Shown in pieces: positions 1 to 64,000 of a DNA stretch of 64,000 nucleotides. The notes beneath the pieces are model-generated. The model was not told the DNA's origin. It saw nothing but the letters and a program-made list of their open reading frames with translations, and did not search any database. Source of the DNA: an uncultured Bryobacteraceae bacterium. GTDB taxonomy: Bacteria > Acidobacteriota > Terriglobia > Bryobacterales > Bryobacteraceae. The position numbers and the translations under genes were made by a program. How positions within the stretch are numbered: position 1 is the first letter of the stretch; every line of letters begins with the position of its first letter. Location of the stretch: positions 124,001 to 188,000 of the forward strand of contig CALKXJ010000016.1 in the NCBI GenBank assembly GCA_938003835.1, given 5' to 3'.

Positions 1-61
1 CCGGTCGTTTTCGCACGGCTACATCCGGGCGCTCATCCAGGCGGTGAACGCCGAAGGGTAG
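1..61 (+). CDS. C-terminal end of a protein cut by the window edge
   Basis: An open frame enters from the left edge in the second reading frame and ends at the TAG at 59-61, giving a tail that reads SFSHGYIRALIQAVNAEG. The next gene begins two bases after this stop, which is typical of a co-transcribed pair. Too little is left to name a family. The spacing and reading direction are the only support that it is a real gene end. Confidence 0.5.
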   Translation, partial: RSFSHGYIRALIQAVNAEG

Positions 62-63
62 GC

Positions 64-645
64 TTGGACGGATTCCGCTACGCCATCGCGCTGGCCCTGC
101 TGCTGATGATGCCGGGCGTCTACCTGTACTGGTTCCTGGTTCATCCGCTGGTGCGCCTCTGGCGGCGTCTGGGCGTGGCCTGGACGATGGCGATCGTCTA
201 CACGCCGATCGTGCTTGTCGCCGTGGTGCTCTGGCGGGCGCGGAGATGGCTGCTCGCCGTCGAGTGGGGAACCGACTGGCGGCTGACCGCCGCGGGCGCC
301 GTCTTGCTCGGCCTCGCCGCGGCGCTCACGCGGCCGCTCGCCCGCAAACTGCCGCTCACCACGCTGCTCGGCATTCCCGAAATCGACCCGCGCCGGCGCC
401 CCGTGCGGCTCATCACCGACGGCATCTACGCCCGAATGCGCCACCCGCGTTATGTGCAGATCTTGCTCGCGGTGGCCGGTTGGGCTCTCATAGCGAACTA
501 CCTTGCCACCTATATCCTGGCCGGGACGGGGCTCCTGTGGGTGTGGCTGGTGGTGAGGATCGAAGAGCGGGAGCTGCGCGAGCGATTCGGCGCCGCGTGG
601 GAGGCCTACGCCGCGCGCGTGCCGCGCTTCCTGCCACGGTGGTAG
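64..645 (+). CDS. ICMT/PEMT-family membrane methyltransferase-like protein
   Basis: This 193-residue integral membrane protein has about four or five hydrophobic helices (roughly residues 5-27, 34-56, 70-90 and 132-165). It ends with the conserved core of the isoprenylcysteine carboxyl methyltransferase/phospholipid methyltransferase family: RHPRYVQ near residue 125, then an ERELRERFG...WEAYAARVPRF tail. In this family the His-Pro and the distal Glu/Tyr/Arg residues bind S-adenosylmethionine at the membrane face. Bacterial members methylate lipids or isoprenoid thiols, and the substrate cannot be deduced here. The start is a TTG two bases after the upstream stop, so the pair is probably one transcript. 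No later start keeps the first helix. Confidence 0.8.
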   Translation: MDGFRYAIALALLLMMPGVYLYWFLVHPLVRLWRRLGVAWTMAIVYTPIVLVAVVLWRARRWLLAVEWGTDWRLTAAGAVLLGLAAALTRPLARKLPLTTLLGIPEIDPRRRPVRLITDGIYARMRHPRYVQILLAVAGWALIANYLATYILAGTGLLWVWLVVRIEERELRERFGAAWEAYAARVPRFLPRW

Positions 646-703
646 GCTCAGAGGATCGTGAGCCCTCGCAGGGGGCCATGAGATTGGCGTTGAGGAATTC
701 CGG

Positions 704-1915
704 ATGAGTCTCGCCCGGGTGGCGCTGATCGCCGCGCTGTTCGTTCTCTCGCTCATCACTTACATCGACCGGGCGGCGATCGCCTCGGCTAAGACGCCGA
801 TGGCGGCCGAGCTCGAGCTCTCGGATCAGCAGATGGGCGCCGTCTTCAGCGCCTTTGCGCTGGGTTACGCGCTGGCGCAGATCCCCTCCGGCTGGTTTGC
901 CGACCGGCTGGGGCCGCGCCTGGCCCTGGCCACAGTGGTCAGCATCTGGAGCCTGTTCACCGGCGTGACGGGGTTGGTGCACACCTTCGGCGCGTTGCTC
1001 GCGGTGCGCTTCTTTTTCGGAATCGCCGAGGCCGGGGCCTTCCCTGGGGGCGCCCGCGCCATCTACAACTGGCTGCCGCCCGGGCAACGCGGCCGCGCCA
1101 ACGGCATCATGATGTCCGGCACGCGCATCGGCGCGGCGCTTGCCTTTCCGCTGATGGCGTGGCTCATCGGCCGGTGGGGTTGGCGCAGCGCCTTCTTCAT
1201 CCTTGCCCTTCCCGGCCTCCTCTGGGCGGCGCTATGGGCCCTTCTGTTCCGCAATCATCCGCCCGGAGCGCGACCGCAGCGCGAAGCGCCGGCGGCTTCC
1301 GGGCCGCGCCTCGGCGAGGTGCTGCGCTCCCCGAAGATGCTGCTCAATATGTTCCAGTACTTCTCGGGCAACTTCACCTTTTTTCTATGCATCTCGTGGA
1401 TGCTGCCGTATCTCGAGAGCCGGTACAAGCTCTCGCTCAGCGAGGCGGCGGCCTACTCCATGATCCCTCTGGCGGCCGGAGGCGTGGCGCAGTGGACCTC
1501 GGGTTTCCTGGTCGATGCGCTCTACCGGTCACGCCGGCGCGCCTGGTCGCGGCGGCTGCCCGCGATGGCCGGCTTCGCCCTGGCGGCGGCCGCCATCGCC
1601 GCCGTGGATTCCATGGAGACGGCTGCCGGGGCGGTGGCCTGCTTCGCGGCGGCCACCTTCGGCGCGGATCTGACGATCAGCCCGAGCTGGGTCTACGCCA
1701 TCGACCTCGGCGGCACCAGCTCCGGGGCCGTTTCCGGCGCGATGAACATGCTCGGCAACTTCGGCTCCTTCGTCAGCGCCAACGCGTTCCCTCTCCTGTA
1801 CGGGCTGACCGGAAGCGCCTTCGCGTACTTCGCCGTGGCGGCTCTGCTCAACGCGTTGTCGGTGGCCTGCTGGGCGCGAATGGGCCCGCCGCCGGCCTCC
1901 GGCCGCGCCTCCTGA
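704..1915 (+). CDS. MFS transporter, anion:cation symporter-like
   Basis: This 403-residue, 12-helix major facilitator carries the loop 2-3 signature GWFADRLGPR near residue 64. It also has the TM1 YIDRAAIA motif seen in the anion:cation symporter group (hexuronate, glucarate, phthalate and related organic anions). A GAGG eight bases before the ATG supports the start. It is read toward the sulfatase/amidohydrolase pair and ends only 7 bases from the sulfatase stop. A role in importing an acidic sugar or sulfatase product is plausible but inferred. A close paralogue lies at 11390-12625, with near-identical layout in TM1-TM5. Substrate unknown. Confidence 0.85.
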   Translation: MSLARVALIAALFVLSLITYIDRAAIASAKTPMAAELELSDQQMGAVFSAFALGYALAQIPSGWFADRLGPRLALATVVSIWSLFTGVTGLVHTFGALLAVRFFFGIAEAGAFPGGARAIYNWLPPGQRGRANGIMMSGTRIGAALAFPLMAWLIGRWGWRSAFFILALPGLLWAALWALLFRNHPPGARPQREAPAASGPRLGEVLRSPKMLLNMFQYFSGNFTFFLCISWMLPYLESRYKLSLSEAAAYSMIPLAAGGVAQWTSGFLVDALYRSRRRAWSRRLPAMAGFALAAAAIAAVDSMETAAGAVACFAAATFGADLTISPSWVYAIDLGGTSSGAVSGAMNMLGNFGSFVSANAFPLLYGLTGSAFAYFAVAALLNALSVACWARMGPPPASGRAS

Positions 1916-1922
1916 GCGAAAC

Positions 1923-3398
1923 TCACATGCCGGCCGGCAGGCGCGCCGCGTCGCTGACGCGCTTCTGCCAGGACTCGATCCGGGCGCGCAGGCGCCGGAC
2001 CGTGGCGCGGTGCTCTTCGGTGTAATACAGGTTGTTCATTTCGAGCGGATCGCGCTCGCGGTCGAAGAGCAGGCAGTTGTCCGTGTCGTAGAGAACGAGC
2101 TTGAAACCGTCGGGCGAGACGACGTAGCGGCCCGTCGGGCGCGTGCCTCCCGTGTGCCACTCGATGAAGACGTGATCCTCTTCGGGTTTGCGACCCTCGA
2201 GCCGCCCGAGGAGACTTTCGCCGGGCAGGTCCTCCGGCACGGGCCTGCCCATGAGCTCGAGCAGCGTCGGAACCAGCGAGATGTGGCTGACGGGCTCGCG
2301 CACGCGCAGGTGGCCGTGACGGCGGAAAGGAACGCGGAGCAGCAAGGGCACGCGAACGGACTCCTCGTAAGCCACGGTCTTGCCGATCAACCCGTGGCTG
2401 CCCATCATCTCGCCGTGGTCGCTGGTGAAAACGAGGATGGTGTTTTCGGCCTGGCTCGAGGCTTCGAGCGCCCACAGGATGCGCGCCACCGCCTCGTCGA
2501 CCTGCGAGCACAGACCGGCATAATTCCGGTTCAGCCGCTGCCAGCCGGCGCGGCTCTTCAGGTTGTGGCCCTCGAAGCCCTTGTCGAAGTAGCGGCGGCG
2601 CATGGCGCGGTAGCGTTCCGGCTCGCGCTCCACCGGTGTGCCGGGGTAGTTGGCCGGCACCGGCGCCTCCTCCTCGCTGTGCAGATCGTTGTAAGGACCG
2701 TAGAAGGGCATGTGCGGCTCGAGGAAGTTCACCGAAAGAAGCCATGGTTCGTCGCGGTGCTCGAGCAGGAAGCGGACGGCCTCGCGCGCCATAAAGGCGG
2801 GTTTCGCATGCTCCACGGGTCGGCGCACGGCGAAATCGCGCGAGAACTTGTTGTCGGGCGCGTCCGGGCGGTAGCCGAGTTCGAGCAGGAAATGGTGATA
2901 GCTGCTGCGCGCCGAGCGGTCGCGCCCGGGAGAGAAGTAATTCGAATAGACGTCCTCGATACTGATCCAGTGCTCGAAGCCGTGCTGAGGGAAGACCTCG
3001 TCGCCCAGGTGCCACTTGCCGATGTAGCCGGTGCGGTAAGCGGGATCGGCCACCAGTTCGGGCAGGGTCCTGGTCTCGGGCTTCAGAGGAATGTTGTTCT
3101 GGATGCATCCGTTGGTGTGCGGCCACAGACCCGTGAGCACGCTCGAGCGCGAGGGCGTGCACACGGGCTGCGTCACATAGCAGCGCTCGAACACGATGCT
3201 TTCCCCGGCCAGACGGTTGAGCGCCGGCAGGCGGTAGCGCGGGTTGCCGTAGACGGCGAGCGTGTCGGCCCGTTGCTCGTCGGTCCAGACCAGCAGCAGG
3301 TTGGGTTTGTCGCCGGCGGGGCGGCGCGCGCCGCGCAGGATGGCAGGGGCGCCGGCCAGGCCCGCCAGATGCCCGATCGCTTCGCGCCGGCTGATCAT
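1923..3398 (-). CDS. Exported sulfatase (type I, formylglycine-dependent)
   Basis: This 491-residue sulfatase begins with a twin-arginine-like leader (SRREAIGHLAGLAGAPAIL), which predicts export. The metal site WTDEQR sits near residues 38-43. The formylglycine signature CTPSRSS starts at Cys80, so the C-x-P-x-R code needed for maturation is intact. A second metal motif, FTSDHGEMMGSHG, lies in the middle. Such enzymes hydrolyse sulfate esters of polysaccharides or glycosaminoglycans outside the cytoplasm. Its start lies 3 bases after the stop of the amidohydrolase lipoprotein gene, so the two are translationally close and almost surely one operon. A formylglycine-generating enzyme must lie elsewhere. 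The exact ester hydrolysed cannot be read from sequence. Confidence 0.92.
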   Translation of the reverse strand: MISRREAIGHLAGLAGAPAILRGARRPAGDKPNLLLVWTDEQRADTLAVYGNPRYRLPALNRLAGESIVFERCYVTQPVCTPSRSSVLTGLWPHTNGCIQNNIPLKPETRTLPELVADPAYRTGYIGKWHLGDEVFPQHGFEHWISIEDVYSNYFSPGRDRSARSSYHHFLLELGYRPDAPDNKFSRDFAVRRPVEHAKPAFMAREAVRFLLEHRDEPWLLSVNFLEPHMPFYGPYNDLHSEEEAPVPANYPGTPVEREPERYRAMRRRYFDKGFEGHNLKSRAGWQRLNRNYAGLCSQVDEAVARILWALEASSQAENTILVFTSDHGEMMGSHGLIGKTVAYEESVRVPLLLRVPFRRHGHLRVREPVSHISLVPTLLELMGRPVPEDLPGESLLGRLEGRKPEEDHVFIEWHTGGTRPTGRYVVSPDGFKLVLYDTDNCLLFDRERDPLEMNNLYYTEEHRATVRRLRARIESWQKRVSDAARLPAGM

Positions 3399-3401
3399 CG
3401 C

Positions 3402-4544
3402 TTACCTCCAGGTGAGCAGCGTTAGCGCGTTGTCGCGGTAGAGCGGCTTGAGAACGTCCTCGGCGAGCGCCAGCCCGTAGTACGGCCACCAGACGCGGCC
3501 CGGCAGGTATTCGTCGGGTGTCTCGAGCAGGCGCCACCAGCCGAGATACATTTCCTTGTCGCGCCCCATGTCGGTGCCGAACATCACACGGTTCCTGTAG
3601 CGCGCCAGGAACTGCGCGGCGTAGCGCGGCTGGCGGCCGATTTCGTAGTCGCGCGCGGAGATGTCCAGGTACAGGTTGGGAAACCGGTCGAGGGCCTGGG
3701 CCAGCGCCGCCAGGTCGTTGCCCTGGTTGGAGAGGTGGCAGGCGATGAAGAGCGTGCGCGGATGTTTGGCCAGCAGCCGGTCGCGCATGGCGAGCAGCTC
3801 CTCATAGGAAGGCACGTCCTTGCCCACCATGTTGAAGTGCTGAAAGTCGGGCGTGCGCTCCTGCGCCGGCCCGAGCGGCCGCCAGCAGGAGGGGTGGTCG
3901 GCGACGTGGATGTTGACGGGCAGCCTCAGCTCGGCGCATTTCTCCCAGAAGGGATCGAGGCGCGGGTCGTCCAGGTGCAGGCGCTTGTCGCGCGGCGGCT
4001 GGCCGCCCTGAAGACCGAAGCCTTTATCGGAAAGCTCGCCGACGCCGGCGGCGCCTTTCTCGTAACAGCGGACCAGCTCGCGCACGGCGCGCTCGGGATA
4101 GTCCGGCGCATCGATGTTTTCGGTGAGCAGATCGCAATAGACCTGAAAGCGCTTGGGGTAGCGCGAGCGGAAGAGCGCCACCTGCCGGTCGAACTCCTCG
4201 CTTAGGGCGCCCGTAAAGACGATCGAGGTCTCCACCCCGACCTCGTCCATGGTCCGGACCCAGGCGTCGACGTCCTCGGGCGTCTTGATGCGGTTCATGT
4301 CCGAGTGCGTGTGAACGTCGATGACGCCGAAGCGCGCTTTCGTGATGGGCGTGCGGGGCACCACGAGCGAAGACTCGGGCTTGTAGTCCTTGAGCAGGAT
4401 CGAATCCATCGGGCCGGCCTGGACCCGGACGCCGTACTTGACGACGGGTTCGGGCTTGGGCGCTTCGGCCGCCGGCGGTTTTTCGCGCTGGCAGGCGGCA
4501 ACGAGAATGAGCGCGGCGGCGAGCAGGCGAGGGGAACAGGGCAT
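3402..4544 (-). CDS. Amidohydrolase-family TIM-barrel lipoprotein
   Basis: This 380-residue protein has a lipoprotein signal peptide (lipobox VAAC with Cys18) followed by a Pro/Glu-rich spacer. The rest is an amidohydrolase-2 (TIM-barrel metal hydrolase/decarboxylase) domain. Metal-site motifs are visible in order: DVHTHSDM (HxH on strand 1), HVADHPS, FIACHLSN and FGTDMGRD. The family hydrolyses lactones or amides, or decarboxylates aromatic acids; the actual substrate is unknown. It is the upstream member of a two-gene minus-strand operon with the sulfatase, 3 bases apart. An AAGGAA-type ribosome site precedes the ATG. Anchoring an amidohydrolase-2 enzyme outside the cytoplasm suggests action on a polymer-derived product alongside the sulfatase (inference). 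Confidence 0.85.
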   Translation of the reverse strand: MPCSPRLLAAALILVAACQREKPPAAEAPKPEPVVKYGVRVQAGPMDSILLKDYKPESSLVVPRTPITKARFGVIDVHTHSDMNRIKTPEDVDAWVRTMDEVGVETSIVFTGALSEEFDRQVALFRSRYPKRFQVYCDLLTENIDAPDYPERAVRELVRCYEKGAAGVGELSDKGFGLQGGQPPRDKRLHLDDPRLDPFWEKCAELRLPVNIHVADHPSCWRPLGPAQERTPDFQHFNMVGKDVPSYEELLAMRDRLLAKHPRTLFIACHLSNQGNDLAALAQALDRFPNLYLDISARDYEIGRQPRYAAQFLARYRNRVMFGTDMGRDKEMYLGWWRLLETPDEYLPGRVWWPYYGLALAEDVLKPLYRDNALTLLTWR

Positions 4545-4618
4545 GGTCGGTTCCTTTTCCGGTCTTAAGTGTAGAACAGCCCCGCGGCGGTTATCATGGT
4601 CGGAAGGTTTTCTTCCCT

Positions 4619-5212
4619 GTGCAGCGGCTGATCAGGAGGGTGCACATCTGGCTGGGCCTGGCGAACCTGACCGTCTTTTTGATCTACGGAGTCACGGGCC
4701 TGGCGGTGACCCTGCTGCCCGCGCCCGAGGAGCGCGCGCGGCCCGAAGCGCGCCTCGAGCTGATCGATTTCCGCGTGCCCGCCAATCTGACGGACAAACA
4801 GGTGGCCGATCTCGTGTGGGAGCGGCTGCGGGTGCCGCTCGCGAGTCCCGTACCGGAGTGGGCCCTGCGCCGCGACGGCGCGAACAACCTGGCCTTTGCC
4901 TTCTATACGCCGAACGGAGTGACCCGCGTGACCCTGCTCGAGGGAGAGGGCAAGCTGCGCGTGGCGCATGAGCGCGCCGGCACGGCGTCGTTCCTCAACA
5001 ACATTCACGCCGCGACGCTGCGCGATCGCCCCGTTGACTGGCGGCTGCGCGCCTGGGTACTGTACAACGAGCTGGCGATGTTCTCGCTCCTGCTGATGAG
5101 CGCGAGCGGCCTCTACCTGTGGCTGGCTTCGCGGCCGCGGCACCGCCTGGGGCAGGTCTGCTTTGGGGCCGGCACGGGCGCGCTGGTGTTCCTTTACTGG
5201 CTGGTGAGGTGA
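4619..5212 (+). CDS. PepSY-associated membrane protein, first of a tandem pair
   Basis: This 197-residue protein has an N-terminal helix (RRVHIWLGLANLTVFLIYG) and an extracytoplasmic region of about 120 residues. A His-containing stretch (FLNNIHA) leads into two C-terminal helices with SGLYLWLASRP. This is the layout of PepSY-TM proteins (iron or ferric reductase-associated family) at about half the usual length. The start is a GTG. The next gene starts 3 bases after the stop and has the same architecture, so this is a duplicated, co-translated pair. A function in heme or electron handling, or as a siderophore-reductase-like partner, is a family guess. No catalytic motif is visible. Confidence 0.65.
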   Translation: MQRLIRRVHIWLGLANLTVFLIYGVTGLAVTLLPAPEERARPEARLELIDFRVPANLTDKQVADLVWERLRVPLASPVPEWALRRDGANNLAFAFYTPNGVTRVTLLEGEGKLRVAHERAGTASFLNNIHAATLRDRPVDWRLRAWVLYNELAMFSLLLMSASGLYLWLASRPRHRLGQVCFGAGTGALVFLYWLVR

Positions 5213-5215
5213 GCG

Positions 5216-5767
5216 ATGTACCGTTGGCTGCGGGAGATCCATCTGGCGCTGGGCGTTTTCTCCTTCGGCTTCCTGGTGCTCTATGCGTTGAGCGCGGTGC
5301 AGATGGGCCACTTCGACATTCCGGTGCGGCGGAGCGAGGCGAAGGTGAGCTTGCCGGCGGGACTCGACGACGCCCGTGCGGTGGCGCGCGAGCTGAAGTT
5401 GCGCGGCCTGGTGCGCCAGATCGCCTGGGAGGGCGCCACGCTGCACCTCCGCGCCGAAAAATTGGGGACAGTATACTCAATCACCTATTTCCGCGACCGG
5501 GGCGAGGCGCTCGTGCGCACCGAGGATGGCGGCGTGCTCGGCGTGCTCAACCGGCTGCATCATACGGCGGGCCTCTGGCACGAAAGCCCGGCGCTCAAGG
5601 CCTGGGGCGTCTTCGTGGCGATCCTCGCCGCGGCGCTGATCCTGCTTGCGATCACCGGCATTTACCTCTGGGCGAAGCTGCGCAACGAGCGTAAAGCAGG
5701 CGCGGTGATCCTGGCAGCCGGGCTGGCCTACAGCCTGACGCTGATCGCGCTGATCCGGGCAGCGTGA
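5216..5767 (+). CDS. PepSY-associated membrane protein, second of a tandem pair
   Basis: This 183-residue paralogue of the preceding gene opens with YRWLREIHLALGVFSFG as TM1. It has an extracytoplasmic domain of about 100 residues, then VLNRLHHTAGLWH, a helix ending ITGIYLWAKLR and a last C-terminal helix. The paired His residues beside the helices match those of its neighbour (IHLALG/IHIWLG and RLHHTAG/NIHAATL), as expected for a heme- or metal-binding membrane module (inference). The ATG lies 3 bases after the previous stop. The two products may form a heterodimer equal to one full-length PepSY-TM protein. Confidence 0.65.
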   Translation: MYRWLREIHLALGVFSFGFLVLYALSAVQMGHFDIPVRRSEAKVSLPAGLDDARAVARELKLRGLVRQIAWEGATLHLRAEKLGTVYSITYFRDRGEALVRTEDGGVLGVLNRLHHTAGLWHESPALKAWGVFVAILAAALILLAITGIYLWAKLRNERKAGAVILAAGLAYSLTLIALIRAA

Positions 5768-6218
<451 letters not shown>

Positions 6219-6409
6219 CCGGGCTCGTCCCCCCATCCGTGTGTGGTCCTACCAGAGTGAAGCGCCGCTCTTTTCACGATGCTCGCGCGGCGCGCGGGCG
6301 AACGCTTTAGATTCGCTCCGCGCCTGGGAGCCGAGTTCCGCGGCCGCGCCGGCACGGCCGGACAGTTTCTCCCGCTTTCCGTTAAGATGAGGAATTCTAC
6401 CGGATTCCC

Positions 6410-7975
6410 ATGGACCACCTGCTGTCGATCGTCCTCTGGACCCCGCTCGCCGGACTCATCGTTTTGCTGTTCATTCCCTCCTCGAGCGAGCGCGCCATCA
6501 AGATCTGGGCCAACGTCGCCTCCTTCGTCGGCTTTCTCGTCTCGCTGCCCCTCGTCTTCCTCTTCGACCGCACCAAGGACTTCCAGTTCGTCGAAAAGCA
6601 CGACTGGATCCCCTCGATCGGCGCCTCCTATCATCTGGGCATCGACGGCTTCGGGCTGCTGCTGGTGGTGCTGACGGCGCTGCTTGGATTCCTTTCAATC
6701 CTCTCGAGCTGGAGCGCCATCACCGAGCGGTTAAAGGAATACTACGCCCACTTCCTGCTGCTCCAGACGGCCTGCCTGGGCGTGTTCATGGCGCTCGACT
6801 TCTTCCTCTTCTTCGTCTTCTGGGAACTGGTGCTGGTGCCGATGTACTTCATCATCGCCATCTGGGGCGGGGCGCGGCGCGTCTATTCAGCGATCAAGTT
6901 CGTCATCTTCACCCTGTTCGGCTCGGTGCTGATGCTGCTCGGCATCCTGGCGCTCTACTGGCTCCACTACCAGCAGTTCCAGGTGCTCACCTTCGATATT
7001 CAGGAGCTGATGAAGACCCAGCTTGCGCCGGCCGCGCAGTGGTGGATCTTCTGGGCGCTGTTCCTCGGTTTCGCCGTCAAAGTGCCGATGTTCCCGCTGC
7101 ACACCTGGTTGCCGGACGCGCACACGGAGGCGCCCACGGCCGGCTCGGTGATGCTGGCGAGCATCCTGCTCAAGATGGGCACCTACGGCTTCATCCGCTT
7201 CTCGCTGCCGCTGTTGCCCGAGGCGGCCAAGGACCCGGTGGTGGTGCAGACGGTGGCCGCGCTGTCGATCATCGCCATCGTCTACGGCGCTCTGGTCTGC
7301 CTGATGCAGAAGGACTGGAAGAAGCTGGTGGCCTACTCCTCGGTGAGCCACATGGGCTTTTGCACGCTGGGCATCATCGCGCTGAACCCGGCGGGCCTGG
7401 CCGGCTCGATCCTCCAGCAGGTCAACCACGGCATCTCGACCGGGATGCTGTTCTTGATCGTCGGCGTGGTCTATGAACGGCGCCACACGCGGATGATCGC
7501 CGACTACAGCGGCCTGTGGCGCGTCATGCCGGTCTTCACCGTCGTCTTCCTCATCACGGCGCTAAGCTCCATGGGCATGCCTCCGCTCAACGGTTTCATC
7601 GGCGAAATTACGATTCTGCGGGGCGTCTACGAAGTGTCGCTCGGTTGGGCCTTCGCCTGCGTCGCCGGCATCGCGCTCGGGGCGGCCTACCTGATCTGGC
7701 TGTTCCAGCGCACGATGCTCGGCGAGGTCGCCGAAACCAACCGCTCGCTCATGGACTTGAACCGGCGCGAGATCGCCTACTTTGCGCCGCTGTTGGCTTG
7801 CGTGTTCTGGATCGGACTCTACCCGAAGCCGTTCTTCGACATTCTCGAGCGGCCGGTGGCGCAGGTGGTCGAGCGCGTCCAGCCGGGCTACTACGCCGCG
7901 CGGAACCTTCCCAACCCGCTCAGTCCCGCTCCTGCCGCGGCGCTCCGATCTGCACCAGCGGCTCAGGCGCGCTGA
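6410..7975 (+). CDS. nuoM: NADH-quinone oxidoreductase subunit M (proton-pumping antiporter-like subunit)
   Basis: This 521-residue protein has about 14 transmembrane helices and the NuoM hallmarks. FWELVLVPMYFII carries the key Glu of TM5, PLHTWLPDAHTEAPTAGSV holds the conserved Pro and His residues, and LLKMGTYGFIR and KKLVAYSSVSHMGF hold the channel lysines. It would pump protons in the membrane arm of complex I. Normally nuoM sits between nuoL and nuoN, but here no other complex I gene is adjacent: a toxin-antitoxin relic lies upstream and a convergent radical SAM gene downstream. It may be an extra copy, part of a split nuo cluster, or an ion pump in another complex. Its last 56 bases overlap the convergent gene. 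Confidence 0.9.
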   Translation: MDHLLSIVLWTPLAGLIVLLFIPSSSERAIKIWANVASFVGFLVSLPLVFLFDRTKDFQFVEKHDWIPSIGASYHLGIDGFGLLLVVLTALLGFLSILSSWSAITERLKEYYAHFLLLQTACLGVFMALDFFLFFVFWELVLVPMYFIIAIWGGARRVYSAIKFVIFTLFGSVLMLLGILALYWLHYQQFQVLTFDIQELMKTQLAPAAQWWIFWALFLGFAVKVPMFPLHTWLPDAHTEAPTAGSVMLASILLKMGTYGFIRFSLPLLPEAAKDPVVVQTVAALSIIAIVYGALVCLMQKDWKKLVAYSSVSHMGFCTLGIIALNPAGLAGSILQQVNHGISTGMLFLIVGVVYERRHTRMIADYSGLWRVMPVFTVVFLITALSSMGMPPLNGFIGEITILRGVYEVSLGWAFACVAGIALGAAYLIWLFQRTMLGEVAETNRSLMDLNRREIAYFAPLLACVFWIGLYPKPFFDILERPVAQVVERVQPGYYAARNLPNPLSPAPAAALRSAPAAQAR

Positions 7976-8996
7976 GGCGTTCGGGAGGCGTCAGCAGCCG
8001 CCGGGGGAGACGGGCGCGATAGGTCAGCCGCTCGATGATGGGGAGAAGGCGCCGCACGAAGCGCCCGTGGAAGACGAGGCTGCCGACGACGAGCACCGGG
8101 TGAGGGATCGTAGTGACGCAGCGAGCGCAGACGTCGATCTCGCCGGCGCGGCCGGTGGCGTGCAGTCGGCGCATCCGGCGCATCGGCTCGGAGTTCCAGA
8201 TTTCGCCCAAGGTCCGCTCGCCGACGCGCCCGACCGGTTTGCCGTCGAGCGCATAGCTCTGGCAGCAGGGGTAGACGTCTCCGTTCCACTTCACATAGAC
8301 GGGGCCGCGCCAGAGGTAGTGGCAGGGATATTTCCAGTGCTCGGGGGGATGGCCGGCGCCGGGCTGCAACATGGTCGTCTCGTCCTGCTTGATCCGCACC
8401 TGGTCCACCCCCGGCACCGAACGCCAGAACCGCAGGAAATCCTCCACCTCGCCGGCGTTCCGCTCGAGCAGCACCATCTGCACCACCACCTGAATCGGCG
8501 CCCCGCGCTCCTTCTTCATCCGGGCGAACCGCACGAAGTTCTCACGCACCTTCTCGAAGCGCGCCCCCTTGCGGTAGTACTCGAAGGACTCCTTGGTGGC
8601 GCCGTCGAAGCTGAGCGTGATGTGCTCGAGCGGGGAGGCGAGCAGGCGCTCCGCGAGCTTCTCATCGAGCAGCGTCCCGTTGGTCGACAGCAGCGTCGAG
8701 ATGTTGTGCCGGGCGCAATACTCGATGCGGTCGAAGATCTTCGGATCGAGAAACGGCTCGCCCAGCCCGATCAGCATCATGTGTTCGGCGCTCGGAGCGG
8801 CCTCGCGCACCAGGCGCGTGAAGATCTCGTCCGTCATGTCCTCCTTGGGCTGGATGTAGATCTCGCGCGGGCACATCGGGCAGTAGAGGTTGCACTTGGC
8901 GGTGGTCTCGACGATATACTCCACCGGCAGGCCGTCGATGCGCTCGCGCCGCGCAAGGTAAGCCCAGAGGAGTTTGGCCCGGTTCCAGGCGCCCAT
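7920..8996 (-). CDS. Radical SAM/SPASM-domain protein
   Basis: The protein has a radical SAM domain with the cluster motif CNLYCPMC near its N-terminus, then GLGEPFLDP and STNGTLLDE, which are the SAM-binding and barrel motifs. A C-terminal SPASM-like region follows (WNGDVYPCCQ, then CARC) that should hold an auxiliary Fe-S cluster. Such proteins modify peptides or act in cofactor and sugar maturation; no peptide substrate or partner gene is next to it. An ATG at 9011 would add five residues, but a TACAAT (-10-like) box at 9010-9015 overlaps that codon, so I prefer the ATG at 8994-8996. It is divergent from the photolyase and overlaps nuoM tail to tail. Confidence 0.85.
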   Translation of the reverse strand: MGAWNRAKLLWAYLARRERIDGLPVEYIVETTAKCNLYCPMCPREIYIQPKEDMTDEIFTRLVREAAPSAEHMMLIGLGEPFLDPKIFDRIEYCARHNISTLLSTNGTLLDEKLAERLLASPLEHITLSFDGATKESFEYYRKGARFEKVRENFVRFARMKKERGAPIQVVVQMVLLERNAGEVEDFLRFWRSVPGVDQVRIKQDETTMLQPGAGHPPEHWKYPCHYLWRGPVYVKWNGDVYPCCQSYALDGKPVGRVGERTLGEIWNSEPMRRMRRLHATGRAGEIDVCARCVTTIPHPVLVVGSLVFHGRFVRRLLPIIERLTYRARLPRRLLTPPERLSAPEPLVQIGAPRQERD

Positions 8997-9049
8997 GGAC
9001 GTTGCTAACATTGTAGCCGCGCGCGCCGTCCGGGCATCTTTCTTACGTC

Positions 9050-10453
9050 ATGCAGGAGCGGGTGAGGAAGCTCAATGACGCGCCGGAGCGGCCCGGTGGC
9101 CGCTGGGTGCTTTACTGGTCGCAGATGAACCGGCGCGCGGAGGCCAACCACGCGCTGGCCTTCGCCGCGGAACTGGCCAACCGGTCCGATCGGCCGCTGC
9201 TCGTCTACGAGGGGCTCACCTGTTCCTATCCCTACGCCAACGACCGGCTTCACACCTTCATTCTCGAAGGCGTGCCGGAGACGGCGCGGCGGCTCGCCGA
9301 GCTCGGCGCCGGCTATATCTTCTACCTGCGGCGGCGGCATTCCGACCCCGACGACATTCTCTACCGGCTGGCGGCGGAGGCTTCTGCGGTGGTCACCGAT
9401 GACTATCCGACTTTCGTTGCGCGGCGGTACAACGCCTCGGTGCCGGCGAAGATCGGCGTGGCCTACTACGTGGTGGACTCGAGCTGCGTCGTGCCCATGA
9501 ACCGCCACCCGCGGCGCGAGTACGCGGCCTATACCATCCGGCCCAAGATCCGCAAGGCGCTCGCCGAGTGTCTGGTCCCTGCGCCCGAGGTGCGCCTGCG
9601 ACGCCGTTGGAGCCTGCCGCTTCCGGCGTTTCACACCGAAGTCGAGGCCGGGGCCATTCCGGCGCTCGTGGCCTCCTGCGAGATCGATCACGGCGTGAGG
9701 CCGTCAACGGCCTTCCGCGGCGGGCGGGCCGAGGCGCTCAAGCGCCTGGAGCACTTTCTTGAAACCAACCTCGGCCACTACGGGCGTTTGCGCAACGAGC
9801 CGGCCGCGAACGCCACCTCGCGCCTGAGCCCGTATCTGCACTTCGGGCAGATCTCCTCGCTCGAGGTGGCGCTTGCCGCTTCGGGCTACGGCCGCGCACA
9901 CGGACTTTCGGCCGAGGAGTTCCTTGAAGAGCTGATCGTGCGCCGCGAGCTCGCCTTCAATTTCGCCCGCTACACGGATGACTACCAGAGCCTGGCGGTG
10001 TTACCCGACTGGGCGCGGCGGACGCTCGAGCGCCACGCCGGCGACCGGCGGGATCCCGTCTACTCGCGCGAGCAGTTCGAGCAGGCCGCCACGCACGATG
10101 AGCTCTGGAACGCCGCGCAGAAAGAGCTGCTGCTGCGCGGCGTCATTCACGGCTACTACCGCATGTACTGGGGCAAGAAGATCATCGAGTGGTCGCCGAC
10201 GCACGGGGAGGCGCTCGCCACGATGATCTACCTGCATGACCGCTACGCGCTCGACGGCCGCGACCCGAACACCTACACCAACATTCTCTGGTGTTTCGGC
10301 CTGCACGACCGGCCCTGGGCCGAACGGCCGGTTTTCGGCACGGTGCGTTACATGTCGCTCGAGGGCATGCGGCGCAAGACCAACGTCGCCGCCTATGTGC
10401 GCCAGATCGAGCTGCTGGAGCGGACGGGGCTCGATCCGCTTCGCATACAATAG
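9050..10453 (+). CDS. phr: Class II deoxyribodipyrimidine photolyase
   Basis: This 467-residue protein has the usual class II photolyase length. The N-terminal Rossmann part starts VLYWSQMNRRAEANHAL, the diagnostic class II opening, followed by VVTDDYPTF. The C-terminal FAD domain has SPYLHFGQIS, EELIVRRELAFNF, HGYYRMYWGKKI and DPNTYTNILWCFGLHDRPW, motifs that line FAD and the pyrimidine-dimer pocket. It repairs UV-induced cyclobutane dimers using light. The ATG is 53 bases from the divergent radical SAM start. The downstream epimerase-like gene is 33 bases away with its own ribosome site. Confidence 0.95.
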   Translation: MQERVRKLNDAPERPGGRWVLYWSQMNRRAEANHALAFAAELANRSDRPLLVYEGLTCSYPYANDRLHTFILEGVPETARRLAELGAGYIFYLRRRHSDPDDILYRLAAEASAVVTDDYPTFVARRYNASVPAKIGVAYYVVDSSCVVPMNRHPRREYAAYTIRPKIRKALAECLVPAPEVRLRRRWSLPLPAFHTEVEAGAIPALVASCEIDHGVRPSTAFRGGRAEALKRLEHFLETNLGHYGRLRNEPAANATSRLSPYLHFGQISSLEVALAASGYGRAHGLSAEEFLEELIVRRELAFNFARYTDDYQSLAVLPDWARRTLERHAGDRRDPVYSREQFEQAATHDELWNAAQKELLLRGVIHGYYRMYWGKKIIEWSPTHGEALATMIYLHDRYALDGRDPNTYTNILWCFGLHDRPWAERPVFGTVRYMSLEGMRRKTNVAAYVRQIELLERTGLDPLRIQ

Positions 10454-10486
10454 GCGACGGGCCGGCCTGAGCGGAGGGAGCAGATC

Positions 10487-11383
10487 ATGAAGATCACAGT
10501 AACCGGCGCGACCGGGTTCATCGGCAAGCGGCTGGTGGAGCGGCTGCTCGAACAGGGGCATGCGGTGCACATCGTCGGAAGAACCCCGCGAACCCCGCTG
10601 CCCTCGAACGTTCTATTCTCACTGTGGAACGCGACGGCCGGCGAGCCGCCCGCCGAGTGCATCGCCGAAGCCGATGCCGTCGTGCACCTGGCGGGCGAGC
10701 CGGTCTCGCAGCGGTGGACGCCCGAGGTCAAGCGCCGGATCTGGTCGAGCCGCGTAGACGGCACCCGTCACCTCGTTCAGGCTTTGGCTCGCCGCCAGAC
10801 ACCGTTGCCGGTGCTGGTTTCGGCCTCGGCGGTCGGCTACTACGGCTCCCGCGGCGATGAGATTCTCACCGAGCAGTCGCCGCCGGGGAGCGGCTTCCCG
10901 GCCGAGCTTGCTGTGGCGTGGGAAAGGGAAGCGCTCCAGGCAACGGCGCTCGGCACGCGTGTCGTCGTCCCGCGCATCGGCATGGTGTTGGGTCGGGGCG
11001 GGGCACTCGCCCTGATGCTGCCGCCGTTCAAGGCCGGGCTCGGCGGCCGCATCGGCGACGGCTGCCAGTGGATGAGCTGGATTCATCTGGACGACCTGGT
11101 CAACTTGATCCTGTTCGCGATCGAAACGCCGGCGCTCCAAGGGCCGGTCAACGCCACCGCGCCCAATCCGGTTCGAAACGCCGAGTTCACCCAGACGCTC
11201 GGCCGCGTTCTCCGCAGGCCGACGCTGTTTCCGGTGCCCCTGTTCGCCCTCCGCCTGCTGTTCGGCGAGATGAGCGAGGTGATGCTGGCCAGCCAGCGCG
11301 TGCTGCCCAAAGCCGCCGAGGCGGCCGGCTTCAAGTTCAGCTTCCCGGACCTCGGCCCGGCGCTCAAGCACCTGCTGGCGTAA
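10487..11383 (+). CDS. TIGR01777-type NAD(P)-dependent epimerase-like protein
   Basis: This 298-residue Rossmann (extended SDR) protein has the nucleotide-binding loop TGATGFIGKRLVE at residues 6-18. VVHLAGEPV near residue 63 and SASAVGYYGSRG near residue 115 are hallmarks of the YfcH/SulA-like TIGR01777 family. It ends with the family's C-terminal helix region (LPKAAEAAGFKF). Bacterial members are cytosolic and poorly characterised. A GGAGGGAG ribosome site lies 8 bases before the ATG, and a TACAAT box at 10446-10451 may be its -10. It lies 6 bases upstream of the MFS gene. Confidence 0.88.
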   Translation: MKITVTGATGFIGKRLVERLLEQGHAVHIVGRTPRTPLPSNVLFSLWNATAGEPPAECIAEADAVVHLAGEPVSQRWTPEVKRRIWSSRVDGTRHLVQALARRQTPLPVLVSASAVGYYGSRGDEILTEQSPPGSGFPAELAVAWEREALQATALGTRVVVPRIGMVLGRGGALALMLPPFKAGLGGRIGDGCQWMSWIHLDDLVNLILFAIETPALQGPVNATAPNPVRNAEFTQTLGRVLRRPTLFPVPLFALRLLFGEMSEVMLASQRVLPKAAEAAGFKFSFPDLGPALKHLLA

Positions 11384-11389
11384 GGCGCC

Positions 11390-12625
11390 GTGCTGCGCCG
11401 CAGGTTGCTGGTCTTCGGCTTCTTCATGGCCGTGATCACCTACCTGGACCGGGTGTGCCTGGCGGCCGCGGCGCCCTCGATCTCGCGCGACCTCGACTTG
11501 AGCCGCACCCAGATGGGTTATGTCTTCGCGGTCTTCGCCCTCGCCTACGCGATCTTCGAGATTCCGGCGGGCTGGTGGGGCGACCGCATCGGACAGCGGC
11601 GGGTGCTGACGCGCATCGTCGCCTGCTGGTCGGTCTTCACCATTCTGACGGGGCTGGTGCGCAGCTATGGGGCGCTCGTGGCCGCCCGCTTCCTCTTCGG
11701 CGCCGCCGAGGCAGGAGCCTTTCCCAACCTCTCGCGCGCGCTCAACCGCTGGTTCCCGCGCACGGAGCGCGCGCGGGCCAACGGGATCATGTGGATGGGG
11801 GCGCGCCTGGGCGGCTCGCTGGCGCCGGTGCTGGCGGCCTGGCTCATCACGCTCGTCGGCTGGCGGATGAGCTTCGTCATCTTCGGACTCACGGGGATCG
11901 TCTGGTGCCTGGCATTCTGGCCCTGGTTCCGCGACGATCCGGCCGAGCATCCGCAGATGACCTCCGGCGAGCTGACCGAGATCCGGCGGGACGCACCCAT
12001 AGCCGCCCCCGCGGTCGCTCACCCCTGGCGGCGGATCTTTTCGAGCGTCAACCTCTGGGCGCTCTTCTGGATGTATTTCTGCTCGGCCTTCGGCTTCTAT
12101 TTCTTCGTCAGTTGGCTGCCCACCTTTCTGACCGAAGAGCATGGCTTGACACTGCTGCGCACCGGCGTCTACGCCACGCTGCCGCTCGGTTTCGGCGCCG
12201 TGGGCTGCCTGGCCGGAGGCGTCCTCTCCGATTGGCTGGTTAAGCGAACGGGCAACGTCCGATGGGCCCGCCGCGCGATCGGCATCGCGGCCTTCGCGCT
12301 GGCGGCGGCGGGTTTTGCGCTGGCCGCTCTGGCGCGCGACCCGCTGGCGGCGGTGCTGTGCCTGGCCTTCGCGCAGCTCGCGCACGATCTGGCGCTGCCA
12401 GTGGCCTGGGCCACGGTGGTGGAGGTCGGCGGGCGGCTCGGCGGCGCCACCGCCGGCTTCATGAACATGGCCTCGAGCGTCTCCGCGATGCTCTCCGCCA
12501 CCGCGGCGCCGTGGCTTGCGGCCACCTTTGGCACCTTCCACGCGATGCTCGCCGCTGCGGCGGTGAGCTATCTCGGCGGCGCGCTGCTCTGGTTGCGGAT
12601 CGATCCGGCGGAGCGGGTCATCTGA
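11390..12625 (+). CDS. MFS transporter, anion:cation symporter-like
   Basis: This 411-residue, 12-helix MFS protein has TM1 VITYLDRVCLAAAAP, the loop 2-3 motif GWWGDRIGQRR and the AEAGAFPNLSRALNRWFP stretch. These are strongly like organic-anion/hexuronate carriers and the paralogue at 704-1915. The GTG start is 6 bases after the epimerase stop. The following gene encodes an arabinose/fucose-isomerase-like enzyme only 24 bases away, which hints at uptake of a sugar or sugar acid used by that enzyme. The solute cannot be read from sequence. Confidence 0.85.
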   Translation: MLRRRLLVFGFFMAVITYLDRVCLAAAAPSISRDLDLSRTQMGYVFAVFALAYAIFEIPAGWWGDRIGQRRVLTRIVACWSVFTILTGLVRSYGALVAARFLFGAAEAGAFPNLSRALNRWFPRTERARANGIMWMGARLGGSLAPVLAAWLITLVGWRMSFVIFGLTGIVWCLAFWPWFRDDPAEHPQMTSGELTEIRRDAPIAAPAVAHPWRRIFSSVNLWALFWMYFCSAFGFYFFVSWLPTFLTEEHGLTLLRTGVYATLPLGFGAVGCLAGGVLSDWLVKRTGNVRWARRAIGIAAFALAAAGFALAALARDPLAAVLCLAFAQLAHDLALPVAWATVVEVGGRLGGATAGFMNMASSVSAMLSATAAPWLAATFGTFHAMLAAAAVSYLGGALLWLRIDPAERVI

Positions 12626-12649
12626 GGGAGCTCGGTTTAGAGTAGGAAT

Positions 12650-14059
12650 ATGCAGGTGAAGGCGAAGGTCGGAGTGTTCGGTATCGGATTGGCCGCCTAC
12701 TGGCCGCAGTTTCCCGGACTGCGGGAGCGGCTGTCGGGCTACCAGAAAGAGCTCGAGAGGCGGCTGGCTGAGATGGCGCAGGTGGTCTCGGCGGAGTTGG
12801 TGGACACGGCGGAAGCGGCGCGCGCGGCCGGCAGTCTTTTTCGGCGCGAGGAGGTCGATCTGGTGTTCTGTTACGTGGGCACCTATGCGACCTCGTCGCA
12901 GGTGTTGCCCGCCGTGCAGCAGGCCGGCGCGCCGGTGGTGGTACTGAATCTACAGCCCACGGCGGCGCTCGACTACGAGCGGACCGACACGGGCGAGTGG
13001 CTGGCTAACTGTTCGGTCTGCTGCGTGCCCGAGATCTCCAACGCCTTCGTGCGCGCGGGGATCGACTTCCAGGTCGTCTCCGGAATGCTGTTCGGCGACG
13101 AGGCCGCCTGGGGCGAGATCAGCGCCTGGTGCCGGGCTGCCGCGGTCGTGCGAGCGCTTCGCCGGGCGCGCATCGGTTTTCTGGGGCACACCTATCCGGG
13201 GATGCTCGACATGTACTCGGACTTCACCATGGTTCACGCCCAGCTTGGCGCGCATGTCGAAGTGCTCGAAATGTGCGACCTGGCCAGGCGGGTGCGCGAG
13301 GCGGGCCCCGGAGAGGTCGAGCGCAAGCTCGAAGAGGCGCGCGCGGTTTTCGAAATCGACTCGAGCGTCGTCGAAGAGGAGCTTGCCTGGGCGGCACAGG
13401 TGGCTTGCGGGCTGGACCGGCTGGTGGCCGACTTCTCACTCGACGGGCTCGCCTACTACTACCGCGGCCTCGACGGTAACGAATACGAGCGGCTGGGCGC
13501 CGGCATGATTCTGGGCAATTCGCTGCTCACCGCTCGCGGCATTCCGGCCAGCGGCGAGGGCGACCTCAAGAATTGCGTCGCCATGATGATGATGGACCGG
13601 CTGGGCGCGGGCGGCTCCTATACGGAGTTTTACGCGATGGACTTCCGGGAGGGCTTCCTCCTGATGGGCCATGACGGGCCGGGGCACATTGCCATCAGCG
13701 ACCGCCGGCCCATCCTGCGCGGCCTGGGGCTTTATCACGGCAAGCGGGGCTGGGGGGTGTCGGTGGAGTTCAACGTGCGCACGGGCCCGGTGACGATTCT
13801 CGGTCTGACCCAGACGCGGGACGGGAAGCTGAAGATGATCGCGGCCGAAGGCGAGTCGCTTGCCGGCCCGATCCTGCGTATCGGCAACACGAACTCGCGC
13901 CTGCGCTTTGCGCTCCCGCCGGCTGAATTCGTCAATCGCTGGTGTGCCGAGGGGCCGACGCACCACTGCGCGCTGGGCGTGGGGCACAAGCTCGGCGAGC
14001 TGCGGAAAGTGGCGCGATTGGCCGGCCTCAGCTTAGCGGAGGTCGGCCTGCCGGGGTAG
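12650..14059 (+). CDS. L-fucose/L-arabinose isomerase-family protein
   Basis: This 469-residue protein belongs to the arabinose/fucose isomerase fold. The N-terminal domain has VGVFGIGLAAYWPQF and the central part FLGHTYPGMLDMYSDF. Likely metal and catalytic motifs are ASGEGDLKN (about residue 302), YTEFYAMD (about 325), GHDGPGHI (about 342) and THHCALG near 440. These correspond to the EGD, SFMEDY-like and HH sites of arabinose isomerase, so it could interconvert an aldose and a ketose in the cytosol. The real sugar is uncertain, because many members act on unknown substrates. A TAGAGT box at 12638-12643 ends 6 bases before the ATG, with no clear ribosome site. Confidence 0.75.
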   Translation: MQVKAKVGVFGIGLAAYWPQFPGLRERLSGYQKELERRLAEMAQVVSAELVDTAEAARAAGSLFRREEVDLVFCYVGTYATSSQVLPAVQQAGAPVVVLNLQPTAALDYERTDTGEWLANCSVCCVPEISNAFVRAGIDFQVVSGMLFGDEAAWGEISAWCRAAAVVRALRRARIGFLGHTYPGMLDMYSDFTMVHAQLGAHVEVLEMCDLARRVREAGPGEVERKLEEARAVFEIDSSVVEEELAWAAQVACGLDRLVADFSLDGLAYYYRGLDGNEYERLGAGMILGNSLLTARGIPASGEGDLKNCVAMMMMDRLGAGGSYTEFYAMDFREGFLLMGHDGPGHIAISDRRPILRGLGLYHGKRGWGVSVEFNVRTGPVTILGLTQTRDGKLKMIAAEGESLAGPILRIGNTNSRLRFALPPAEFVNRWCAEGPTHHCALGVGHKLGELRKVARLAGLSLAEVGLPG

Positions 14060-14083
14060 AGTCCATCCCTCGAACGCTCAGCA

Positions 14084-15147
14084 TCACTCCGAAGGGCTCG
14101 CCTCCTGCCCCATTCGAAACACCGCCACCAGGCCCGCTCGATCGCCCGCGAACAGCATCCCTTCGCTGAGCGCAAGAGTAACCATCGTGAAGCGATTCTT
14201 GGAAGGGAGGCGCCACTCCGGAACCCGGAGGGTTCCTGGCTGGGTTCCGTCGCCATCGAGCACGACGACAAGCCGCCCCTGGGTGTAATCGTGAGCGCCA
14301 ATCGCCAGGTAGAGCCTGCCACGTTCCTCGGCTGCGCTCGGGAATACAACCAGCCCGCGAGCTAGTTGGGCAGTCGTGTCCCGACCCGCGTGACTTTCCC
14401 AGGATTCCCAAACCGCCAGGTACCGCGCCCGGGCCACCTCCGCCTCGGGGCCGTGACCCGGACTCTTCTCGCCAAACCGGTTACGGTGCTGACGAGATCG
14501 ATCTCCGCCGTTTCCAGCCATACGGTGGCGAGGCGGTCTTCCGAGAGGCGATGCACCTCGACGCTCAGGGGAAGTTGCTCAACTGCACACTGCTGGCAGG
14601 CCCATACCGCCCCGGTTGACTGTCGCGCCTCGCCGACCTGGTATATCCTGCCATCCCGATTAAGCCCGCCAACACCCTGCGCCGTGGACCAGATGGCGAC
14701 GAGCGGCGCCGGTAGGGTCACGGACTGCACCACGGTCCCGGTCACCGGATCGACTTCCCTCAGGCTGGCTTGCCCGCTGCGCCGATCGACGGCATGAACG
14801 ACAACATGCCCGGCGCTTGTCACCGTGAAGTCCGTCGCTCCCCCGGGCACGGACACCAAAGCCGCTCCCGAGCCCTCGAACGCGCGCGAGGCAATCAGGC
14901 CGGCCAGTCCCCCGTCGCCACCGCCGGCGAAAACCAGCGAGTAAAGCCTGCCCGAGCTGACCAGCATCTTGCTCAGTTGGAGATGGGCCTGCGGCCCAAG
15001 GCCGCTGCTTTCGCGCCTGAGATCGAACGAACCGATAAATTCGACTTGACTCGCCGCGAAGGCATTTTGCCGGAGCACGCTCGAGGCTATCCAGCCGGCG
15101 CAGGCGAGTCCCGCCAACACTCCTATGACGACTCGTTTCTCTGGCAT
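14084..15147 (-). pseudogene. Frameshifted exported beta-propeller-like protein
   Basis: Translation from the ATG at 15147, with GAGGAGG eight bases upstream, gives MPEKRVVIGVLAGLACAG, a signal peptide or membrane anchor. About 230 residues of repeating beta-strand sequence follow (for example RLYSLVFAGGGDGG and VVHAVDRRSGQASLREVDP). At about 14440-14470 the frame changes. The original frame runs on into an Arg-rich, unlikely tail and stops at 14362, while another frame carries ARYLAVWESWESHAGRD and then LYLAIGAHDYTQGRLVVVLD to the stop at 14084. A 1-base indel near a GGCCCC run would explain it. It could be a sequencing error or a true lesion. The protein resembles extracytoplasmic quinoprotein/WD-like propellers, function unknown. 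Confidence 0.6.
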
Positions 15148-15420
15148 GTGACGCGCCTCCTCATTGGCGAAGCATGCCGTGGCGCCGCGGTGCCGCAGGC
15201 TCGAGCATCTCTGGTAGTCCCGAGGTGCAGCACCCACACTTCGGTTGCCCCTCCTGCCCGGGATTTTGTTTGTTGCTCCCCGAACAGCCCAACTATAGAG
15301 CCGCTCCCACAGGTCGAGCCCCTCCATGACTGCAAGGTTATCGATTGCAATGCCAAACTCTTGCAGGATGGTGCAGCCCTATGCGGCCCGGTGCGCGGCG
15401 TCGGCGAGCATTGAGGGGTC

Positions 15421-16548
15421 TCAATCCCGCTCGAAGCGGATCTCGTCAAGCCAGAGGGTGACTCCCTCCGGGGCGTTGGCCCAGTTGGTGGACCAAGCGA
15501 AGCCGCCGATGATGTGCTTCAAGTCCGCCCCCGCGAGATCCACCTCGAACTCCTGCCAGTCGCGGCCGACTTTGGCGGCGAGGCGGCGCCCCTCGCGCAG
15601 GCTGTCGCCGTAGCGCTCGTCGATTCCGCCCACGGTGAACTCGACGCGCACCGGGCGGTCGGCGCGCGCCGCGAACCTCAAGCGCCGGAAGCCGGTGAGG
15701 TTGTAGCCGGCATCCTTGAACCTAGCTTCCGTGCCGAAGTTGTTCGGCGGATGTTGCCAGTAGACGCCCGCCCAGCGACATGGCGGCTGATACGGGCAGG
15801 CGTGCGGGCCCTTGCCTTGCGCCGAATACCGGATGCGAATCGAGGTTTGCCCCGCATACGGCCTCTCTTCGTCGGCCTCCTGGATTTCGATGTCGCCGCA
15901 ATCGCCCATGTAACCGGTTGGACGGAAGTGGTTTTCGGGCGAGGCGGCATCGCGGTAAACGTAGAAGGTCCGGGCCGCCGGCGAAGGAGCCTGGTCGGCT
16001 TCGGAATCGACGTGCCAGGCCGCCCCGATGACGACAATCGCTACGGCGCCGAGCGTCGCCAGGGCTGCCACCAGCCACCGGGGCCACCGCTTCGCCGCCT
16101 TCTCCTCCGCTGGCTCCTCTTCCGTTGGCTCCTTGTCCGCCGGCTGCTCTTCCGCCGACTCCTTCTCCGTTGTTGGCCGGGCACCCTGCGTGTCGCCGGG
16201 CTCGGGCGCCTCACCTAGCAGCTGCGCCAGTTCTCCCTCGGCCCGGAACCGGAAGCCACGCCGCGGGATCGTCTCGATCCATTCCTTGCCGATCAGAGTC
16301 CGTAACTCGGAGATGGCACGCGACAGGTTGGACTCTTCCACATGTACGTTGGGCCAGACGGCCCGCATCAGCTCGTCCTTGTCGAGTACCTGTCCCCGTC
16401 TCTCGAGCAGGATCCGCAGAGTCTCGGCCAGCTTGGGCTGAAGCCGGGTGATCCTCTCGCTCCCCCGGAAAAGCTCGCCGCTCGCCGGATCGAATTGGAA
16501 CCGCCCGAAGCCGTATGCTTTGCGTGGCGCAGGTGAGTCAGGCGTCAT
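15421..16548 (-). CDS. Membrane-bound winged-helix regulator with a periplasmic carbohydrate-binding-like domain
   Basis: This 375-residue one-component regulator has an OmpR/CadC-type winged helix at about residues 12-104 (LQPKLAETLRILLERRG; ISELRTLIGKEWIETIPRRG). An acidic Pro/Glu/Thr linker (105-152) and a single transmembrane helix (about 158-178) follow. The periplasmic domain (about 190-375) resembles a jelly-roll carbohydrate-binding module and ends GGFAWSTNWANAP and LWLDEIRFE. That domain matches the N-terminal module of the exported protein at 16859 (GGFGWVTNARANG, YLDEIRYD). I infer that it senses the same ligand and controls that gene, divergent 92 bases away. The ATG at 16548 has GGGAGGG five bases upstream; a GTG at 16575 lacks one. 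Confidence 0.85.
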   Translation of the reverse strand: MTPDSPAPRKAYGFGRFQFDPASGELFRGSERITRLQPKLAETLRILLERRGQVLDKDELMRAVWPNVHVEESNLSRAISELRTLIGKEWIETIPRRGFRFRAEGELAQLLGEAPEPGDTQGARPTTEKESAEEQPADKEPTEEEPAEEKAAKRWPRWLVAALATLGAVAIVVIGAAWHVDSEADQAPSPAARTFYVYRDAASPENHFRPTGYMGDCGDIEIQEADEERPYAGQTSIRIRYSAQGKGPHACPYQPPCRWAGVYWQHPPNNFGTEARFKDAGYNLTGFRRLRFAARADRPVRVEFTVGGIDERYGDSLREGRRLAAKVGRDWQEFEVDLAGADLKHIIGGFAWSTNWANAPEGVTLWLDEIRFERD

Positions 16549-16640
16549 CGTACCCTCCCGGGGGCCCCGGGGCACATCCCGAAAATTTCTTTCCAGTTTC
16601 CCTCAAGACTTCGGCGCCGGGCTCGGGCCATGCTGCGGGC

Positions 16641-16862
16641 ATGGAGACTACGATGCGTGTTGTCGGGGGGCGCCTTACCTTCTCCGGGTCGAAGTGGAGC
16701 CTAGAGGTGTACGTTCGCGGGTGGCGGCCCGAGCTTGCCCGGCTGTTCCGGGCGGCGCGCGTACAAGGGCTGACCGGGGTTGAAACCCGGATTCGCCTCG
16801 AGGGCATCCGCCCCCTGGTCGAGTTCGAGGTGCTTCCCAAAACTACCGGAGCTCCCGAATGA
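16641..16862 (+). CDS. Small 73-residue protein coupled to the exported glycosidase-like gene
   Basis: The frame starts METTMRVVGGRLTFSG and ends FEVLPKTTGAPE. Its TGA overlaps the ATG of the next gene in an ATGA, so translation of the two is coupled. It has no signal peptide or helix and looks like a small alpha/beta protein (SKWSLEVYVRGWRPELARLF, then TRIRLEGIRPLVEFEVLP). I do not recognise the family. A second ATG at 16653 is possible. It lies directly opposite the regulator start, so it is the first gene of the likely regulated transcript. It may be a regulator, a chaperone, or simply a leader ORF. Confidence 0.5.
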   Translation: METTMRVVGGRLTFSGSKWSLEVYVRGWRPELARLFRAARVQGLTGVETRIRLEGIRPLVEFEVLPKTTGAPE

Positions 16863-18787
16863 GCCCTTATTCTGCCACAACACGATCCGCCCTCGTCCGG
16901 GGATTCGCCCTGGCCGCGGCCCTGCTGGCAGGCGGCGTGGCACAGGGGCAGATCCTGCCGCGGGAAGCGCTGCCACCGGTGAACTACCTGGCCGCCGTCA
17001 TGGACCGTTTCCACCTGCATTTCGACGTCTACTCGGACGCTTTCGCCGCAGGCAACCACTTCCTGGCGCGCGGGCGCATGTCGGGCCCAGGCCACGAAGA
17101 GGCCGTGCCGCCCATGGACGAAGCCTGGACGCTCGAGCCGGCCGGAGGCCTGACCGCGATCCGGGCGCGCTTTGAAGCCCGCGGGGACAACTGGGGCGGC
17201 TGGTACTTCCTGAATGGCGTGCTCCGCCCGCCGGATATGGCGCCGCGGCCGGATTTCGGAAAAGAGCCGGGGGCGGGCGTCGATCTGCGCGGCGCCACCC
17301 GGCTCACCTTTCTCGCGCGGGGAGAGCGCGGCGGCGAGCGCGTCGAGTTCTTCTGTCTGGGTGTCGGACGGGATCCGGCAACCGGCCGGCCGGTGGCACC
17401 CAACCCGGACTCGGACAGGAAAGCCTCGACAGGCTGGGTGACCTTGTCCCGAGACTGGCGGGCGTACTCAATTCCGCTGGCCGGCACGGACCTCGGCTAT
17501 GTCGTCGGCGGCTTCGGGTGGGTAACCAATGCCCGCGCGAACGGCTCTCGCAGCATAACGTTTTATCTGGACGAGATCCGCTACGATAAACCGCGCCTGG
17601 AGGAGCCCCGGTTCCTGGCAAGCTATGAGACCCGCCCTTCGGGCGAAGCCTTCGACGCCGCGCTGCGCAACGCCGCCTTCGTCTATGACAATGCCCTGGC
17701 GCTTCAGGCATTCCTTGCCGCGGGCCGGCGCGACCGCGCCCGGCTGCTCGCCGATGCCTTCCTCATGGCGCTCGACCGCGACCGTTTCTTCGAGGACGGC
17801 CGGATCCGCAATGCCTACCAGGCGGGTGACCTGCTCCTTCCGCCGGGATGGCGGACGCAGCGCGCGGCTCAGGCGGTGCGGCTCCCCGGCTGGTACGATC
17901 CCAGCCGGCGGAGCTGGCTCGAAGACGAATACCAGGTGAGCACGCACGCCGGCAACGTGGCCTGGGTGATGCTCGCCCTGCTCAGTTACTTCGAGGTCGC
18001 CGGCGAGATGCGCGTGCTCCAGGCCGCCGAGCGCATGGGGGAATGGGTGGAGCGCCACTGCCGCGACGCGCGAGGCGCCGGCGGCTACACCGCGGGCTAT
18101 CAAGGCTGGGAGCCGGCGCCGCGGAAGCTTTCCTATAAAGCGACAGAGCACAACATCGATCTGTACGCCGCCTTCCGGCGGCTGCACCTTCTCACGCGCG
18201 ACCCGCGATGGCGCGAAAGCGCCGAACGGGCCAAACGCTTCGTGCTCGCCATGTGGGATGCGCGTGAAGGCAAGTTTTGGACCGGAACCGGCGATGACGG
18301 CGTCACCATCAATCGCTCGGTCATCCCTCTGGACATACAGGCCTGGGCCGTGCTCGCCCTGGACGAGGAGGGCCGGCACTACGCCCGGGCCCTGGCCTAC
18401 GCCGAAAAGCACCACCGCGCCGGTGAGGGTTTCGACTTCAACGAGGACCGCGATGGCGTCTGGTACGAGGGGACCGCCCAGCTTGCGCTCGCTTTCCGCC
18501 ACGCCGGGCAGGAGGGGAAGTGGCGCGCTCTTTTGAACCTGCTCCGTTCGGCCCGGGATCCCTCCGGCGGACTTCCCGCCGCCTCCCGCGACCGGCTGAC
18601 CACGGGATTCTTCCTCGCAACGGGCGAGCCCTGGTACTACTACAACCGGCTGCATGTGGGCGCGACGGCCTGGCTTGTGCTGGCCGAGCTCGGAGTCAAC
18701 CCGTTTGCGCCCTTCAAGCCTGCCGGAGCTCAAGCGGTACGGCTGTTGCTTCAGGCCGCCAGCCCGTCGAGCACGCCGCGCATGTAA
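16859..18787 (+). CDS. Exported alpha/alpha-barrel glycoside-hydrolase-like protein with N-terminal binding module
   Basis: This 642-residue protein has a signal peptide (residues 1-30, ending GGVAQGQ). A jelly-roll, CBM-like module follows (about 85-245: NWGGWYFLNG; WVTLSRDWRAYSIPLAGTDL; GGFGWVTNA; YLDEIRYD). The rest is a helical-toroid domain (about 265-615) with repeated helices such as HAGNVAWVMLALLSYFEV, KATEHNIDLYAAFRRLH, VIPLDIQAWAVLAL, VWYEGTAQLALAF and PWYYYNRLHVGATAW. This shape is typical of (alpha/alpha)6 glycosidases or lyases, but I cannot assign a family. WYEGT and YKATEHNIDLY may hold acidic catalytic residues. Its N-terminal module is shared with the divergent regulator at 15421-16548. 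The last 37 bases overlap the convergent isomerase gene. Confidence 0.75.
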   Translation: MSPYSATTRSALVRGFALAAALLAGGVAQGQILPREALPPVNYLAAVMDRFHLHFDVYSDAFAAGNHFLARGRMSGPGHEEAVPPMDEAWTLEPAGGLTAIRARFEARGDNWGGWYFLNGVLRPPDMAPRPDFGKEPGAGVDLRGATRLTFLARGERGGERVEFFCLGVGRDPATGRPVAPNPDSDRKASTGWVTLSRDWRAYSIPLAGTDLGYVVGGFGWVTNARANGSRSITFYLDEIRYDKPRLEEPRFLASYETRPSGEAFDAALRNAAFVYDNALALQAFLAAGRRDRARLLADAFLMALDRDRFFEDGRIRNAYQAGDLLLPPGWRTQRAAQAVRLPGWYDPSRRSWLEDEYQVSTHAGNVAWVMLALLSYFEVAGEMRVLQAAERMGEWVERHCRDARGAGGYTAGYQGWEPAPRKLSYKATEHNIDLYAAFRRLHLLTRDPRWRESAERAKRFVLAMWDAREGKFWTGTGDDGVTINRSVIPLDIQAWAVLALDEEGRHYARALAYAEKHHRAGEGFDFNEDRDGVWYEGTAQLALAFRHAGQEGKWRALLNLLRSARDPSGGLPAASRDRLTTGFFLATGEPWYYYNRLHVGATAWLVLAELGVNPFAPFKPAGAQAVRLLLQAASPSSTPRM

Positions 18788-19578
18788 GCGATCGAGCGGA
18801 TCATGCCCGGTAGCGGATCGTCGGCGTCGATTTCATATTCGAGCATCACGCCGCCCTGATAGTTCATTGCCCGCAGCTCGCGCAGGATCGCCACCACGGG
18901 CATGGCGCCGTCGCCCACCGGGCAGTCCGAGCCCCGCTGCATGAGGTCTTTGAGGTCCTTGATGTGGACGTCCAACAGGCGCGGGCCCGCCCGGCGGATC
19001 CACTCGACGACGTTCGCTCCGGTGCGCGCCGTATGGCCCACGTCGAGACACAGCCCCATGCGCGGGTCGCGATTCTTGACGGCTTCGAGGACGCTCTCCG
19101 GGGTCGGGAAGTGGCGGTCCTCCGGCCCGTGATTGTGGATGGCGGTCTTGATGTTGTATTCGCCGACGAGCTTTTCGACCGCATCGAGCGTGGCGTGGCT
19201 CGGCGCGCAGACCATCATCGGCATCCCGCACTCTCTGGCGTAGTCGAACATGGCGCGCAGCTCGGCCGGCCTGGTGAGATCGATGTTGCCGCCGCTCAGG
19301 ATGACGAGGCCGGCGTCGCGGAACTCCTGCGCGCCGCGCCGGAGCTCCTCGGGAGGCGCCTCGTAGGGCAGATGGAAGCTCTTGATGCTGACGTAGCGCA
19401 CGCCGAGCCGGGTGAGCATCCGGATCGCCTCGGCGCGCGAAAACTTGCGGAGCGAATACGTCGCCACTCCCAGCCGCAGCTCGCCGGGCGCCGTCCGTTC
19501 GGCAGCCTCGCCGAAACCCGGCGCCATGCCCGCGGCCGCGGCCGCACTCAGGAAATCTCGCCGTCTCAAGATCCGCAT
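18751..19578 (-). CDS. Exported TIM-barrel sugar phosphate isomerase/epimerase-like protein
   Basis: The protein begins RILRRRDFLSAAAAAGM, a Tat-type signal. A xylose-isomerase-like TIM barrel follows, with GVATYSLRKFSR, YVSIKSFHLP, TAIHNHGPED, GLCLDVGHTARTG, LLDVHIKDLK and VMLEYEIDAD. The His, Asp and Glu residues in the last four are the expected divalent-metal ligands. Family members isomerise or epimerise sugars, or cleave inositols; export implies a periplasmic role or a folded-cofactor export route. The ATG at 19578 has AAGGGGGA just upstream and is preferred over a start 24 bases earlier. The gene is convergent with the exported glycosidase-like gene, overlapping by 37 bases. Confidence 0.85.
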   Translation of the reverse strand: MRILRRRDFLSAAAAAGMAPGFGEAAERTAPGELRLGVATYSLRKFSRAEAIRMLTRLGVRYVSIKSFHLPYEAPPEELRRGAQEFRDAGLVILSGGNIDLTRPAELRAMFDYARECGMPMMVCAPSHATLDAVEKLVGEYNIKTAIHNHGPEDRHFPTPESVLEAVKNRDPRMGLCLDVGHTARTGANVVEWIRRAGPRLLDVHIKDLKDLMQRGSDCPVGDGAMPVVAILRELRAMNYQGGVMLEYEIDADDPLPGMIRSIAYMRGVLDGLAA

Positions 19579-19673
19579 CGGTCCCCCTTGCCTCCTTCCC
19601 ACTGTAGATCAGAAAATTGCTTGCGCCATGCGCTACCGTCTACGCTAAGAAGAAGCACGAACGGGACCATGAA

Positions 19674-20438
19674 GTGTTAGCTCCTCTTCCGGCACTGCTA
19701 CTAGCGCTCCTCTTCGTGGTGCTGGCGAGCGCGGCCGCCGGCATCTGGTTCGGCGGGCGGCCCGGCGCCTCGATCCGCTTCGTGCCGCTCAGCGGCGGCG
19801 TGCTCGTCGGCGTGTCTCTGTTTTGGGTATTGCCTGAGATTGCTGAGCGTTTCGGCTGGGCTGGGGCGGCCGCGGCCATGGCCGCGGGCGCGGGTCTGCT
19901 CCTTGCGGTCGACCGTTTTCTCTATCCGGTATGCCCGGCCTGTTCCCACACGCACGATCACGACGCCTGCCAGATGCGCCTCCACGGCTTTGCGGCCCCA
20001 CTGGTGCTGACCGTGTGGATCCACAGCTTCCTGGACGGGGTTGGTGTCGCGGCCGCCCAGGCGACAGCGGATGGCGTAATGGGGCAAGCCGTATTTTGGG
20101 GCATGGCGCTGCATAAGGTGCCGGAGGGCCTGGCCATAGGCGTGATGCTGCGGGCCAGCGTGCGCTCCTGGGCGGCAGCTTTGGCCTGGTCGGTGGCGGC
20201 GCAGGCGCCGATGGTGGCGGGCGGGTTGATGGAAGCTTGGCTTGCGCCGGGGCTGGGGGCGCCGGGCACTGTCCTGCTGCTGGCGCTCGCCGGCGGCAGC
20301 TTCCTCTTCCTGGGCGCTCACGCCGTTCACGCCGAATTTCGCTCGAGCGGCGCGCGGGGGGCCATCGCGGCGGCGCTGGTGGGCCTGCTCGCGGCGATCC
20401 TGCTGCCGACGGCCCTGACCAGGCTCCACTCCCACTGA
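19674..20438 (+). CDS. ZIP-family divalent metal transporter
   Basis: This is an eight-helix ZIP protein. TM4 is HSFLDGVGVAAA and TM5 is ALHKVPEGLAIGV, which contain the paired His, Asp and Glu residues forming the zinc/iron site. A His-rich loop (HTHDHDACQM) between TM3 and TM4 is also typical, as is the FLFLGAHAVHAEF stretch. It would import Zn or Fe into the cytoplasm. I prefer the GTG at 19674, giving MLAPLPALLLALL as the first helix, with a weak GGGA site upstream. A TTG at 19617 would add 19 charged residues. The gene is flanked by two minus-strand operons and appears monocistronic. Confidence 0.85.
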   Translation: MLAPLPALLLALLFVVLASAAAGIWFGGRPGASIRFVPLSGGVLVGVSLFWVLPEIAERFGWAGAAAAMAAGAGLLLAVDRFLYPVCPACSHTHDHDACQMRLHGFAAPLVLTVWIHSFLDGVGVAAAQATADGVMGQAVFWGMALHKVPEGLAIGVMLRASVRSWAAALAWSVAAQAPMVAGGLMEAWLAPGLGAPGTVLLLALAGGSFLFLGAHAVHAEFRSSGARGAIAAALVGLLAAILLPTALTRLHSH

Positions 20439-20448
20439 GGAGCGAGTC

Positions 20449-21669
20449 TCAGGCGGCCGGGGCGACCGGCGCTTCGAGTACCACCTGAACCGGCGTGCCG
20501 TCGCTGATGGAGCTGTCCGGGTGGGTGATCACGGTTTGCCCTGCCTGGAGGCCCTCCAGCACCTCGGCCTCGAGGCCGTTGCGCTGGCCTATGCGGACTG
20601 CGCGGCGCCGCGCCTGTCCCTGCTCGACGACAAAGACCGCCCAGCCGCCCTCATGGCGAAACAGCGCGCTCGCCGGCACGATCACCAGATCGCTCCCCTC
20701 CCAGAGGATGAAGCGGGTCTGGACGCGATAGCCGTCGCCCAGCCGCTCCCATTTCTCCGGCGGCGAGGTGATGTCGCTGATGACGCGCACGCGCTGCTCT
20801 TCGACGCCCAGCGCGGAGATCTTGGTGAAGGCCTGCGGCTCGACGCGGCGCACCCGGCCCTCGAGCAGATCCGGTCCACCCCAGCGCTCATAGAGGACGC
20901 GCATGCCCGGCGTGATTTTGACGGCGTCCTCGGAGAGAACCTCCGTCTCCACTTCGAGCATCCTCGCGTCGCCGATCTCCAGCAGCGGCTGGCCGGGCTG
21001 AACGACGCCTTCGCTTTCGCGCAGTATCCTCAGGACGCGCCCGGCGGCCGGCGCCCGCACCGGAACCAGCTCCGTGGGATTCGAAGCGGAGGCGGCCGCC
21101 GAGTAGGCCAGCGCGGCCCGGGCAGCCTCGAGTTCGGCGGCGGCGAGCTGAACGGCGTGTTCGGCCGCGCGCCGGGAGGCTGCCGAGCGGCGCGCCTCGG
21201 TCTCGGTCCGTTCCAGACGGTCCTTGGGGACGTCTCCGGAGGAAGCGAGTTGCCGGACGCGGGCCAGCTCCGCTTCCCAGAATGCGGCGTCGACCTCGGC
21301 CGCCGCACGGCGCTCCTGGGCTTGGCGCAGGGCTGCCTCGGCCGCCGCGACGCGTGCTTCTGCCTCAGCGCGCGTGCGCGGGTCGAGCGTCTGCGGCCGC
21401 AGCGGCTCGAGCTCGAGCAGGACCTGGCCCCGCCGCACGGCGTCACCCACCCTCCACGGCAGGCGGCGCGCGTAGCCCGCCACCGGCGCCGAAACCAAAT
21501 ACCGGTCCGTGACGCGCGTCTTGCCTTCCTCGACCACCGTGACCTGGAGCGTGCCGCGCGTCACCCGCGCCCCCTCGACCAGCGCCGGGCGCGGGCGGTA
21601 GCCCCAGGCGATCAGCAAGCCAATGGCCAGGGCCACGAGCCCGATCGCCACCCATCGCTTCCAGGCCAC
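20449..21669 (-). CDS. HlyD/MFP-family periplasmic adaptor of an ABC exporter
   Basis: This 406-residue membrane fusion protein has one N-terminal helix (VAIGLVALAIGLLIAWGY) and a lipoyl-like half (VSAPVAGYARRLPWRVGDAVRRGQVL). A coiled-coil hairpin lies at about residues 95-200, followed by the second lipoyl half (VPVRAPAAGRVLRI). C-terminal beta-barrel domains end with SSISDGTPVQVVL. It would bridge the inner-membrane exporter to an outer-membrane channel. The GTG at 21669 lies 7 bases after the permease stop and has AAGGAG upstream. It is the last gene of the operon of response regulator, kinase, ATPase, permease and adaptor. No TolC-like gene is adjacent. Confidence 0.88.
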   Translation of the reverse strand: MAWKRWVAIGLVALAIGLLIAWGYRPRPALVEGARVTRGTLQVTVVEEGKTRVTDRYLVSAPVAGYARRLPWRVGDAVRRGQVLLELEPLRPQTLDPRTRAEAEARVAAAEAALRQAQERRAAAEVDAAFWEAELARVRQLASSGDVPKDRLERTETEARRSAASRRAAEHAVQLAAAELEAARAALAYSAAASASNPTELVPVRAPAAGRVLRILRESEGVVQPGQPLLEIGDARMLEVETEVLSEDAVKITPGMRVLYERWGGPDLLEGRVRRVEPQAFTKISALGVEEQRVRVISDITSPPEKWERLGDGYRVQTRFILWEGSDLVIVPASALFRHEGGWAVFVVEQGQARRRAVRIGQRNGLEAEVLEGLQAGQTVITHPDSSISDGTPVQVVLEAPVAPAA

Positions 21670-21676
21670 GCGCGCC

Positions 21677-24040
21677 TCACTCCTTGGTCTTGAGCACGGC
21701 CACCAGATCCAGGCGGTCGAGCTTGCGCTTGATGACGAGCCCGGACAGCACGCCGGAGACAAGCACCACCAGCGCCGCAAAGGAATAGCTCGACGGCTCG
21801 ATCACCAGGGGGACGCGGAACAGGTCGGTCTGGAGGCCGGTGATCATCTGCGCGCACAGCCAGTGGCCGATAAAGAAGCCGGCCGGGATGCCCGCGACGA
21901 CCAGCAGCGCCATCTCGCCGAGCAGGATGTAAGCGATCTCGGCGCGCGTAAAGCCGAGCACGCGCAGGGTAGCCAGATCGCGGTTGCGCTCGGAGAAGGC
22001 GATGCGCGCGCTGTTGTAGACGACGCCGAAGGCGATGCTGCACGCCAGCAGAGTGTTAAAAAAGGCGAATGTCAGCATCTGTTTGGCCAGTGTCTCATAA
22101 AAGTTCCGCAGACCCTTTTCGCGCACGCTCACGCCGGCGACGCGCGGCATCTGGTTCAGTTTGGCGTAGATGGCGCGCCCGAGGCGGGGATCGATCTCGA
22201 GATAGGCCCCGGAGACGGTCCTGCCGTCGCCGAGCAGCCGGTTGAGGGAGTCCAGGCGCGCATATCCGGTCACCCCCACCCATTCGCTCACCAGGCCCAC
22301 GATGGGGGCCTCGAGCGTCCGCCGGCGGCCTTCGAGCACCTCGATCGTCAGCGTGTCGCCCGGCCGGACGCCCAGCAGGTGGGCCAGGTAATCCGTGAGC
22401 AGGAAGCCGTGCTCGGGAATCGCGACCGGTCGCAGATCCTGATCGAGCAGCCGGTACAAGGTCGACTCCTCGGGCACGCCGCGGATCGCCGTGCGGTAGC
22501 TTCGATGCTCGTGGCGCAGGCGCACCGGCACCCAGCGGTAGGGCTCCACATGCCGGACTCCTTCGAGACTCCGCAGCGAGTAGAGCACGCGCTCGGAGGT
22601 CGGTTCGATGAAGGTGACATTGAGGTCGTCCCTCTTGGCCAGTTTGAACTGGATGTCCACGATGTAATCGGTGGCGTCGCTGAAGAAACGCCCGACGATG
22701 AGAATGGCGCAGGCAAAAGCCACGCCGATCATGGTGAGGAAGGCCTTGACGGGCCGACGGCTGATGGAGCGGAGAATCATCTTGGTGGGTGGGGCCAGTC
22801 TCCGGCCGAAGCCGAGCGCCTCGAGCAAGCTGGCGCGGTAGCGCGCCGGCGCGGCGGGCTGCATCGCCTGCGCGGGCGGCAGCGAGGCGGCGCGCAGGAT
22901 CGAATAAAGAGTGGCCAGGAAGGCCGCGGCCACGGTCACCAGCACCGAGGTCACCACCGCCGCCGGACGCAGCTGGTAGAGCAGGAACGGGAACCGGTAG
23001 AAGTCCATATAGATGCGGCCCAGCCCCTGGCCGAGCCAGACCCCCGCGGCGATGCCCCCGGCCACACCGATCAGCACGATCAGGAGCACGAACTTCAGGT
23101 AATGCGCCACGATGTCGCCATTGCCGTAGCCGAAGGCCTTCAAGATCGCCACCTGTTCGCGTTCGGTGGCCATCAGCCGGCCGATGACGACGTTGAGCAG
23201 AAACGACGCCACGCCGACGAAGATGATGGGGAACATCGTCGCCATCTTCTGGAGCTGGCGCATCTCCTCGGAGAGGTAGCGGTGCGAGATCTGGTCCTTG
23301 CGGCCGTGCGCGCCCAGGCTTCCGTAGCGTTTGAGGATATCCTCCAGGCGGTCGATCACCTCGCCTTCGCGGGCATCGGCGGTGAGCGAAAGGGCCACGG
23401 TGTTGAAAGCGCCCTCCATCTCGAAGGCGGCGGCCAGCGCCGCCCGACCCATCCAGAGGATGCCGTAACTTTCGAAATCGGGAATCACCGCACCCGGCTG
23501 AAGCTGGTAGATGAACTCGGGCGACAGCGCCACGCCGACAATCCGCAGGCGCTTCTTCTTGCCGCGAATCGTCGCCCCGAGCTCGTCGCCCGGCTTCAGG
23601 CGGTGGGCCTCGGCGAAGGCTTCGCTCACCAGCACCTCATCGTCCCGGTAAGGTTCGGTGAGCCGGCCCTGGCGCAGATAGACCCGGTTGAGCAGCGGCT
23701 CGCCGTGATCGGGCAGCGAACAGATCTGTCCGGAGACCGGATCGGGGTAGCCGGGGACTTCGAGCAGCACCGGCGCAAAGACGCGCGTCTCGACATGCTG
23801 GACGCCGGGGATGGCCTGAATCTGCGCTTTCAGGCTTTCCGGCGCCCGCTTGAGCGAGGCAAAGACGTCCGCGAACCGATAATCGCGGTAAAAGACCGAC
23901 TGCGTGACCCTAAGCGAATCGAGCACGCTCACCGACATGATGAAGGTGGCCACACCGCCGGCGATCACCAGGCCGATGGCCAGCACCTGCCCTTTGATGC
24001 TCCAGAGATCGCGGACGAGCTTCCGGTCGAGCGCTCGCAT
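21677..24040 (-). CDS. ABC transporter permease with two FtsX domains
   Basis: This 787-residue permease has an N-terminal helix (GQVLAIGLVIAGGVATFIMSV), a large periplasmic domain, and two FtsX-type three-helix blocks. The first is at about residues 280-400 (FPIIFVGVASFLLNVVIGRL, ATEREQVAILKAFGYG) and the second at the end (SERNRDLATLRVLGFTRAEI, GEMALLVVAGIPAGF). This is the long MacB-like permease type that usually exports lipids, lipoproteins or toxic compounds rather than importing. It lies 3 bases after the ATPase stop and 7 bases before the adaptor start. Control by the adjacent sigma-54 two-component system is inferred from operon structure. Confidence 0.9.
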   Translation of the reverse strand: MRALDRKLVRDLWSIKGQVLAIGLVIAGGVATFIMSVSVLDSLRVTQSVFYRDYRFADVFASLKRAPESLKAQIQAIPGVQHVETRVFAPVLLEVPGYPDPVSGQICSLPDHGEPLLNRVYLRQGRLTEPYRDDEVLVSEAFAEAHRLKPGDELGATIRGKKKRLRIVGVALSPEFIYQLQPGAVIPDFESYGILWMGRAALAAAFEMEGAFNTVALSLTADAREGEVIDRLEDILKRYGSLGAHGRKDQISHRYLSEEMRQLQKMATMFPIIFVGVASFLLNVVIGRLMATEREQVAILKAFGYGNGDIVAHYLKFVLLIVLIGVAGGIAAGVWLGQGLGRIYMDFYRFPFLLYQLRPAAVVTSVLVTVAAAFLATLYSILRAASLPPAQAMQPAAPARYRASLLEALGFGRRLAPPTKMILRSISRRPVKAFLTMIGVAFACAILIVGRFFSDATDYIVDIQFKLAKRDDLNVTFIEPTSERVLYSLRSLEGVRHVEPYRWVPVRLRHEHRSYRTAIRGVPEESTLYRLLDQDLRPVAIPEHGFLLTDYLAHLLGVRPGDTLTIEVLEGRRRTLEAPIVGLVSEWVGVTGYARLDSLNRLLGDGRTVSGAYLEIDPRLGRAIYAKLNQMPRVAGVSVREKGLRNFYETLAKQMLTFAFFNTLLACSIAFGVVYNSARIAFSERNRDLATLRVLGFTRAEIAYILLGEMALLVVAGIPAGFFIGHWLCAQMITGLQTDLFRVPLVIEPSSYSFAALVVLVSGVLSGLVIKRKLDRLDLVAVLKTKE

Positions 24041-24043
24041 CTT

Positions 24044-24778
24044 TCACCAGTGCAACTGGCGGGCGCGCTTCTTGTGCGCGTTGCGTTCGACGAAGCTGAT
24101 GCGCCCGTCGCTTAAATGGATCACCCGGTCGGCCATGGCGGCGATGTCGGCGTTGTGGGTGATCAGGGCGGTGGTGGTGCCGAGCTCCTGGTTGACCCGC
24201 TCGATCGCCTCGAGCACCACAATGCCCGTGGCCGAGTCGAGCGCCCCCGTGGGCTCGTCGCACAAGAGCACCGCCGGGTTTTTGGCGATCGCCCGGGCGA
24301 TGGCCACCCGCTGCTGCTGGCCCCCGGAAAGCTGCGAGGGAAAGTGATCGAGGCGGTCGGCCAGCCCGACCAGGGCCAGGGCATCTTCGGGCTTCATCGG
24401 ATTCCGCGCGATCTCGGTCACCGCAGCCACGTTTTCGCGCGCGGTGAGGCTGGGAATCAGGTTGTAGAACTGGAAGACGAAGCCCACGTGGTGACGCCGG
24501 TAGGCGGTGAGCTCGCGGTCGCTCGCTCGCGCCAGATCCTGGCCCCGGTAGAGCACCTGCCCGCTGGTCGGCCGGTCCAGCCCGCCCAGGATGTTCAGCA
24601 AGGTCGACTTGCCGCTGCCCGAAGGCCCGAGCAGGACCACCAGCTCGCCGGGGTAGAGCTCGAGATGGATGCCGCGCAGCGCGTGCACCTGGACCTCGCC
24701 CATATCGTAGATCTTGACGACGTCGCGCGCCTCGAAGATTTTCTCCGGCTCGGACAGGGGACGGGGAGCCGAGGGCAT
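24044..24778 (-). CDS. ABC transporter ATP-binding protein (MacB/LolD type)
   Basis: This 244-residue ATPase has Walker [10 protein letters not shown], a Q-loop with [17 protein letters not shown], signature [14 protein letters not shown], Walker [14 protein letters not shown] and the H-loop TALITHNAD. The [12 protein letters not shown] form places it in the MacB/LolD/FtsE clade, which pairs with FtsX-type permeases. The ATG at 24776-24778 lies 5 bases after the kinase stop. A longer reading frame upstream overlaps the kinase gene and lacks homology. It energises the permease encoded 3 bases downstream. Confidence 0.93.
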
Positions 24779-24783
24779 GGGAT

Positions 24784-26649
24784 TCAGGCGGCGCCGGCGC
24801 GCGCGGCGGCGGCCGGAAACAGAAACCGGAAGGTCGTGCCTTCTCCGGGGCGGCTGTCGAAGTCCAGACGGGCGCCGTGCAGCTCCGCGATGCGCCACGC
24901 CATGGTGAGGCCGATGCCGGAGCCCCGGCCTTTCGTCGTGAAGTAGAGGTTGAAGATCTTGTCCCGGATCTCGGGCGGGATGCCGCGCCCCTGATCCCGG
25001 ACACGCAGCTCGTAGCCGCTCTCGGCGGGCGCGATCGAGATCTTGACCGAACCGGGCTGCTCCATGGCTTCGATGCCGTTCAGCACCACGTTCATCACCG
25101 CCTGGCGCAGCAAGGACCGGTCGGCAGAGACCACCGCACGGGGCGTTTCGGCAGCCACCTCCAGGCGTACGGCGCGCTCCGACGCTACCGGCGCCAGCAG
25201 CCCGGCGATCTCTTCGGCCAGCGCCACCAGGTCCGTTTCCTCCCGGCGCAGCTCGAGCGGCCGCGTGAAGTCGAGCAACGTCACCACCATCCGGTCCAGA
25301 CGCTTGATCTCGCTTCCGATGGTCTCGATCTCGGCGCCGAGCTCCGGCGCCTTCTCCTTCGCCTCCAGCTCGAGAAGCTGCAAGTGCGTGTAGATGGAGT
25401 TGAGCGGATTCTTGATCTCGTGCGCCACACCGCTCAACAGGCGCCCCATCGCCTCGCGGCGCAGGCTGACATCGATCTCGGATTCGAGCTGGCGGCGGGA
25501 CTCGGCGTCGCGGAGGGTCACCACCAGCCCCCGGCGCTCGCGCGCCGGGAAATCCTCGAGCACCTCGACGCTGACGAGCAAGGGTGTCTCAGAGCCGTCC
25601 GGAAGGCGGGCCGCCAGGCGGTGATTGCGCAAGCGCTGCCGGTGGCTCGCGGCGGCTTGCACCAGCGCGCCGAGCGGGCTCGCGGGGGGAAACAGCTCCT
25701 CGAGCTCCGCACCGATCATCTCCCAGCGCCCGCGGCCGAGGAAACGCTCGGTGGCGCCGCCGGCGACCGCCAGCCGGCCGTTGCGATCGAACAGCAGGAT
25801 GGCCTCCTCCAGCCGCTCGAGCAGTTGCTCCAGGCGCCCGCGCATCTCCGCGGCATGTTCGCTTGCGCCCCGGATCTGCCGGCCGAGCAGGGCGAGCTTG
25901 GACTGGAGCGCCTCAAGTTCGGAATCCTGCCGGGCCGGCGCCGGCTCGGCCAATCCTTCGCCTTTGGCGAGCTGGTCGATCATGGCGGCCACCTGCTCGA
26001 GGGGCCGGGCGGCGCGCCGGGCGAGTAGGCCGGCCGCGCCGGCCGACACCAGCAGGCAAGCCAAGCTCAACGCCGCGAGCTTGGTGAGCTCCGGAACGAT
26101 CGCGTCGCGGAGCAAGGCAGTGGACAGGACCACGTGAATCGTGAAGACGGCCTGGCCTGCGGGGGCCGCGCCCAGCGGGACCCGAAGCTCGAGATCGCGC
26201 AGCGGGCCCAGGACCTGCCAGAGCTTCCTCGATGTGCTCATCCGCGACCACTCCATCAGCGGCGTCATCCGCGGCGCCGGCTCATCCACCTGCGCCGGAT
26301 TCGAAGAGGCGATCACGCGGCCCTCGTCGCCGCTGACCAGGATCTCGACCACGGCGGCGGAGCTTGCCACCGTGCGGATCAGGAAGGCGGGCAACTGGGG
26401 ATCCTCGCGCACCAGGCGCACCCACCGGCGTTTGGCCTCCTCGAGGCTCGCTCCCGGAGCCTCGGGGCCGGCCTGGCGCACGCGCTCGAGCACATACGAC
26501 TTCACCTGTTCGGCCGAGACGCGGGCGATCTCGATCGTATCGTCGAGCTTGATACCGATTAACGCTTGCAGGTAGAGGCTCGAGAGCGCAACCACCACCG
26601 CTCCGACCATCGCCACGATCACGAGCGTCAGGCGCGTCCTTGGCCGCAC
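24784..26649 (-). CDS. Membrane sensor histidine kinase (HAMP-PAS-HisKA)
   Basis: This 621-residue kinase has TM1 (about residues 8-30), a periplasmic sensor of about 150 residues, TM2 (about 188-210) and a HAMP helix. A PAS-like domain (about 280-385: [19 protein letters not shown]), the phosphoacceptor motif [12 protein letters not shown] with His410, and the ATPase N, G1 and G2 boxes ([26 protein letters not shown]) follow. It is of NtrB/AtoS type, the usual partner of NtrC-family regulators. Such a regulator is encoded 10 bases upstream in the same operon. The signal is unknown; the ABC exporter downstream suggests an envelope or efflux stimulus. Confidence 0.93.
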
Positions 26650-26659
26650 GGCAGCAACC

Positions 26660-28087
<1,428 letters not shown>

Positions 28088-28219
28088 GCCTTCAATCCTA
28101 GCACCGCGTCATTTCGGCTTCCCCCGCCCGGGGCGGCGTGTCGATCCTACCCTGGCGCCCGAGGGCCGCCAGGGGCCGGTCCCACCGCTTTCCCCGGCAT
28201 TTTCAATCGACTGGAGGAT

Positions 28220-28236
28220 TTGGTGCCCCTCTTGCT
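28220..28236 (+). promoter_or_regulatory. Predicted sigma-54 (-24/-12) promoter
   Basis: The sequence TTGGTGCCCCTCTTGCT has the invariant GG at 28222-28223 and GC at 28234-28235, exactly 10 bases apart. A TTGC-T -12 element and a TTGG -24 element complete the match. Transcription would begin near 28247, leaving a leader of about 57 bases before the ATG at 28304. A sigma-54 activator gene is divergent right beside it. This is a visual match only. Confidence 0.65.
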
Positions 28237-28303
28237 CCAAGCGAGGCGCGGGCGCAAGGCCCGGTCCCGGATTCGAGGCGCAGCGCCCAGAGGAGGAATC
28301 GAG

Positions 28304-29176
28304 ATGGAGAACAACCAACCGACGAGAAAGACGGATGCCACCTCGGTGGTGCTCTGGATTGCGGTGGCGGTGCTGGCGGCCCTGAACTTTGTCGCGCTCC
28401 GCGAAGCCGTGCACACCAAGGAGCAAATGGCAGCGCTCAAGCAGTCCTTCGAGGCGCGCCTGGCGCGTCTGGACGAGCGGGCGCACGCCCTCGACACCGA
28501 GGCCGAGGCCCGCGCGGCTGCCCTTCGGGCGGAGCTCGAAGAGGCGCGCCGTCTGGCCGCTGCCTCAGCCGGGCAGGCCAAGGTCCGCGCCGAGCAACTG
28601 GTGAATCGCCTGGCGGCCGAGTATCAGAAGCAGCAGGAGCAGATCGCCGGTGAGATCGGCCAGGTACGCCAGTCGGCCGGCCTGGCCAACGAGAAGGTCA
28701 CCGCGGTCCTGGGCGATGTCGGTGCGGTGCGGGGCGAGGTCGCCGAAACCCGTTCCGCCGTCGAGCGGACGCGCTCGGACCTCGAGGCAACACGGGCGGA
28801 GCTGCGTAGCGTCAAGGGCGACCTTGGCATCCAGAGCGGCCTGATCGCCACGAACGCCCGGGAGCTGGCGGCGCTCAGGGAGCTCGGCGAACGCCATTAC
28901 ATCGAATTCGACATCGGCAAGAAAGGCCAGCCGGTCAAGCTTGGCAACGTCAGCATGATTCTGCGCAAGACGAAACCCAAAGATCTGAAGTTCACCGTCG
29001 ACATCCTGGCCGACGACAAGCGGATCGAAAAGCGCGACCGCACGGTGAACGAACCGGTGCAGTTCTATGTGTCCGGCTACCGGCAGCCCTACGAGCTGGT
29101 GGTGAACGAGGTGCGCAAGGACGCCATCATCGGTTACCTGGCGATTCCGAAGATGCTGCGCGCAGAGAATCGCTGA
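28304..29176 (+). CDS. Membrane-anchored coiled-coil protein
   Basis: This 290-residue protein has a short cytoplasmic N-terminus and one helix (about residues 14-34, SVVLWIAVAVLAALNFVAL). A long charged coiled coil (about 38-195), rich in Ala, Glu and Arg heptads, leads to a compact C-terminal beta-rich domain (about 197-285: HYIEFDIGKKGQPVKLGNVS; PVQFYVSGYRQPYELVVNEV; IGYLAIPK). I do not recognise the family. AGGAGG lies 8 bases before the ATG. A well-spaced sigma-54 promoter precedes it, so it is probably the main target of the divergent NtrC-type regulator. It could be a structural partner or sensor for the ABC exporter (inference). Confidence 0.75.
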   Translation: MENNQPTRKTDATSVVLWIAVAVLAALNFVALREAVHTKEQMAALKQSFEARLARLDERAHALDTEAEARAAALRAELEEARRLAAASAGQAKVRAEQLVNRLAAEYQKQQEQIAGEIGQVRQSAGLANEKVTAVLGDVGAVRGEVAETRSAVERTRSDLEATRAELRSVKGDLGIQSGLIATNARELAALRELGERHYIEFDIGKKGQPVKLGNVSMILRKTKPKDLKFTVDILADDKRIEKRDRTVNEPVQFYVSGYRQPYELVVNEVRKDAIIGYLAIPKMLRAENR

Positions 29177-29205
29177 GGGGCAAGCGGCGGCGATGCGGTT
29201 CGCGC

Positions 29206-29658
29206 CTAGAAGGGCACGTCGTCGTCGCTGACGCCGGCGTCGAACGGCGAGGGCGCTGAAGGCTGCGGAGCGGCCGCCGGACGCGCTCTCGCCGGGGCCT
29301 CTGGGGTCTCCTCGACCGCCTCGCCGCGCGCGCCGAGCAGAATCACGTCGTCGGCCACGATCTCCGTCACGTAGCGCTTGTTGCCGTCCTTGTCGTCATA
29401 GGCCCGCGTCTGGATCCGTCCCTCGACGTAGACCTGCTGGCCTTTGAGCAGATAGTTGGCCACGTTCTCCCGCCGCCAGAGCACGACGTTGTGCCAGTCC
29501 GTCTCCTCTTTCCATTCGCCGGTCTGCTGATCCTTCCAGCGACGGCTCGTGGCCAGGGTAAAGGTGGTCCGTGCGGCGCCGCCGGCGGTAAAGCGCGTCT
29601 CGGCATCCTTGCCCAGGTGGCCGATGAGAATCACCTTGTTGACGCTGCGCGATGCCAT
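29206..29658 (-). CDS. ssb: Single-stranded DNA-binding protein
   Basis: This 150-residue SSB has an OB-fold (SVNKVILIGHLGKDAETRFT; DWHNVVLWRR; GQQVYVEGRIQTRAYDDKDG). A Pro/Ala-rich linker and the acidic tip DDDVPF follow, which recruits replication and repair partners. It coats ssDNA during replication. The ATG at 29658 has AGGGTAGT just upstream; a GTG four codons earlier is less likely. It stands alone: the convergent coiled-coil gene ends 29 bases from it and a divergent exported-protein gene starts 148 bases upstream. It may be one of several SSB copies. Confidence 0.95.
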   Translation of the reverse strand: MASRSVNKVILIGHLGKDAETRFTAGGAARTTFTLATSRRWKDQQTGEWKEETDWHNVVLWRRENVANYLLKGQQVYVEGRIQTRAYDDKDGNKRYVTEIVADDVILLGARGEAVEETPEAPARARPAAAPQPSAPSPFDAGVSDDDVPF

Positions 29659-29806
29659 ACTACCCTGCACTCTACCACATCCCTCCGCGGAAGGCCTGCG
29701 GAAAACCGGACCTTTTTCCGATCTATCCGGCGGGCGGCGCGCACTAGGGAATTGAGGCGAGAGGCCGGGCTCACCCGGAGCGCCGGCTTCGCTGATAGAC
29801 TACTGT

Positions 29807-31072
29807 ATGGCAGCATCGCGTCGCGCGGCTATGCGGTTGTTTGGAACCCTCGAGGCGTGCCGGTTCACCGCCGCCGGCACTTTGCTGTTTGGCCTGACCG
29901 GCGCCCTCTCCGGACAAGTGATCATGCGGGGCTACGGTCCGGAAGGGGTGGTGCGCATCCATAACACCGATCTGGCGGTCTTCGAGGCGAGGGAACCGCG
30001 CCGGGATCTGCCCTGCGCGGTGAGCCCGAACAAGCCGATGCTCGGCTTCGACCTGCGGTTCCACGCCAGCTACGAAGTCACCATCCCGCTGCGCGAGCTG
30101 GCCGGCAAGGACAATCTGCTCACGGTGCTGTTCCGCGTGCGCTCCCAGGAAAGGCCGGACGAGCCGGTCTACTTCATCCAGCGCATCCGCGTGCCTGAGA
30201 TCGAGGAAGAGGCCCGCGGCGATGTCTACCTCCAGGGCGGCTTCGACGTCGGCGAAGGCAGCTACACGGTGGACTGGCTGATGCGGGACCGCGCCGAGCG
30301 GGTCTGTTCGGCCTTTTGGGAGGTGAGGGCGGCGCTCGCCGACCGCGACCGGGAGATCCAGCTCCGCATCAATCCGGGCGAGATCAGCGAGCCCGAACAG
30401 GATCAGTTCCGCGAGGAGCCTCCGGTGGTGCGGCTGAGCGGGGGCGAGGGTTTGCACGTAAAGATCCTGATCAACTTCGCGCCGCAGAACAGCCGGGCGG
30501 CAACCTTGCAGGCTTACGATACGTCCGCATTAGTGGCGATCCTCCGCACAATCGCCAGGGAGCCGCGCATCGGCAAGTTCACGCTGGTTGCCTTCAACCT
30601 TCAGGAACAAAAGGTCCTGCACCGGCAGGACGGGGTAAGCCGCATCGACTTCCCGGCGCTCGGGGCCTCACTCGAGACCTTGAACCTGGGCACGGTCGAC
30701 CTGAAGCGGTTGGCGGAGAAGCACGGCGAGACCCAGTTTCTCGCCGAGCTGATCCAGCAGGAGCTCAGCACGGAGCCTGGGCCGGACGCGGTGATCTTCG
30801 CCGGTCCGAAGGTGCTGCTGGAGAAGAACGTGCCGGAGGAAAGTCTGGCCGTGCTGCGACAGGTGGCCTTCCCGATCTTTTACATGAATTACAACCTTTA
30901 TCCGCGGGAGAACCCGTGGCGGGATGCCATCGGTCACGCCGTCCGGTTCCTCAAAGGCGTCGAGTACACGATCACGCGGCCGCGTGATCTGTGGTTTGCC
31001 GTCACCGACGTCGTGACGCAGATCGCCAAAGCGAAACGGGACCGGCTGCTGGCGGCAGCCTCGACGGAGTGA
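29807..31072 (+). CDS. Exported protein of unknown function
   Basis: This 421-residue protein has a signal peptide (RLFGTLEACRFTAAGTLLFG, cleavage near ALSGQ). The body is beta-rich, with DLRFHASYEVTIPLREL, VYLQGGFDVGEGSYTVDW and a VWA-like second half (VKILINFAPQNS; LVAFNLQEQKVLHR; DAVIFAGPKV). No MIDAS DxSxS is visible, so metal binding by a VWA fold is doubtful. It is followed 2 bases later by an exported methyltransferase gene. A TAGACT box ends 5 bases before the ATG and there is no ribosome site, so the mRNA may be leaderless. A second ATG at 29831 is possible. Confidence 0.65.
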   Translation: MAASRRAAMRLFGTLEACRFTAAGTLLFGLTGALSGQVIMRGYGPEGVVRIHNTDLAVFEAREPRRDLPCAVSPNKPMLGFDLRFHASYEVTIPLRELAGKDNLLTVLFRVRSQERPDEPVYFIQRIRVPEIEEEARGDVYLQGGFDVGEGSYTVDWLMRDRAERVCSAFWEVRAALADRDREIQLRINPGEISEPEQDQFREEPPVVRLSGGEGLHVKILINFAPQNSRAATLQAYDTSALVAILRTIAREPRIGKFTLVAFNLQEQKVLHRQDGVSRIDFPALGASLETLNLGTVDLKRLAEKHGETQFLAELIQQELSTEPGPDAVIFAGPKVLLEKNVPEESLAVLRQVAFPIFYMNYNLYPRENPWRDAIGHAVRFLKGVEYTITRPRDLWFAVTDVVTQIAKAKRDRLLAAASTE

Positions 31073-31074
31073 GC

Positions 31075-31632
31075 ATGCGCACGCTTCTCACACTGTGTCT
31101 GCTTGCGGGGTTCCTCTGGCCGGCGCCGGCGGCCGCCGCCCAGACTCCAGAGGCCTCCAAGAGCCTGGCGCCGTGGGTGCCGACGCCGCCCGAGATCGTC
31201 GACAAACTGCTCGAGGCCGGCGAGGTCAAGGCCAACGAAGTGGTCTATGACCTGGGCGCCGGCGACGGCCGGGTGGTGATCGCGGCAGCGAAGAAGTTCA
31301 AGGCCAGGGCCGTCGGCGTCGAGATCTCGCCGAAGCTGGTCGAGACGGCGATGCAGCGGATCAAGGAGGAAGGGCTCGAGGACCGCGCCAAGATCATCCA
31401 CGGTGACCTGCGCGAGGTCGACCTGAGCCCGGCCGACGTCGTCGTGCTCTACCTGCTGACCAGCTCCAACGAGCTGCTGCGCCCGAACCTGGAGAAGTCG
31501 CTGAAAGCGGGAGCGCGCGTCGTCTCGCACGATTTCGAGGTACGTGGCTGGAATCCGGTCCGCGTGGTGCTGGCGCAGGCGCACGGGCGCGTGCACAGCA
31601 TCTACGTGTACAAGATGCCCGTCTCCAAGTAG
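31075..31632 (+). CDS. Exported class I SAM-dependent methyltransferase
   Basis: This 185-residue protein begins with a signal peptide (LLTLCLLAGFLWPAPAAAAQ). A short linker leads into a Rossmann methyltransferase with motif I VVYDLGAGDGRVVIAAA, VGVEISPKLVETA and DLREVDLSPADVVVLYLL. This compact form (VPTPPEIVDKLLE leader) is seen in bacteria as a protein-lysine or small-molecule methyltransferase. Presence of a signal peptide is odd, since SAM is cytosolic; the N-terminus may instead be a membrane anchor. The ATG is 2 bases after the preceding exported-protein gene, and the PfkB gene starts 8 bases after its stop. Confidence 0.8.
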   Translation: MRTLLTLCLLAGFLWPAPAAAAQTPEASKSLAPWVPTPPEIVDKLLEAGEVKANEVVYDLGAGDGRVVIAAAKKFKARAVGVEISPKLVETAMQRIKEEGLEDRAKIIHGDLREVDLSPADVVVLYLLTSSNELLRPNLEKSLKAGARVVSHDFEVRGWNPVRVVLAQAHGRVHSIYVYKMPVSK

Positions 31633-31640
31633 CGCCCGGC

Positions 31641-32609
31641 ATGTCGGAGCTCGCCACCGGGCCTCGGTTTGACGTCGTCGGCGTCGGCTTGAACGCCACC
31701 GACACGCTGATTCTGCTACCCCGCTTTCCCGCCTACGGCGGCAAGGTCCCGTTCCAGGAAGAGGTGATGAGCCCCGGCGGCCAGGTGGCCAGTGCGCTGG
31801 TGGCCTGCGCCCGCCTCGGCCTGCGCGTCAAGTATATCGGCTCGGTGGGCGATGACGAGCGCGGCCGCATCCAGATGGAGAGCCTGCTTGCTGCCGGCGT
31901 CAACGTCGACCACGTCCAGATCCGGCGCAACTGCCCCAACCAATCGGCCTACATCCTCGTCGACCGCTCGACGGGGGAGCGCACGGTGCTCTGGAAGCGG
32001 CCGGAGTGCCTGCGCATCGACCCGGACGAGATCGCCCCGGAGCAGATCACCTGCGGCCGCCTGCTCCACATCGACGGGCACGACACGCCGGCCGTGGCCC
32101 ACGCCGCGGCGATCGCGCGCCGCGCCGGCATGCCCGTCACCGTGGACGTGGACACCATCTACCACGGCTTCGACCGCGTCCTGCCGAACGTCGATTACCT
32201 CGTCTCGAGTTCCGAATTCCCCGCCAGTTGGACCTCGGAAAGCGACCCGCTGCGCGCCCTCGAGCTGATCCAGAACGAGTACGGCATGCGCGTGGCGGCG
32301 ATGACGCTCGGCGCGCACGGGGCGCTGGCGCGCACCTGCGGCCGCTATTACTACTCGCCGGGATTCGTCGTCGAATGCATCGACACGACCGGCGCCGGCG
32401 ACGTCTTTCACGGAGCCTTCTGTTATGCTGTGCTCGAAGGCATGAGCATGGAGGAGACGCTGGAGTTCTCCAACGCCATGGCCGCGCTGAACTGCCGGGC
32501 CCTCGGCGCGCGCGGCGGCATCGCCACGCGCCGGGAAGCCCTCGAATTCGCTCGCCGCGCCGAGCGCCGGTCCCACCCGGATTTCGCGCGCTACCGCCGT
32601 CACGCCTGA
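31641..32609 (+). CDS. PfkB-family carbohydrate kinase
   Basis: This 322-residue ribokinase-fold enzyme has the N-terminal GLNATDTLILLPRFPAYGGK region and the PfkB substrate loop with GGQVASALVACARLG. Near the C-terminus, DTTGAGDVFHGAF is PfkB signature 2; the Asp is the catalytic base and the Gly-Ala-Gly anion hole stabilises the gamma-phosphate. It phosphorylates a sugar or nucleoside that cannot be named from sequence. It lies 8 bases after the methyltransferase and 3 bases before the rhomboid gene in what looks like one operon. Confidence 0.88.
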   Translation: MSELATGPRFDVVGVGLNATDTLILLPRFPAYGGKVPFQEEVMSPGGQVASALVACARLGLRVKYIGSVGDDERGRIQMESLLAAGVNVDHVQIRRNCPNQSAYILVDRSTGERTVLWKRPECLRIDPDEIAPEQITCGRLLHIDGHDTPAVAHAAAIARRAGMPVTVDVDTIYHGFDRVLPNVDYLVSSSEFPASWTSESDPLRALELIQNEYGMRVAAMTLGAHGALARTCGRYYYSPGFVVECIDTTGAGDVFHGAFCYAVLEGMSMEETLEFSNAMAALNCRALGARGGIATRREALEFARRAERRSHPDFARYRRHA

Positions 32610-32612
32610 GGC

Positions 32613-33281
32613 ATGATACCGCTCCGGGATTCGCAGCCGAGCTACTCGACGCCTGTCGTCACGGCCGGCCTGATCGTGGCCAACGTCCTGGTCTTTCTCC
32701 ATCAGGTTTCTCTCGACCATTTCTCGCTTGACCATTTCATCCGCACGTACGCCATCGTTCCGGCGCGGTTTGAATTCTCGACGCTATTCACCTCGATGTT
32801 CCTGCACGGCGGCTGGCTGCACTTGATCGGGAATATGTGGTTCCTGTGGATCTACGGCGACAACGTCGAGGACATTCTGGGCGGGCTGCGCTATCTGGTG
32901 TTTTACCTGCTCTGCGGCGTCGCCGCGGGTCTCGCCCACGTGCTTACCAATATCGGATCTCCGGTGCCCACCATCGGCGCCAGCGGCGCCGTCGCCGGCG
33001 TCATGGGCGCCTACCTGGTGAAGTTCCCCCACTCGCGCATCGTCACCCTGATCCCGATCTTCTTCCTGCTGACGACGGTCGAGCTTCCCGCCGTGCTGAT
33101 CCTCATTTACTGGTTCCTGATTCAGATCTTTAGCGGCATGGCTGCCGTCGGCCAGATGGCCTCGGCCCAGGGCGGCGTCGCCTGGTTTGCCCACGTAGGG
33201 GGGTTCGTGGCGGGCATGGTGCTGATCTCGCTGATGAAAACGCAGGAACGCTACCGGCGGAGGCGTGACCTCAGATGGTGA
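32613..33281 (+). CDS. Rhomboid-family intramembrane serine protease
   Basis: This 222-residue, six-helix rhomboid has LHLIGNMWFLWIYG (oxyanion Asn74), GASGAVAGVMGAY with catalytic Ser124, and FAHVGGFVAGM with catalytic His194. It cleaves transmembrane substrates within the inner membrane. The GxSG, N and H triad is complete. A hydrophobic insertion (PIFFLLTTVELPAVLILIYW) between TM4 and the last helices matches the bacterial YqgP-like group. It ends in a 7-base overlap with bshB1 and starts 3 bases after the PfkB gene. Confidence 0.92.
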   Translation: MIPLRDSQPSYSTPVVTAGLIVANVLVFLHQVSLDHFSLDHFIRTYAIVPARFEFSTLFTSMFLHGGWLHLIGNMWFLWIYGDNVEDILGGLRYLVFYLLCGVAAGLAHVLTNIGSPVPTIGASGAVAGVMGAYLVKFPHSRIVTLIPIFFLLTTVELPAVLILIYWFLIQIFSGMAAVGQMASAQGGVAWFAHVGGFVAGMVLISLMKTQERYRRRRDLRW

Positions 33282-34030
33282 GCCTCAAGGTGCGCAATCC
33301 GTACACCGATCCGCCTCCGGATCTCACCGTGGACGCGCTGGCGATTGCCGCCCACCCGGACGACATCGAGCAGACCTGCGGCGGCACGCTGCTGCGCATG
33401 GCGGAGATGGGCTACCGGACCGGGGCTGTCGACTTGACCGCCGGGGAGATGGGCACCCGCGGGAATGCCGGGACGCGGCTGAAGGAATCCGAGGCGGCGG
33501 CGCGGCTGCTCCGCCTGCGCTATCGCTCGAATCTGCGCCTGCCCGACGCGCGGATCGAAAACACGATCTCGGCCCGCATGACGCTGGCCGCCGAAATCCG
33601 CCTGCTCCGGCCGCGCGTGGTGATTCTACCCTACTGGCAGGCCCGCCACCCGGACCACTACCGCACCGCAGAGATCGGTTTTGAAGCTTCTTTCCTGGCA
33701 GGCTTGAAAAAGCTCGATGAAGCGACCGAGCCCCACCGGCCCTGGACGATCGTCTATTCGTCGCTCTACGCCAACGTGCCGCCTTCGTTCGTCGTCGATA
33801 TCAGCGCCCAGTTCGAGCGCCGCATGGAGGCGCTGTTCTGCTACGAATCGCAGTACGGGACCGGCGACCCCTCCGGGCTGTTCCCGGCCCGCGAAGAGAT
33901 CCGGGAGCGGCTGGCCGCTATCGCCCGTTTCTACGGCCAACTGATCGGCGTCCGCTACGGCGAGCCCTTCGTGATCAAGGAAACCTTGCGCGTGGACGAC
34001 CTCGCCGCGCTCGGCGTCCGAACCTTCTGA
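33275..34030 (+). CDS. bshB1: Bacillithiol biosynthesis deacetylase BshB1
   Basis: This 251-residue LmbE/PIG-L-type zinc deacetylase has AIAAHPDDIEQTCGG (zinc ligands His and Asp, catalytic Asp), DLTAGEMGTRGN and YWQARHPDHYRT (third zinc ligand and catalytic His). The ESEAAARLLRLRYR and FYGQLIGVRYGEPF tail is typical of BshB1. It removes the acetyl group of GlcNAc-malate in bacillithiol synthesis, so this organism probably makes that low-molecular-weight thiol. BshA and BshC are not in the window. The ATG overlaps the rhomboid stop by 7 bases. Confidence 0.92.
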   Translation: MVSLKVRNPYTDPPPDLTVDALAIAAHPDDIEQTCGGTLLRMAEMGYRTGAVDLTAGEMGTRGNAGTRLKESEAAARLLRLRYRSNLRLPDARIENTISARMTLAAEIRLLRPRVVILPYWQARHPDHYRTAEIGFEASFLAGLKKLDEATEPHRPWTIVYSSLYANVPPSFVVDISAQFERRMEALFCYESQYGTGDPSGLFPAREEIRERLAAIARFYGQLIGVRYGEPFVIKETLRVDDLAALGVRTF

Positions 34031-34034
34031 GTCC

Positions 34035-34988
34035 TCAGCGGAACAGGGTTCTCCAGGTGGCGACCACCAGAGCGTGAGCGACCATCGCCGCCCGGACTCC
34101 CCCGCCCGCCAGATAGGCCCGGCCGTAGAAGATCCCCGCGACCGAAGCCAGGGCGGCGAACTCCCAGTTCGGGAACTGCCGGAAGCCGAGATGGGCGGCG
34201 CCAAAGGCCAGCGACGCCGCCACCAGCCCGAGCTTGATGCCCCACCAGCGCGAGAGCACCTGCTGGAGCATGCCGCGGAAGAAAAACTCCTCGGAGAGCG
34301 CCACCACCCAGAGCGCACCGAGAAAGGTGAGGGGGAACCGCCACCACCAGTCGGCGGCCGGTTCGAAGCGGGCGAAGCCGATCCCGACGGCGAGAGCCGC
34401 GCCAAGCGGCATGAAACCGATGAAATAGAGCAGGCCCACGCGCCAGGCGCGCGCATCCGGTACGAAGCCGAAACCTGTCCCCTCGAAGCGACGCAACTCG
34501 AGCGCGGCGAAGATCCCCAGCCGGATCCACATGAGCTGGCCGAGGACGGCAACCTCATCCAGCTCCGGCACGGGCGCAGCATAGAGGCGCGGAAAGAGCT
34601 TCGCCAGCACCGGCGCCGCCGTGACGGCCAGAAACCCCAGATCCGCAAACGGCCGGGCGGGCAGAAGCCGGTACCAGACCACCACGAGGGCGGCCAGAGA
34701 CACCAGGGCGAACAGGGACCTCCATGAGAGCAGCCCTAATGGGAGGCAGTAGACAAGATACGGGACGGCCGCGCTCAGGGGCAACCAGAAGGGCAGCCCG
34801 CGCCGCTCGGCCACCCGCCGCCGCAGCGGTTCGAAGGCCAGGGCCGCGTAGAGCGAGAGCTCGACCAGCAGCGCGGCGCTCACCGGGAGCGCCACTGCCG
34901 CCGGGATCGCTCGCGTCGAGGAGTAGTAGTACGCGCCGCAGGCGCCGGTGATCCAGACAACCAGCAGCGTCAGCGGGTAGGCGCGCAA
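34035..34988 (-). CDS. CPBP-family intramembrane metalloprotease
   Basis: This 317-residue membrane protein has about eight helices and the CPBP/Abi signatures. EEFFFRGMLQQVLSRW supplies the catalytic Glu-Glu and Arg pair, and FGAAHLGFRQFPNWEFA the second His/Asn motif. Relatives are prenyl-protein proteases or act in bacteriocin self-immunity; the substrate is unknown. The start is a TTG at 34988, 4 bases after the stop of the large penicillin-binding protein, so the two are probably co-translated. Confidence 0.85.
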   Translation of the reverse strand: MRAYPLTLLVVWITGACGAYYYSSTRAIPAAVALPVSAALLVELSLYAALAFEPLRRRVAERRGLPFWLPLSAAVPYLVYCLPLGLLSWRSLFALVSLAALVVVWYRLLPARPFADLGFLAVTAAPVLAKLFPRLYAAPVPELDEVAVLGQLMWIRLGIFAALELRRFEGTGFGFVPDARAWRVGLLYFIGFMPLGAALAVGIGFARFEPAADWWWRFPLTFLGALWVVALSEEFFFRGMLQQVLSRWWGIKLGLVAASLAFGAAHLGFRQFPNWEFAALASVAGIFYGRAYLAGGGVRAAMVAHALVVATWRTLFR

Positions 34989-34992
34989 CCGT

Positions 34993-37900
34993 TCATCTTA
35001 GCACCGGCGCCGCGCCGAGCCGCGCCACCAGGGCGGGCTGCCTCGGCCAGAGCCAGGCGGCCTCGGTCTCCTTCTTCTCGATCAGGTTGACCAGCAGCGG
35101 GCCCAGATCCTTGAAGACCTGCACCGGCAGCGAGCTCGTGAAGCGGTAGGATGCCGCCGCCTCGCCGGGGACGAAGGCCGTGACCGTGCCGAAGAAGCGG
35201 TCGCCGATGACGAAGACGAAAGTGGCCGTGCGGTTGACGACGCGGGAGGAGATCAGGCTGCCGCTGCGAGCGTAAGCCTCGTAGCGGTTGTCGCCAGTGC
35301 CGGTCTTGCCCCCCACAGGCACTACCTCGCCGCCGCTCAGCACGATCGAGCGCCAGGCGCGGCGCGCCGTGCCGGTCTCGACCACCCCGATCAGCTCCTG
35401 CCGGACCTGCCGGGCCACCGCGGGCGGCAGAACCTGCTCGCGCGCCTCGAGCTTCGGCGCGAGCACCGTCTCGAATGGAGTGTTCTCGGCGAATTGAAGC
35501 TGGCGAATGCGGATCGTCGGCCGGCGCACGCCGTCATTGACGATGATGCCGATCAGCTCAGCCAGCGCCGCCGGCGTGTCGCCCGAGCTGCCGATCGAGG
35601 TGGCGTAGGAAGGCACCAGGCGCGGGAAGGGGAAGCCGGTCCGCTTCCACATCTTGTGGACTTCCTTGAACGCCTCCCGCTCGAGCATAATGCGGATGGC
35701 GCGGTCCTGAGCGCGCTTGGCCTTGGCCCGGAACAGCCAGGCGTAACTTTCCTGGCGCACCTGCCGGCTGGCGGCGAGCACCTCCTTCAGAGACGCATCC
35801 GGGTGGCGCATCTTGTACTCGAGCAACCAGAGCTCCAGCGGATGCACGCCGGCCAGATACGCCCGGTCGGCAAGCGAGAACTTCTCCGGCGAATAGGCCT
35901 CGTACAGACCCTGAATGACCGAGTCCTTCAGGTTCGGATCCAGGAGGTTGCCGATCAGGAAGGCGGCAAAACCATTGACGCCTACATCGGGCCGCACCGA
36001 GCGGTAGATCACCGCCAGCCGCCGGGGCGTCTTGCTGCGCAGGCCGCTCACCAGCTTTTGCAGGGCCTCGTCGCCCTTGAGCCCCTCATATTTCCGGTAA
36101 AAGCCGGTCAGGAAGATGCTGCCCTCCCAGTCGGCGAACTGGGCCAGGATCTCCTTACGCGCCGGGTGCGCCGGATCGTCCAGAACCGCCGGCGTCACCT
36201 CGGGCAGGCGCATCAGGTGGTAGTAGACGAGATCGCGCATCAGGCGGATGAAGACCAGGTTCACCGAGCGGTGGAACGCCTCGCGCACCGTCAGGATGCG
36301 GCCGTTGTCGGCGGCATCGAAGTTCGAGAAGCGATGCGCGCCACCCCCGGTGAAAAAGGTCTCCGCCGGGCTGGCCGAGTACCGGCGGTTCATCGCCGCC
36401 TCGAGCATCGCCTCCAGGCTCTTGTCCTCGGCCGCGAGCAGGTATTCGCGGGCCCACTGGCTGAGCCGGTCCTCGCGCGCCAGCTCGAGCGAGGCCAGCT
36501 CCTCGCGGCTCATCGCCGAGAAGCGCTCGTGAAGCTCGGCCACCACCTGAAGGTAATGCACCAGGGTCCTGAGCTTCGCGGTAGAGCCCAGCTCGAGCTT
36601 CGTCTGGGCGTTGATGTCCAGCGGCTGGTCGTAGTTGTCGGCATGCACCCGCAGGACGTTCGCCTCCGGGGTCTGCTCATACAGCGTCACGCTGTAGATC
36701 ACCCGAGAGGGATCCTCGCTCTCTCCGAGCAGGCGCGGCCCTCTCAAGCCGGCCGCCGTGGCGAATTCCGGGTCTTTGAGCCGCGCCAGAAAGGCCGCCA
36801 CTTCCCGCTGAATGTCACCGTCCAGACTAGTGGCCACTTTGAGATCCAGCCGATCGAGGTCGTAGAGCGACCTCAGGCCCAACTGCTCCATCAGCTCCAC
36901 GCGGACTAGGTTCGTGCCCTTCCGTTGAGAGAACGGAACCGGGTTGGCGAAATCGAACCGGTCGCGGAATTCGACGCGCGTGCGGCGCGCCTCGGCGGCC
37001 AGCCGGGCCGGCACCACCCCCTCACGGGCCAGCAGCTCCAGATACATGTCCACGCGGCGCTCGAGCGCCGAGCGGTTGGCCAACAGGAATTCGGACGGCT
37101 TCTTGACCGCTAGCAACAGACTCAGCACCTGCCGGTAGGCGCGGGCTGCCTGGGCCAGCTCCTCGGGATCCTCCAGGCCGTTCGAGGCCCTCCAGAGCAG
37201 GCGGTTGACTTGGTCGAAATCCGCCCCGAACCAGATCGCCAGCCCGTCGCCCAGGCCGTGGACCTCGCCATAGCCGGGCGCAGCCGTCAGCGGAATCGAA
37301 TTGAGATAGTCGCGCACGATGCGCCGGCGCGCCTCCCTCGTGTCGCGCCCGCTCCGGTAGGCGCGCAGAGACGCCGACAGCATCTGCCGGCCTTTTTCGG
37401 CGACCGAACCCGTAACGCCGTCCGGCGAGTGATGCATCTTCTCGAGCTGCGTCGCCAGAGTGCTGCCCCCGGCGACCTCGCTCGCCAGGCCCAGCTTGCC
37501 GAGACCCAGCGTCAGGCCGGCGTAGGCGAGCCGGTCCCACTCGATCGCCGGATTCTTGAAAGGATACCGCTCGTCGAGGATCTCCCGGTTCTCAATGTAG
37601 AGCAGGGAGTTGACCACCAGGGGCGGGATCGCCTCGAAAGACGGGTAGATGCGCTCCGGCCAGCGCGTCGCGAACAGCTCGCGCCCGTCGCGATCGAGGA
37701 TGGTGATTCCGGCCTGGGGTTTGCGGTAATAGATGGGATAGAGGCCAAAGTCCATCAGCCGGTTGAAGGTTTCGCTCGCCCGCGCCTGGGCCAGCACCTC
37801 ATAGCCGTTGGCTTCGAGGCGCTGCGCAAAGTCCCCGACCTTGGAGTAACCGAGCCGAATGTCAAAAGGCCCGGAGCGGGGATGGCGCAGCTCCTCGTTG

Positions 37901-38160
37901 AAGCCTGGTTCTACGGAAAAGCTGATCTTGGCGGCAATCGTGGAGAAAATGAGCGATTGCAGGCGTGAGGTGCGCATTTCGGCGGCGGCCAGAATCACCA
38001 GACCCACCGCCAGCACCAGCAGGGCAAAGACCTTCCAGGTGCGCTTCCGGCGCAACGGAGGCGGCACGCGATGGACAAGCCTCTCCCCCCAGCCCCGGGT
38101 GCGTTCCCAGGTTCGCGCCAGATCAGAGACCGTGCGGGCCGGTTCCAGATCGATCAACAT
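34993..38160 (-). CDS. Large divergent class A penicillin-binding protein
   Basis: This 1055-residue bifunctional murein synthase has a cytoplasmic tail with one helix (about 42-61). The GT51 transglycosylase domain has NSLLYIENREI near 188 and GGSTLATQLEK at 231-241. The transpeptidase domain has GSTAKL with Ser526 and Lys529, SVN at 632-634 and GGKTGTG at 950-956. All three transpeptidase boxes are intact. The usual GT51 E-D-x-x-F-x-x-H motif is altered to E-N with no downstream His. About 200 extra residues separate SVN from KTG (a charged, helical insertion at about 640-840). Length exceeds typical PBP1a by about 250 residues. The CPBP protease gene follows. Confidence 0.88.
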   Translation of the reverse strand: MLIDLEPARTVSDLARTWERTRGWGERLVHRVPPPLRRKRTWKVFALLVLAVGLVILAAAEMRTSRLQSLIFSTIAAKISFSVEPGFNEELRHPRSGPFDIRLGYSKVGDFAQRLEANGYEVLAQARASETFNRLMDFGLYPIYYRKPQAGITILDRDGRELFATRWPERIYPSFEAIPPLVVNSLLYIENREILDERYPFKNPAIEWDRLAYAGLTLGLGKLGLASEVAGGSTLATQLEKMHHSPDGVTGSVAEKGRQMLSASLRAYRSGRDTREARRRIVRDYLNSIPLTAAPGYGEVHGLGDGLAIWFGADFDQVNRLLWRASNGLEDPEELAQAARAYRQVLSLLLAVKKPSEFLLANRSALERRVDMYLELLAREGVVPARLAAEARRTRVEFRDRFDFANPVPFSQRKGTNLVRVELMEQLGLRSLYDLDRLDLKVATSLDGDIQREVAAFLARLKDPEFATAAGLRGPRLLGESEDPSRVIYSVTLYEQTPEANVLRVHADNYDQPLDINAQTKLELGSTAKLRTLVHYLQVVAELHERFSAMSREELASLELAREDRLSQWAREYLLAAEDKSLEAMLEAAMNRRYSASPAETFFTGGGAHRFSNFDAADNGRILTVREAFHRSVNLVFIRLMRDLVYYHLMRLPEVTPAVLDDPAHPARKEILAQFADWEGSIFLTGFYRKYEGLKGDEALQKLVSGLRSKTPRRLAVIYRSVRPDVGVNGFAAFLIGNLLDPNLKDSVIQGLYEAYSPEKFSLADRAYLAGVHPLELWLLEYKMRHPDASLKEVLAASRQVRQESYAWLFRAKAKRAQDRAIRIMLEREAFKEVHKMWKRTGFPFPRLVPSYATSIGSSGDTPAALAELIGIIVNDGVRRPTIRIRQLQFAENTPFETVLAPKLEAREQVLPPAVARQVRQELIGVVETGTARRAWRSIVLSGGEVVPVGGKTGTGDNRYEAYARSGSLISSRVVNRTATFVFVIGDRFFGTVTAFVPGEAAASYRFTSSLPVQVFKDLGPLLVNLIEKKETEAAWLWPRQPALVARLGAAPVLR

Positions 38161-38384
38161 AAACGTCTGCCTTCAACTTGCAAGCCGATGAAGTTCCAAA
38201 GTGCCCTCGGCCGTCACAACCCTTGGGTGGGAAGCCGCCAGTGGGGTGGAAACTCCTCGATCGCCGCGCGGATACACCAACAGCGCCGCCATCTCTGCTA
38301 TCGACCTCCCACCGCGATTCATTAGATTGGACGCTGAAAATTCTGCCAGGGTTGCCAAACCTTACCAGGGGGGAAACCGAGCGC

Positions 38385-39629
38385 TCAGGCTTCGGAAAGG
38401 GGCGGGCGAGGCGCCAGCCGCAGGCGGATCCGGCCGGCACGGCTGCCCTCCACCGCCAGCACCTCGGCGTGCACGCCGTCGAGGTCGACCTCATCGCCCA
38501 CTTGCGGGAATCTGTTCAGCCGGGCCACCACGAGCCCGGAGAGGGTGTTGACGTGGGGCAGCCGCAAGTCCAGGCCGAGCTCCCGGTTGAGCCGCTCGAG
38601 CGGCAGCGAACCCCGGGCCAGGTAGACGCCCGGGGCCTGCTCGATGAGATCCGGCGCCTCGACATCGAATTCGTCGCGCAGCGCCCCGACCAGGTGCTCG
38701 AGCACATTCTCCAGCGTCACGATGCCGGAAACCGACCCATGCTCGTCCACCACCACCGCCATGTGCTGGCGGCTGTGCTGCATCTCGCGAAGCACCGCAT
38801 CGAGACGCGCCGTTTCCGGAACATATCGCGCCGGGCGGAGGAACGGGCGCAGATCCGGGGCGGCTTCGGGCGCCAGACCAAGCAGGTCTTTGACGTGCAG
38901 AATGCCCAGCACGCGATCGAGCGACTGCTCGCAGACCGGGTAGCGGGTGTGGCGGGTCTCGCGAACCAGCGTGAGCCACCGCCGGGCCGTCCAGCTCACG
39001 TCAAGAAAGACCACCTCGCTGCGCGGCACCATCACCTGGCGGCACAGCACCTTATCGAGCCGGAACACGGCATCGAGCATCCGCAGCTCGGCCTCGGACA
39101 GTTCCCCGTGGCGCGCCCCGAGGTGGATCATCGCCAGGATCTCGTCCTCGGTCACCCCGGCGTGGGGACGCCCGGCGGCGAAAACGGCCGCCGGGCGTTG
39201 GCTGAGGCCAACCAGTGGCCGGAGCACCCGCTCGATAAAGGCGATCGGCCAGACCACGTGCGGCCACAGCCATTGCCAGTGCGTCGCACCGTAGGTCTTC
39301 GGCACGATCTCCGAGAAAGTCAGAATCGCGAAAGTGAGAAGGACGGTGAAGGCGGGAACCCACCGGGCGCCCAGCACCTGCACGGCGAGCATGCCGGCCA
39401 GGGTCGCCCCGGCCGTGTTGGCGATGGTGTTCAGAATCAGAATCGCCGCCGTGGGCGCCGAGACGTGCCGCTTCATGTCGAGAAACCGCTCCGCCGCCCG
39501 GCGGCGCTCTTCGCTCCGGGCGGCTGCCTCGAGCGCGGTGATCCGCGTGGAATAGAGCGTTGCCTCGAACAGCGAGCAGGCCGCCGAGATCAGCAGCGTC
39601 GCCGCGACCACCAGGATGAGAAACGTCAT
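38385..39629 (-). CDS. CNNM/CorC-like membrane protein with CBS domains
   Basis: This 414-residue protein has an N-terminal DUF21/CNNM domain (SLFEATLYSTRITALE; LNTIANTAGATLAG; FAILTFSEIVPKTYG). A CBS pair follows (VMVPRSEVVFLDV; YPVCEQSLDRVLGILHVKDL; HMAVVVDEHGSVSGIVTLEN) and then a C-terminal CorC_HlyC domain (LERLNRELGLDL; DGVHAEVLAVEG). The family is linked to Mg2+ or Co2+ export and to membrane homeostasis. The ATG at 39629 gives a full-length family member; upstream in-frame codons overlap the next gene and lack homology. Confidence 0.9.
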   Translation of the reverse strand: MTFLILVVAATLLISAACSLFEATLYSTRITALEAAARSEERRRAAERFLDMKRHVSAPTAAILILNTIANTAGATLAGMLAVQVLGARWVPAFTVLLTFAILTFSEIVPKTYGATHWQWLWPHVVWPIAFIERVLRPLVGLSQRPAAVFAAGRPHAGVTEDEILAMIHLGARHGELSEAELRMLDAVFRLDKVLCRQVMVPRSEVVFLDVSWTARRWLTLVRETRHTRYPVCEQSLDRVLGILHVKDLLGLAPEAAPDLRPFLRPARYVPETARLDAVLREMQHSRQHMAVVVDEHGSVSGIVTLENVLEHLVGALRDEFDVEAPDLIEQAPGVYLARGSLPLERLNRELGLDLRLPHVNTLSGLVVARLNRFPQVGDEVDLDGVHAEVLAVEGSRAGRIRLRLAPRPPLSEA

Positions 39630-39670
39630 CTCGAATCCCTCGCGCCGCCCCGGGAGGGCTCCCGGGACGC

Positions 39671-40465
39671 CTATCCGGCGCGGCTGACCAGGGGCGTCCG
39701 GTAGATCTCCGCCGTCTCGGCGGAGGAAAAGTAGATGTGGCGCTGCCAGATGGTCATGCCGTGCGGCACCACCACCTTTCCATGGACCTCCGGGCCCTCG
39801 AAGGGCAACATGTGCTGCTTGATGACCCGGCCGCTCGCCGGATCCAGCTTGAAGAAGGCGCGGTAGTTGCTCTCGGCGCACCACAGCGCGCCGTCGGGAT
39901 CCCAGCCGAGACCGTGCGGCCGGATTCCAGGGGCGGGAATCGACCGTACAACGGTGGCATCGCGCGACCGGAGCACGAAGATGGCCACCGCCGGAGGGAC
40001 GGCCAGGTAAAGCTCGCCCGCTCTCCACTCCAGGCCGTGCCCGCCCGTCGGCACGGCGTTCGGGCTCGGCGCGCCCCACTTGACCACACCGGACCCCGGG
40101 CTGTCGTAGGAGCCGAGCAAAGCGCCGGTTTCGGCGTCGAGCTTGATCAGCTTGCGGTTGTACGTGGAGGCGATCCACAGCGCCGTGCCTTCCACGGTGA
40201 TGCCGCTCGGGCGGTCAGCGCCTGTGGCCAGCTCGCGGATCACCTTGCCCGTCTCGATCTCCACCAAAGCGGCCCGGCCGGTTTGCTGGTCGACGATCCA
40301 CAAGCCGTCCTTGGTAGCCTGCAAACCGTTGGGGTGCGGGCCGGGGCTGGCGTATAACCGCTCGACGCGGTCGGCGACCGTAGTGGGGAAACTGGCCCGG
40401 GCCGCCAGCGGCCAGGCCAGCACCGGCAAGCCGGCCAGCTTCAGCCACTCTCTGCGGTCCAGCAT
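39671..40465 (-). CDS. Exported beta-propeller (SMP-30/Vgb-like) protein
   Basis: This 264-residue protein has a Tat-like leader (DRREWLKLAGLPVLAWPLAARAS). Five or six short blades follow with repeated sequences such as GLQATKDGLWIVDQQTG, GITVEGTALWIASTYN and HGLGWDPDGALWCAE. It resembles virginiamycin B lyase-like or SMP-30-like lactonase propellers, but the His and Glu catalytic set of either enzyme cannot be assigned. It may bind a small ligand rather than catalyse. A TAAGAT box at 40472-40477 ends 6 bases before the ATG, another possible leaderless start. Confidence 0.72.
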   Translation of the reverse strand: MLDRREWLKLAGLPVLAWPLAARASFPTTVADRVERLYASPGPHPNGLQATKDGLWIVDQQTGRAALVEIETGKVIRELATGADRPSGITVEGTALWIASTYNRKLIKLDAETGALLGSYDSPGSGVVKWGAPSPNAVPTGGHGLEWRAGELYLAVPPAVAIFVLRSRDATVVRSIPAPGIRPHGLGWDPDGALWCAESNYRAFFKLDPASGRVIKQHMLPFEGPEVHGKVVVPHGMTIWQRHIYFSSAETAEIYRTPLVSRAG

Positions 40466-40474
40466 GCGCTTATC

Positions 40475-41803
40475 TTACCCTGCGGAGCCTTCTTCGACCG
40501 GCACCACCTCGGGCTCCAGTCCCGCTTTGGCCAGGATCCAGTACACCAGGAAGCCGGCGATCAAACTGTAGACCGCCGCCGGCTGCACGGCATTCTTCGC
40601 CTCTTCGGAAAGCGGTAGGAACGGCAGGATGCCCACGACGAAGCCCACGGCCCAGGCGCCGTAGCCGGCCCAGTTGATGCCCCGGCGCGGGCCGGCCCAC
40701 TTTCTGCCCGCCAGCAGGTAATCGGCCGCCATGGCGCCGCAGATCGGGCCGAAGGAGGCGCCGACGATCGAAAAGAAGCCGATGAGGTTCTCCGCCACGC
40801 CGGTGATGGCGAGCGCGATGGCCACCGTCACGGCCACCATCGTCGAGGCCATGCGCGACACCGAGGGAATCATAGTCGAGAAGCTGTTCCCCGCGATGAA
40901 GGCGCAGAAGCAGGCCGATGGAATCGAGGCAAGCGCAAACAGCAGGAACATCGAGGAGGCCAGGAACCCGCCGAGACTGGCCAGCACGGCGTCATAGGTG
41001 TAGCTTGGAAAGCCCGGGTTCATGCCGTGCGCCCCTGCCACGGACAGAAGAGGCAGGCCGCCGGCATAGACGATCGCCGCCGCGATGCCCACCAGCCCGC
41101 CCAGGCGTACGTCGCGCGCGTCGCGGCTGTTCATGCCGAAATCGGCGCCGGCCGCTCCTGCGGTGGCGAAAAAGCCAATGACGATTTGCAGGATCAGGGC
41201 GAAGGCGAGGGCCGGCTCGGCGCGCGGCGGCGTGTAGGCGGCGATGCCGCCGGCGGTCTTGGCGAAGACAATGAGGATCATCACGAAAGGCACGATGCTC
41301 AGCCAGGTCGCCATGCGCGCCACATAGCCGATGCCTTTGACGCCGACGTAGGCCATGACATAGCCCCAGAGCACGGCCGCGAGAGCGAAGCCGGCCGTCA
41401 TCGGCGCCGCCTCCCGGCCCAGGCCGCTGAGGATGAATCGGGCGGCGATGAAGGTGCTGACGCTGAACCACCCCACCTGAAGCAGGCCCATCAGCAGCCC
41501 CGGCATCACGTACCCGCCTTGCGTGCCGAAGGTCGAGCTGCCGACGACGTACAGCGGGTAGCCGGTTTTCATGCCGAGCGTGGCCGGGACCCAGTAATAG
41601 AGCGCAAAGCTCGCCAGCGCCGCCACGACCAGTCCCGCCAGGCAGACCCACGGGCCGCCGCGCTCGAGCGTGCCCTGCGCGATCGCTTGGTAGAAGGCCA
41701 CCCAGAGAAAGATGCCGGCGTAGCTGGGGGCGGTGTTCTTGTACCACGGGGCGCGGTTCTCCGCCGGATTGCGCCGCGCTTTGCGGATATAGTCCGGAAG
41801 CAT
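40475..41803 (-). CDS. NCS1-family nucleobase/allantoin permease
   Basis: This roughly 442-residue, 12-helix transporter belongs to the cytosine/purine/allantoin NCS1 family. The N-terminal motif NRAPWYKNTAPSYAGIF is followed by TM helices including GYPLYVVGSSTFGTQGGYV and MILIVFAKTAGG. It would import a nucleobase, hydantoin or related compound with Na+ or H+. AAGGAGGTGA lies 5 bases before the ATG at 41803, a near-perfect ribosome site, so a start nine codons upstream is rejected. It follows the DUF302 gene by 45 bases. Confidence 0.85.
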   Translation of the reverse strand: MLPDYIRKARRNPAENRAPWYKNTAPSYAGIFLWVAFYQAIAQGTLERGGPWVCLAGLVVAALASFALYYWVPATLGMKTGYPLYVVGSSTFGTQGGYVMPGLLMGLLQVGWFSVSTFIAARFILSGLGREAAPMTAGFALAAVLWGYVMAYVGVKGIGYVARMATWLSIVPFVMILIVFAKTAGGIAAYTPPRAEPALAFALILQIVIGFFATAGAAGADFGMNSRDARDVRLGGLVGIAAAIVYAGGLPLLSVAGAHGMNPGFPSYTYDAVLASLGGFLASSMFLLFALASIPSACFCAFIAGNSFSTMIPSVSRMASTMVAVTVAIALAITGVAENLIGFFSIVGASFGPICGAMAADYLLAGRKWAGPRRGINWAGYGAWAVGFVVGILPFLPLSEEAKNAVQPAAVYSLIAGFLVYWILAKAGLEPEVVPVEEGSAG

Positions 41804-41848
41804 TCGGTCACCTCCTTGGCTTTTCCTCATCCAGTCGCCTGGCTCGCC

Positions 41849-42388
41849 TCAGCCGCCCGGCGCGTCGATCTTGCCCGTGCCGGCCATGTCTTCGACCTTC
41901 GTCCCATGGCAGTCGATGCGCGGCGGGATGGCACGGCGGGCGCTCATCTGGCCTTCGTGCGCGCCAAGGCTGGCATCCGGGGAGCGCCCCGGCACCTGCG
42001 CGTGCGACGTCGCCTGCGCCGCCTCGCGCATCAGCTCCCCCAGCAGCCTCTCCAGCCGCTCCGCGAGGGGCTCCAGGTCCGGCCGGTCCAGATAGGCGCA
42101 GAACTGGCGAGGCGGCAGCGCCTCGAGCGTCACACCCTCGGGCTGGCGGACGGCGGCGATGCGGCACGGCAGCAGCGCCGCAAAGCGGATATCCGCGGCC
42201 AGCAACGCCGCGTAGAGTTCCGTATGGCAGAGCGTGAAGCTTAGCGCCTCCTGGGTGCGCCGGGCCTCCTCGCCGAGCAAAATCCCCAAGGGCGTCACGG
42301 AAAGCAGGTGCGCCCCGTGGCGCTGCGCCGCGCGCGCCAGGGCGCCTTCGATCTCTTCCAACCGGCTCGTCGACTCGACTCGGATCAT
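41849..42388 (-). CDS. DUF302-like protein
   Basis: This roughly 179-residue cytosolic protein has a central DUF302-type core. FTLCHTELYAALLAADIRFA and then ALLPCRIAAVRQPEGVTLEALP match the family pattern of a conserved LLPC stretch and a following beta hairpin. The C-terminal tail is Pro/Arg-rich and ends GTGKIDAPGG. DUF302 proteins are often stand-alone, possibly nucleotide- or metal-binding proteins of unknown function. The second ATG (42388) is preceded by GGGGG-TTGAGGCG and is preferred over one 8 codons upstream. It sits between the NarL-type regulator and the NCS1 permease. Confidence 0.55.
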   Translation of the reverse strand: MIRVESTSRLEEIEGALARAAQRHGAHLLSVTPLGILLGEEARRTQEALSFTLCHTELYAALLAADIRFAALLPCRIAAVRQPEGVTLEALPPRQFCAYLDRPDLEPLAERLERLLGELMREAAQATSHAQVPGRSPDASLGAHEGQMSARRAIPPRIDCHGTKVEDMAGTGKIDAPGG

Positions 42389-42462
42389 CGCCTCAACCCC
42401 CGAAGCAATCATATAGCAGGGCCGCCCGCCGCGCCAGGGGTCCCCTGCCGGAGGGCGGCTGA

Positions 42463-43101
42463 TCAGTCGATCAAACCCTTTCGGAGAGCGAACCGCACCA
42501 GCTCGCCGATGCTGTGGAGGTTGAGTTTCTCCATGATGCGGCCGCGGTGGGCGTCGACGGTGTAGACGCTAAGGTTCAACGTGGCGGCGATCTCCTTGTT
42601 GGTTTTGCCTTCGGCGAGCATCTGAAGGATTTCGCGCTCGCGGCTGGTGAGAAGGTCGACCGGGTCGACCACTTGCTTGCGATAGTCCGAGAGCACCGCC
42701 TCGGAAACCGACGGGCTGAGGTAGGCTTCCCCGCGCGCCACCGCTCTCACCGCGGCCACCAGATCGCGGTCGAAGGCATCCTTGAGCAGGTAGCCTCGCG
42801 CGCCAGCCCGGAGGATTTCGCGCACGTAGACGGAGTCCTTGTGCATGCTGAGCGCCAGTACGCGGCTGCGGGGCAAAGCCTCGACAAGGCGGCGCGTCGC
42901 TTCGATGCCGTTGAGGCCGGGCATGGCGACGTCCATGACGACGACGTCAGGTTGAAGTTGCTCGGCCAACTCGATGGCGGCCCTGCCGTCGGCCGCTTCG
43001 CCGACGACCTCCATGTCCTCCTCCGCCGCCAGGATCATCTGGAAGCCGCGGCGGACCAGCGCATGATCATCCACGAGCAGGACCCGAATCTTCTTCGACA
43101 T
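42463..43101 (-). CDS. NarL/LuxR-family response regulator
   Basis: This 212-residue protein has a receiver domain with phosphoacceptor Asp57 (VVVMDVAMPGLNG). A LuxR-type helix-turn-helix at about 145-208 (LTSREREILQMLAEGKTNKE; VYTVDAHRGRIMEKL) ends the protein. It binds DNA after phosphorylation by a HisKA_3-type kinase. The partner kinase gene overlaps its start by 35 bases. The target genes are unknown; the nearest downstream genes are the DUF302 protein and NCS1 permease. Confidence 0.93.
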   Translation of the reverse strand: MSKKIRVLLVDDHALVRRGFQMILAAEEDMEVVGEAADGRAAIELAEQLQPDVVVMDVAMPGLNGIEATRRLVEALPRSRVLALSMHKDSVYVREILRAGARGYLLKDAFDRDLVAAVRAVARGEAYLSPSVSEAVLSDYRKQVVDPVDLLTSREREILQMLAEGKTNKEIAATLNLSVYTVDAHRGRIMEKLNLHSIGELVRFALRKGLID

Positions 43102-44401
43102 GACTCACCCTGCGGGCCGGCACGCGCGCCCGGACCGTTACGCCTTGTCCCGAACGGGAGCTGACGTTCAGCTCGCCGCCGGCGCTGCGGGCCCTGGCGC
43201 GCATGCCGATCATCCCCATCCCCTTGCGTTCCTCGAGGGCCCCCGCGGAAAGACCCACGCCGTCGTCCGCGATGGAGAGTTCGATCCAGCCGCTGCGCCC
43301 TGCCTCCAGCGAGATCTCCACCCGCCTGGCGCGGGCGTGGCGCGCAACGTTCGTTAGGGCCTCCTGGGCGATCCGGAACAGATGGGTTTCCGTTTCATCC
43401 GACAGCCGGCCCGTGAAGTTCGATCGGTAGTCGACCGCGATACCCGTGCGCTGCGTGAATTTCTCGGCGAGCCAGCGAAGGCTGGCGTCCAGGCCGAAGT
43501 CGTCCAAAATGGTCGGGCGCAACAGGTGGGACAACTCCCGAACGCTGCGGATGGCGCCGTCGACGAGTTCGAGACAGTCCTGGAGCCGGCCGTCGCTCGC
43601 CCCGGGGCGCGCCAGCGCCATGAGGCCCGCCTTCAGAGCCGTCAGAGCCTGGCCGAGCTCGTCGTGCAGCTCGTGCGAGAAGCGCCGCGCGACGCTTTCC
43701 TGATTTTCGAGCAGGTACCAGGAGACACGACTGAGCTCGCTCGTCTGCCACTGCATCGTCTGAATCAGCCGGCCGGTGAGCTTGACCGTGGCGATGCCGA
43801 CAAACAGAGCCGAGAGCAGGCACGCGCCGAGCAGTCCGAGCGACCGGGCGAGCAATTGCCGCGACTGTGCGGTGATGGTTTGCTGCGCGGCCTGTGATCT
43901 CTTGTAGCCGGAATCGACCAGCCCGACGATGGCCTCGGTGGCCTCCAGGTGGTGTTCGAACAGGTCCCGCGACAGCAGCATGGGAGCGCGCTTTCGCGTC
44001 AGCAGGCGCCGCGCCTCGGCGGTGAATCTCTCCATGGCCTGTTTCAACCTGCGGCCTAATTCCGCCTCCTCGGTCTCGCGCGTGCGCGCGACGATTCCCT
44101 CCACGGTCTGCTCGGATTCCTCCAACTGCTCGAGGATCCGTGTCCGGTCCACCTGCTTCGGCGGCCGCGCCATGCCCGAGAAAATGGTGCTTAGCGCCTC
44201 CTGCTGGCTCTGAATCTCTTCGATGAGTTGCGCCGTCTCCCGCTGCTCCTCCACCAGGGTCATGGCGTTCTGCTGGATCGAGCGGATTCCCCGGATTCCA
44301 AAGAAGCCGGCGAAGGCAAGCAGGATGAAGACCAGGCCAAAACCGGCGAACAGGACGCGAAGGATGGTGCTGGAGCTGATCTGCCGGGACAGCGGGCGCA
44401 T
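43067..44401 (-). CDS. NarX-type (HisKA_3) sensor histidine kinase
   Basis: This 444-residue kinase has TM1 (about 13-35), a helical periplasmic sensor of roughly 140 residues (charged, MCP-like four-helix bundle), TM2 (about 185-207) and a HAMP-like helix. The HisKA_3 dimer has FSHELHDELGQALTALKAG (His246 phosphoacceptor) and the HATPase part has EALTNVARHA and GVGLSAGA...GMGMIGMRARARSAGG. The ATG at 44401 gives the shortest N-terminus ahead of TM1; a start 28 codons upstream adds a Pro/charged leader. It pairs with the overlapping regulator gene. Confidence 0.9.
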   Translation of the reverse strand: MRPLSRQISSSTILRVLFAGFGLVFILLAFAGFFGIRGIRSIQQNAMTLVEEQRETAQLIEEIQSQQEALSTIFSGMARPPKQVDRTRILEQLEESEQTVEGIVARTRETEEAELGRRLKQAMERFTAEARRLLTRKRAPMLLSRDLFEHHLEATEAIVGLVDSGYKRSQAAQQTITAQSRQLLARSLGLLGACLLSALFVGIATVKLTGRLIQTMQWQTSELSRVSWYLLENQESVARRFSHELHDELGQALTALKAGLMALARPGASDGRLQDCLELVDGAIRSVRELSHLLRPTILDDFGLDASLRWLAEKFTQRTGIAVDYRSNFTGRLSDETETHLFRIAQEALTNVARHARARRVEISLEAGRSGWIELSIADDGVGLSAGALEERKGMGMIGMRARARSAGGELNVSSRSGQGVTVRARVPARRVSHVEEDSGPARG

Positions 44402-44492
44402 TTCAGTCCAACAACGAGCAGAATCGTTCTGGTCCCAGTGTACGGCAGCCCGGTCGGGAGGGATCGCCGTAGCCCGATTTGGCATGCCCGTT

Positions 44493-44508
44493 TAGCCCGC
44501 GTGGGCTA
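44493..44508. repeat. Perfect inverted repeat upstream of the small Lys/Glu-rich gene
   Basis: TAGCCC at 44493-44498 and GGGCTA at 44503-44508 form a perfect 6-base stem with a GCGT loop. It lies 80-97 bases upstream of the GTG at 44590 and about 90 bases upstream of the divergent kinase start. It could be an operator half or the base of a leader structure. No T-tract follows, so a terminator is unlikely. Confidence 0.4.
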
Positions 44509-44547
44509 TAGCCCCGCAGCGGCCCGTCGGCCCACCATGGAACTGAA

Positions 44548-44563
44548 CCGTGGCTCGCCACGG
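44548..44563 (+). repeat. Perfect 7-base hairpin in the leader of the small Lys/Glu-rich gene
   Basis: CCGTGGC (44548-44554) and GCCACGG (44557-44563) form a GC-rich hairpin with a TC loop. It ends 26 bases before the GTG start, just ahead of the GAGGAGG ribosome site. It could stabilise the mRNA 5' end or be bound by a regulator. Nothing in the sequence distinguishes these options. Confidence 0.45.
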
Positions 44564-44589
44564 TGAACCCAAACTCGAGGAGGTAAACC

Positions 44590-44763
44590 GTGAAGAAGCT
44601 GTTCTCGCTGCTCACCCTGTTTGCGTTCCTGGGCGTTGGCGCCGTTTCCACCCTGAGCGCCGCGAGCACGCAGGCCCAGACGACGCAGACGCAGCAGGAG
44701 AAGAAGAAAGAGGAGAAGAAGGAACAGAAGAAGGAGCACAAGAAAGAAGAGAAGAAGAAGTAA
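44590..44763 (+). CDS. Small exported Lys/Glu-rich protein (57 residues)
   Basis: A GTG start with GAGGAGG eight bases upstream leads to a signal peptide (MKKLFSLLTLFAFLGVGAVS, then ASTQAQ cleavage). The mature part is almost entirely Lys, Glu and Gln (EKKKEEKKEQKKEHKKEEKK) before TAA at 44761. It is 57 residues long. Such KE repeats are helical and highly charged, and could coat a surface or bind anionic polymers or metals; this is inference. The gene stands alone, divergent from the NarXL-type kinase gene. The A-rich coding strand makes it look like low-complexity DNA, but the signal peptide and ribosome site support a gene. Confidence 0.65.
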   Translation: MKKLFSLLTLFAFLGVGAVSTLSAASTQAQTTQTQQEKKKEEKKEQKKEHKKEEKKK

Positions 44764-44840
44764 CCAGCCCGCCTATCGTTCTTCCTTCTCCGGCTCGAGG
44801 GGCGCGGGGTGCGCAGGAAGGCGGCTGCCATCCTGCCCCC

Positions 44841-45443
44841 TCAGGTGGGCCGCCGAACGTAGAAATCGATTCGCAGCAAGGGGGCCTGCCTCAGCCGTGC
44901 GGCAAGCGTGCGGTAGGCGAGGCGGGGGGCGGCGGAACGAAGTTCCCTCAGGTCCTGCGTCGTGAGCTCCAGACGGTAGCAATCGGCCTTTTCCTTGTAA
45001 GAATATTCGACGTAGCGAACCGGTCCCGCGCGGGCGACGGCCATGAGTGCATCCCAGAAGGCTGTCCGGCGCAGGAACCGCCGTCTGGCGCCGACCGCGT
45101 AAGGAATCGTGAAGCGGCGGCCGCTCACCTCCTCGAAGACGGCGGCCACGCATCGCTCGGCGGCGAACGGACGCGCCGGCTCGGGATCGGGAAAGCGGGC
45201 CAACAGCGCCTCGGTCTCCTCCGGTGTGACTTCCCAACCCTCCCACCGATAGCGCGTTGCTGAGCTCAGGATCGTTCCCGCGCGAAGAATGCGCCCCAGG
45301 CGCTCCCGGTCCTTGCCGGCGGCCTCCACGATGATGTCGATGAGTTCGGCGAGTCGGAGTTCCTGCGCCACCACGGGCGCCAGCGTGATGGCGCCGGCGT
45401 CCTCCGGACTGAGTTTGACGCGGACGAACTCCGGGAGCGCCAT
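44841..45443 (-). CDS. Hypothetical protein (200 residues)
   Basis: This 200-residue protein has no signal peptide or membrane helix. It opens PEFVRVKLSPEDAGAITLAP and has a helical first half (VAQELRLAELIDIIVEAAGK) and a basic, beta-rich second half (FTIPYAVGARRRFLRRTAF; VRYVEYSYKEKADCYRLELT). I do not recognise the family. It starts 27 bases after the stop of the isocitrate/isopropylmalate dehydrogenase-family gene on the same strand and is probably co-transcribed. Confidence 0.6.
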   Translation of the reverse strand: MALPEFVRVKLSPEDAGAITLAPVVAQELRLAELIDIIVEAAGKDRERLGRILRAGTILSSATRYRWEGWEVTPEETEALLARFPDPEPARPFAAERCVAAVFEEVSGRRFTIPYAVGARRRFLRRTAFWDALMAVARAGPVRYVEYSYKEKADCYRLELTTQDLRELRSAAPRLAYRTLAARLRQAPLLRIDFYVRRPT

Positions 45444-45470
45444 GGCCTCAACCTCGCCGCCCGCTTCCGA

Positions 45471-46538
45471 TCATGCCGCGCGCGCCGCCTCCTCCGCAAT
45501 GAGGTCGCCGAGCTCGGAGGTCGAAAGCCGCCCTCCCAGGTCCGGCGTGCGGTGAGCGGGGTCGCGGAAGCAGCGCTCGACGGAATCGTAGATGATGCGC
45601 GCCCCGCGCACCGTCTCCGGCTGCGCCAGCCATTCGAGCATCATGGCGACCGAAAGCAGCATCGCCGTGGGGTTTGCCTTGCCTTGCCCGGCGATGTCGG
45701 GGGCCGAACCGTGCGCCGGTTGAAAGACGGCGTGACGGTCGCCGATGTCGCCCGAAGGGGCCATCCCCATGCCGCCCACTAGCGCCGCCGCTAGGTCCGA
45801 GAGGATGTCGCCGAAGATGTTCTCGGTGACGATCACATCGAAACTGTGCGGTCGCTGAACCAGGTACAGGCTCGCGGCGTCGACGTAGATGCGTTCGGTT
45901 TCGACATCGGGGAACTCGCGCGCCACTTCATCGAAGACTTTGCGAAAGAAGGCCATCGACGGCAAGACGTTGGCCTTGTCCACCAGCGCCAGCCGGCGCC
46001 GGCGCGTTCTCGCCAGGCGGAAGGCGTAGCGAAAGAGCCGCTCGGAGGCCGCGCGGCTGATGCGCATCGTGTCGGTGACCTCGGCGGCGTCCGGCGCGAA
46101 GCTCCCTTTGCGTGACCAGAACAGGCCTTCGGTGCTCTCGCGCACGATGACAAAGTCGATCTGGCCCGCCTCGTATCTTTTGAGCGGCGTATCGTGGGCG
46201 TGGTAGAGCCGCACGGGACGGTGACCGGCGTACAGATCGAGCTGCTCGCGCAAGTCGAGCTGGGGTGCGATCTCAGTGCCCGAGGGCCATCGGACAGCGG
46301 GCAACCCCATCGCGCCGAGCAGGATCGCATCAAACTGGCGGAGGCGTTCGAGCGTGGCGGCAGGCAGCGGATCCCCGCTGCGCAGGTACTCGCCGGCGCC
46401 GACGGAGAACTCTTCGAGCTCGAAGCGTACCCCGTCGAGCCGCGGCTCGACCACGCGTAGCAGCTTGACGGCCTCCTTCATCACCTCCGGGCCGATCCCG
46501 TCGCCGGGCAGCAGGGCGATCCGAAACGTCTTGTCCAT
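45471..46538 (-). CDS. Isocitrate/isopropylmalate dehydrogenase-family enzyme
   Basis: This 355-residue beta-decarboxylating dehydrogenase opens [20 protein letters not shown]. Family core motifs include [31 protein letters not shown] and [19 protein letters not shown]. The NAD-binding [17 protein letters not shown] is near the end. The substrate-loop motif RESTEGLFW differs from classical 3-isopropylmalate dehydrogenase (which has R-x-L-T-G-G) and resembles tartrate/malate or isocitrate relatives, so the substrate is open. The ATG at 46538 has GGAGG eight bases upstream. No leuA, leuC or leuD gene is adjacent; the downstream gene is hypothetical. Confidence 0.82.
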
Positions 46539-46570
46539 GTCGCGGGCCTCCATAATAGAATGGCAGGACA

Positions 46571-46840
46571 GTGAGTCCCCTCGAAATGGTCCGGGCCGAG
46601 TTGCTCCGCTATGAACACCCACTCGTGGAGTTCGCGGCCGAGGAGACCCACGCCGGTGTGGAGCTTGTGATCCGACTCAAGGATGGCCGTCCTGACGTAC
46701 ACGCCTGGCGGGGAGTGGTGCATCCGCGCGACATCGCTCACCCGCAATTCGCCTGGAGCTTCCAGCGCTTCCTCTACGACTGCCTGCACGACTACATGGT
46801 GGAGCTGTTCACCCGCACGCCTGAGATGCGCACGTCATGA
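46571..46840 (+). CDS. Small hypothetical protein coupled to the MidA-like gene
   Basis: This 89-residue protein begins MSPLEMVRAELLRYEHPLVE and ends FLYDCLHDYMVELF. It has acidic and aromatic residues but no motif I recognise. The likely GTG start is at 46571; an ATG at 46586 is also possible. Its TGA overlaps the ATG of the MidA-like methyltransferase gene (46837), so the two are translationally coupled. It is divergent from the dehydrogenase gene, 32 bases apart. Confidence 0.6.
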   Translation: MSPLEMVRAELLRYEHPLVEFAAEETHAGVELVIRLKDGRPDVHAWRGVVHPRDIAHPQFAWSFQRFLYDCLHDYMVELFTRTPEMRTS

Positions 46841-47802
46841 CCAGAGCCGGCGCGCTGCTCGCCGCCGAGATCGAGCGCAGCGGTCCGATCCCCTTTCGCC
46901 GTTTCATGGAAGTGGCCCTCTACCATCCCGCATGCGGCTACTACGCCCGTGGCCGCGACGTCTTCGGCAAGCACGGCGACTACTACACCGCCGAGCAGAT
47001 CCAGCCTGTCTACGGCATCCTGATCGACTCGCTGGCGGAGATGCTCGCCGAGGACTCCGGCCTGGGGGACCGCTTTCAGGTGGTCGAACTGGGCGCCGGG
47101 CGGGCCGAGATGGCGCCCTACCTGGCGCGGTGGCATTACTTGCCCGTCGAGGTGGGCGATGCAATGCCCGGCGCAATTCGCGGCCTCATTTTCGCCAACG
47201 AGTTCTTCGACGCGCTTCCGGTGGACGTCGCGGTGAGGCGCGGCACGCGGTTTCACCAGGTGCAGGTGGGACTGCATGCCGGAGGCTTCGTGTGGGTGGA
47301 AGGACCGCCGGTGCCGCCCGAGCAGGATGAGTACTTGCGCCGGTATGCCGGCGCCGCTGAGGAGGGCGCTCGTGTGGAGGTTGCCCTGGAGGCGCTTCGC
47401 TGGGTAGAGCGGATCGCCCGGTCGCTGGCCGAGGGCTGGCTGCTGGTGGTCGACTACGGCTATACGGCCCGGGAGCTGGTTCGCTTTCCCGAGGGCACGC
47501 TGATGAGCTACCGCCGCCACCGCGCGTACGAGGATGTCCTGGCCGAACCGGGCGAGCGCGACATCACCGCCCATGTTCCGTTCTCCGCCCTCGAGGACCA
47601 CGCGCGCCGGTTCGGGTTGGAACCGTTGCGCCTGGAGTCGCTGGCGAGTCTGGTGTTGCGCATCGGTGAGCGGGACCGGTTCGCCCGCGTGCTCGAAGCG
47701 CCCACGGAAGCCGAGGCCCTCCGGCGGCGCTTCGAGCTCAAGTCACTGCTGTTCGGCATGGGTGAAAGCTTCCGCACGCTCTTGGCCGAGAAGCGAGGCT
47801 GA
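46837..47802 (+). CDS. MidA/NDUFAF7-family SAM-dependent methyltransferase
   Basis: This 321-residue protein has the NDUFAF7/MidA hallmarks. The N-terminal ALYHPACGYYARGRDVFGKH and GDYYTAEQIQPVYG come first, then motif I FQVVELGAGRAEM, the FANEFFDALPVDV segment and VVDYGYTARELVRFPEGTL. In eukaryotes the family methylates an arginine of complex I subunit NDUFS2; bacterial substrates are unproven. The middle is shorter than in typical 370-400 residue members. An orphan nuoM lies about 39 kb away in the window, a link too distant to mean anything by itself. ATG overlaps the preceding stop. Confidence 0.85.
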   Translation: MTRAGALLAAEIERSGPIPFRRFMEVALYHPACGYYARGRDVFGKHGDYYTAEQIQPVYGILIDSLAEMLAEDSGLGDRFQVVELGAGRAEMAPYLARWHYLPVEVGDAMPGAIRGLIFANEFFDALPVDVAVRRGTRFHQVQVGLHAGGFVWVEGPPVPPEQDEYLRRYAGAAEEGARVEVALEALRWVERIARSLAEGWLLVVDYGYTARELVRFPEGTLMSYRRHRAYEDVLAEPGERDITAHVPFSALEDHARRFGLEPLRLESLASLVLRIGERDRFARVLEAPTEAEALRRRFELKSLLFGMGESFRTLLAEKRG

Positions 47803-47810
47803 GAGGATAC

Positions 47811-47838
47811 AAAAAAACGGCCCCGAAACCGGGGCCGT
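47811..47838 (-). terminator. Intrinsic terminator of the Lys/Ala-rich small gene
   Basis: Read on the minus strand, ACGGCCCCG and CGGGGCCGT form a perfect 9-base GC-rich stem (47817-47838) with a 4-base loop. It is followed at once by seven Ts (47817-47811). It lies 47 bases after the TAG of the 25-residue gene. On the plus strand no T-tract follows, so it mainly serves the minus-strand gene. Confidence 0.85.
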
Positions 47839-47884
47839 CTTCCATTGCCCATACCGGCGGCGAAGGCCGGTGGTGTCCGCGCTG

Positions 47885-47962
47885 CTACTTCTTCTTGGCA
47901 GTCTTCTTGGCGGTCGCCTTCTTGGCCGTCTTCTTCGCCGCTTTCTTGGTTGCGTACTTCAT
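47885..47962 (-). CDS. 25-residue Lys/Ala-rich histone H1-like small protein
   Basis: Reading from ATG at 47962 gives MKYATKKAAKKTAKKATAKK and then five more residues ending in three lysines, with TAG at 47885. It is almost wholly Lys, Ala and Thr in the AKK repeat pattern of bacterial histone H1-like or AlgP-like tails. It would bind nucleic acids or another anionic polymer (inference). An AGGGAGA ribosome site lies 8 bases upstream. It has a near-consensus promoter, a 5' hairpin and its own terminator, and so it is likely strongly expressed despite being only 25 residues long. Confidence 0.7.
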   Translation of the reverse strand: MKYATKKAAKKTAKKATAKKTAKKK

Positions 47963-47990
47963 CGACTGATTCTCCCTAGACATCAAAATT

Positions 47991-48006
47991 GCGATCCGAA
48001 GATCGC
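47991..48006 (-). repeat. 5'-leader hairpin of the Lys/Ala-rich gene
   Basis: GCGATC (47991-47996) and GATCGC (48001-48006) form a perfect 6-base stem with a 4-base loop between the promoter and the ribosome site of the 25-residue gene. A protective or regulatory role is possible. No ligand-binding motif is visible. Confidence 0.4.
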
Positions 48007-48017
48007 GGTGTGATTCA

Positions 48018-48046
48018 TATATAAGGTTGTTTGCGAAGAAAGTCAA
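48018..48046 (-). promoter_or_regulatory. Sigma-70-type promoter of the Lys/Ala-rich gene
   Basis: On the minus strand, TTGACT (48046-48041) and TATATA (48023-48018) are separated by exactly 17 bases, in a locally AT-rich stretch within GC-rich DNA. Transcription would start near 48011 and run through the hairpin to the ATG at 47962. Confidence 0.75.
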
Positions 48047-48117
48047 GAGAAAAATGCAGCGAGGAGCGCCGGGAAGGGCAAATTTCCGGGGGGCGGAGGG
48101 GCGGGAACGTTTCCGGG

Positions 48118-48123
48118 TAGAAT
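48118..48123 (+). promoter_or_regulatory. -10-like box just before the rlpA-like start codon
   Basis: TAGAAT ends 7 bases before the GTG at 48131, so transcription would start at or next to the start codon. No ribosome site or -35 element is visible. This suggests a leaderless mRNA. Confidence 0.45.
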
Positions 48124-48130
48124 TGTTCTA

Positions 48131-48820
<690 letters not shown>

Positions 48821-48898
48821 AGACCCGCGATTTTCTCTTCCTTCAGCGCACTATCCTTATGCCGGCCCGGGAGCGTCCGGCGACGAGGAGAGTTCCGT

Positions 48899-49900
<1,002 letters not shown>

Positions 49901-49935
49901 GCCCACAGCCGGCGAGCGCGCCCGGAGGAATTCGC

Positions 49936-49941
49936 TATACT
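49936..49941 (+). promoter_or_regulatory. -10-like box of the zinc-ribbon gene
   Basis: TATACT lies 22 bases before the ATG at 49963 in an otherwise GC-rich stretch. No convincing -35 is seen at the usual distance. Low-confidence visual match. Confidence 0.3.
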
Positions 49942-49962
49942 GCTCAAACAAGGGCTGCCTCC

Positions 49963-50148
49963 ATGCGCCCCCTCCGCCTCGGCGACGACATTGACGACTA
50001 CTGCGCCAAGTGCAAGCGCATCACCAATCACTCGATCGTCTCCTTCCTCGAGCATGAGCCGGCCAAGGTCCGCTGCCGCACCTGCTACAGCGAACATGCC
50101 TACCTGCACGAGACGCGGCCGCCGACCAAGAAGGTCCGCCGCAAATAG
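49963..50148 (+). CDS. Small zinc-ribbon protein
   Basis: This 61-residue protein reads MRPLRLGDDIDDYCAKCKRI near the start. A second CRTC follows about 20 residues later, giving a CxxC...CxxC zinc ribbon, and the C-terminus is basic (TKKVRRK). The family is small and seen in acidobacterial genomes next to housekeeping genes; nucleic-acid binding is likely but inferred. The ATG at 49963 is preferred over an upstream one because the upstream extension lacks any pattern and overlaps the activator's stop. Confidence 0.7.
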   Translation: MRPLRLGDDIDDYCAKCKRITNHSIVSFLEHEPAKVRCRTCYSEHAYLHETRPPTKKVRRK

Positions 50149-50178
50149 AACTCCGCCGGCCCCGACGGCCTCCGAGCG

Positions 50179-51540
50179 ATGACCGGTTCGAGCCGAGCGG
50201 CACGGGATCTGGCGGTGCGAATCAGCGCGCGGCTCCGCGAGGCCGGCTACCGCGCCTATCTGGTCGGCGGCTGTGTCCGGGATCTGCTGCTCGGCAGGGA
50301 GCCGAAGGACTACGACGTCGCCACGGACGCCCGGCCGGAGCGGCTGCTGGAACTCTTTCCCGGCGCCGAGCAGGTGGGGGCGCACTTCGGCGTCATTCGG
50401 GTGCGGGAGGACGCGGCGGAGGTGGAAGTGGCCACCTTCCGCAGCGACCGCTTCTACCGCGACGGCCGGCATCCGGAACGCGTCGACTTCGAAACCGACC
50501 CCCGGCAGGATGTGCTCCGCCGCGATTTCACCATCAATGCGCTGCTGCTCGAGCCGGAAAGCAACCAGGTGCTCGACTTCGTCGGCGGCCGCGACGATCT
50601 CGATCGGCGCCTCATCCGCTCGGTCGGCGATCCTGAGCAGCGCTTTGCGGAAGATCACCTGCGCATGCTGCGGGCCGTCCGGTTCGCCGCGCGCCTCGAG
50701 TTCGACATCGAGCGGGACACCTTCGAGGCGATCCGTCGCTTGGCGCCGCTCATCCGGCGCGTCTCGGCCGAACGCATTCGCGATGAGATCCTCCGCATCC
50801 TGACCGAGGGCGGCGCCCGCTACGGCTTCGAGCTGCTCGATCGAAGCGGTCTGCTCGGCGAGATTCTGCCGGAAGTCGCCGCGATGAAGGGCGTCGAGCA
50901 GCCGCCCGAGTTCCACCCGGAGGGCGACGTCTGGACGCACACCCTGCTGATGCTCGAGGCGATGCGGGAGCCGACGCCCACGCTCGCTTTCGGCGTCCTG
51001 TTGCACGACGTCGGCAAGCCCGCGACCTACTCGCCTGCGGCGGCAGGCGACCGTATCCGCTTCAACGACCACGCCCAGGTCGGCGCCCGCATGGCGGCGG
51101 AGATTCTGGAGCGGTTGCGCTGCTCGAGGGAGATGATCCGCCAGGTGGCGGCGCTAGTAGCCAATCACCTGCGCTTCATCGAAGTCCGCCGGATGCGCGA
51201 GTCCACGCTCAAGCGCTTCCTCCGGCTGGAGCGCTTCGAAGAGCATCTGGAGCTCCACCGTCTGGATTGCCTGGCAAGCCACGGCGATCTGAGCCATTAC
51301 GAGTTCGTCAAGGAGAAGCTCGCGGCTTTGCCCGCGGAAACGCTCAGACCCCCCCGCCTCATCACCGGGCATGACCTGATCCGCGAGGGCTACCGCCCCG
51401 GACCGGCCTTCGCCCGGATGCTCGAGGAGGTGGAAACCGCCCAGCTCGAATCGCGGATCCAGACGCGCGAAGATGCCTTGACGCTGGTGCGTTCGCTCTT
51501 TGCCCCGCCGGACGGAAGCCTCAGGTCGGCCGGTACGTGA
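50179..51540 (+). CDS. cca: CCA tRNA nucleotidyltransferase with HD domain
   Basis: This 453-residue class II polymerase-fold enzyme has the nucleotidyltransferase head YLVGGCVRDLLLGREPKDYD, the RRDFTINALLLE core and the neck RMLRAVRFAARLEFD. An HD phosphohydrolase domain follows (GVLLHDVGKPATY; HRLDCLASHGDL). It adds or repairs the 3' CCA end of tRNAs. An HD domain is seen in many bacterial versions and may carry phosphatase activity. The gene starts 30 bases after the zinc-ribbon stop. Its last 20 bases overlap the convergent 45-residue membrane protein. Confidence 0.95.
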   Translation: MTGSSRAARDLAVRISARLREAGYRAYLVGGCVRDLLLGREPKDYDVATDARPERLLELFPGAEQVGAHFGVIRVREDAAEVEVATFRSDRFYRDGRHPERVDFETDPRQDVLRRDFTINALLLEPESNQVLDFVGGRDDLDRRLIRSVGDPEQRFAEDHLRMLRAVRFAARLEFDIERDTFEAIRRLAPLIRRVSAERIRDEILRILTEGGARYGFELLDRSGLLGEILPEVAAMKGVEQPPEFHPEGDVWTHTLLMLEAMREPTPTLAFGVLLHDVGKPATYSPAAAGDRIRFNDHAQVGARMAAEILERLRCSREMIRQVAALVANHLRFIEVRRMRESTLKRFLRLERFEEHLELHRLDCLASHGDLSHYEFVKEKLAALPAETLRPPRLITGHDLIREGYRPGPAFARMLEEVETAQLESRIQTREDALTLVRSLFAPPDGSLRSAGT

Positions 51541-51658
51541 AGACCATGTAGAGCACGAGGGCGATGATCAGGAAGATGGAGGCGGCGGCAACAAACTCCA
51601 GAGCGATCACCCGCTTTTCGTCCGGATCCCGCTGGTCGCGCTGACTCACTTCCAGCAC
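51521..51658 (-). CDS. 45-residue single-pass membrane protein
   Basis: From the GTG at 51658, with GGGAGGGAGAG just upstream, the frame gives a charged N-terminus (MLEVSQRDQRDPDEKRVIAL). One helix (FVAAASIFLIIALVLYMVF) is followed by TYRPT and TGA at 51521. Length is only 45 residues. The strong ribosome site and the charged-then-hydrophobic layout support a real small membrane protein, though it overlaps the 3' end of cca by 20 bases. A GTG three codons later is an alternative start. Function unknown. Confidence 0.55.
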   Translation of the reverse strand: MLEVSQRDQRDPDEKRVIALEFVAAASIFLIIALVLYMVFTYRPT

Positions 51659-51762
51659 CGAACTCTCCCTCCCTCTGGCTCCAACTTAAACCCGGTCTCC
51701 CCCGGTGTCAAGCGCCCCCGCGGCATCCCTGATATAACTCTTGTGGAGGTTCAGGTATCGAC

Positions 51763-53175
51763 GTGCATCCCGAGGAAGTCTATGCCCAGCGGCTGGAGCG
51801 CTACGTCACCGCCATGCGCAACGGCACGCCGGATCGTGTTCCCATCCGCCCCTTCGTCGCCGAATTCACCGCCAAGTACGCCGGCTACACCTGCCAGGAG
51901 GTCACGCACGACTACCAGAAGGCCTTCGACGCGGTGCTCAAGTGCTGCGCCGATTTCGACTGGGACGCCGTCGTCCCCAACATGGTCTATGTCTGGACCG
52001 GCCTGACCCAGGCGGCCGGCCTGCGCTACTACGGCGTGCCCGGCATCGACGTCGAGCCGGACAACTGTTTTCAGTACTGCGAGCCGCCGCCCGAGCGCGC
52101 CTTCATGCGGCGCGAGGAGTACGACGAGTTCATCGATGATCCGGTGCGGTTTCTGTACGAAGTTTGGCTGCCGCGGGTGTCCACCGAGCTTGCGGCGCGC
52201 GGCGAGCCGGTGACCTACCGGCACAACCTCGCGCTGGTGAAAAGCGCCATGGCCATGCTGGACTACTTTACGGCCTTCGGCCCGCAGATCGAGCGCCTGC
52301 GGCGCCAGACGGGCACGGTCTCGGCGATCGCCGGCATGCTGAAGGCGCCGCTCGACGTGCTGGCCGACAAGTTTCGCGGCTACATCGGCCTGGCCTTCGA
52401 TCTCAAGGAATGCCCGGAGAAGGTTCAGGCGGCCTGCCGCGCCCTGATGCCGCATCTGGCGCACATCGCCCTCTCCGGCCTCGACCCGGAGCACAAGCTG
52501 CCCATCCCCATCTGGATGCACCGCGGCTGCGTGCCGTTCATCTCGCATGAGGATTTCAACACCATCTATTGGCCGACGCTCAAGCCGATCGTCGAGGCGA
52601 TCTGGGCGCGGGGCAACCAGGTGCTCTTCTACGCCGAGGGGATCTGGGACGCTCACCTGGCGAGTTTTGCCGAACTGCCGGCCGGCAGCATCATCTTCCA
52701 TATCGACCGCGGGGATGTCGAGCGGGTCCACCAGGCTCTCGGTCACAAGTTCTGCCTGAGCGGCGGCATCCCGAACGCGCTGCTCGCCTACGGCACGCCG
52801 GACCAGGTGCGGCAGGCCTGCAAGCGGGTGATCGACATCGCCGGCGCCGACGGCGGCTACATCATGGACGCCGGCGCCATCATCCAGAACGACGCGCAGG
52901 TGGAGAACATCCGGGCGATGACGGAGTTCACGCGCGACTACGGCGTCTATGGCAGCGCCGCCGGCCGCAAGCGGCCCGTCGAGCCCCCTGCGGGCCCTCC
53001 GCCGCCTCTCGAGTTGCCTCAGGCGAAGATGCCGCCGGGCGTCTGCCTGCCCTGGGAGGTCAAGCGCGCCGAACTGGCGGCAGTGACCGGTGACGAGGAA
53101 CTGGCCCGGCGCGTCTGGGACCAGATCGAGGGCCTAGCCTACCTCTACATCTGGCACATGGTGTTGAGCTTTTAA
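51763..53175 (+). CDS. Uroporphyrinogen decarboxylase-family protein
   Basis: This 470-residue TIM-barrel protein belongs to the UroD superfamily (HemE and corrinoid methyltransferase relatives). DRVPIRPFVAEFTAKY is in the first strand region, FDWDAVVPNMVYVWTG in the second, HRGCVPFISHEDFNTIYWPT in the middle, and HKFCLSGGIPNALLAYGT near the C-terminus. A Pro-rich linker and about 60 extra residues follow (PPGVCLPWEVKRAEL). Typical HemE is about 340-360 residues, so this is more likely a methyltransferase-type or acidobacterial variant. The GTG start at 51763 has a GGAGG about 13 bases upstream, somewhat far. A TATAAC box lies near 51731. Confidence 0.8.
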   Translation: MHPEEVYAQRLERYVTAMRNGTPDRVPIRPFVAEFTAKYAGYTCQEVTHDYQKAFDAVLKCCADFDWDAVVPNMVYVWTGLTQAAGLRYYGVPGIDVEPDNCFQYCEPPPERAFMRREEYDEFIDDPVRFLYEVWLPRVSTELAARGEPVTYRHNLALVKSAMAMLDYFTAFGPQIERLRRQTGTVSAIAGMLKAPLDVLADKFRGYIGLAFDLKECPEKVQAACRALMPHLAHIALSGLDPEHKLPIPIWMHRGCVPFISHEDFNTIYWPTLKPIVEAIWARGNQVLFYAEGIWDAHLASFAELPAGSIIFHIDRGDVERVHQALGHKFCLSGGIPNALLAYGTPDQVRQACKRVIDIAGADGGYIMDAGAIIQNDAQVENIRAMTEFTRDYGVYGSAAGRKRPVEPPAGPPPPLELPQAKMPPGVCLPWEVKRAELAAVTGDEELARRVWDQIEGLAYLYIWHMVLSF

Positions 53176-53193
53176 GCTCCGGCAACGGCGCGC

Positions 53194-53222
53194 TTGAAAT
53201 CGGCTCCGATCCCTGGTACGAT
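53194..53222 (+). promoter_or_regulatory. Sigma-70-type promoter of the TonB-dependent receptor gene
   Basis: TTGAAA (53194-53199) and TACGAT (53217-53222) are separated by exactly 17 bases. The expected start of transcription is near 53229, which leaves an untranslated leader of about 87 bases before the ATG at 53316. This leader contains the hairpin at 53247-53277. Confidence 0.6.
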
Positions 53223-53246
53223 TCGAGCAGCCAAGCCCGTCTCATC

Positions 53247-53277
53247 GGCGGCATGACGTGGCAACGGGGATGCCGCC
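53247..53277 (+). promoter_or_regulatory. Leader hairpin of the TonB-dependent receptor mRNA
   Basis: GGCGGCAT at 53247-53254 pairs perfectly with ATGCCGCC at 53270-53277 around a 15-base loop. It sits between the predicted promoter and the ribosome site. It may set mRNA stability or allow control of translation. No known riboswitch core is recognised. Confidence 0.45.
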
Positions 53278-53315
53278 GCGGGCAGGTTAAGAAACAGGAT
53301 TGTGAGGTAAAACCT

Positions 53316-56300
53316 ATGAACCATTGGCGGAGCATGCTTCTCGGATTGCTCTGCGCGGGGTTTCTCGTGGGACAGACCGAGCGCGGCATCGTGACCGGGA
53401 CGGTCACCGACGCCTCCGGCGCCGTTGTGCCGGCGGCGCGCGTCACGGTGACGAATGTCGCGACCGGCGCCTCCTTCTCCACAGAGACCACCGCTACGGG
53501 CAACTTCACGGTTCCCTCGCTTCCGCCCGGAACCTACACCGTGCGGATCGAGGCCCAGGGATTCAAGGCGTACGAGCAGAGGGGCGTGGTTGTCGCCGCC
53601 GGCGGCACCGTGCCCATCACGGCGACGCTCGAGGTGGGCGCGGTCACTGAGTCGATTTCGGTGACCAGCACCCTGGCTCAGATTCAGACCGAGACGGCCA
53701 AGGTGACTACGCAGGTCTCCACCAAGATGGTGGATGAGCTGCCCCTGGTGGTGGGCGGAGCGATGCGCGGAGCCTTCGATTTGGCGATCATCGCCCCGGA
53801 GGCCTCCAAACCGGCCATCGACAGCGACAAAGCCTTCAACGTGGGCGGCGGCCAGGCAGGCGCCTACGGCGCCACGCTCGACGGCGTGTCGATCCTCACC
53901 GGGCGCTTCAACTCGGTGGAGTGGGCCAACGTCAACACGCCCTCGGTGGACGCCATTACCGAGTTTGCGGTCGAGACCAACGGTTTCAAGGCCGAATACG
54001 GCCGCGCCCAGGGCGGCCTGATCACGTTCGCTTCCAAGTCGGGCACCAATGAGCTGCACGGGACCGTGTATGAGTTCCTTCGCAACGACGCGCTCGATGC
54101 GCGGCGTTTCTTCGAGGCCCGCAAAGGCGTCTACAAGCAGCACGACTTCGGCTACAGCCTGGGCGGCCCGGTCTATCTGCCCAAGCTCTATGACGGGCGC
54201 AACCGCAGCTTCTTCTTCACCACGGGCGAATGGTTCCGCAATCGGGTGGGCGCCTCGAGCGGCCGATTCAGCGTACCTACGCCGGAGATGTATCAAGGAG
54301 ACTTTCGTAACTGGGTGGACGGGACCGGCAAGTTCGTGCCGGTTTACGATCCTGCCACCACGCGGCCGAACCCCGCCGGCGGCGGCTTCATCCGGGATCC
54401 GTTTCCGGGCAACATGATTCCGCAGGCGCGCTTCAGCCGGCTCGCGTCCAATTACATCAAGCTCGTGGGCAATCTGGCCTACCCCAACAACAACGCGGCC
54501 CCGGGAACCAGCGACTACGTGCGGAACAACTACATCAACAACACCGGCACGGCCCTCGACCCGTGGACGAAGTACTCCGTCAAGGGCGACCATAACTTTT
54601 CCGACCACACCAAGGTCAGCTTCCTGTACAACTACGGCCTGCACGAGCGCGTTCCGGGTCCGGACGGCTTCCCCGGACTGCCCGGCATCCTCAACACCAA
54701 TCGCATTGACCGCCAGCGCAGCGACGTCTATCGCGGCACTTTCACCAAGGTGATCAGCCCGACGCTGGTCTTCTACGCATATGGCGGAGTCAATTTCTGG
54801 AAGGAGCGCCATGACGCGCTGACGCTCGACGGCAACTGGTCGCAGAAAGGCATCTGCCTGGAGGGCGCCTGGGACTGCAACCGGAACCTGCTGATCGTCA
54901 CCTACTCCGACTACAGCACCTGGGTGGCCAATGCCTATGACGGCTCAGAGAACTTCGTCTTCAGCTACGGCAACGACCTGACCTGGATCCGCGGCCGGCA
55001 CACCATCAAGATGGGCTACCTCTGGGAGCGGATTCACTATAACGGCTTTGGCCAGCAGACCATCGGCGGCATGGTGGGAGCCAACCGGCTGAGCACGAGC
55101 GTGCCGGGCAACAACAACCTGAGCACGGGCGGCGGCAACAGCTTCGCCGCTTTTCTGCTGGGACACGCTTATTCCGGCGGCACGGAGAACGACCGGTTCG
55201 TCGGCCAGCAATGGCGCAGCCACGCCTGGTACATCCAGGATGACTGGAAGGTCACGCCGCGGCTGACGATGAACCTCGGCGTGCGCTACGAGTTCACCTT
55301 GCCTCCGCTCGAGCAGAAAGATAAATGGAGCGATTTCACGCCAACCAAGCCCAATCCGCGCGCCGACAATCTTCCGGGCGCGCTGCGCTTTGCCGGCTTC
55401 GGTCCGGGCCGGGAGAACTCGCGGACGCTGGTTCCAGGCTGGTGGGGCGGCATCGGGCCGCGGCTGGGCCTGGCCTATCAGCTCGATTCCAAGACGGTCA
55501 TGCGCGCCTCGGGCGGCATCAGCTACGGCGTGGCCAAGACGGTCACCGGCAGCACTCACTTCGAGGGCGCCGTGCTGATCTTCCGCCCGTCGAGCCTCGA
55601 TCTGGGCGTTACGCCGGCCTTTTTGATGGATCAGGGCCTTCCGCCCTATACCAAGCCCCCGGTGATCGATCCGAGTTTCTCCAACGGCAACAACACCGCC
55701 TACTGGGACAACGAGGCGGTGCGGCTGCCCACCAACTACCAGTGGACCTTCTCGCTGCAACGGCAACTGTCGAGCTCGGTCGTCGTCGAGGCGGCCTACA
55801 ACGCCACCATGGGGGCGCACCTGGTGGCCGGTCTCAAGCGGATGAACCAGCTTCCCTTCAGCCTCTTTGAGAAATACGGGCGGGCCCTGCTGACCAGCAA
55901 CGTCGACTCTGCGGCAGCGAAGGCAGCGGGCATCACGCGCCCGTATCGGAACATCGACTGCGACTTCAGCCGCACCTGCGCTCCGGTTAGCGTTGCCCAA
56001 GCTCTGCGGCCCTTCCCGCAGTACCTCAACATCGACACCGCCTCGGGCCACGGCGACAAGAGCGGCCATTCGACCTATCACGCCCTAGTGCTGAAGATCG
56101 AGAAGGCCTACTCGGCGGGTCTGACGCTTCAGGGCTCCTATGTGCTGTCCAAGCTGATCACCGACGCCGACTCCTATGACGCCGACAACAGCGCACTCGA
56201 CCACTACAACCGCCGCCTGGAGAAATCGATCGGCCAATACGACCAGACCCACAACCTGAAATTTGCCTATATTTACGAGCTGCCGATCGGCAAGGGCAGG

Positions 56301-56801
56301 CGCTGGCTCAGCACGAATCCGCTGCACTGGGTGCTCGGCAACTGGCGCGTGGCGGGCATCCATTTCTACGCCAGCGGCTATCCGCTCGAGCTCAACAACA
56401 GCGTGACGTTCCCGATCTTCAACGGGCGCAATGCGGCGCACGCCACCACCTACGAAGGCTGGGTCGTCAAGCACAAGAACCCGAACTGGCTGGGCGAGGA
56501 CCGCTACTTCCAGCCTCCTTCCTACTTTGGGCCACAACCCGACACGCGGCCGGGAAACACCACGCGGCACAACCCGAAGGCACGCATGCCCTGGCAAAAC
56601 GAGGTGAACCTCTCGCTCGCCAAGACCTTCCCGGTGACCGAGTCGATCCGTTTCGACCTGCGCTGGGAGATGTTCAACGCCTTCAATACGCCGCGGTTTA
56701 ACCCCGGCAGCCGGAACGTGCAAGCGCCCACGTTCGGCCAGGTGACCAGCACCTTGAATGAGCCGCGGCGCATGCAGCTCGGCCTGAAGCTCTACTGGTA
56801 G
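53316..56801 (+). CDS. Oar-like TonB-dependent receptor with carboxypeptidase-regulatory domain
   Basis: This 1161-residue outer-membrane protein has a signal peptide (RSMLLGLLCAGFLVGQ) and a CarboxypepD_reg-like beta-sandwich (VTGTVTDASGAVVPAARVTV; NFTVPSLPPGTYTVRIEAQG). A TonB plug follows (GGQAGAYGATLDGVSILTGR; EYGRAQGGLITFASKSGTNE) and then a long beta-barrel ending LGLKLYW. This architecture is abundant in acidobacteria and used for large carbohydrate or other polymer-derived ligands; no ligand can be assigned. I do not see a clear TonB box. The ATG at 53316 has GAGGT upstream; a frame start 63 bases earlier is less likely. A promoter and a leader hairpin precede it. Confidence 0.93.
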   Translation: MNHWRSMLLGLLCAGFLVGQTERGIVTGTVTDASGAVVPAARVTVTNVATGASFSTETTATGNFTVPSLPPGTYTVRIEAQGFKAYEQRGVVVAAGGTVPITATLEVGAVTESISVTSTLAQIQTETAKVTTQVSTKMVDELPLVVGGAMRGAFDLAIIAPEASKPAIDSDKAFNVGGGQAGAYGATLDGVSILTGRFNSVEWANVNTPSVDAITEFAVETNGFKAEYGRAQGGLITFASKSGTNELHGTVYEFLRNDALDARRFFEARKGVYKQHDFGYSLGGPVYLPKLYDGRNRSFFFTTGEWFRNRVGASSGRFSVPTPEMYQGDFRNWVDGTGKFVPVYDPATTRPNPAGGGFIRDPFPGNMIPQARFSRLASNYIKLVGNLAYPNNNAAPGTSDYVRNNYINNTGTALDPWTKYSVKGDHNFSDHTKVSFLYNYGLHERVPGPDGFPGLPGILNTNRIDRQRSDVYRGTFTKVISPTLVFYAYGGVNFWKERHDALTLDGNWSQKGICLEGAWDCNRNLLIVTYSDYSTWVANAYDGSENFVFSYGNDLTWIRGRHTIKMGYLWERIHYNGFGQQTIGGMVGANRLSTSVPGNNNLSTGGGNSFAAFLLGHAYSGGTENDRFVGQQWRSHAWYIQDDWKVTPRLTMNLGVRYEFTLPPLEQKDKWSDFTPTKPNPRADNLPGALRFAGFGPGRENSRTLVPGWWGGIGPRLGLAYQLDSKTVMRASGGISYGVAKTVTGSTHFEGAVLIFRPSSLDLGVTPAFLMDQGLPPYTKPPVIDPSFSNGNNTAYWDNEAVRLPTNYQWTFSLQRQLSSSVVVEAAYNATMGAHLVAGLKRMNQLPFSLFEKYGRALLTSNVDSAAAKAAGITRPYRNIDCDFSRTCAPVSVAQALRPFPQYLNIDTASGHGDKSGHSTYHALVLKIEKAYSAGLTLQGSYVLSKLITDADSYDADNSALDHYNRRLEKSIGQYDQTHNLKFAYIYELPIGKGRRWLSTNPLHWVLGNWRVAGIHFYASGYPLELNNSVTFPIFNGRNAAHATTYEGWVVKHKNPNWLGEDRYFQPPSYFGPQPDTRPGNTTRHNPKARMPWQNEVNLSLAKTFPVTESIRFDLRWEMFNAFNTPRFNPGSRNVQAPTFGQVTSTLNEPRRMQLGLKLYW

Positions 56802-56823
56802 AAGTTGCAGATCTAGCCCATCG

Positions 56824-56865
56824 CTAGAGTGCGGCACGGCTGTAGCACGCTGTGCCACACTCTAG
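56824..56865. repeat. Long imperfect palindrome between the receptor and pantothenate operon
   Basis: Starting with CTAGAGTGCGGCACGGC (56824-56840) and ending GCTGTGCCACACTCTAG (56849-56865), the two 17-base arms pair with only two mismatches around an 8-base loop. It lies 23 bases after the receptor stop and ends 4 bases before the next ATG. No T-tract follows, so it is a weak terminator at best. Its size and site suggest a REP-like dispersed repeat or an operator. Confidence 0.6.
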
Positions 56866-56868
56866 CTG

Positions 56869-57753
56869 ATGAGCGCCTTCTCTGACGGCCCCATCGGCAT
56901 CGCCGGAGGTGGCCGTCTCGGTCAAGCCCTGGGGCGGCTCCTGCGCGAAAAAGGGGAACCGATCGCCGCTGTTGCCTGCCGCCGCCTCGAGCGTGCGCGG
57001 GCGGCGGCGGCTTTTGTCGGCGCCGGCGTCGCAGCATCGACCTACAACGAGCTTCCCCGCCACGCCTGTCGTGTTCTGCTTACCGTTCCTGACGACGCCA
57101 TCACGGAGGTGGCCGCCACGCTGGCCGCCGACGGGCTGAAAGGAATTGCGCTGCACACGAGCGGAACCCTGCCCCTGGCGGCGCTCGAGCCGCTGGTGCG
57201 CAGCGGCGTCGCCTGCGGCTCGCTCCATCCGTTGCAGACGGTGCCCAGCCCGGCGCATGGCGTGGCCGCCCTGCCCGGATCGTGGTTCGCGGTGAGCGGC
57301 GATCCGCCTGCCGCGGCCTGGGCACGGCGCATCGTCGACCTGATTGGGGGACATCCGTTTGAGATCTCCGAGGAGAGCCGGCCGCTTTACCACGCCGGCG
57401 CGGTGATGGCGTGCAACTTCTTCGCCGCGCTGCTCGATGCCGGAGTCGGATTGTTCGGCCAAGCCGGCCTGGGGCGCGAGCAGGCGCTCGCCGCCCTGAC
57501 GCCTCTCGTCTCCACCGGCGTCGCCAACGCCTTGCGCTTGGGCCCGGAACAAGCCCTCACCGGCCCGTACGCCCGCGGAGACGTTCGAAGCGCCCGCGCG
57601 CACTGGGCGGCCCTGGCCACTGCGCCCGCACCGTTGCGAGAGCTTTACCGGGCGGCGGCGCGATACACTATCGATCTGGCCCGCCGGCGCGGCCTTGACG
57701 AGTGCAAGGCATTCGAAATCGAGCGATTGTTGAACGGATCGAGCGAGCAATGA
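56869..57753 (+). CDS. Rossmann-like plus DUF2520 reductase-like protein at the head of a pan operon
   Basis: This 294-residue protein has an N-terminal NAD(P)-binding fold (GIAGGGRLGQALGRLLREKG; VLLTVPDDAITEVAATLAADG) and HTSGTLPLAALEPL. CGSLHPLQTVPSPAHG follows, then a helical DUF2520-type C-terminal domain (LYHAGAVMACNFFAALLDAG). It resembles 6-phosphogluconate/ketopantoate reductase-fold proteins. Its ATGA overlaps panB, and panC follows. No panE gene is seen, so it could supply ketopantoate reductase activity, which is an inference. Its start is 4 bases after the palindrome at 56824. Confidence 0.8.
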   Translation: MSAFSDGPIGIAGGGRLGQALGRLLREKGEPIAAVACRRLERARAAAAFVGAGVAASTYNELPRHACRVLLTVPDDAITEVAATLAADGLKGIALHTSGTLPLAALEPLVRSGVACGSLHPLQTVPSPAHGVAALPGSWFAVSGDPPAAAWARRIVDLIGGHPFEISEESRPLYHAGAVMACNFFAALLDAGVGLFGQAGLGREQALAALTPLVSTGVANALRLGPEQALTGPYARGDVRSARAHWAALATAPAPLRELYRAAARYTIDLARRRGLDECKAFEIERLLNGSSEQ

Positions 57754-58550
57754 GCGACCGACCCCGGCGCGTGCGCATCACCGACATCAAGGAGAAGAAG
57801 CGCCGCGGCGAGAAGATCGCCATGCTCACCGCCTACGACGCCTCCTTTGCGCGCCTGCTCGAAGAGGCCGGCATCGAGATTCTCCTCGTCGGCGATTCCC
57901 TGGGCATGGTCATCATGGGCGAGGAGACGACGATCCCGGTGACGCTCGATGTCATGGTGCATCACACGCGCGCCGTTTCGCGCGCCGCACGGCGCGCTCT
58001 GGTGGTGGCCGACATGCCCTTCCTCACCTACCAGGCCAGTGTGGCAGAGGCGGTGCACAGCGCCCGGCGCCTGATTCAGGAGGGCGGCGCTGCGGCGGTG
58101 AAGATGGAGGGCGGCCGTTCGATCATCGACGCCGTGCGGCGCCTGGGTGAGTGCGGCATACCGGTGATGGGCCATCTCGGTTTGACGCCGCAGTCGGTCC
58201 ACCGGCTGGGAGGCTTTGGCCGGCAGGCTCGCGCGGAGGAAGATGCGGCCCGCCTCATCGAAGATGCCAAGCTGCTCGAAGAGGCCGGCACGTTCGCCAT
58301 CGTGCTCGAATCGATACCGGATGAGGTGGCCCGCCGGGTCACCGAGTCGGTCACCGTGCCTACGATCGGCATCGGCGCCGGTCCCCACTGCGATGGGCAG
58401 GTATTGGTTTGCTACGATGTGCTCGGTCTGACGCCAGAATGGACGCCGCCGTTTGTCCGCCAGTACGCCAATCTGGGCGAGCAGATCATCGACGCCGCCC
58501 GCCGCTACGCCGAAGAGGTGCGCAACGGCACCTTTCCGCCGCCGCGATGA
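57750..58550 (+). CDS. panB: 3-methyl-2-oxobutanoate hydroxymethyltransferase
   Basis: This 266-residue TIM-barrel enzyme has the PanB core: KIAMLTAYDASFARLLEEAG, LVGDSLGMVIMG with the Asp metal ligand, VVADMPFLTYQ, GGAAAVKMEGG, GHLGLTPQSVHRLGGF and IPTIGIGAG-like VPTIGIGAGPHCDGQ. It transfers a one-carbon unit from methylene-THF to ketoisovalerate in pantothenate synthesis. The ATG overlaps the upstream DUF2520 stop by 4 bases and its stop overlaps panC by 4 bases, so all three are translationally coupled. Confidence 0.97.
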   Translation: MSDRPRRVRITDIKEKKRRGEKIAMLTAYDASFARLLEEAGIEILLVGDSLGMVIMGEETTIPVTLDVMVHHTRAVSRAARRALVVADMPFLTYQASVAEAVHSARRLIQEGGAAAVKMEGGRSIIDAVRRLGECGIPVMGHLGLTPQSVHRLGGFGRQARAEEDAARLIEDAKLLEEAGTFAIVLESIPDEVARRVTESVTVPTIGIGAGPHCDGQVLVCYDVLGLTPEWTPPFVRQYANLGEQIIDAARRYAEEVRNGTFPPPR

Positions 58551-59395
58551 AGCCGGAACTGATCCATCAGATCGATCCATTGCGCGCCGCCGTTGCCGGG
58601 CGCCGCGCCCGAGGCTTGACGATCGGCCTGGTTCCCACCATGGGCGCCCTGCACGCCGGCCACGGTCGCCTCATCGAGCTCGCCCGGCGCGAGTGCGGTG
58701 CGGTGGTGGTCAGCATCTTCGTTAATCCGATCCAGTTCAATCAGGCCGAGGACTTCGAGCGCTATCCGCGGACGCTCCAAGCCGACCTGGACTACTGCGG
58801 GCGGCTCGGGGTGGATCTCGTCTTCGCCCCCGACGAACGCGAGATGTATCCGGGCCCCTTGCGCACCTTCGTCAACATCGAACATCTCACGGACCACCTT
58901 TGCGGCGCCTTCCGGCCGGGCCACTTCCGCGGTGTGGCCACCGTCGTGACGAAGCTGTTCATGATCGTGCAGCCGGACCGCGCCTACTTCGGCCGGAAGG
59001 ACGCGCAGCAGCTCGCCGTCATCCGCCGCATGGTGGCGGATCTCAACATCCCGGTGGAGATCGTCGCGGTGCCCACGGTGCGCGAGCCGGACGGACTCGC
59101 CCTGAGTTCGCGGAATGCGCGGCTCAGCGCCGAGGAGCGCGAGGCCGCCACGGTGCTTTACCGGGGGCTCGAGGCGGCTCGCCAGGCGTGGGCGCGCGGC
59201 CTTCGCGACGCCGATCAGCTCAAGCAGATCGCGCGGGAGATCTTCGCCACACGGAGCGAAGTGCGGATCGAGTATCTGGAAGTCGTCGACGCGGAGATGC
59301 AGCCGGTCGCCATGGTAAGCGGCCCAGCGCTCCTTGCCGTCGCCGCCTGGGTGGGCACGACGCGCCTCATCGACAACATGCCGCTTGAGCCTTGA
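58547..59395 (+). CDS. panC: Pantothenate synthetase
   Basis: This 282-residue class I-like ligase has the nucleotidyl motif VPTMGALHAGHGRLIELAR (HxGH). It also has SIFVNPIQFNQAEDFERYPR, FRPGHFRGVATVVTKLF, FGRKDAQQLAVIRRMV, LALSSRNARLS and the C-terminal IEYLEVVD domain. It condenses pantoate with beta-alanine using ATP. It follows panB with an ATGA overlap. panD, for beta-alanine, is not in the window. Confidence 0.97.
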   Translation: MKPELIHQIDPLRAAVAGRRARGLTIGLVPTMGALHAGHGRLIELARRECGAVVVSIFVNPIQFNQAEDFERYPRTLQADLDYCGRLGVDLVFAPDEREMYPGPLRTFVNIEHLTDHLCGAFRPGHFRGVATVVTKLFMIVQPDRAYFGRKDAQQLAVIRRMVADLNIPVEIVAVPTVREPDGLALSSRNARLSAEEREAATVLYRGLEAARQAWARGLRDADQLKQIAREIFATRSEVRIEYLEVVDAEMQPVAMVSGPALLAVAAWVGTTRLIDNMPLEP

Positions 59396-59551
59396 GCGGC
59401 CTCCTACTCGAGGTCGCCGAGGCTAACGGGGACTTTTGGAAGTCTTGCATGGCAGGCGGCGTATCGATGGGGATGAGCAGAACGCCGGGACCCGGGGCGG
59501 CGGCGAGCCTCGCCGCGAGCGCCAGCGCCGCCCGGCTCCGGAGGGCGACCA

Positions 59552-60670
59552 TCAGAGCCCCAGATGCACCACAAGCATCGCCACGGAGAAGGCCGGCAAC
59601 ACCAGCAACGCCTTTTTCAAGCGCTTCGGATCGCCGCCGGCGATACCCCCGATAATCTTCGAACTGACGGCCAGGCCGATCCAGCCGCAGGTGATCACGA
59701 TGCCCATGGCGGTAGCGGTCGCCTTATCGAAATGATTGCCTACCATGGCCAACGTCGTGGGAAAGACCGGCGCCATGGCAAGGCCCGCGCAAAAGACCGC
59801 GATCCAGGAGATCTTGGGATCGCGGGTTTGAAGCGCCAGATAGGTGGTCACGATCATCAGGACGGAGGCGCCGAGCGTTACGGTCTTCGGCTCCAGGCCC
59901 ATCAGCAGGCCCGCCCCGAAAACGCGTCCGATGAGCAGGCCCAGGGCGAAGCCGAGCGAGAGGATGTTGAGGGCGCGGCCCTCGTCGATGCCCTGAGCGA
60001 TGAGGTGACGCGGCAGCCAGTTCCAGACGCCCACCTCGCAGGCTACGTAAAGGAACAGCAGCAGCGCCAAAAGATACAGCCGCGGGTCGCCGAGCAGCAG
60101 GCCCGCCTCCGAGAACTGGAAGCTGCGCTCGCCCGTGGGCGGCGGAATTGGCGCGGCGAAGTTGACGATCAGGGTCGCGGCGGTGAGCACCGCGGTGAGG
60201 TAGCAGAGCTTGAAGGCGTTCTTGTTGAGAAGGTTGGCGGAGATGAAGGGCGTGGCCAGCCCGCCGAGGCCGAAGAACAGGTTCAGCAGGTTGAGCACCG
60301 TGGCGCGCCGCTCGCCGCCGATGTCGCTCACCAGGGCGTTGCCGCCGGTGACGATGATGCCGCCGCCCAGGCCGAGCAGAAACAGGTACGCCACGATCCA
60401 GCGGTAGCCGGACGCCTTGGGAAGCAGGAACAAGGCGATGGCGATCAGCGCCAGGCCGAGCACCAGGCCGACCTTCTTGCCCTGATTGTCGATCAAGGGG
60501 CCGGCCGAGACCGAGGCGATGATCAGCCCGATGGCCTGCGCCATGGCGATGGTGCCGTTCTGCCGGGGCGTCAACTTGAAGCGCTCGGACAGGTTGGGCA
60601 GGATCGTGCCGAGCATGGCGGCGATCATGCCGTAAACGAAGATGGCCAGGATGGCAGCGAGAACGATCAT
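59552..60670 (-). CDS. MFS sugar permease-like transporter
   Basis: This 372-residue, 11-12 helix MFS protein is like fucose/glucose permeases. It opens LAAILAIFVYGMIAAMLGTI, has a TM4-TM5 stretch GGIIVTGGNALVSDIGGERR, and CAGLAMAPVFPTTLAMVGN in the second half. A GGGAGCAGG site precedes the ATG. The substrate is probably a sugar but cannot be told from sequence. The 156 bases between it and panC hold no convincing gene. Confidence 0.8.
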   Translation of the reverse strand: MIVLAAILAIFVYGMIAAMLGTILPNLSERFKLTPRQNGTIAMAQAIGLIIASVSAGPLIDNQGKKVGLVLGLALIAIALFLLPKASGYRWIVAYLFLLGLGGGIIVTGGNALVSDIGGERRATVLNLLNLFFGLGGLATPFISANLLNKNAFKLCYLTAVLTAATLIVNFAAPIPPPTGERSFQFSEAGLLLGDPRLYLLALLLFLYVACEVGVWNWLPRHLIAQGIDEGRALNILSLGFALGLLIGRVFGAGLLMGLEPKTVTLGASVLMIVTTYLALQTRDPKISWIAVFCAGLAMAPVFPTTLAMVGNHFDKATATAMGIVITCGWIGLAVSSKIIGGIAGGDPKRLKKALLVLPAFSVAMLVVHLGL

Positions 60671-60743
60671 GAGCCTGCTCCCTTGTGATCGGTGACCTGC
60701 GGCCTTGAAATCTTATCAGAAAACAGGCGGCCGGGCCATCGTG

Positions 60744-64000
<3,257 letters not shown>

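Follow-up and report, generated by a model that had tools for sequence, protein, structure and literature searches.

A ToxR/CadC-type transmembrane regulator with a carbohydrate-binding-like sensor module related to that of a neighbouring exported enzyme-like protein

The window, a stretch of 64,000 nucleotides from an uncultured Bryobacteraceae bacterium, carries two divergent neighbours: a gene for a membrane-spanning winged-helix regulator and, beyond a small open reading frame (ORF), a gene for an exported enzyme-like protein (Table 1). The original prediction placed 92 bases between the two starts. The divergent arrangement holds, but those 92 bases reach the 73-codon ORF; the first in-frame enzyme start is at 16859, 310 bases from the regulator, and an enzyme start only 92 bases away was rejected because position 16641 belongs to another frame. 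The small ORF has a coding-like GC content by codon position (0.69/0.53/0.74), a single marginal match (E 0.0036) among 60 other genomes, and no relatives in the examined loci of the enzyme homologues. Repeat and promoter scans of the 92 bases gave no convincing repeat, operator or sigma-70 promoter.

Table 1. Features of the regulator-enzyme locus (positions in the window).
Feature	Position	Strand	Description	Basis
Regulator	15421..16548	-	375 aa; winged helix, acidic linker, one TM helix, extracytoplasmic module	ORF and translation
CBM-like sensor module of regulator	15427..15984	-	residues 189-374	profile, AlphaFold2, Cys positions
Single TM helix of regulator	16018..16074	-	residues 159-177	Kyte-Doolittle 2.54
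Winged-helix DNA-binding domain of regulator	16240..16515	-	about residues 12-103	Pfam Trans_reg_C, phmmer
Divergent intergenic region, candidate operator region	16549..16640	.	92 b, regulator start to 73-codon ORF	
Small ORF	16641..16862	+	73 aa; 4 b overlap with enzyme start	coding-like GC by codon position
Exported enzyme-like protein	16859..18787	+	642 aa; signal peptide (by eye), module, alpha/alpha barrel	ORF; homologues aligned (A2)
Module of enzyme	17003..17593	+	residues 49-245	BLASTP to regulator module, profile match, model
Alpha/alpha-barrel-like putative catalytic region of enzyme	17606..18703	+	about residues 250-615	profile match, sub-threshold Pfam GH127

Regulators of the CadC/ToxR type consist of an N-terminal Trans_reg_C winged helix, a linker, one TM helix and a C-terminal extracytoplasmic sensor. 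The regulator in the window has the same domain order, bearing out the one-protein layout that had been proposed for it. Residues 34-101 match Pfam Trans_reg_C (PF00486; 7.3e-11, 42.4 bits against a cut-off of 26.2), and phmmer matches the winged helix to the DNA-binding domains of ToxR (1.4e-7) and CadC (1.6e-6). The TM helix, preceded by basic and followed by acidic residues, is the sole segment over threshold in a Kyte-Doolittle hydropathy scan, which is not a trained predictor. C-terminal to it lies the sensor module, which holds all three cysteines of the protein (217, 251 and 257) and matches its own profile at an iE of 5.8e-74, the profile containing this sequence. Comparison with 21 other modules gives 57 conserved columns, of which this module keeps 41, and so it does not look degenerate. 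With E-values up to 10 admitted, a Pfam scan returned Trans_reg_C and two sub-threshold matches in the TM region and nothing else, no RsgI domain being among them. Whereas CadC and ToxR sense with periplasmic domains of their own, this regulator carries a CBM-like jelly roll instead, and it scores 39.4 bits against the NCBIfam CadC equivalog (NF007540), whose cut-off is 400. The nearest winged helices (46-54% identity) belong to L027-L031, winged-helix/TM proteins from the same bacterial family as the window. Towards the C-terminus these proteins carry other domains, some of which look TolB-like by eye, and none carries the module.

The family profile of the enzyme-like protein matches cellobiose 2-epimerase (1.4e-5) and GH76 (0.0066), while the protein itself (P0002) reaches 13.9 bits against Pfam GH127, sub-threshold for a cut-off of 24.9. 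Among eight enzyme homologues the best E-values are 1.1e-4 for GH127, 0.0033 for GH76 and 0.0034 for AGE; in the Pfam scan the enzyme does not rise above the family cut-off for any of the three. Its structural model is of low confidence (pLDDT 62 overall, with a low barrel part) and matched GH76, GH78 and AGE at weak E-values.

The modules of the regulator and the enzyme belong to the same carbohydrate-binding-like domain family. They had been lined up by eye, and BLASTP aligns regulator residues 195-374 with enzyme residues 55-244 (72 of 204 columns identical, 35%, E 3e-22), an alignment that takes in all three motif pairs singled out earlier. The Smith-Waterman score of the two modules is 229, against a mean of 33 and a maximum of 70 for 2000 shuffles of the enzyme module; the barrel part of the enzyme scores 42 against the regulator module. 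The enzyme module begins earlier than had been thought, at about residue 50 rather than 85. Across the entire 5.0-Mb genome, these divergent neighbours carry the only strong copies, with a third, weak copy at G000:C6:1049 (E 1.8e-5).

The regulator module is predicted by AlphaFold2 to be a jelly roll, or beta-sandwich (pLDDT 86). The nearest solved structure is CBM11 (1v0a; VIA Z 14.1, rmsd 2.9, 147 residues aligned), with CBM30 at Z 12.8, and the top Foldseek ranks are mostly CBM11, CBM30, CBM4, CBM22 and CBM29. The first match of the enzyme model is also CBM11, which supports one predicted fold for both modules. Non-carbohydrate domains share the fold as well (FlaA1 flagellar sheath protein, complex I assembly factor, MAM-type), and one protein of each of these kinds stands among the top Foldseek ranks. 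The module resembles CBM11 (of CtLic26A-Cel5E), CBM30, CBM4 and CBM22 in fold, at a sequence identity of 13-14%. Pfam CBM_11 gives no match to the regulator module and matches two of 12 module members below its cut-off (best E 0.02). L010 reaches 23.1 bits and L074 19 bits against a cut-off of 27, and the module stays under the Pfam CBM cut-offs in every protein scanned. Profile matches to a solved CBM are weak (E 0.0038 with alignment A1, 0.051 with the wider A3).

Kinship within one family does not make the two modules sisters. In a tree computed without L132 and L133, the regulator module groups with that of L004, a GH17-like Phycisphaerae protein (support 100/99; 60% identity over 175 columns, its nearest), while the enzyme module groups with modules of its own enzyme type. 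A clade of the regulator and window enzyme modules is rejected at p-AU 1.2e-11 and one of the regulator with all enzyme modules at 0.003, values that are somewhat optimistic because the tested clades were named from a preliminary quick tree. The L004 grouping and the rejected joint clade rule out local duplication of the module between the neighbours. L132 and L133, which like L004 carry the module at the C-terminus, have the same Cys-bearing insert as the regulator module; all three are secreted GH17-like proteins, whereas the protein in the window is a regulator. It is best read as a one-component transcription factor that spans the membrane and has the ToxR/CadC architecture, with a sensor recruited from a glucanase-type module. 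The conserved loop also differs, reading WAGVYWQHP in the regulator and WGG.YF.NG-like, with an insertion, in the enzyme branch. Given separate branches and separate loops, the original suggestion that both modules bind the same ligand is not supported.

In other genomes the module occurs on a variety of proteins, carbohydrate-active ones among them. L010, L131 (Chlorohelix) and L130 (Haliscomenobacter) exceed the Pfam GH17 cut-off, which L004 and L133, though GH17-like, do not reach; L132 has no Pfam match, yet its first 344 residues are identical to L004 at 159 of 285 positions. GH2_C is found in L069 and L074, and further modules are attached to alpha/alpha-barrel proteins. A Ser/Thr kinase of a Phycisphaerae relative has a TM helix at 369-387 and the module at 771-937, so that with respect to the membrane the module sits where it does in the regulator. 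Elusimicrobiota-type genomes are rich in modules that are secreted on their own, in short ones anchored by a TM segment and in fusions with OmpA, the OmpA part scoring above cut-off in L005, L011, L116 and L119. Viral contigs contributed eight loci, all stand-alone secreted-type ORFs, with no confirmed enzyme relatives, and two of 72,556 plasmid records carry the module.

Seven profile searches comprising 1,785 genome look-ups, in overlapping sets, revealed no second winged-helix/module fusion among the matches inspected. In the window's own family, 237 genomes were searched; four others have the module, none of them in such a fusion. Eight further enzyme homologues (G536, G124 twice, G294, G427, G906 twice and G1499) likewise had no winged helix in the adjoining DNA examined, which covered at least 1.1 kb upstream for six of the eight and 440 bases for G536, one G906 copy lying at a contig end. 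That neighbourhood scan considered ORFs of at least 70 codons with at most 20 X and covered L033 in part. A further 18 module-match stretches, selected largely because their open frames were longer, contained no winged helix, several short frames (mostly <300 aa) falling outside. As far as searched, related genomes show no conserved pairing, an outcome that the original prediction had named as refuting it. On this evidence the fusion is lineage-specific and known from this genome only, which does not in itself show that it lacks a function. In the open-access literature, none of the matches listed describes a winged-helix regulator that senses through a CBM.

Most known polysaccharide sensing takes at least two proteins, as in hybrid two-component systems and anti-sigma/sigma pairs. 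A precedent is offered by the RsgI anti-sigma factors of Clostridium thermocellum. RsgI1-6 bear outer CBMs at their C-terminus, so that there too a carbohydrate-binding module belongs to a regulator that spans the membrane and governs genes for polysaccharide breakdown, and RsgI3/SigI3 connects a pectin-binding module to pectinase promoters (PMC4711584). RsgI works through a cognate sigma-I factor, whereas the regulator in the window has its DNA-binding domain fused directly; the outer RsgI modules (CBM3, PA14, GH10) are also unlike its own.

An outer module shared with the adjacent exported enzyme suggests that one protein may both sense a polysaccharide and switch on the gene for digesting it. 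The explanation of the whole locus favoured on balance, at somewhat better than even confidence, is that the CBM-like sensor binds polysaccharide and the winged helix activates the adjacent small ORF-enzyme operon. The sensor, a jelly roll of the kind otherwise seen on GH17-like secreted proteins, would bind polysaccharide or its fragments in the periplasm, with beta-glucan as the best guess. Binding might be relayed through the single TM helix as a change in dimerisation or conformation, upon which the cytoplasmic winged helix would activate the divergent operon. What the analysis establishes is the domain content, the predicted fold, the kinship of the modules and the order of the genes. Ligand binding, ligand identity and the direction of regulation are inferred here, as is the target: going by position, the adjacent enzyme is probably what the regulator controls.

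The regulon might instead lie elsewhere, in the regulator's own gene only or in distant glucanase genes, with the enzyme a bystander binding a different glycan. The different branches and loops of the two modules, the 73-codon ORF between the genes, and the enzyme homologues of other genomes that have no such regulator in the neighbouring DNA examined all speak for this possibility. It is nevertheless judged unlikely, since the genome's only two strong module copies are divergent neighbours and module-bearing genes cluster in other genomes too. Searches of the Phycisphaerae phylum and class found two module genes within 2 kb in 10 of 14 genomes with at least two separate copies. Such adjacency is a habit of the module family, and so counts for less in favour of regulation than an estimate from random placement would imply.

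Less probable again is a regulator module without a free ligand, anchoring to the cell's own surface polysaccharide or serving as a dimerisation or protein-contact domain, so that the signal would be the state of the envelope. The stand-alone, TM-anchored and OmpA-fused modules of Elusimicrobiota-type genomes point to a function at the envelope for some members of the family, and the fold is also found in non-CBM proteins, but the regulator's branch is carried by a GH17-like protein and no envelope protein, and the regulator module retains most of the conserved columns. That the fusion is a recent recombination accident without a working sensor function is very improbable: it was seen in just one of the searched genomes, but its frame is open at full length with coding-like GC by codon position (0.68/0.51/0.81), and winged helix, TM helix and module are intact, the conserved columns largely kept.

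Returning to the reading of the regulator as a polysaccharide sensor, the protein could represent a new class of one-component sensor, in which a carbohydrate-binding-type module of glucanase origin is joined through one membrane span to a winged helix, as a single-protein counterpart of RsgI/SigI, the module having been recruited separately by the Ser/Thr kinase of the Phycisphaerae group. This proposal is tentative and held with somewhat more doubt than belief. The module family spans GH17-like, GH2_C-type, alpha/alpha-barrel, OmpA, kinase and winged-helix proteins, with no above-cut-off Pfam match to the module where scanned, and its separate recruitment in the kinase would make it a reusable polysaccharide antenna. 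If one membrane protein does read a glycan and bind DNA, it would form the simplest polysaccharide-sensing circuit, and one that could be used as a glycan biosensor.

A divergent gene pair at about 16.6 kb of the window encodes two proteins that share an extracytoplasmic CBM-like domain (the module): a membrane regulator and an exported, enzyme-like protein. The winged helix of the regulator corresponds to Pfam Trans_reg_C (residues 34-101, 7.3e-11) and its single hydrophobic helix spans residues 159-177. The 92 bases originally taken as the spacing between the two genes were wrong. A small ORF in another frame begins at 16641 and runs 4 bases into the enzyme gene, whose start lies 310 bases from that of the regulator. 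The base composition of this ORF is coding-like; among 60 other genomes it has one marginal match (E 0.0036, G023) and no clear relatives.

Features of the divergent locus and its sugar-related surroundings (window positions)
Feature	Position	Strand	Description
MFS transporter	11390-12622		
Sugar-isomerase-like gene	12650-14056		
Regulator	15421-16548	-	375 aa: winged helix, acidic linker, one hydrophobic helix, C-terminal module
Small ORF	16641-16862	+	73 codons, frame differs from enzyme
Enzyme	16859-18787	+	642 aa: signal peptide (by eye), module (about 49-245), alpha-helical C-terminal part
Xylose-isomerase-like TIM barrel	18754-19602		

The original prediction aligned the two modules by eye, and this alignment proved right, far beyond chance: BLASTP gives 35% identity over 204 columns (E 3e-22), and the alignment score of 229 compares with values never above 70 in 2000 shuffles. 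The common module is a real and clean observation, while its earlier interpretation was right in part. Pfam and NCBIfam place no family at or above its cut-off in the module. The regulator module is predicted to form a beta sandwich (pLDDT 86, pTM 0.84) for which Foldseek ranks CBM11, CBM30, CBM22, a flagellar sheath protein, CBM4 and CBM29 first. VIA-align 2 likewise begins with CBM11 (1v0a; Z 14.1, rmsd 2.9, 147 residues), followed by CBM8, a mannanase with CBM, an exo-agarase and CBM30. The enzyme, modeled separately, has a pLDDT of 62 overall, with ten-residue blocks of its module mostly at 72-97 and loops down to 47. CBM11 is again the first structural match, and the structural comparison that had been proposed as a check thus returns the same predicted fold, a CBM-type jelly roll, for both modules. 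In a PDB profile search, an engineered xylan-binding CBM4-2 chain was matched at E 0.0038 with the module profile A1, though only at 0.051 with the wider A3, an alignment of 19 modules from the window and related loci found by search. Because the same fold is known in non-carbohydrate proteins, we go no further than to infer carbohydrate binding from the models.

Of 99 modules extracted, 73 entered a quick tree after 26 stand-alone modules from the Elusimicrobia phylum (two of every three) were left out; a careful tree comprised 29. In the latter, the regulator module groups with that of L004, a GH17-like Phycisphaerae protein (support 100/99; 60% identity), and the enzyme module falls among eight enzyme-type modules (100/99). 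AU tests on groups chosen from the quick tree, whose p values are somewhat optimistic for that reason, reject a joint window clade made up of the regulator and enzyme modules (p-AU 1.2e-11) and also a clade uniting the regulator with every enzyme-type module (p-AU 0.003). Since the regulator module pairs with L004 and the joint window clade is rejected, it is, judged from its sequence, no copy of its neighbour's module and of the GH17-associated kind. A Cys-bearing insert is common to the regulator, where Cys 217, 251 and 257 are the only cysteines, to L004 and to two related proteins outside the careful tree (L132 and L133). A set of 57 conserved columns was defined from 21 other modules (conservation of 80% or more); 41 of these are preserved in the regulator and 36 in the enzyme. 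The regulator retains the family loop WAGVYWQHP, where the enzyme type has a WGG.YF.NG-like loop and an insertion instead, a difference that weakens the proposal that both modules bind the same ligand. They may still recognize related polysaccharides.

On named contigs, the module occurs at eight loci, in records from Phycisphaerae, Elusimicrobia/Endomicrobia, Spirochaetes and Chloroflexi. Whole-genome searches with A1 (1,785 look-ups in overlapping sets, the window's own genome counted where part of the set) matched 11 of 396 genomes in the window's phylum (E 1e-3), and 5 of 250 in its order and 5 of 237 in its family (both 1e-5). Matches were found in 12 of 294 genomes for the phylum of the Phycisphaerae record (1e-8), 34 of 258 for its class (1e-10), 1 of 201 for the Chloroflexi phylum (1e-8) and 37 of 149 for the Elusimicrobia phylum (1e-8). 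Part of the matches from the Elusimicrobia-phylum and Phycisphaerae-class searches was examined as loci, plus 18 further stretches.

The module appears in stand-alone secreted form, with an alpha/alpha barrel (the enzyme-type architecture), and in GH17 proteins either above the cut-off (L010, L130, L131) or, as GH17-like proteins, below it or without a Pfam match (L004, L133, L132); the enzyme parts of L132 and L133 are 52-56% identical to L004. It is C-terminal on GH2_C-type proteins (assigned by Pfam for L069 and L074, and by eye for similar ones) and fused to OmpA in L005, L011, L116 and L119. Plasmid pHALHY02 of Haliscomenobacter hydrossis carries four module ORFs close together (L130 4824-10465), one annotated GH17. 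Elusimicrobiota-type genomes have short TM-anchored modules; frequently, several single-module proteins, either secreted or TM-anchored, are encoded close together along with a module-OmpA fusion (L005 5866-9352; L160-L165, L171-L177), a putative surface system. In a Ser/Thr kinase (L088, 7273-10086 (-), G884), a single TM helix and TPR repeats accompany the module, which is placed at the outer C-terminal end and forms a long branch in the tree; this is apparently a second sensor use. In L089 (G454), the gene of a TM/coiled-coil protein with the module (8859-9980 (-)) overlaps a GH17-like gene (6481-8859 (-)) that also bears the module; beyond these two genes is an ORF that looks kinase-like by eye.

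The two strong copies in the 5.0-Mb window genome are neighbours, an arrangement expected at random about 5 times in 10,000 given roughly 4,300 genes (estimated from genome size). Elsewhere in that genome, a 921-aa ORF with a weak partial module match (E 1.8e-5; L041 944-3709 (+), G000:C6) adjoins groES/groEL-like ORFs (by eye). In the Phycisphaerae phylum and class searches, 10 of 14 genomes with at least two separate copies have two within 2 kb; the 14 derive from 16 genomes with at least two matches, two of which have both in one ORF, and in one of the ten (G1351) one copy is a 72-aa fragment. Such clustering fits proteins acting on one polymer, and because it is general, adjacency in the window becomes less special. 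The paired occurrence sought in related genomes was absent: none of the eight other enzyme homologues has an adjacent winged helix in the DNA examined, two having little or no upstream DNA, and the family search (237 genomes) gave no genome of the window's genus besides its own among the matches. The regulator-enzyme pairing is therefore unique among the genomes searched. Nor was another winged-helix-module fusion present among the matches examined from the 1,785 overlapping look-ups. A winged-helix profile run over ORFs of the retrieved loci, setting aside the window protein and loci chosen for their winged helix, found one further ORF only, which is response-regulator-like (L005:9803-10732).

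A plausible mechanism is that a ligand would enter the periplasm, or be present there as fragments from secreted glycanases, and bind the module; the TM helix would pass the change on to the winged helix, which would act on the divergent operon. By analogy with CadC/ToxR, the direction is taken to be activation, and both ligand and target of the regulator are putative. The GH17-like partner in the regulator's branch and CBM11 as nearest predicted fold suggest a beta-glucan. The sugar-isomerase-like, MFS and xylose-isomerase-like neighbours provide a loose sugar context. On the minus strand, ORF 14365-15327 overlaps ORF 14084-14521, and by eye the two appear to form a single gene (14084-15327) with a broken reading frame; a Pfam scan of 14365-15327 (-) gave no match.

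In the literature searched, no winged-helix regulator with a CBM sensor, and no kinase with a carbohydrate-binding sensor in Planctomycetes, was described among the matches listed, and sections of PMC3174227 hold nothing on a winged-helix/CBM-sensor architecture. Another beta-sandwich family has been proposed as stand-alone sugar sensors, according to an excerpt (PMC2739507). As outlined in sections of PMC4711584, RsgI anti-sigma factors combine outer C-terminal CBMs with a cytoplasmic portion expected to bind sigma-I, and the pectin-binding RsgI3 goes with sigma-I3-driven pectinase genes. An outer CBM serving as sensor for a membrane regulator thus has a precedent in RsgI. What sets the window regulator apart is that its CBM-like sensor is fused to a winged helix.
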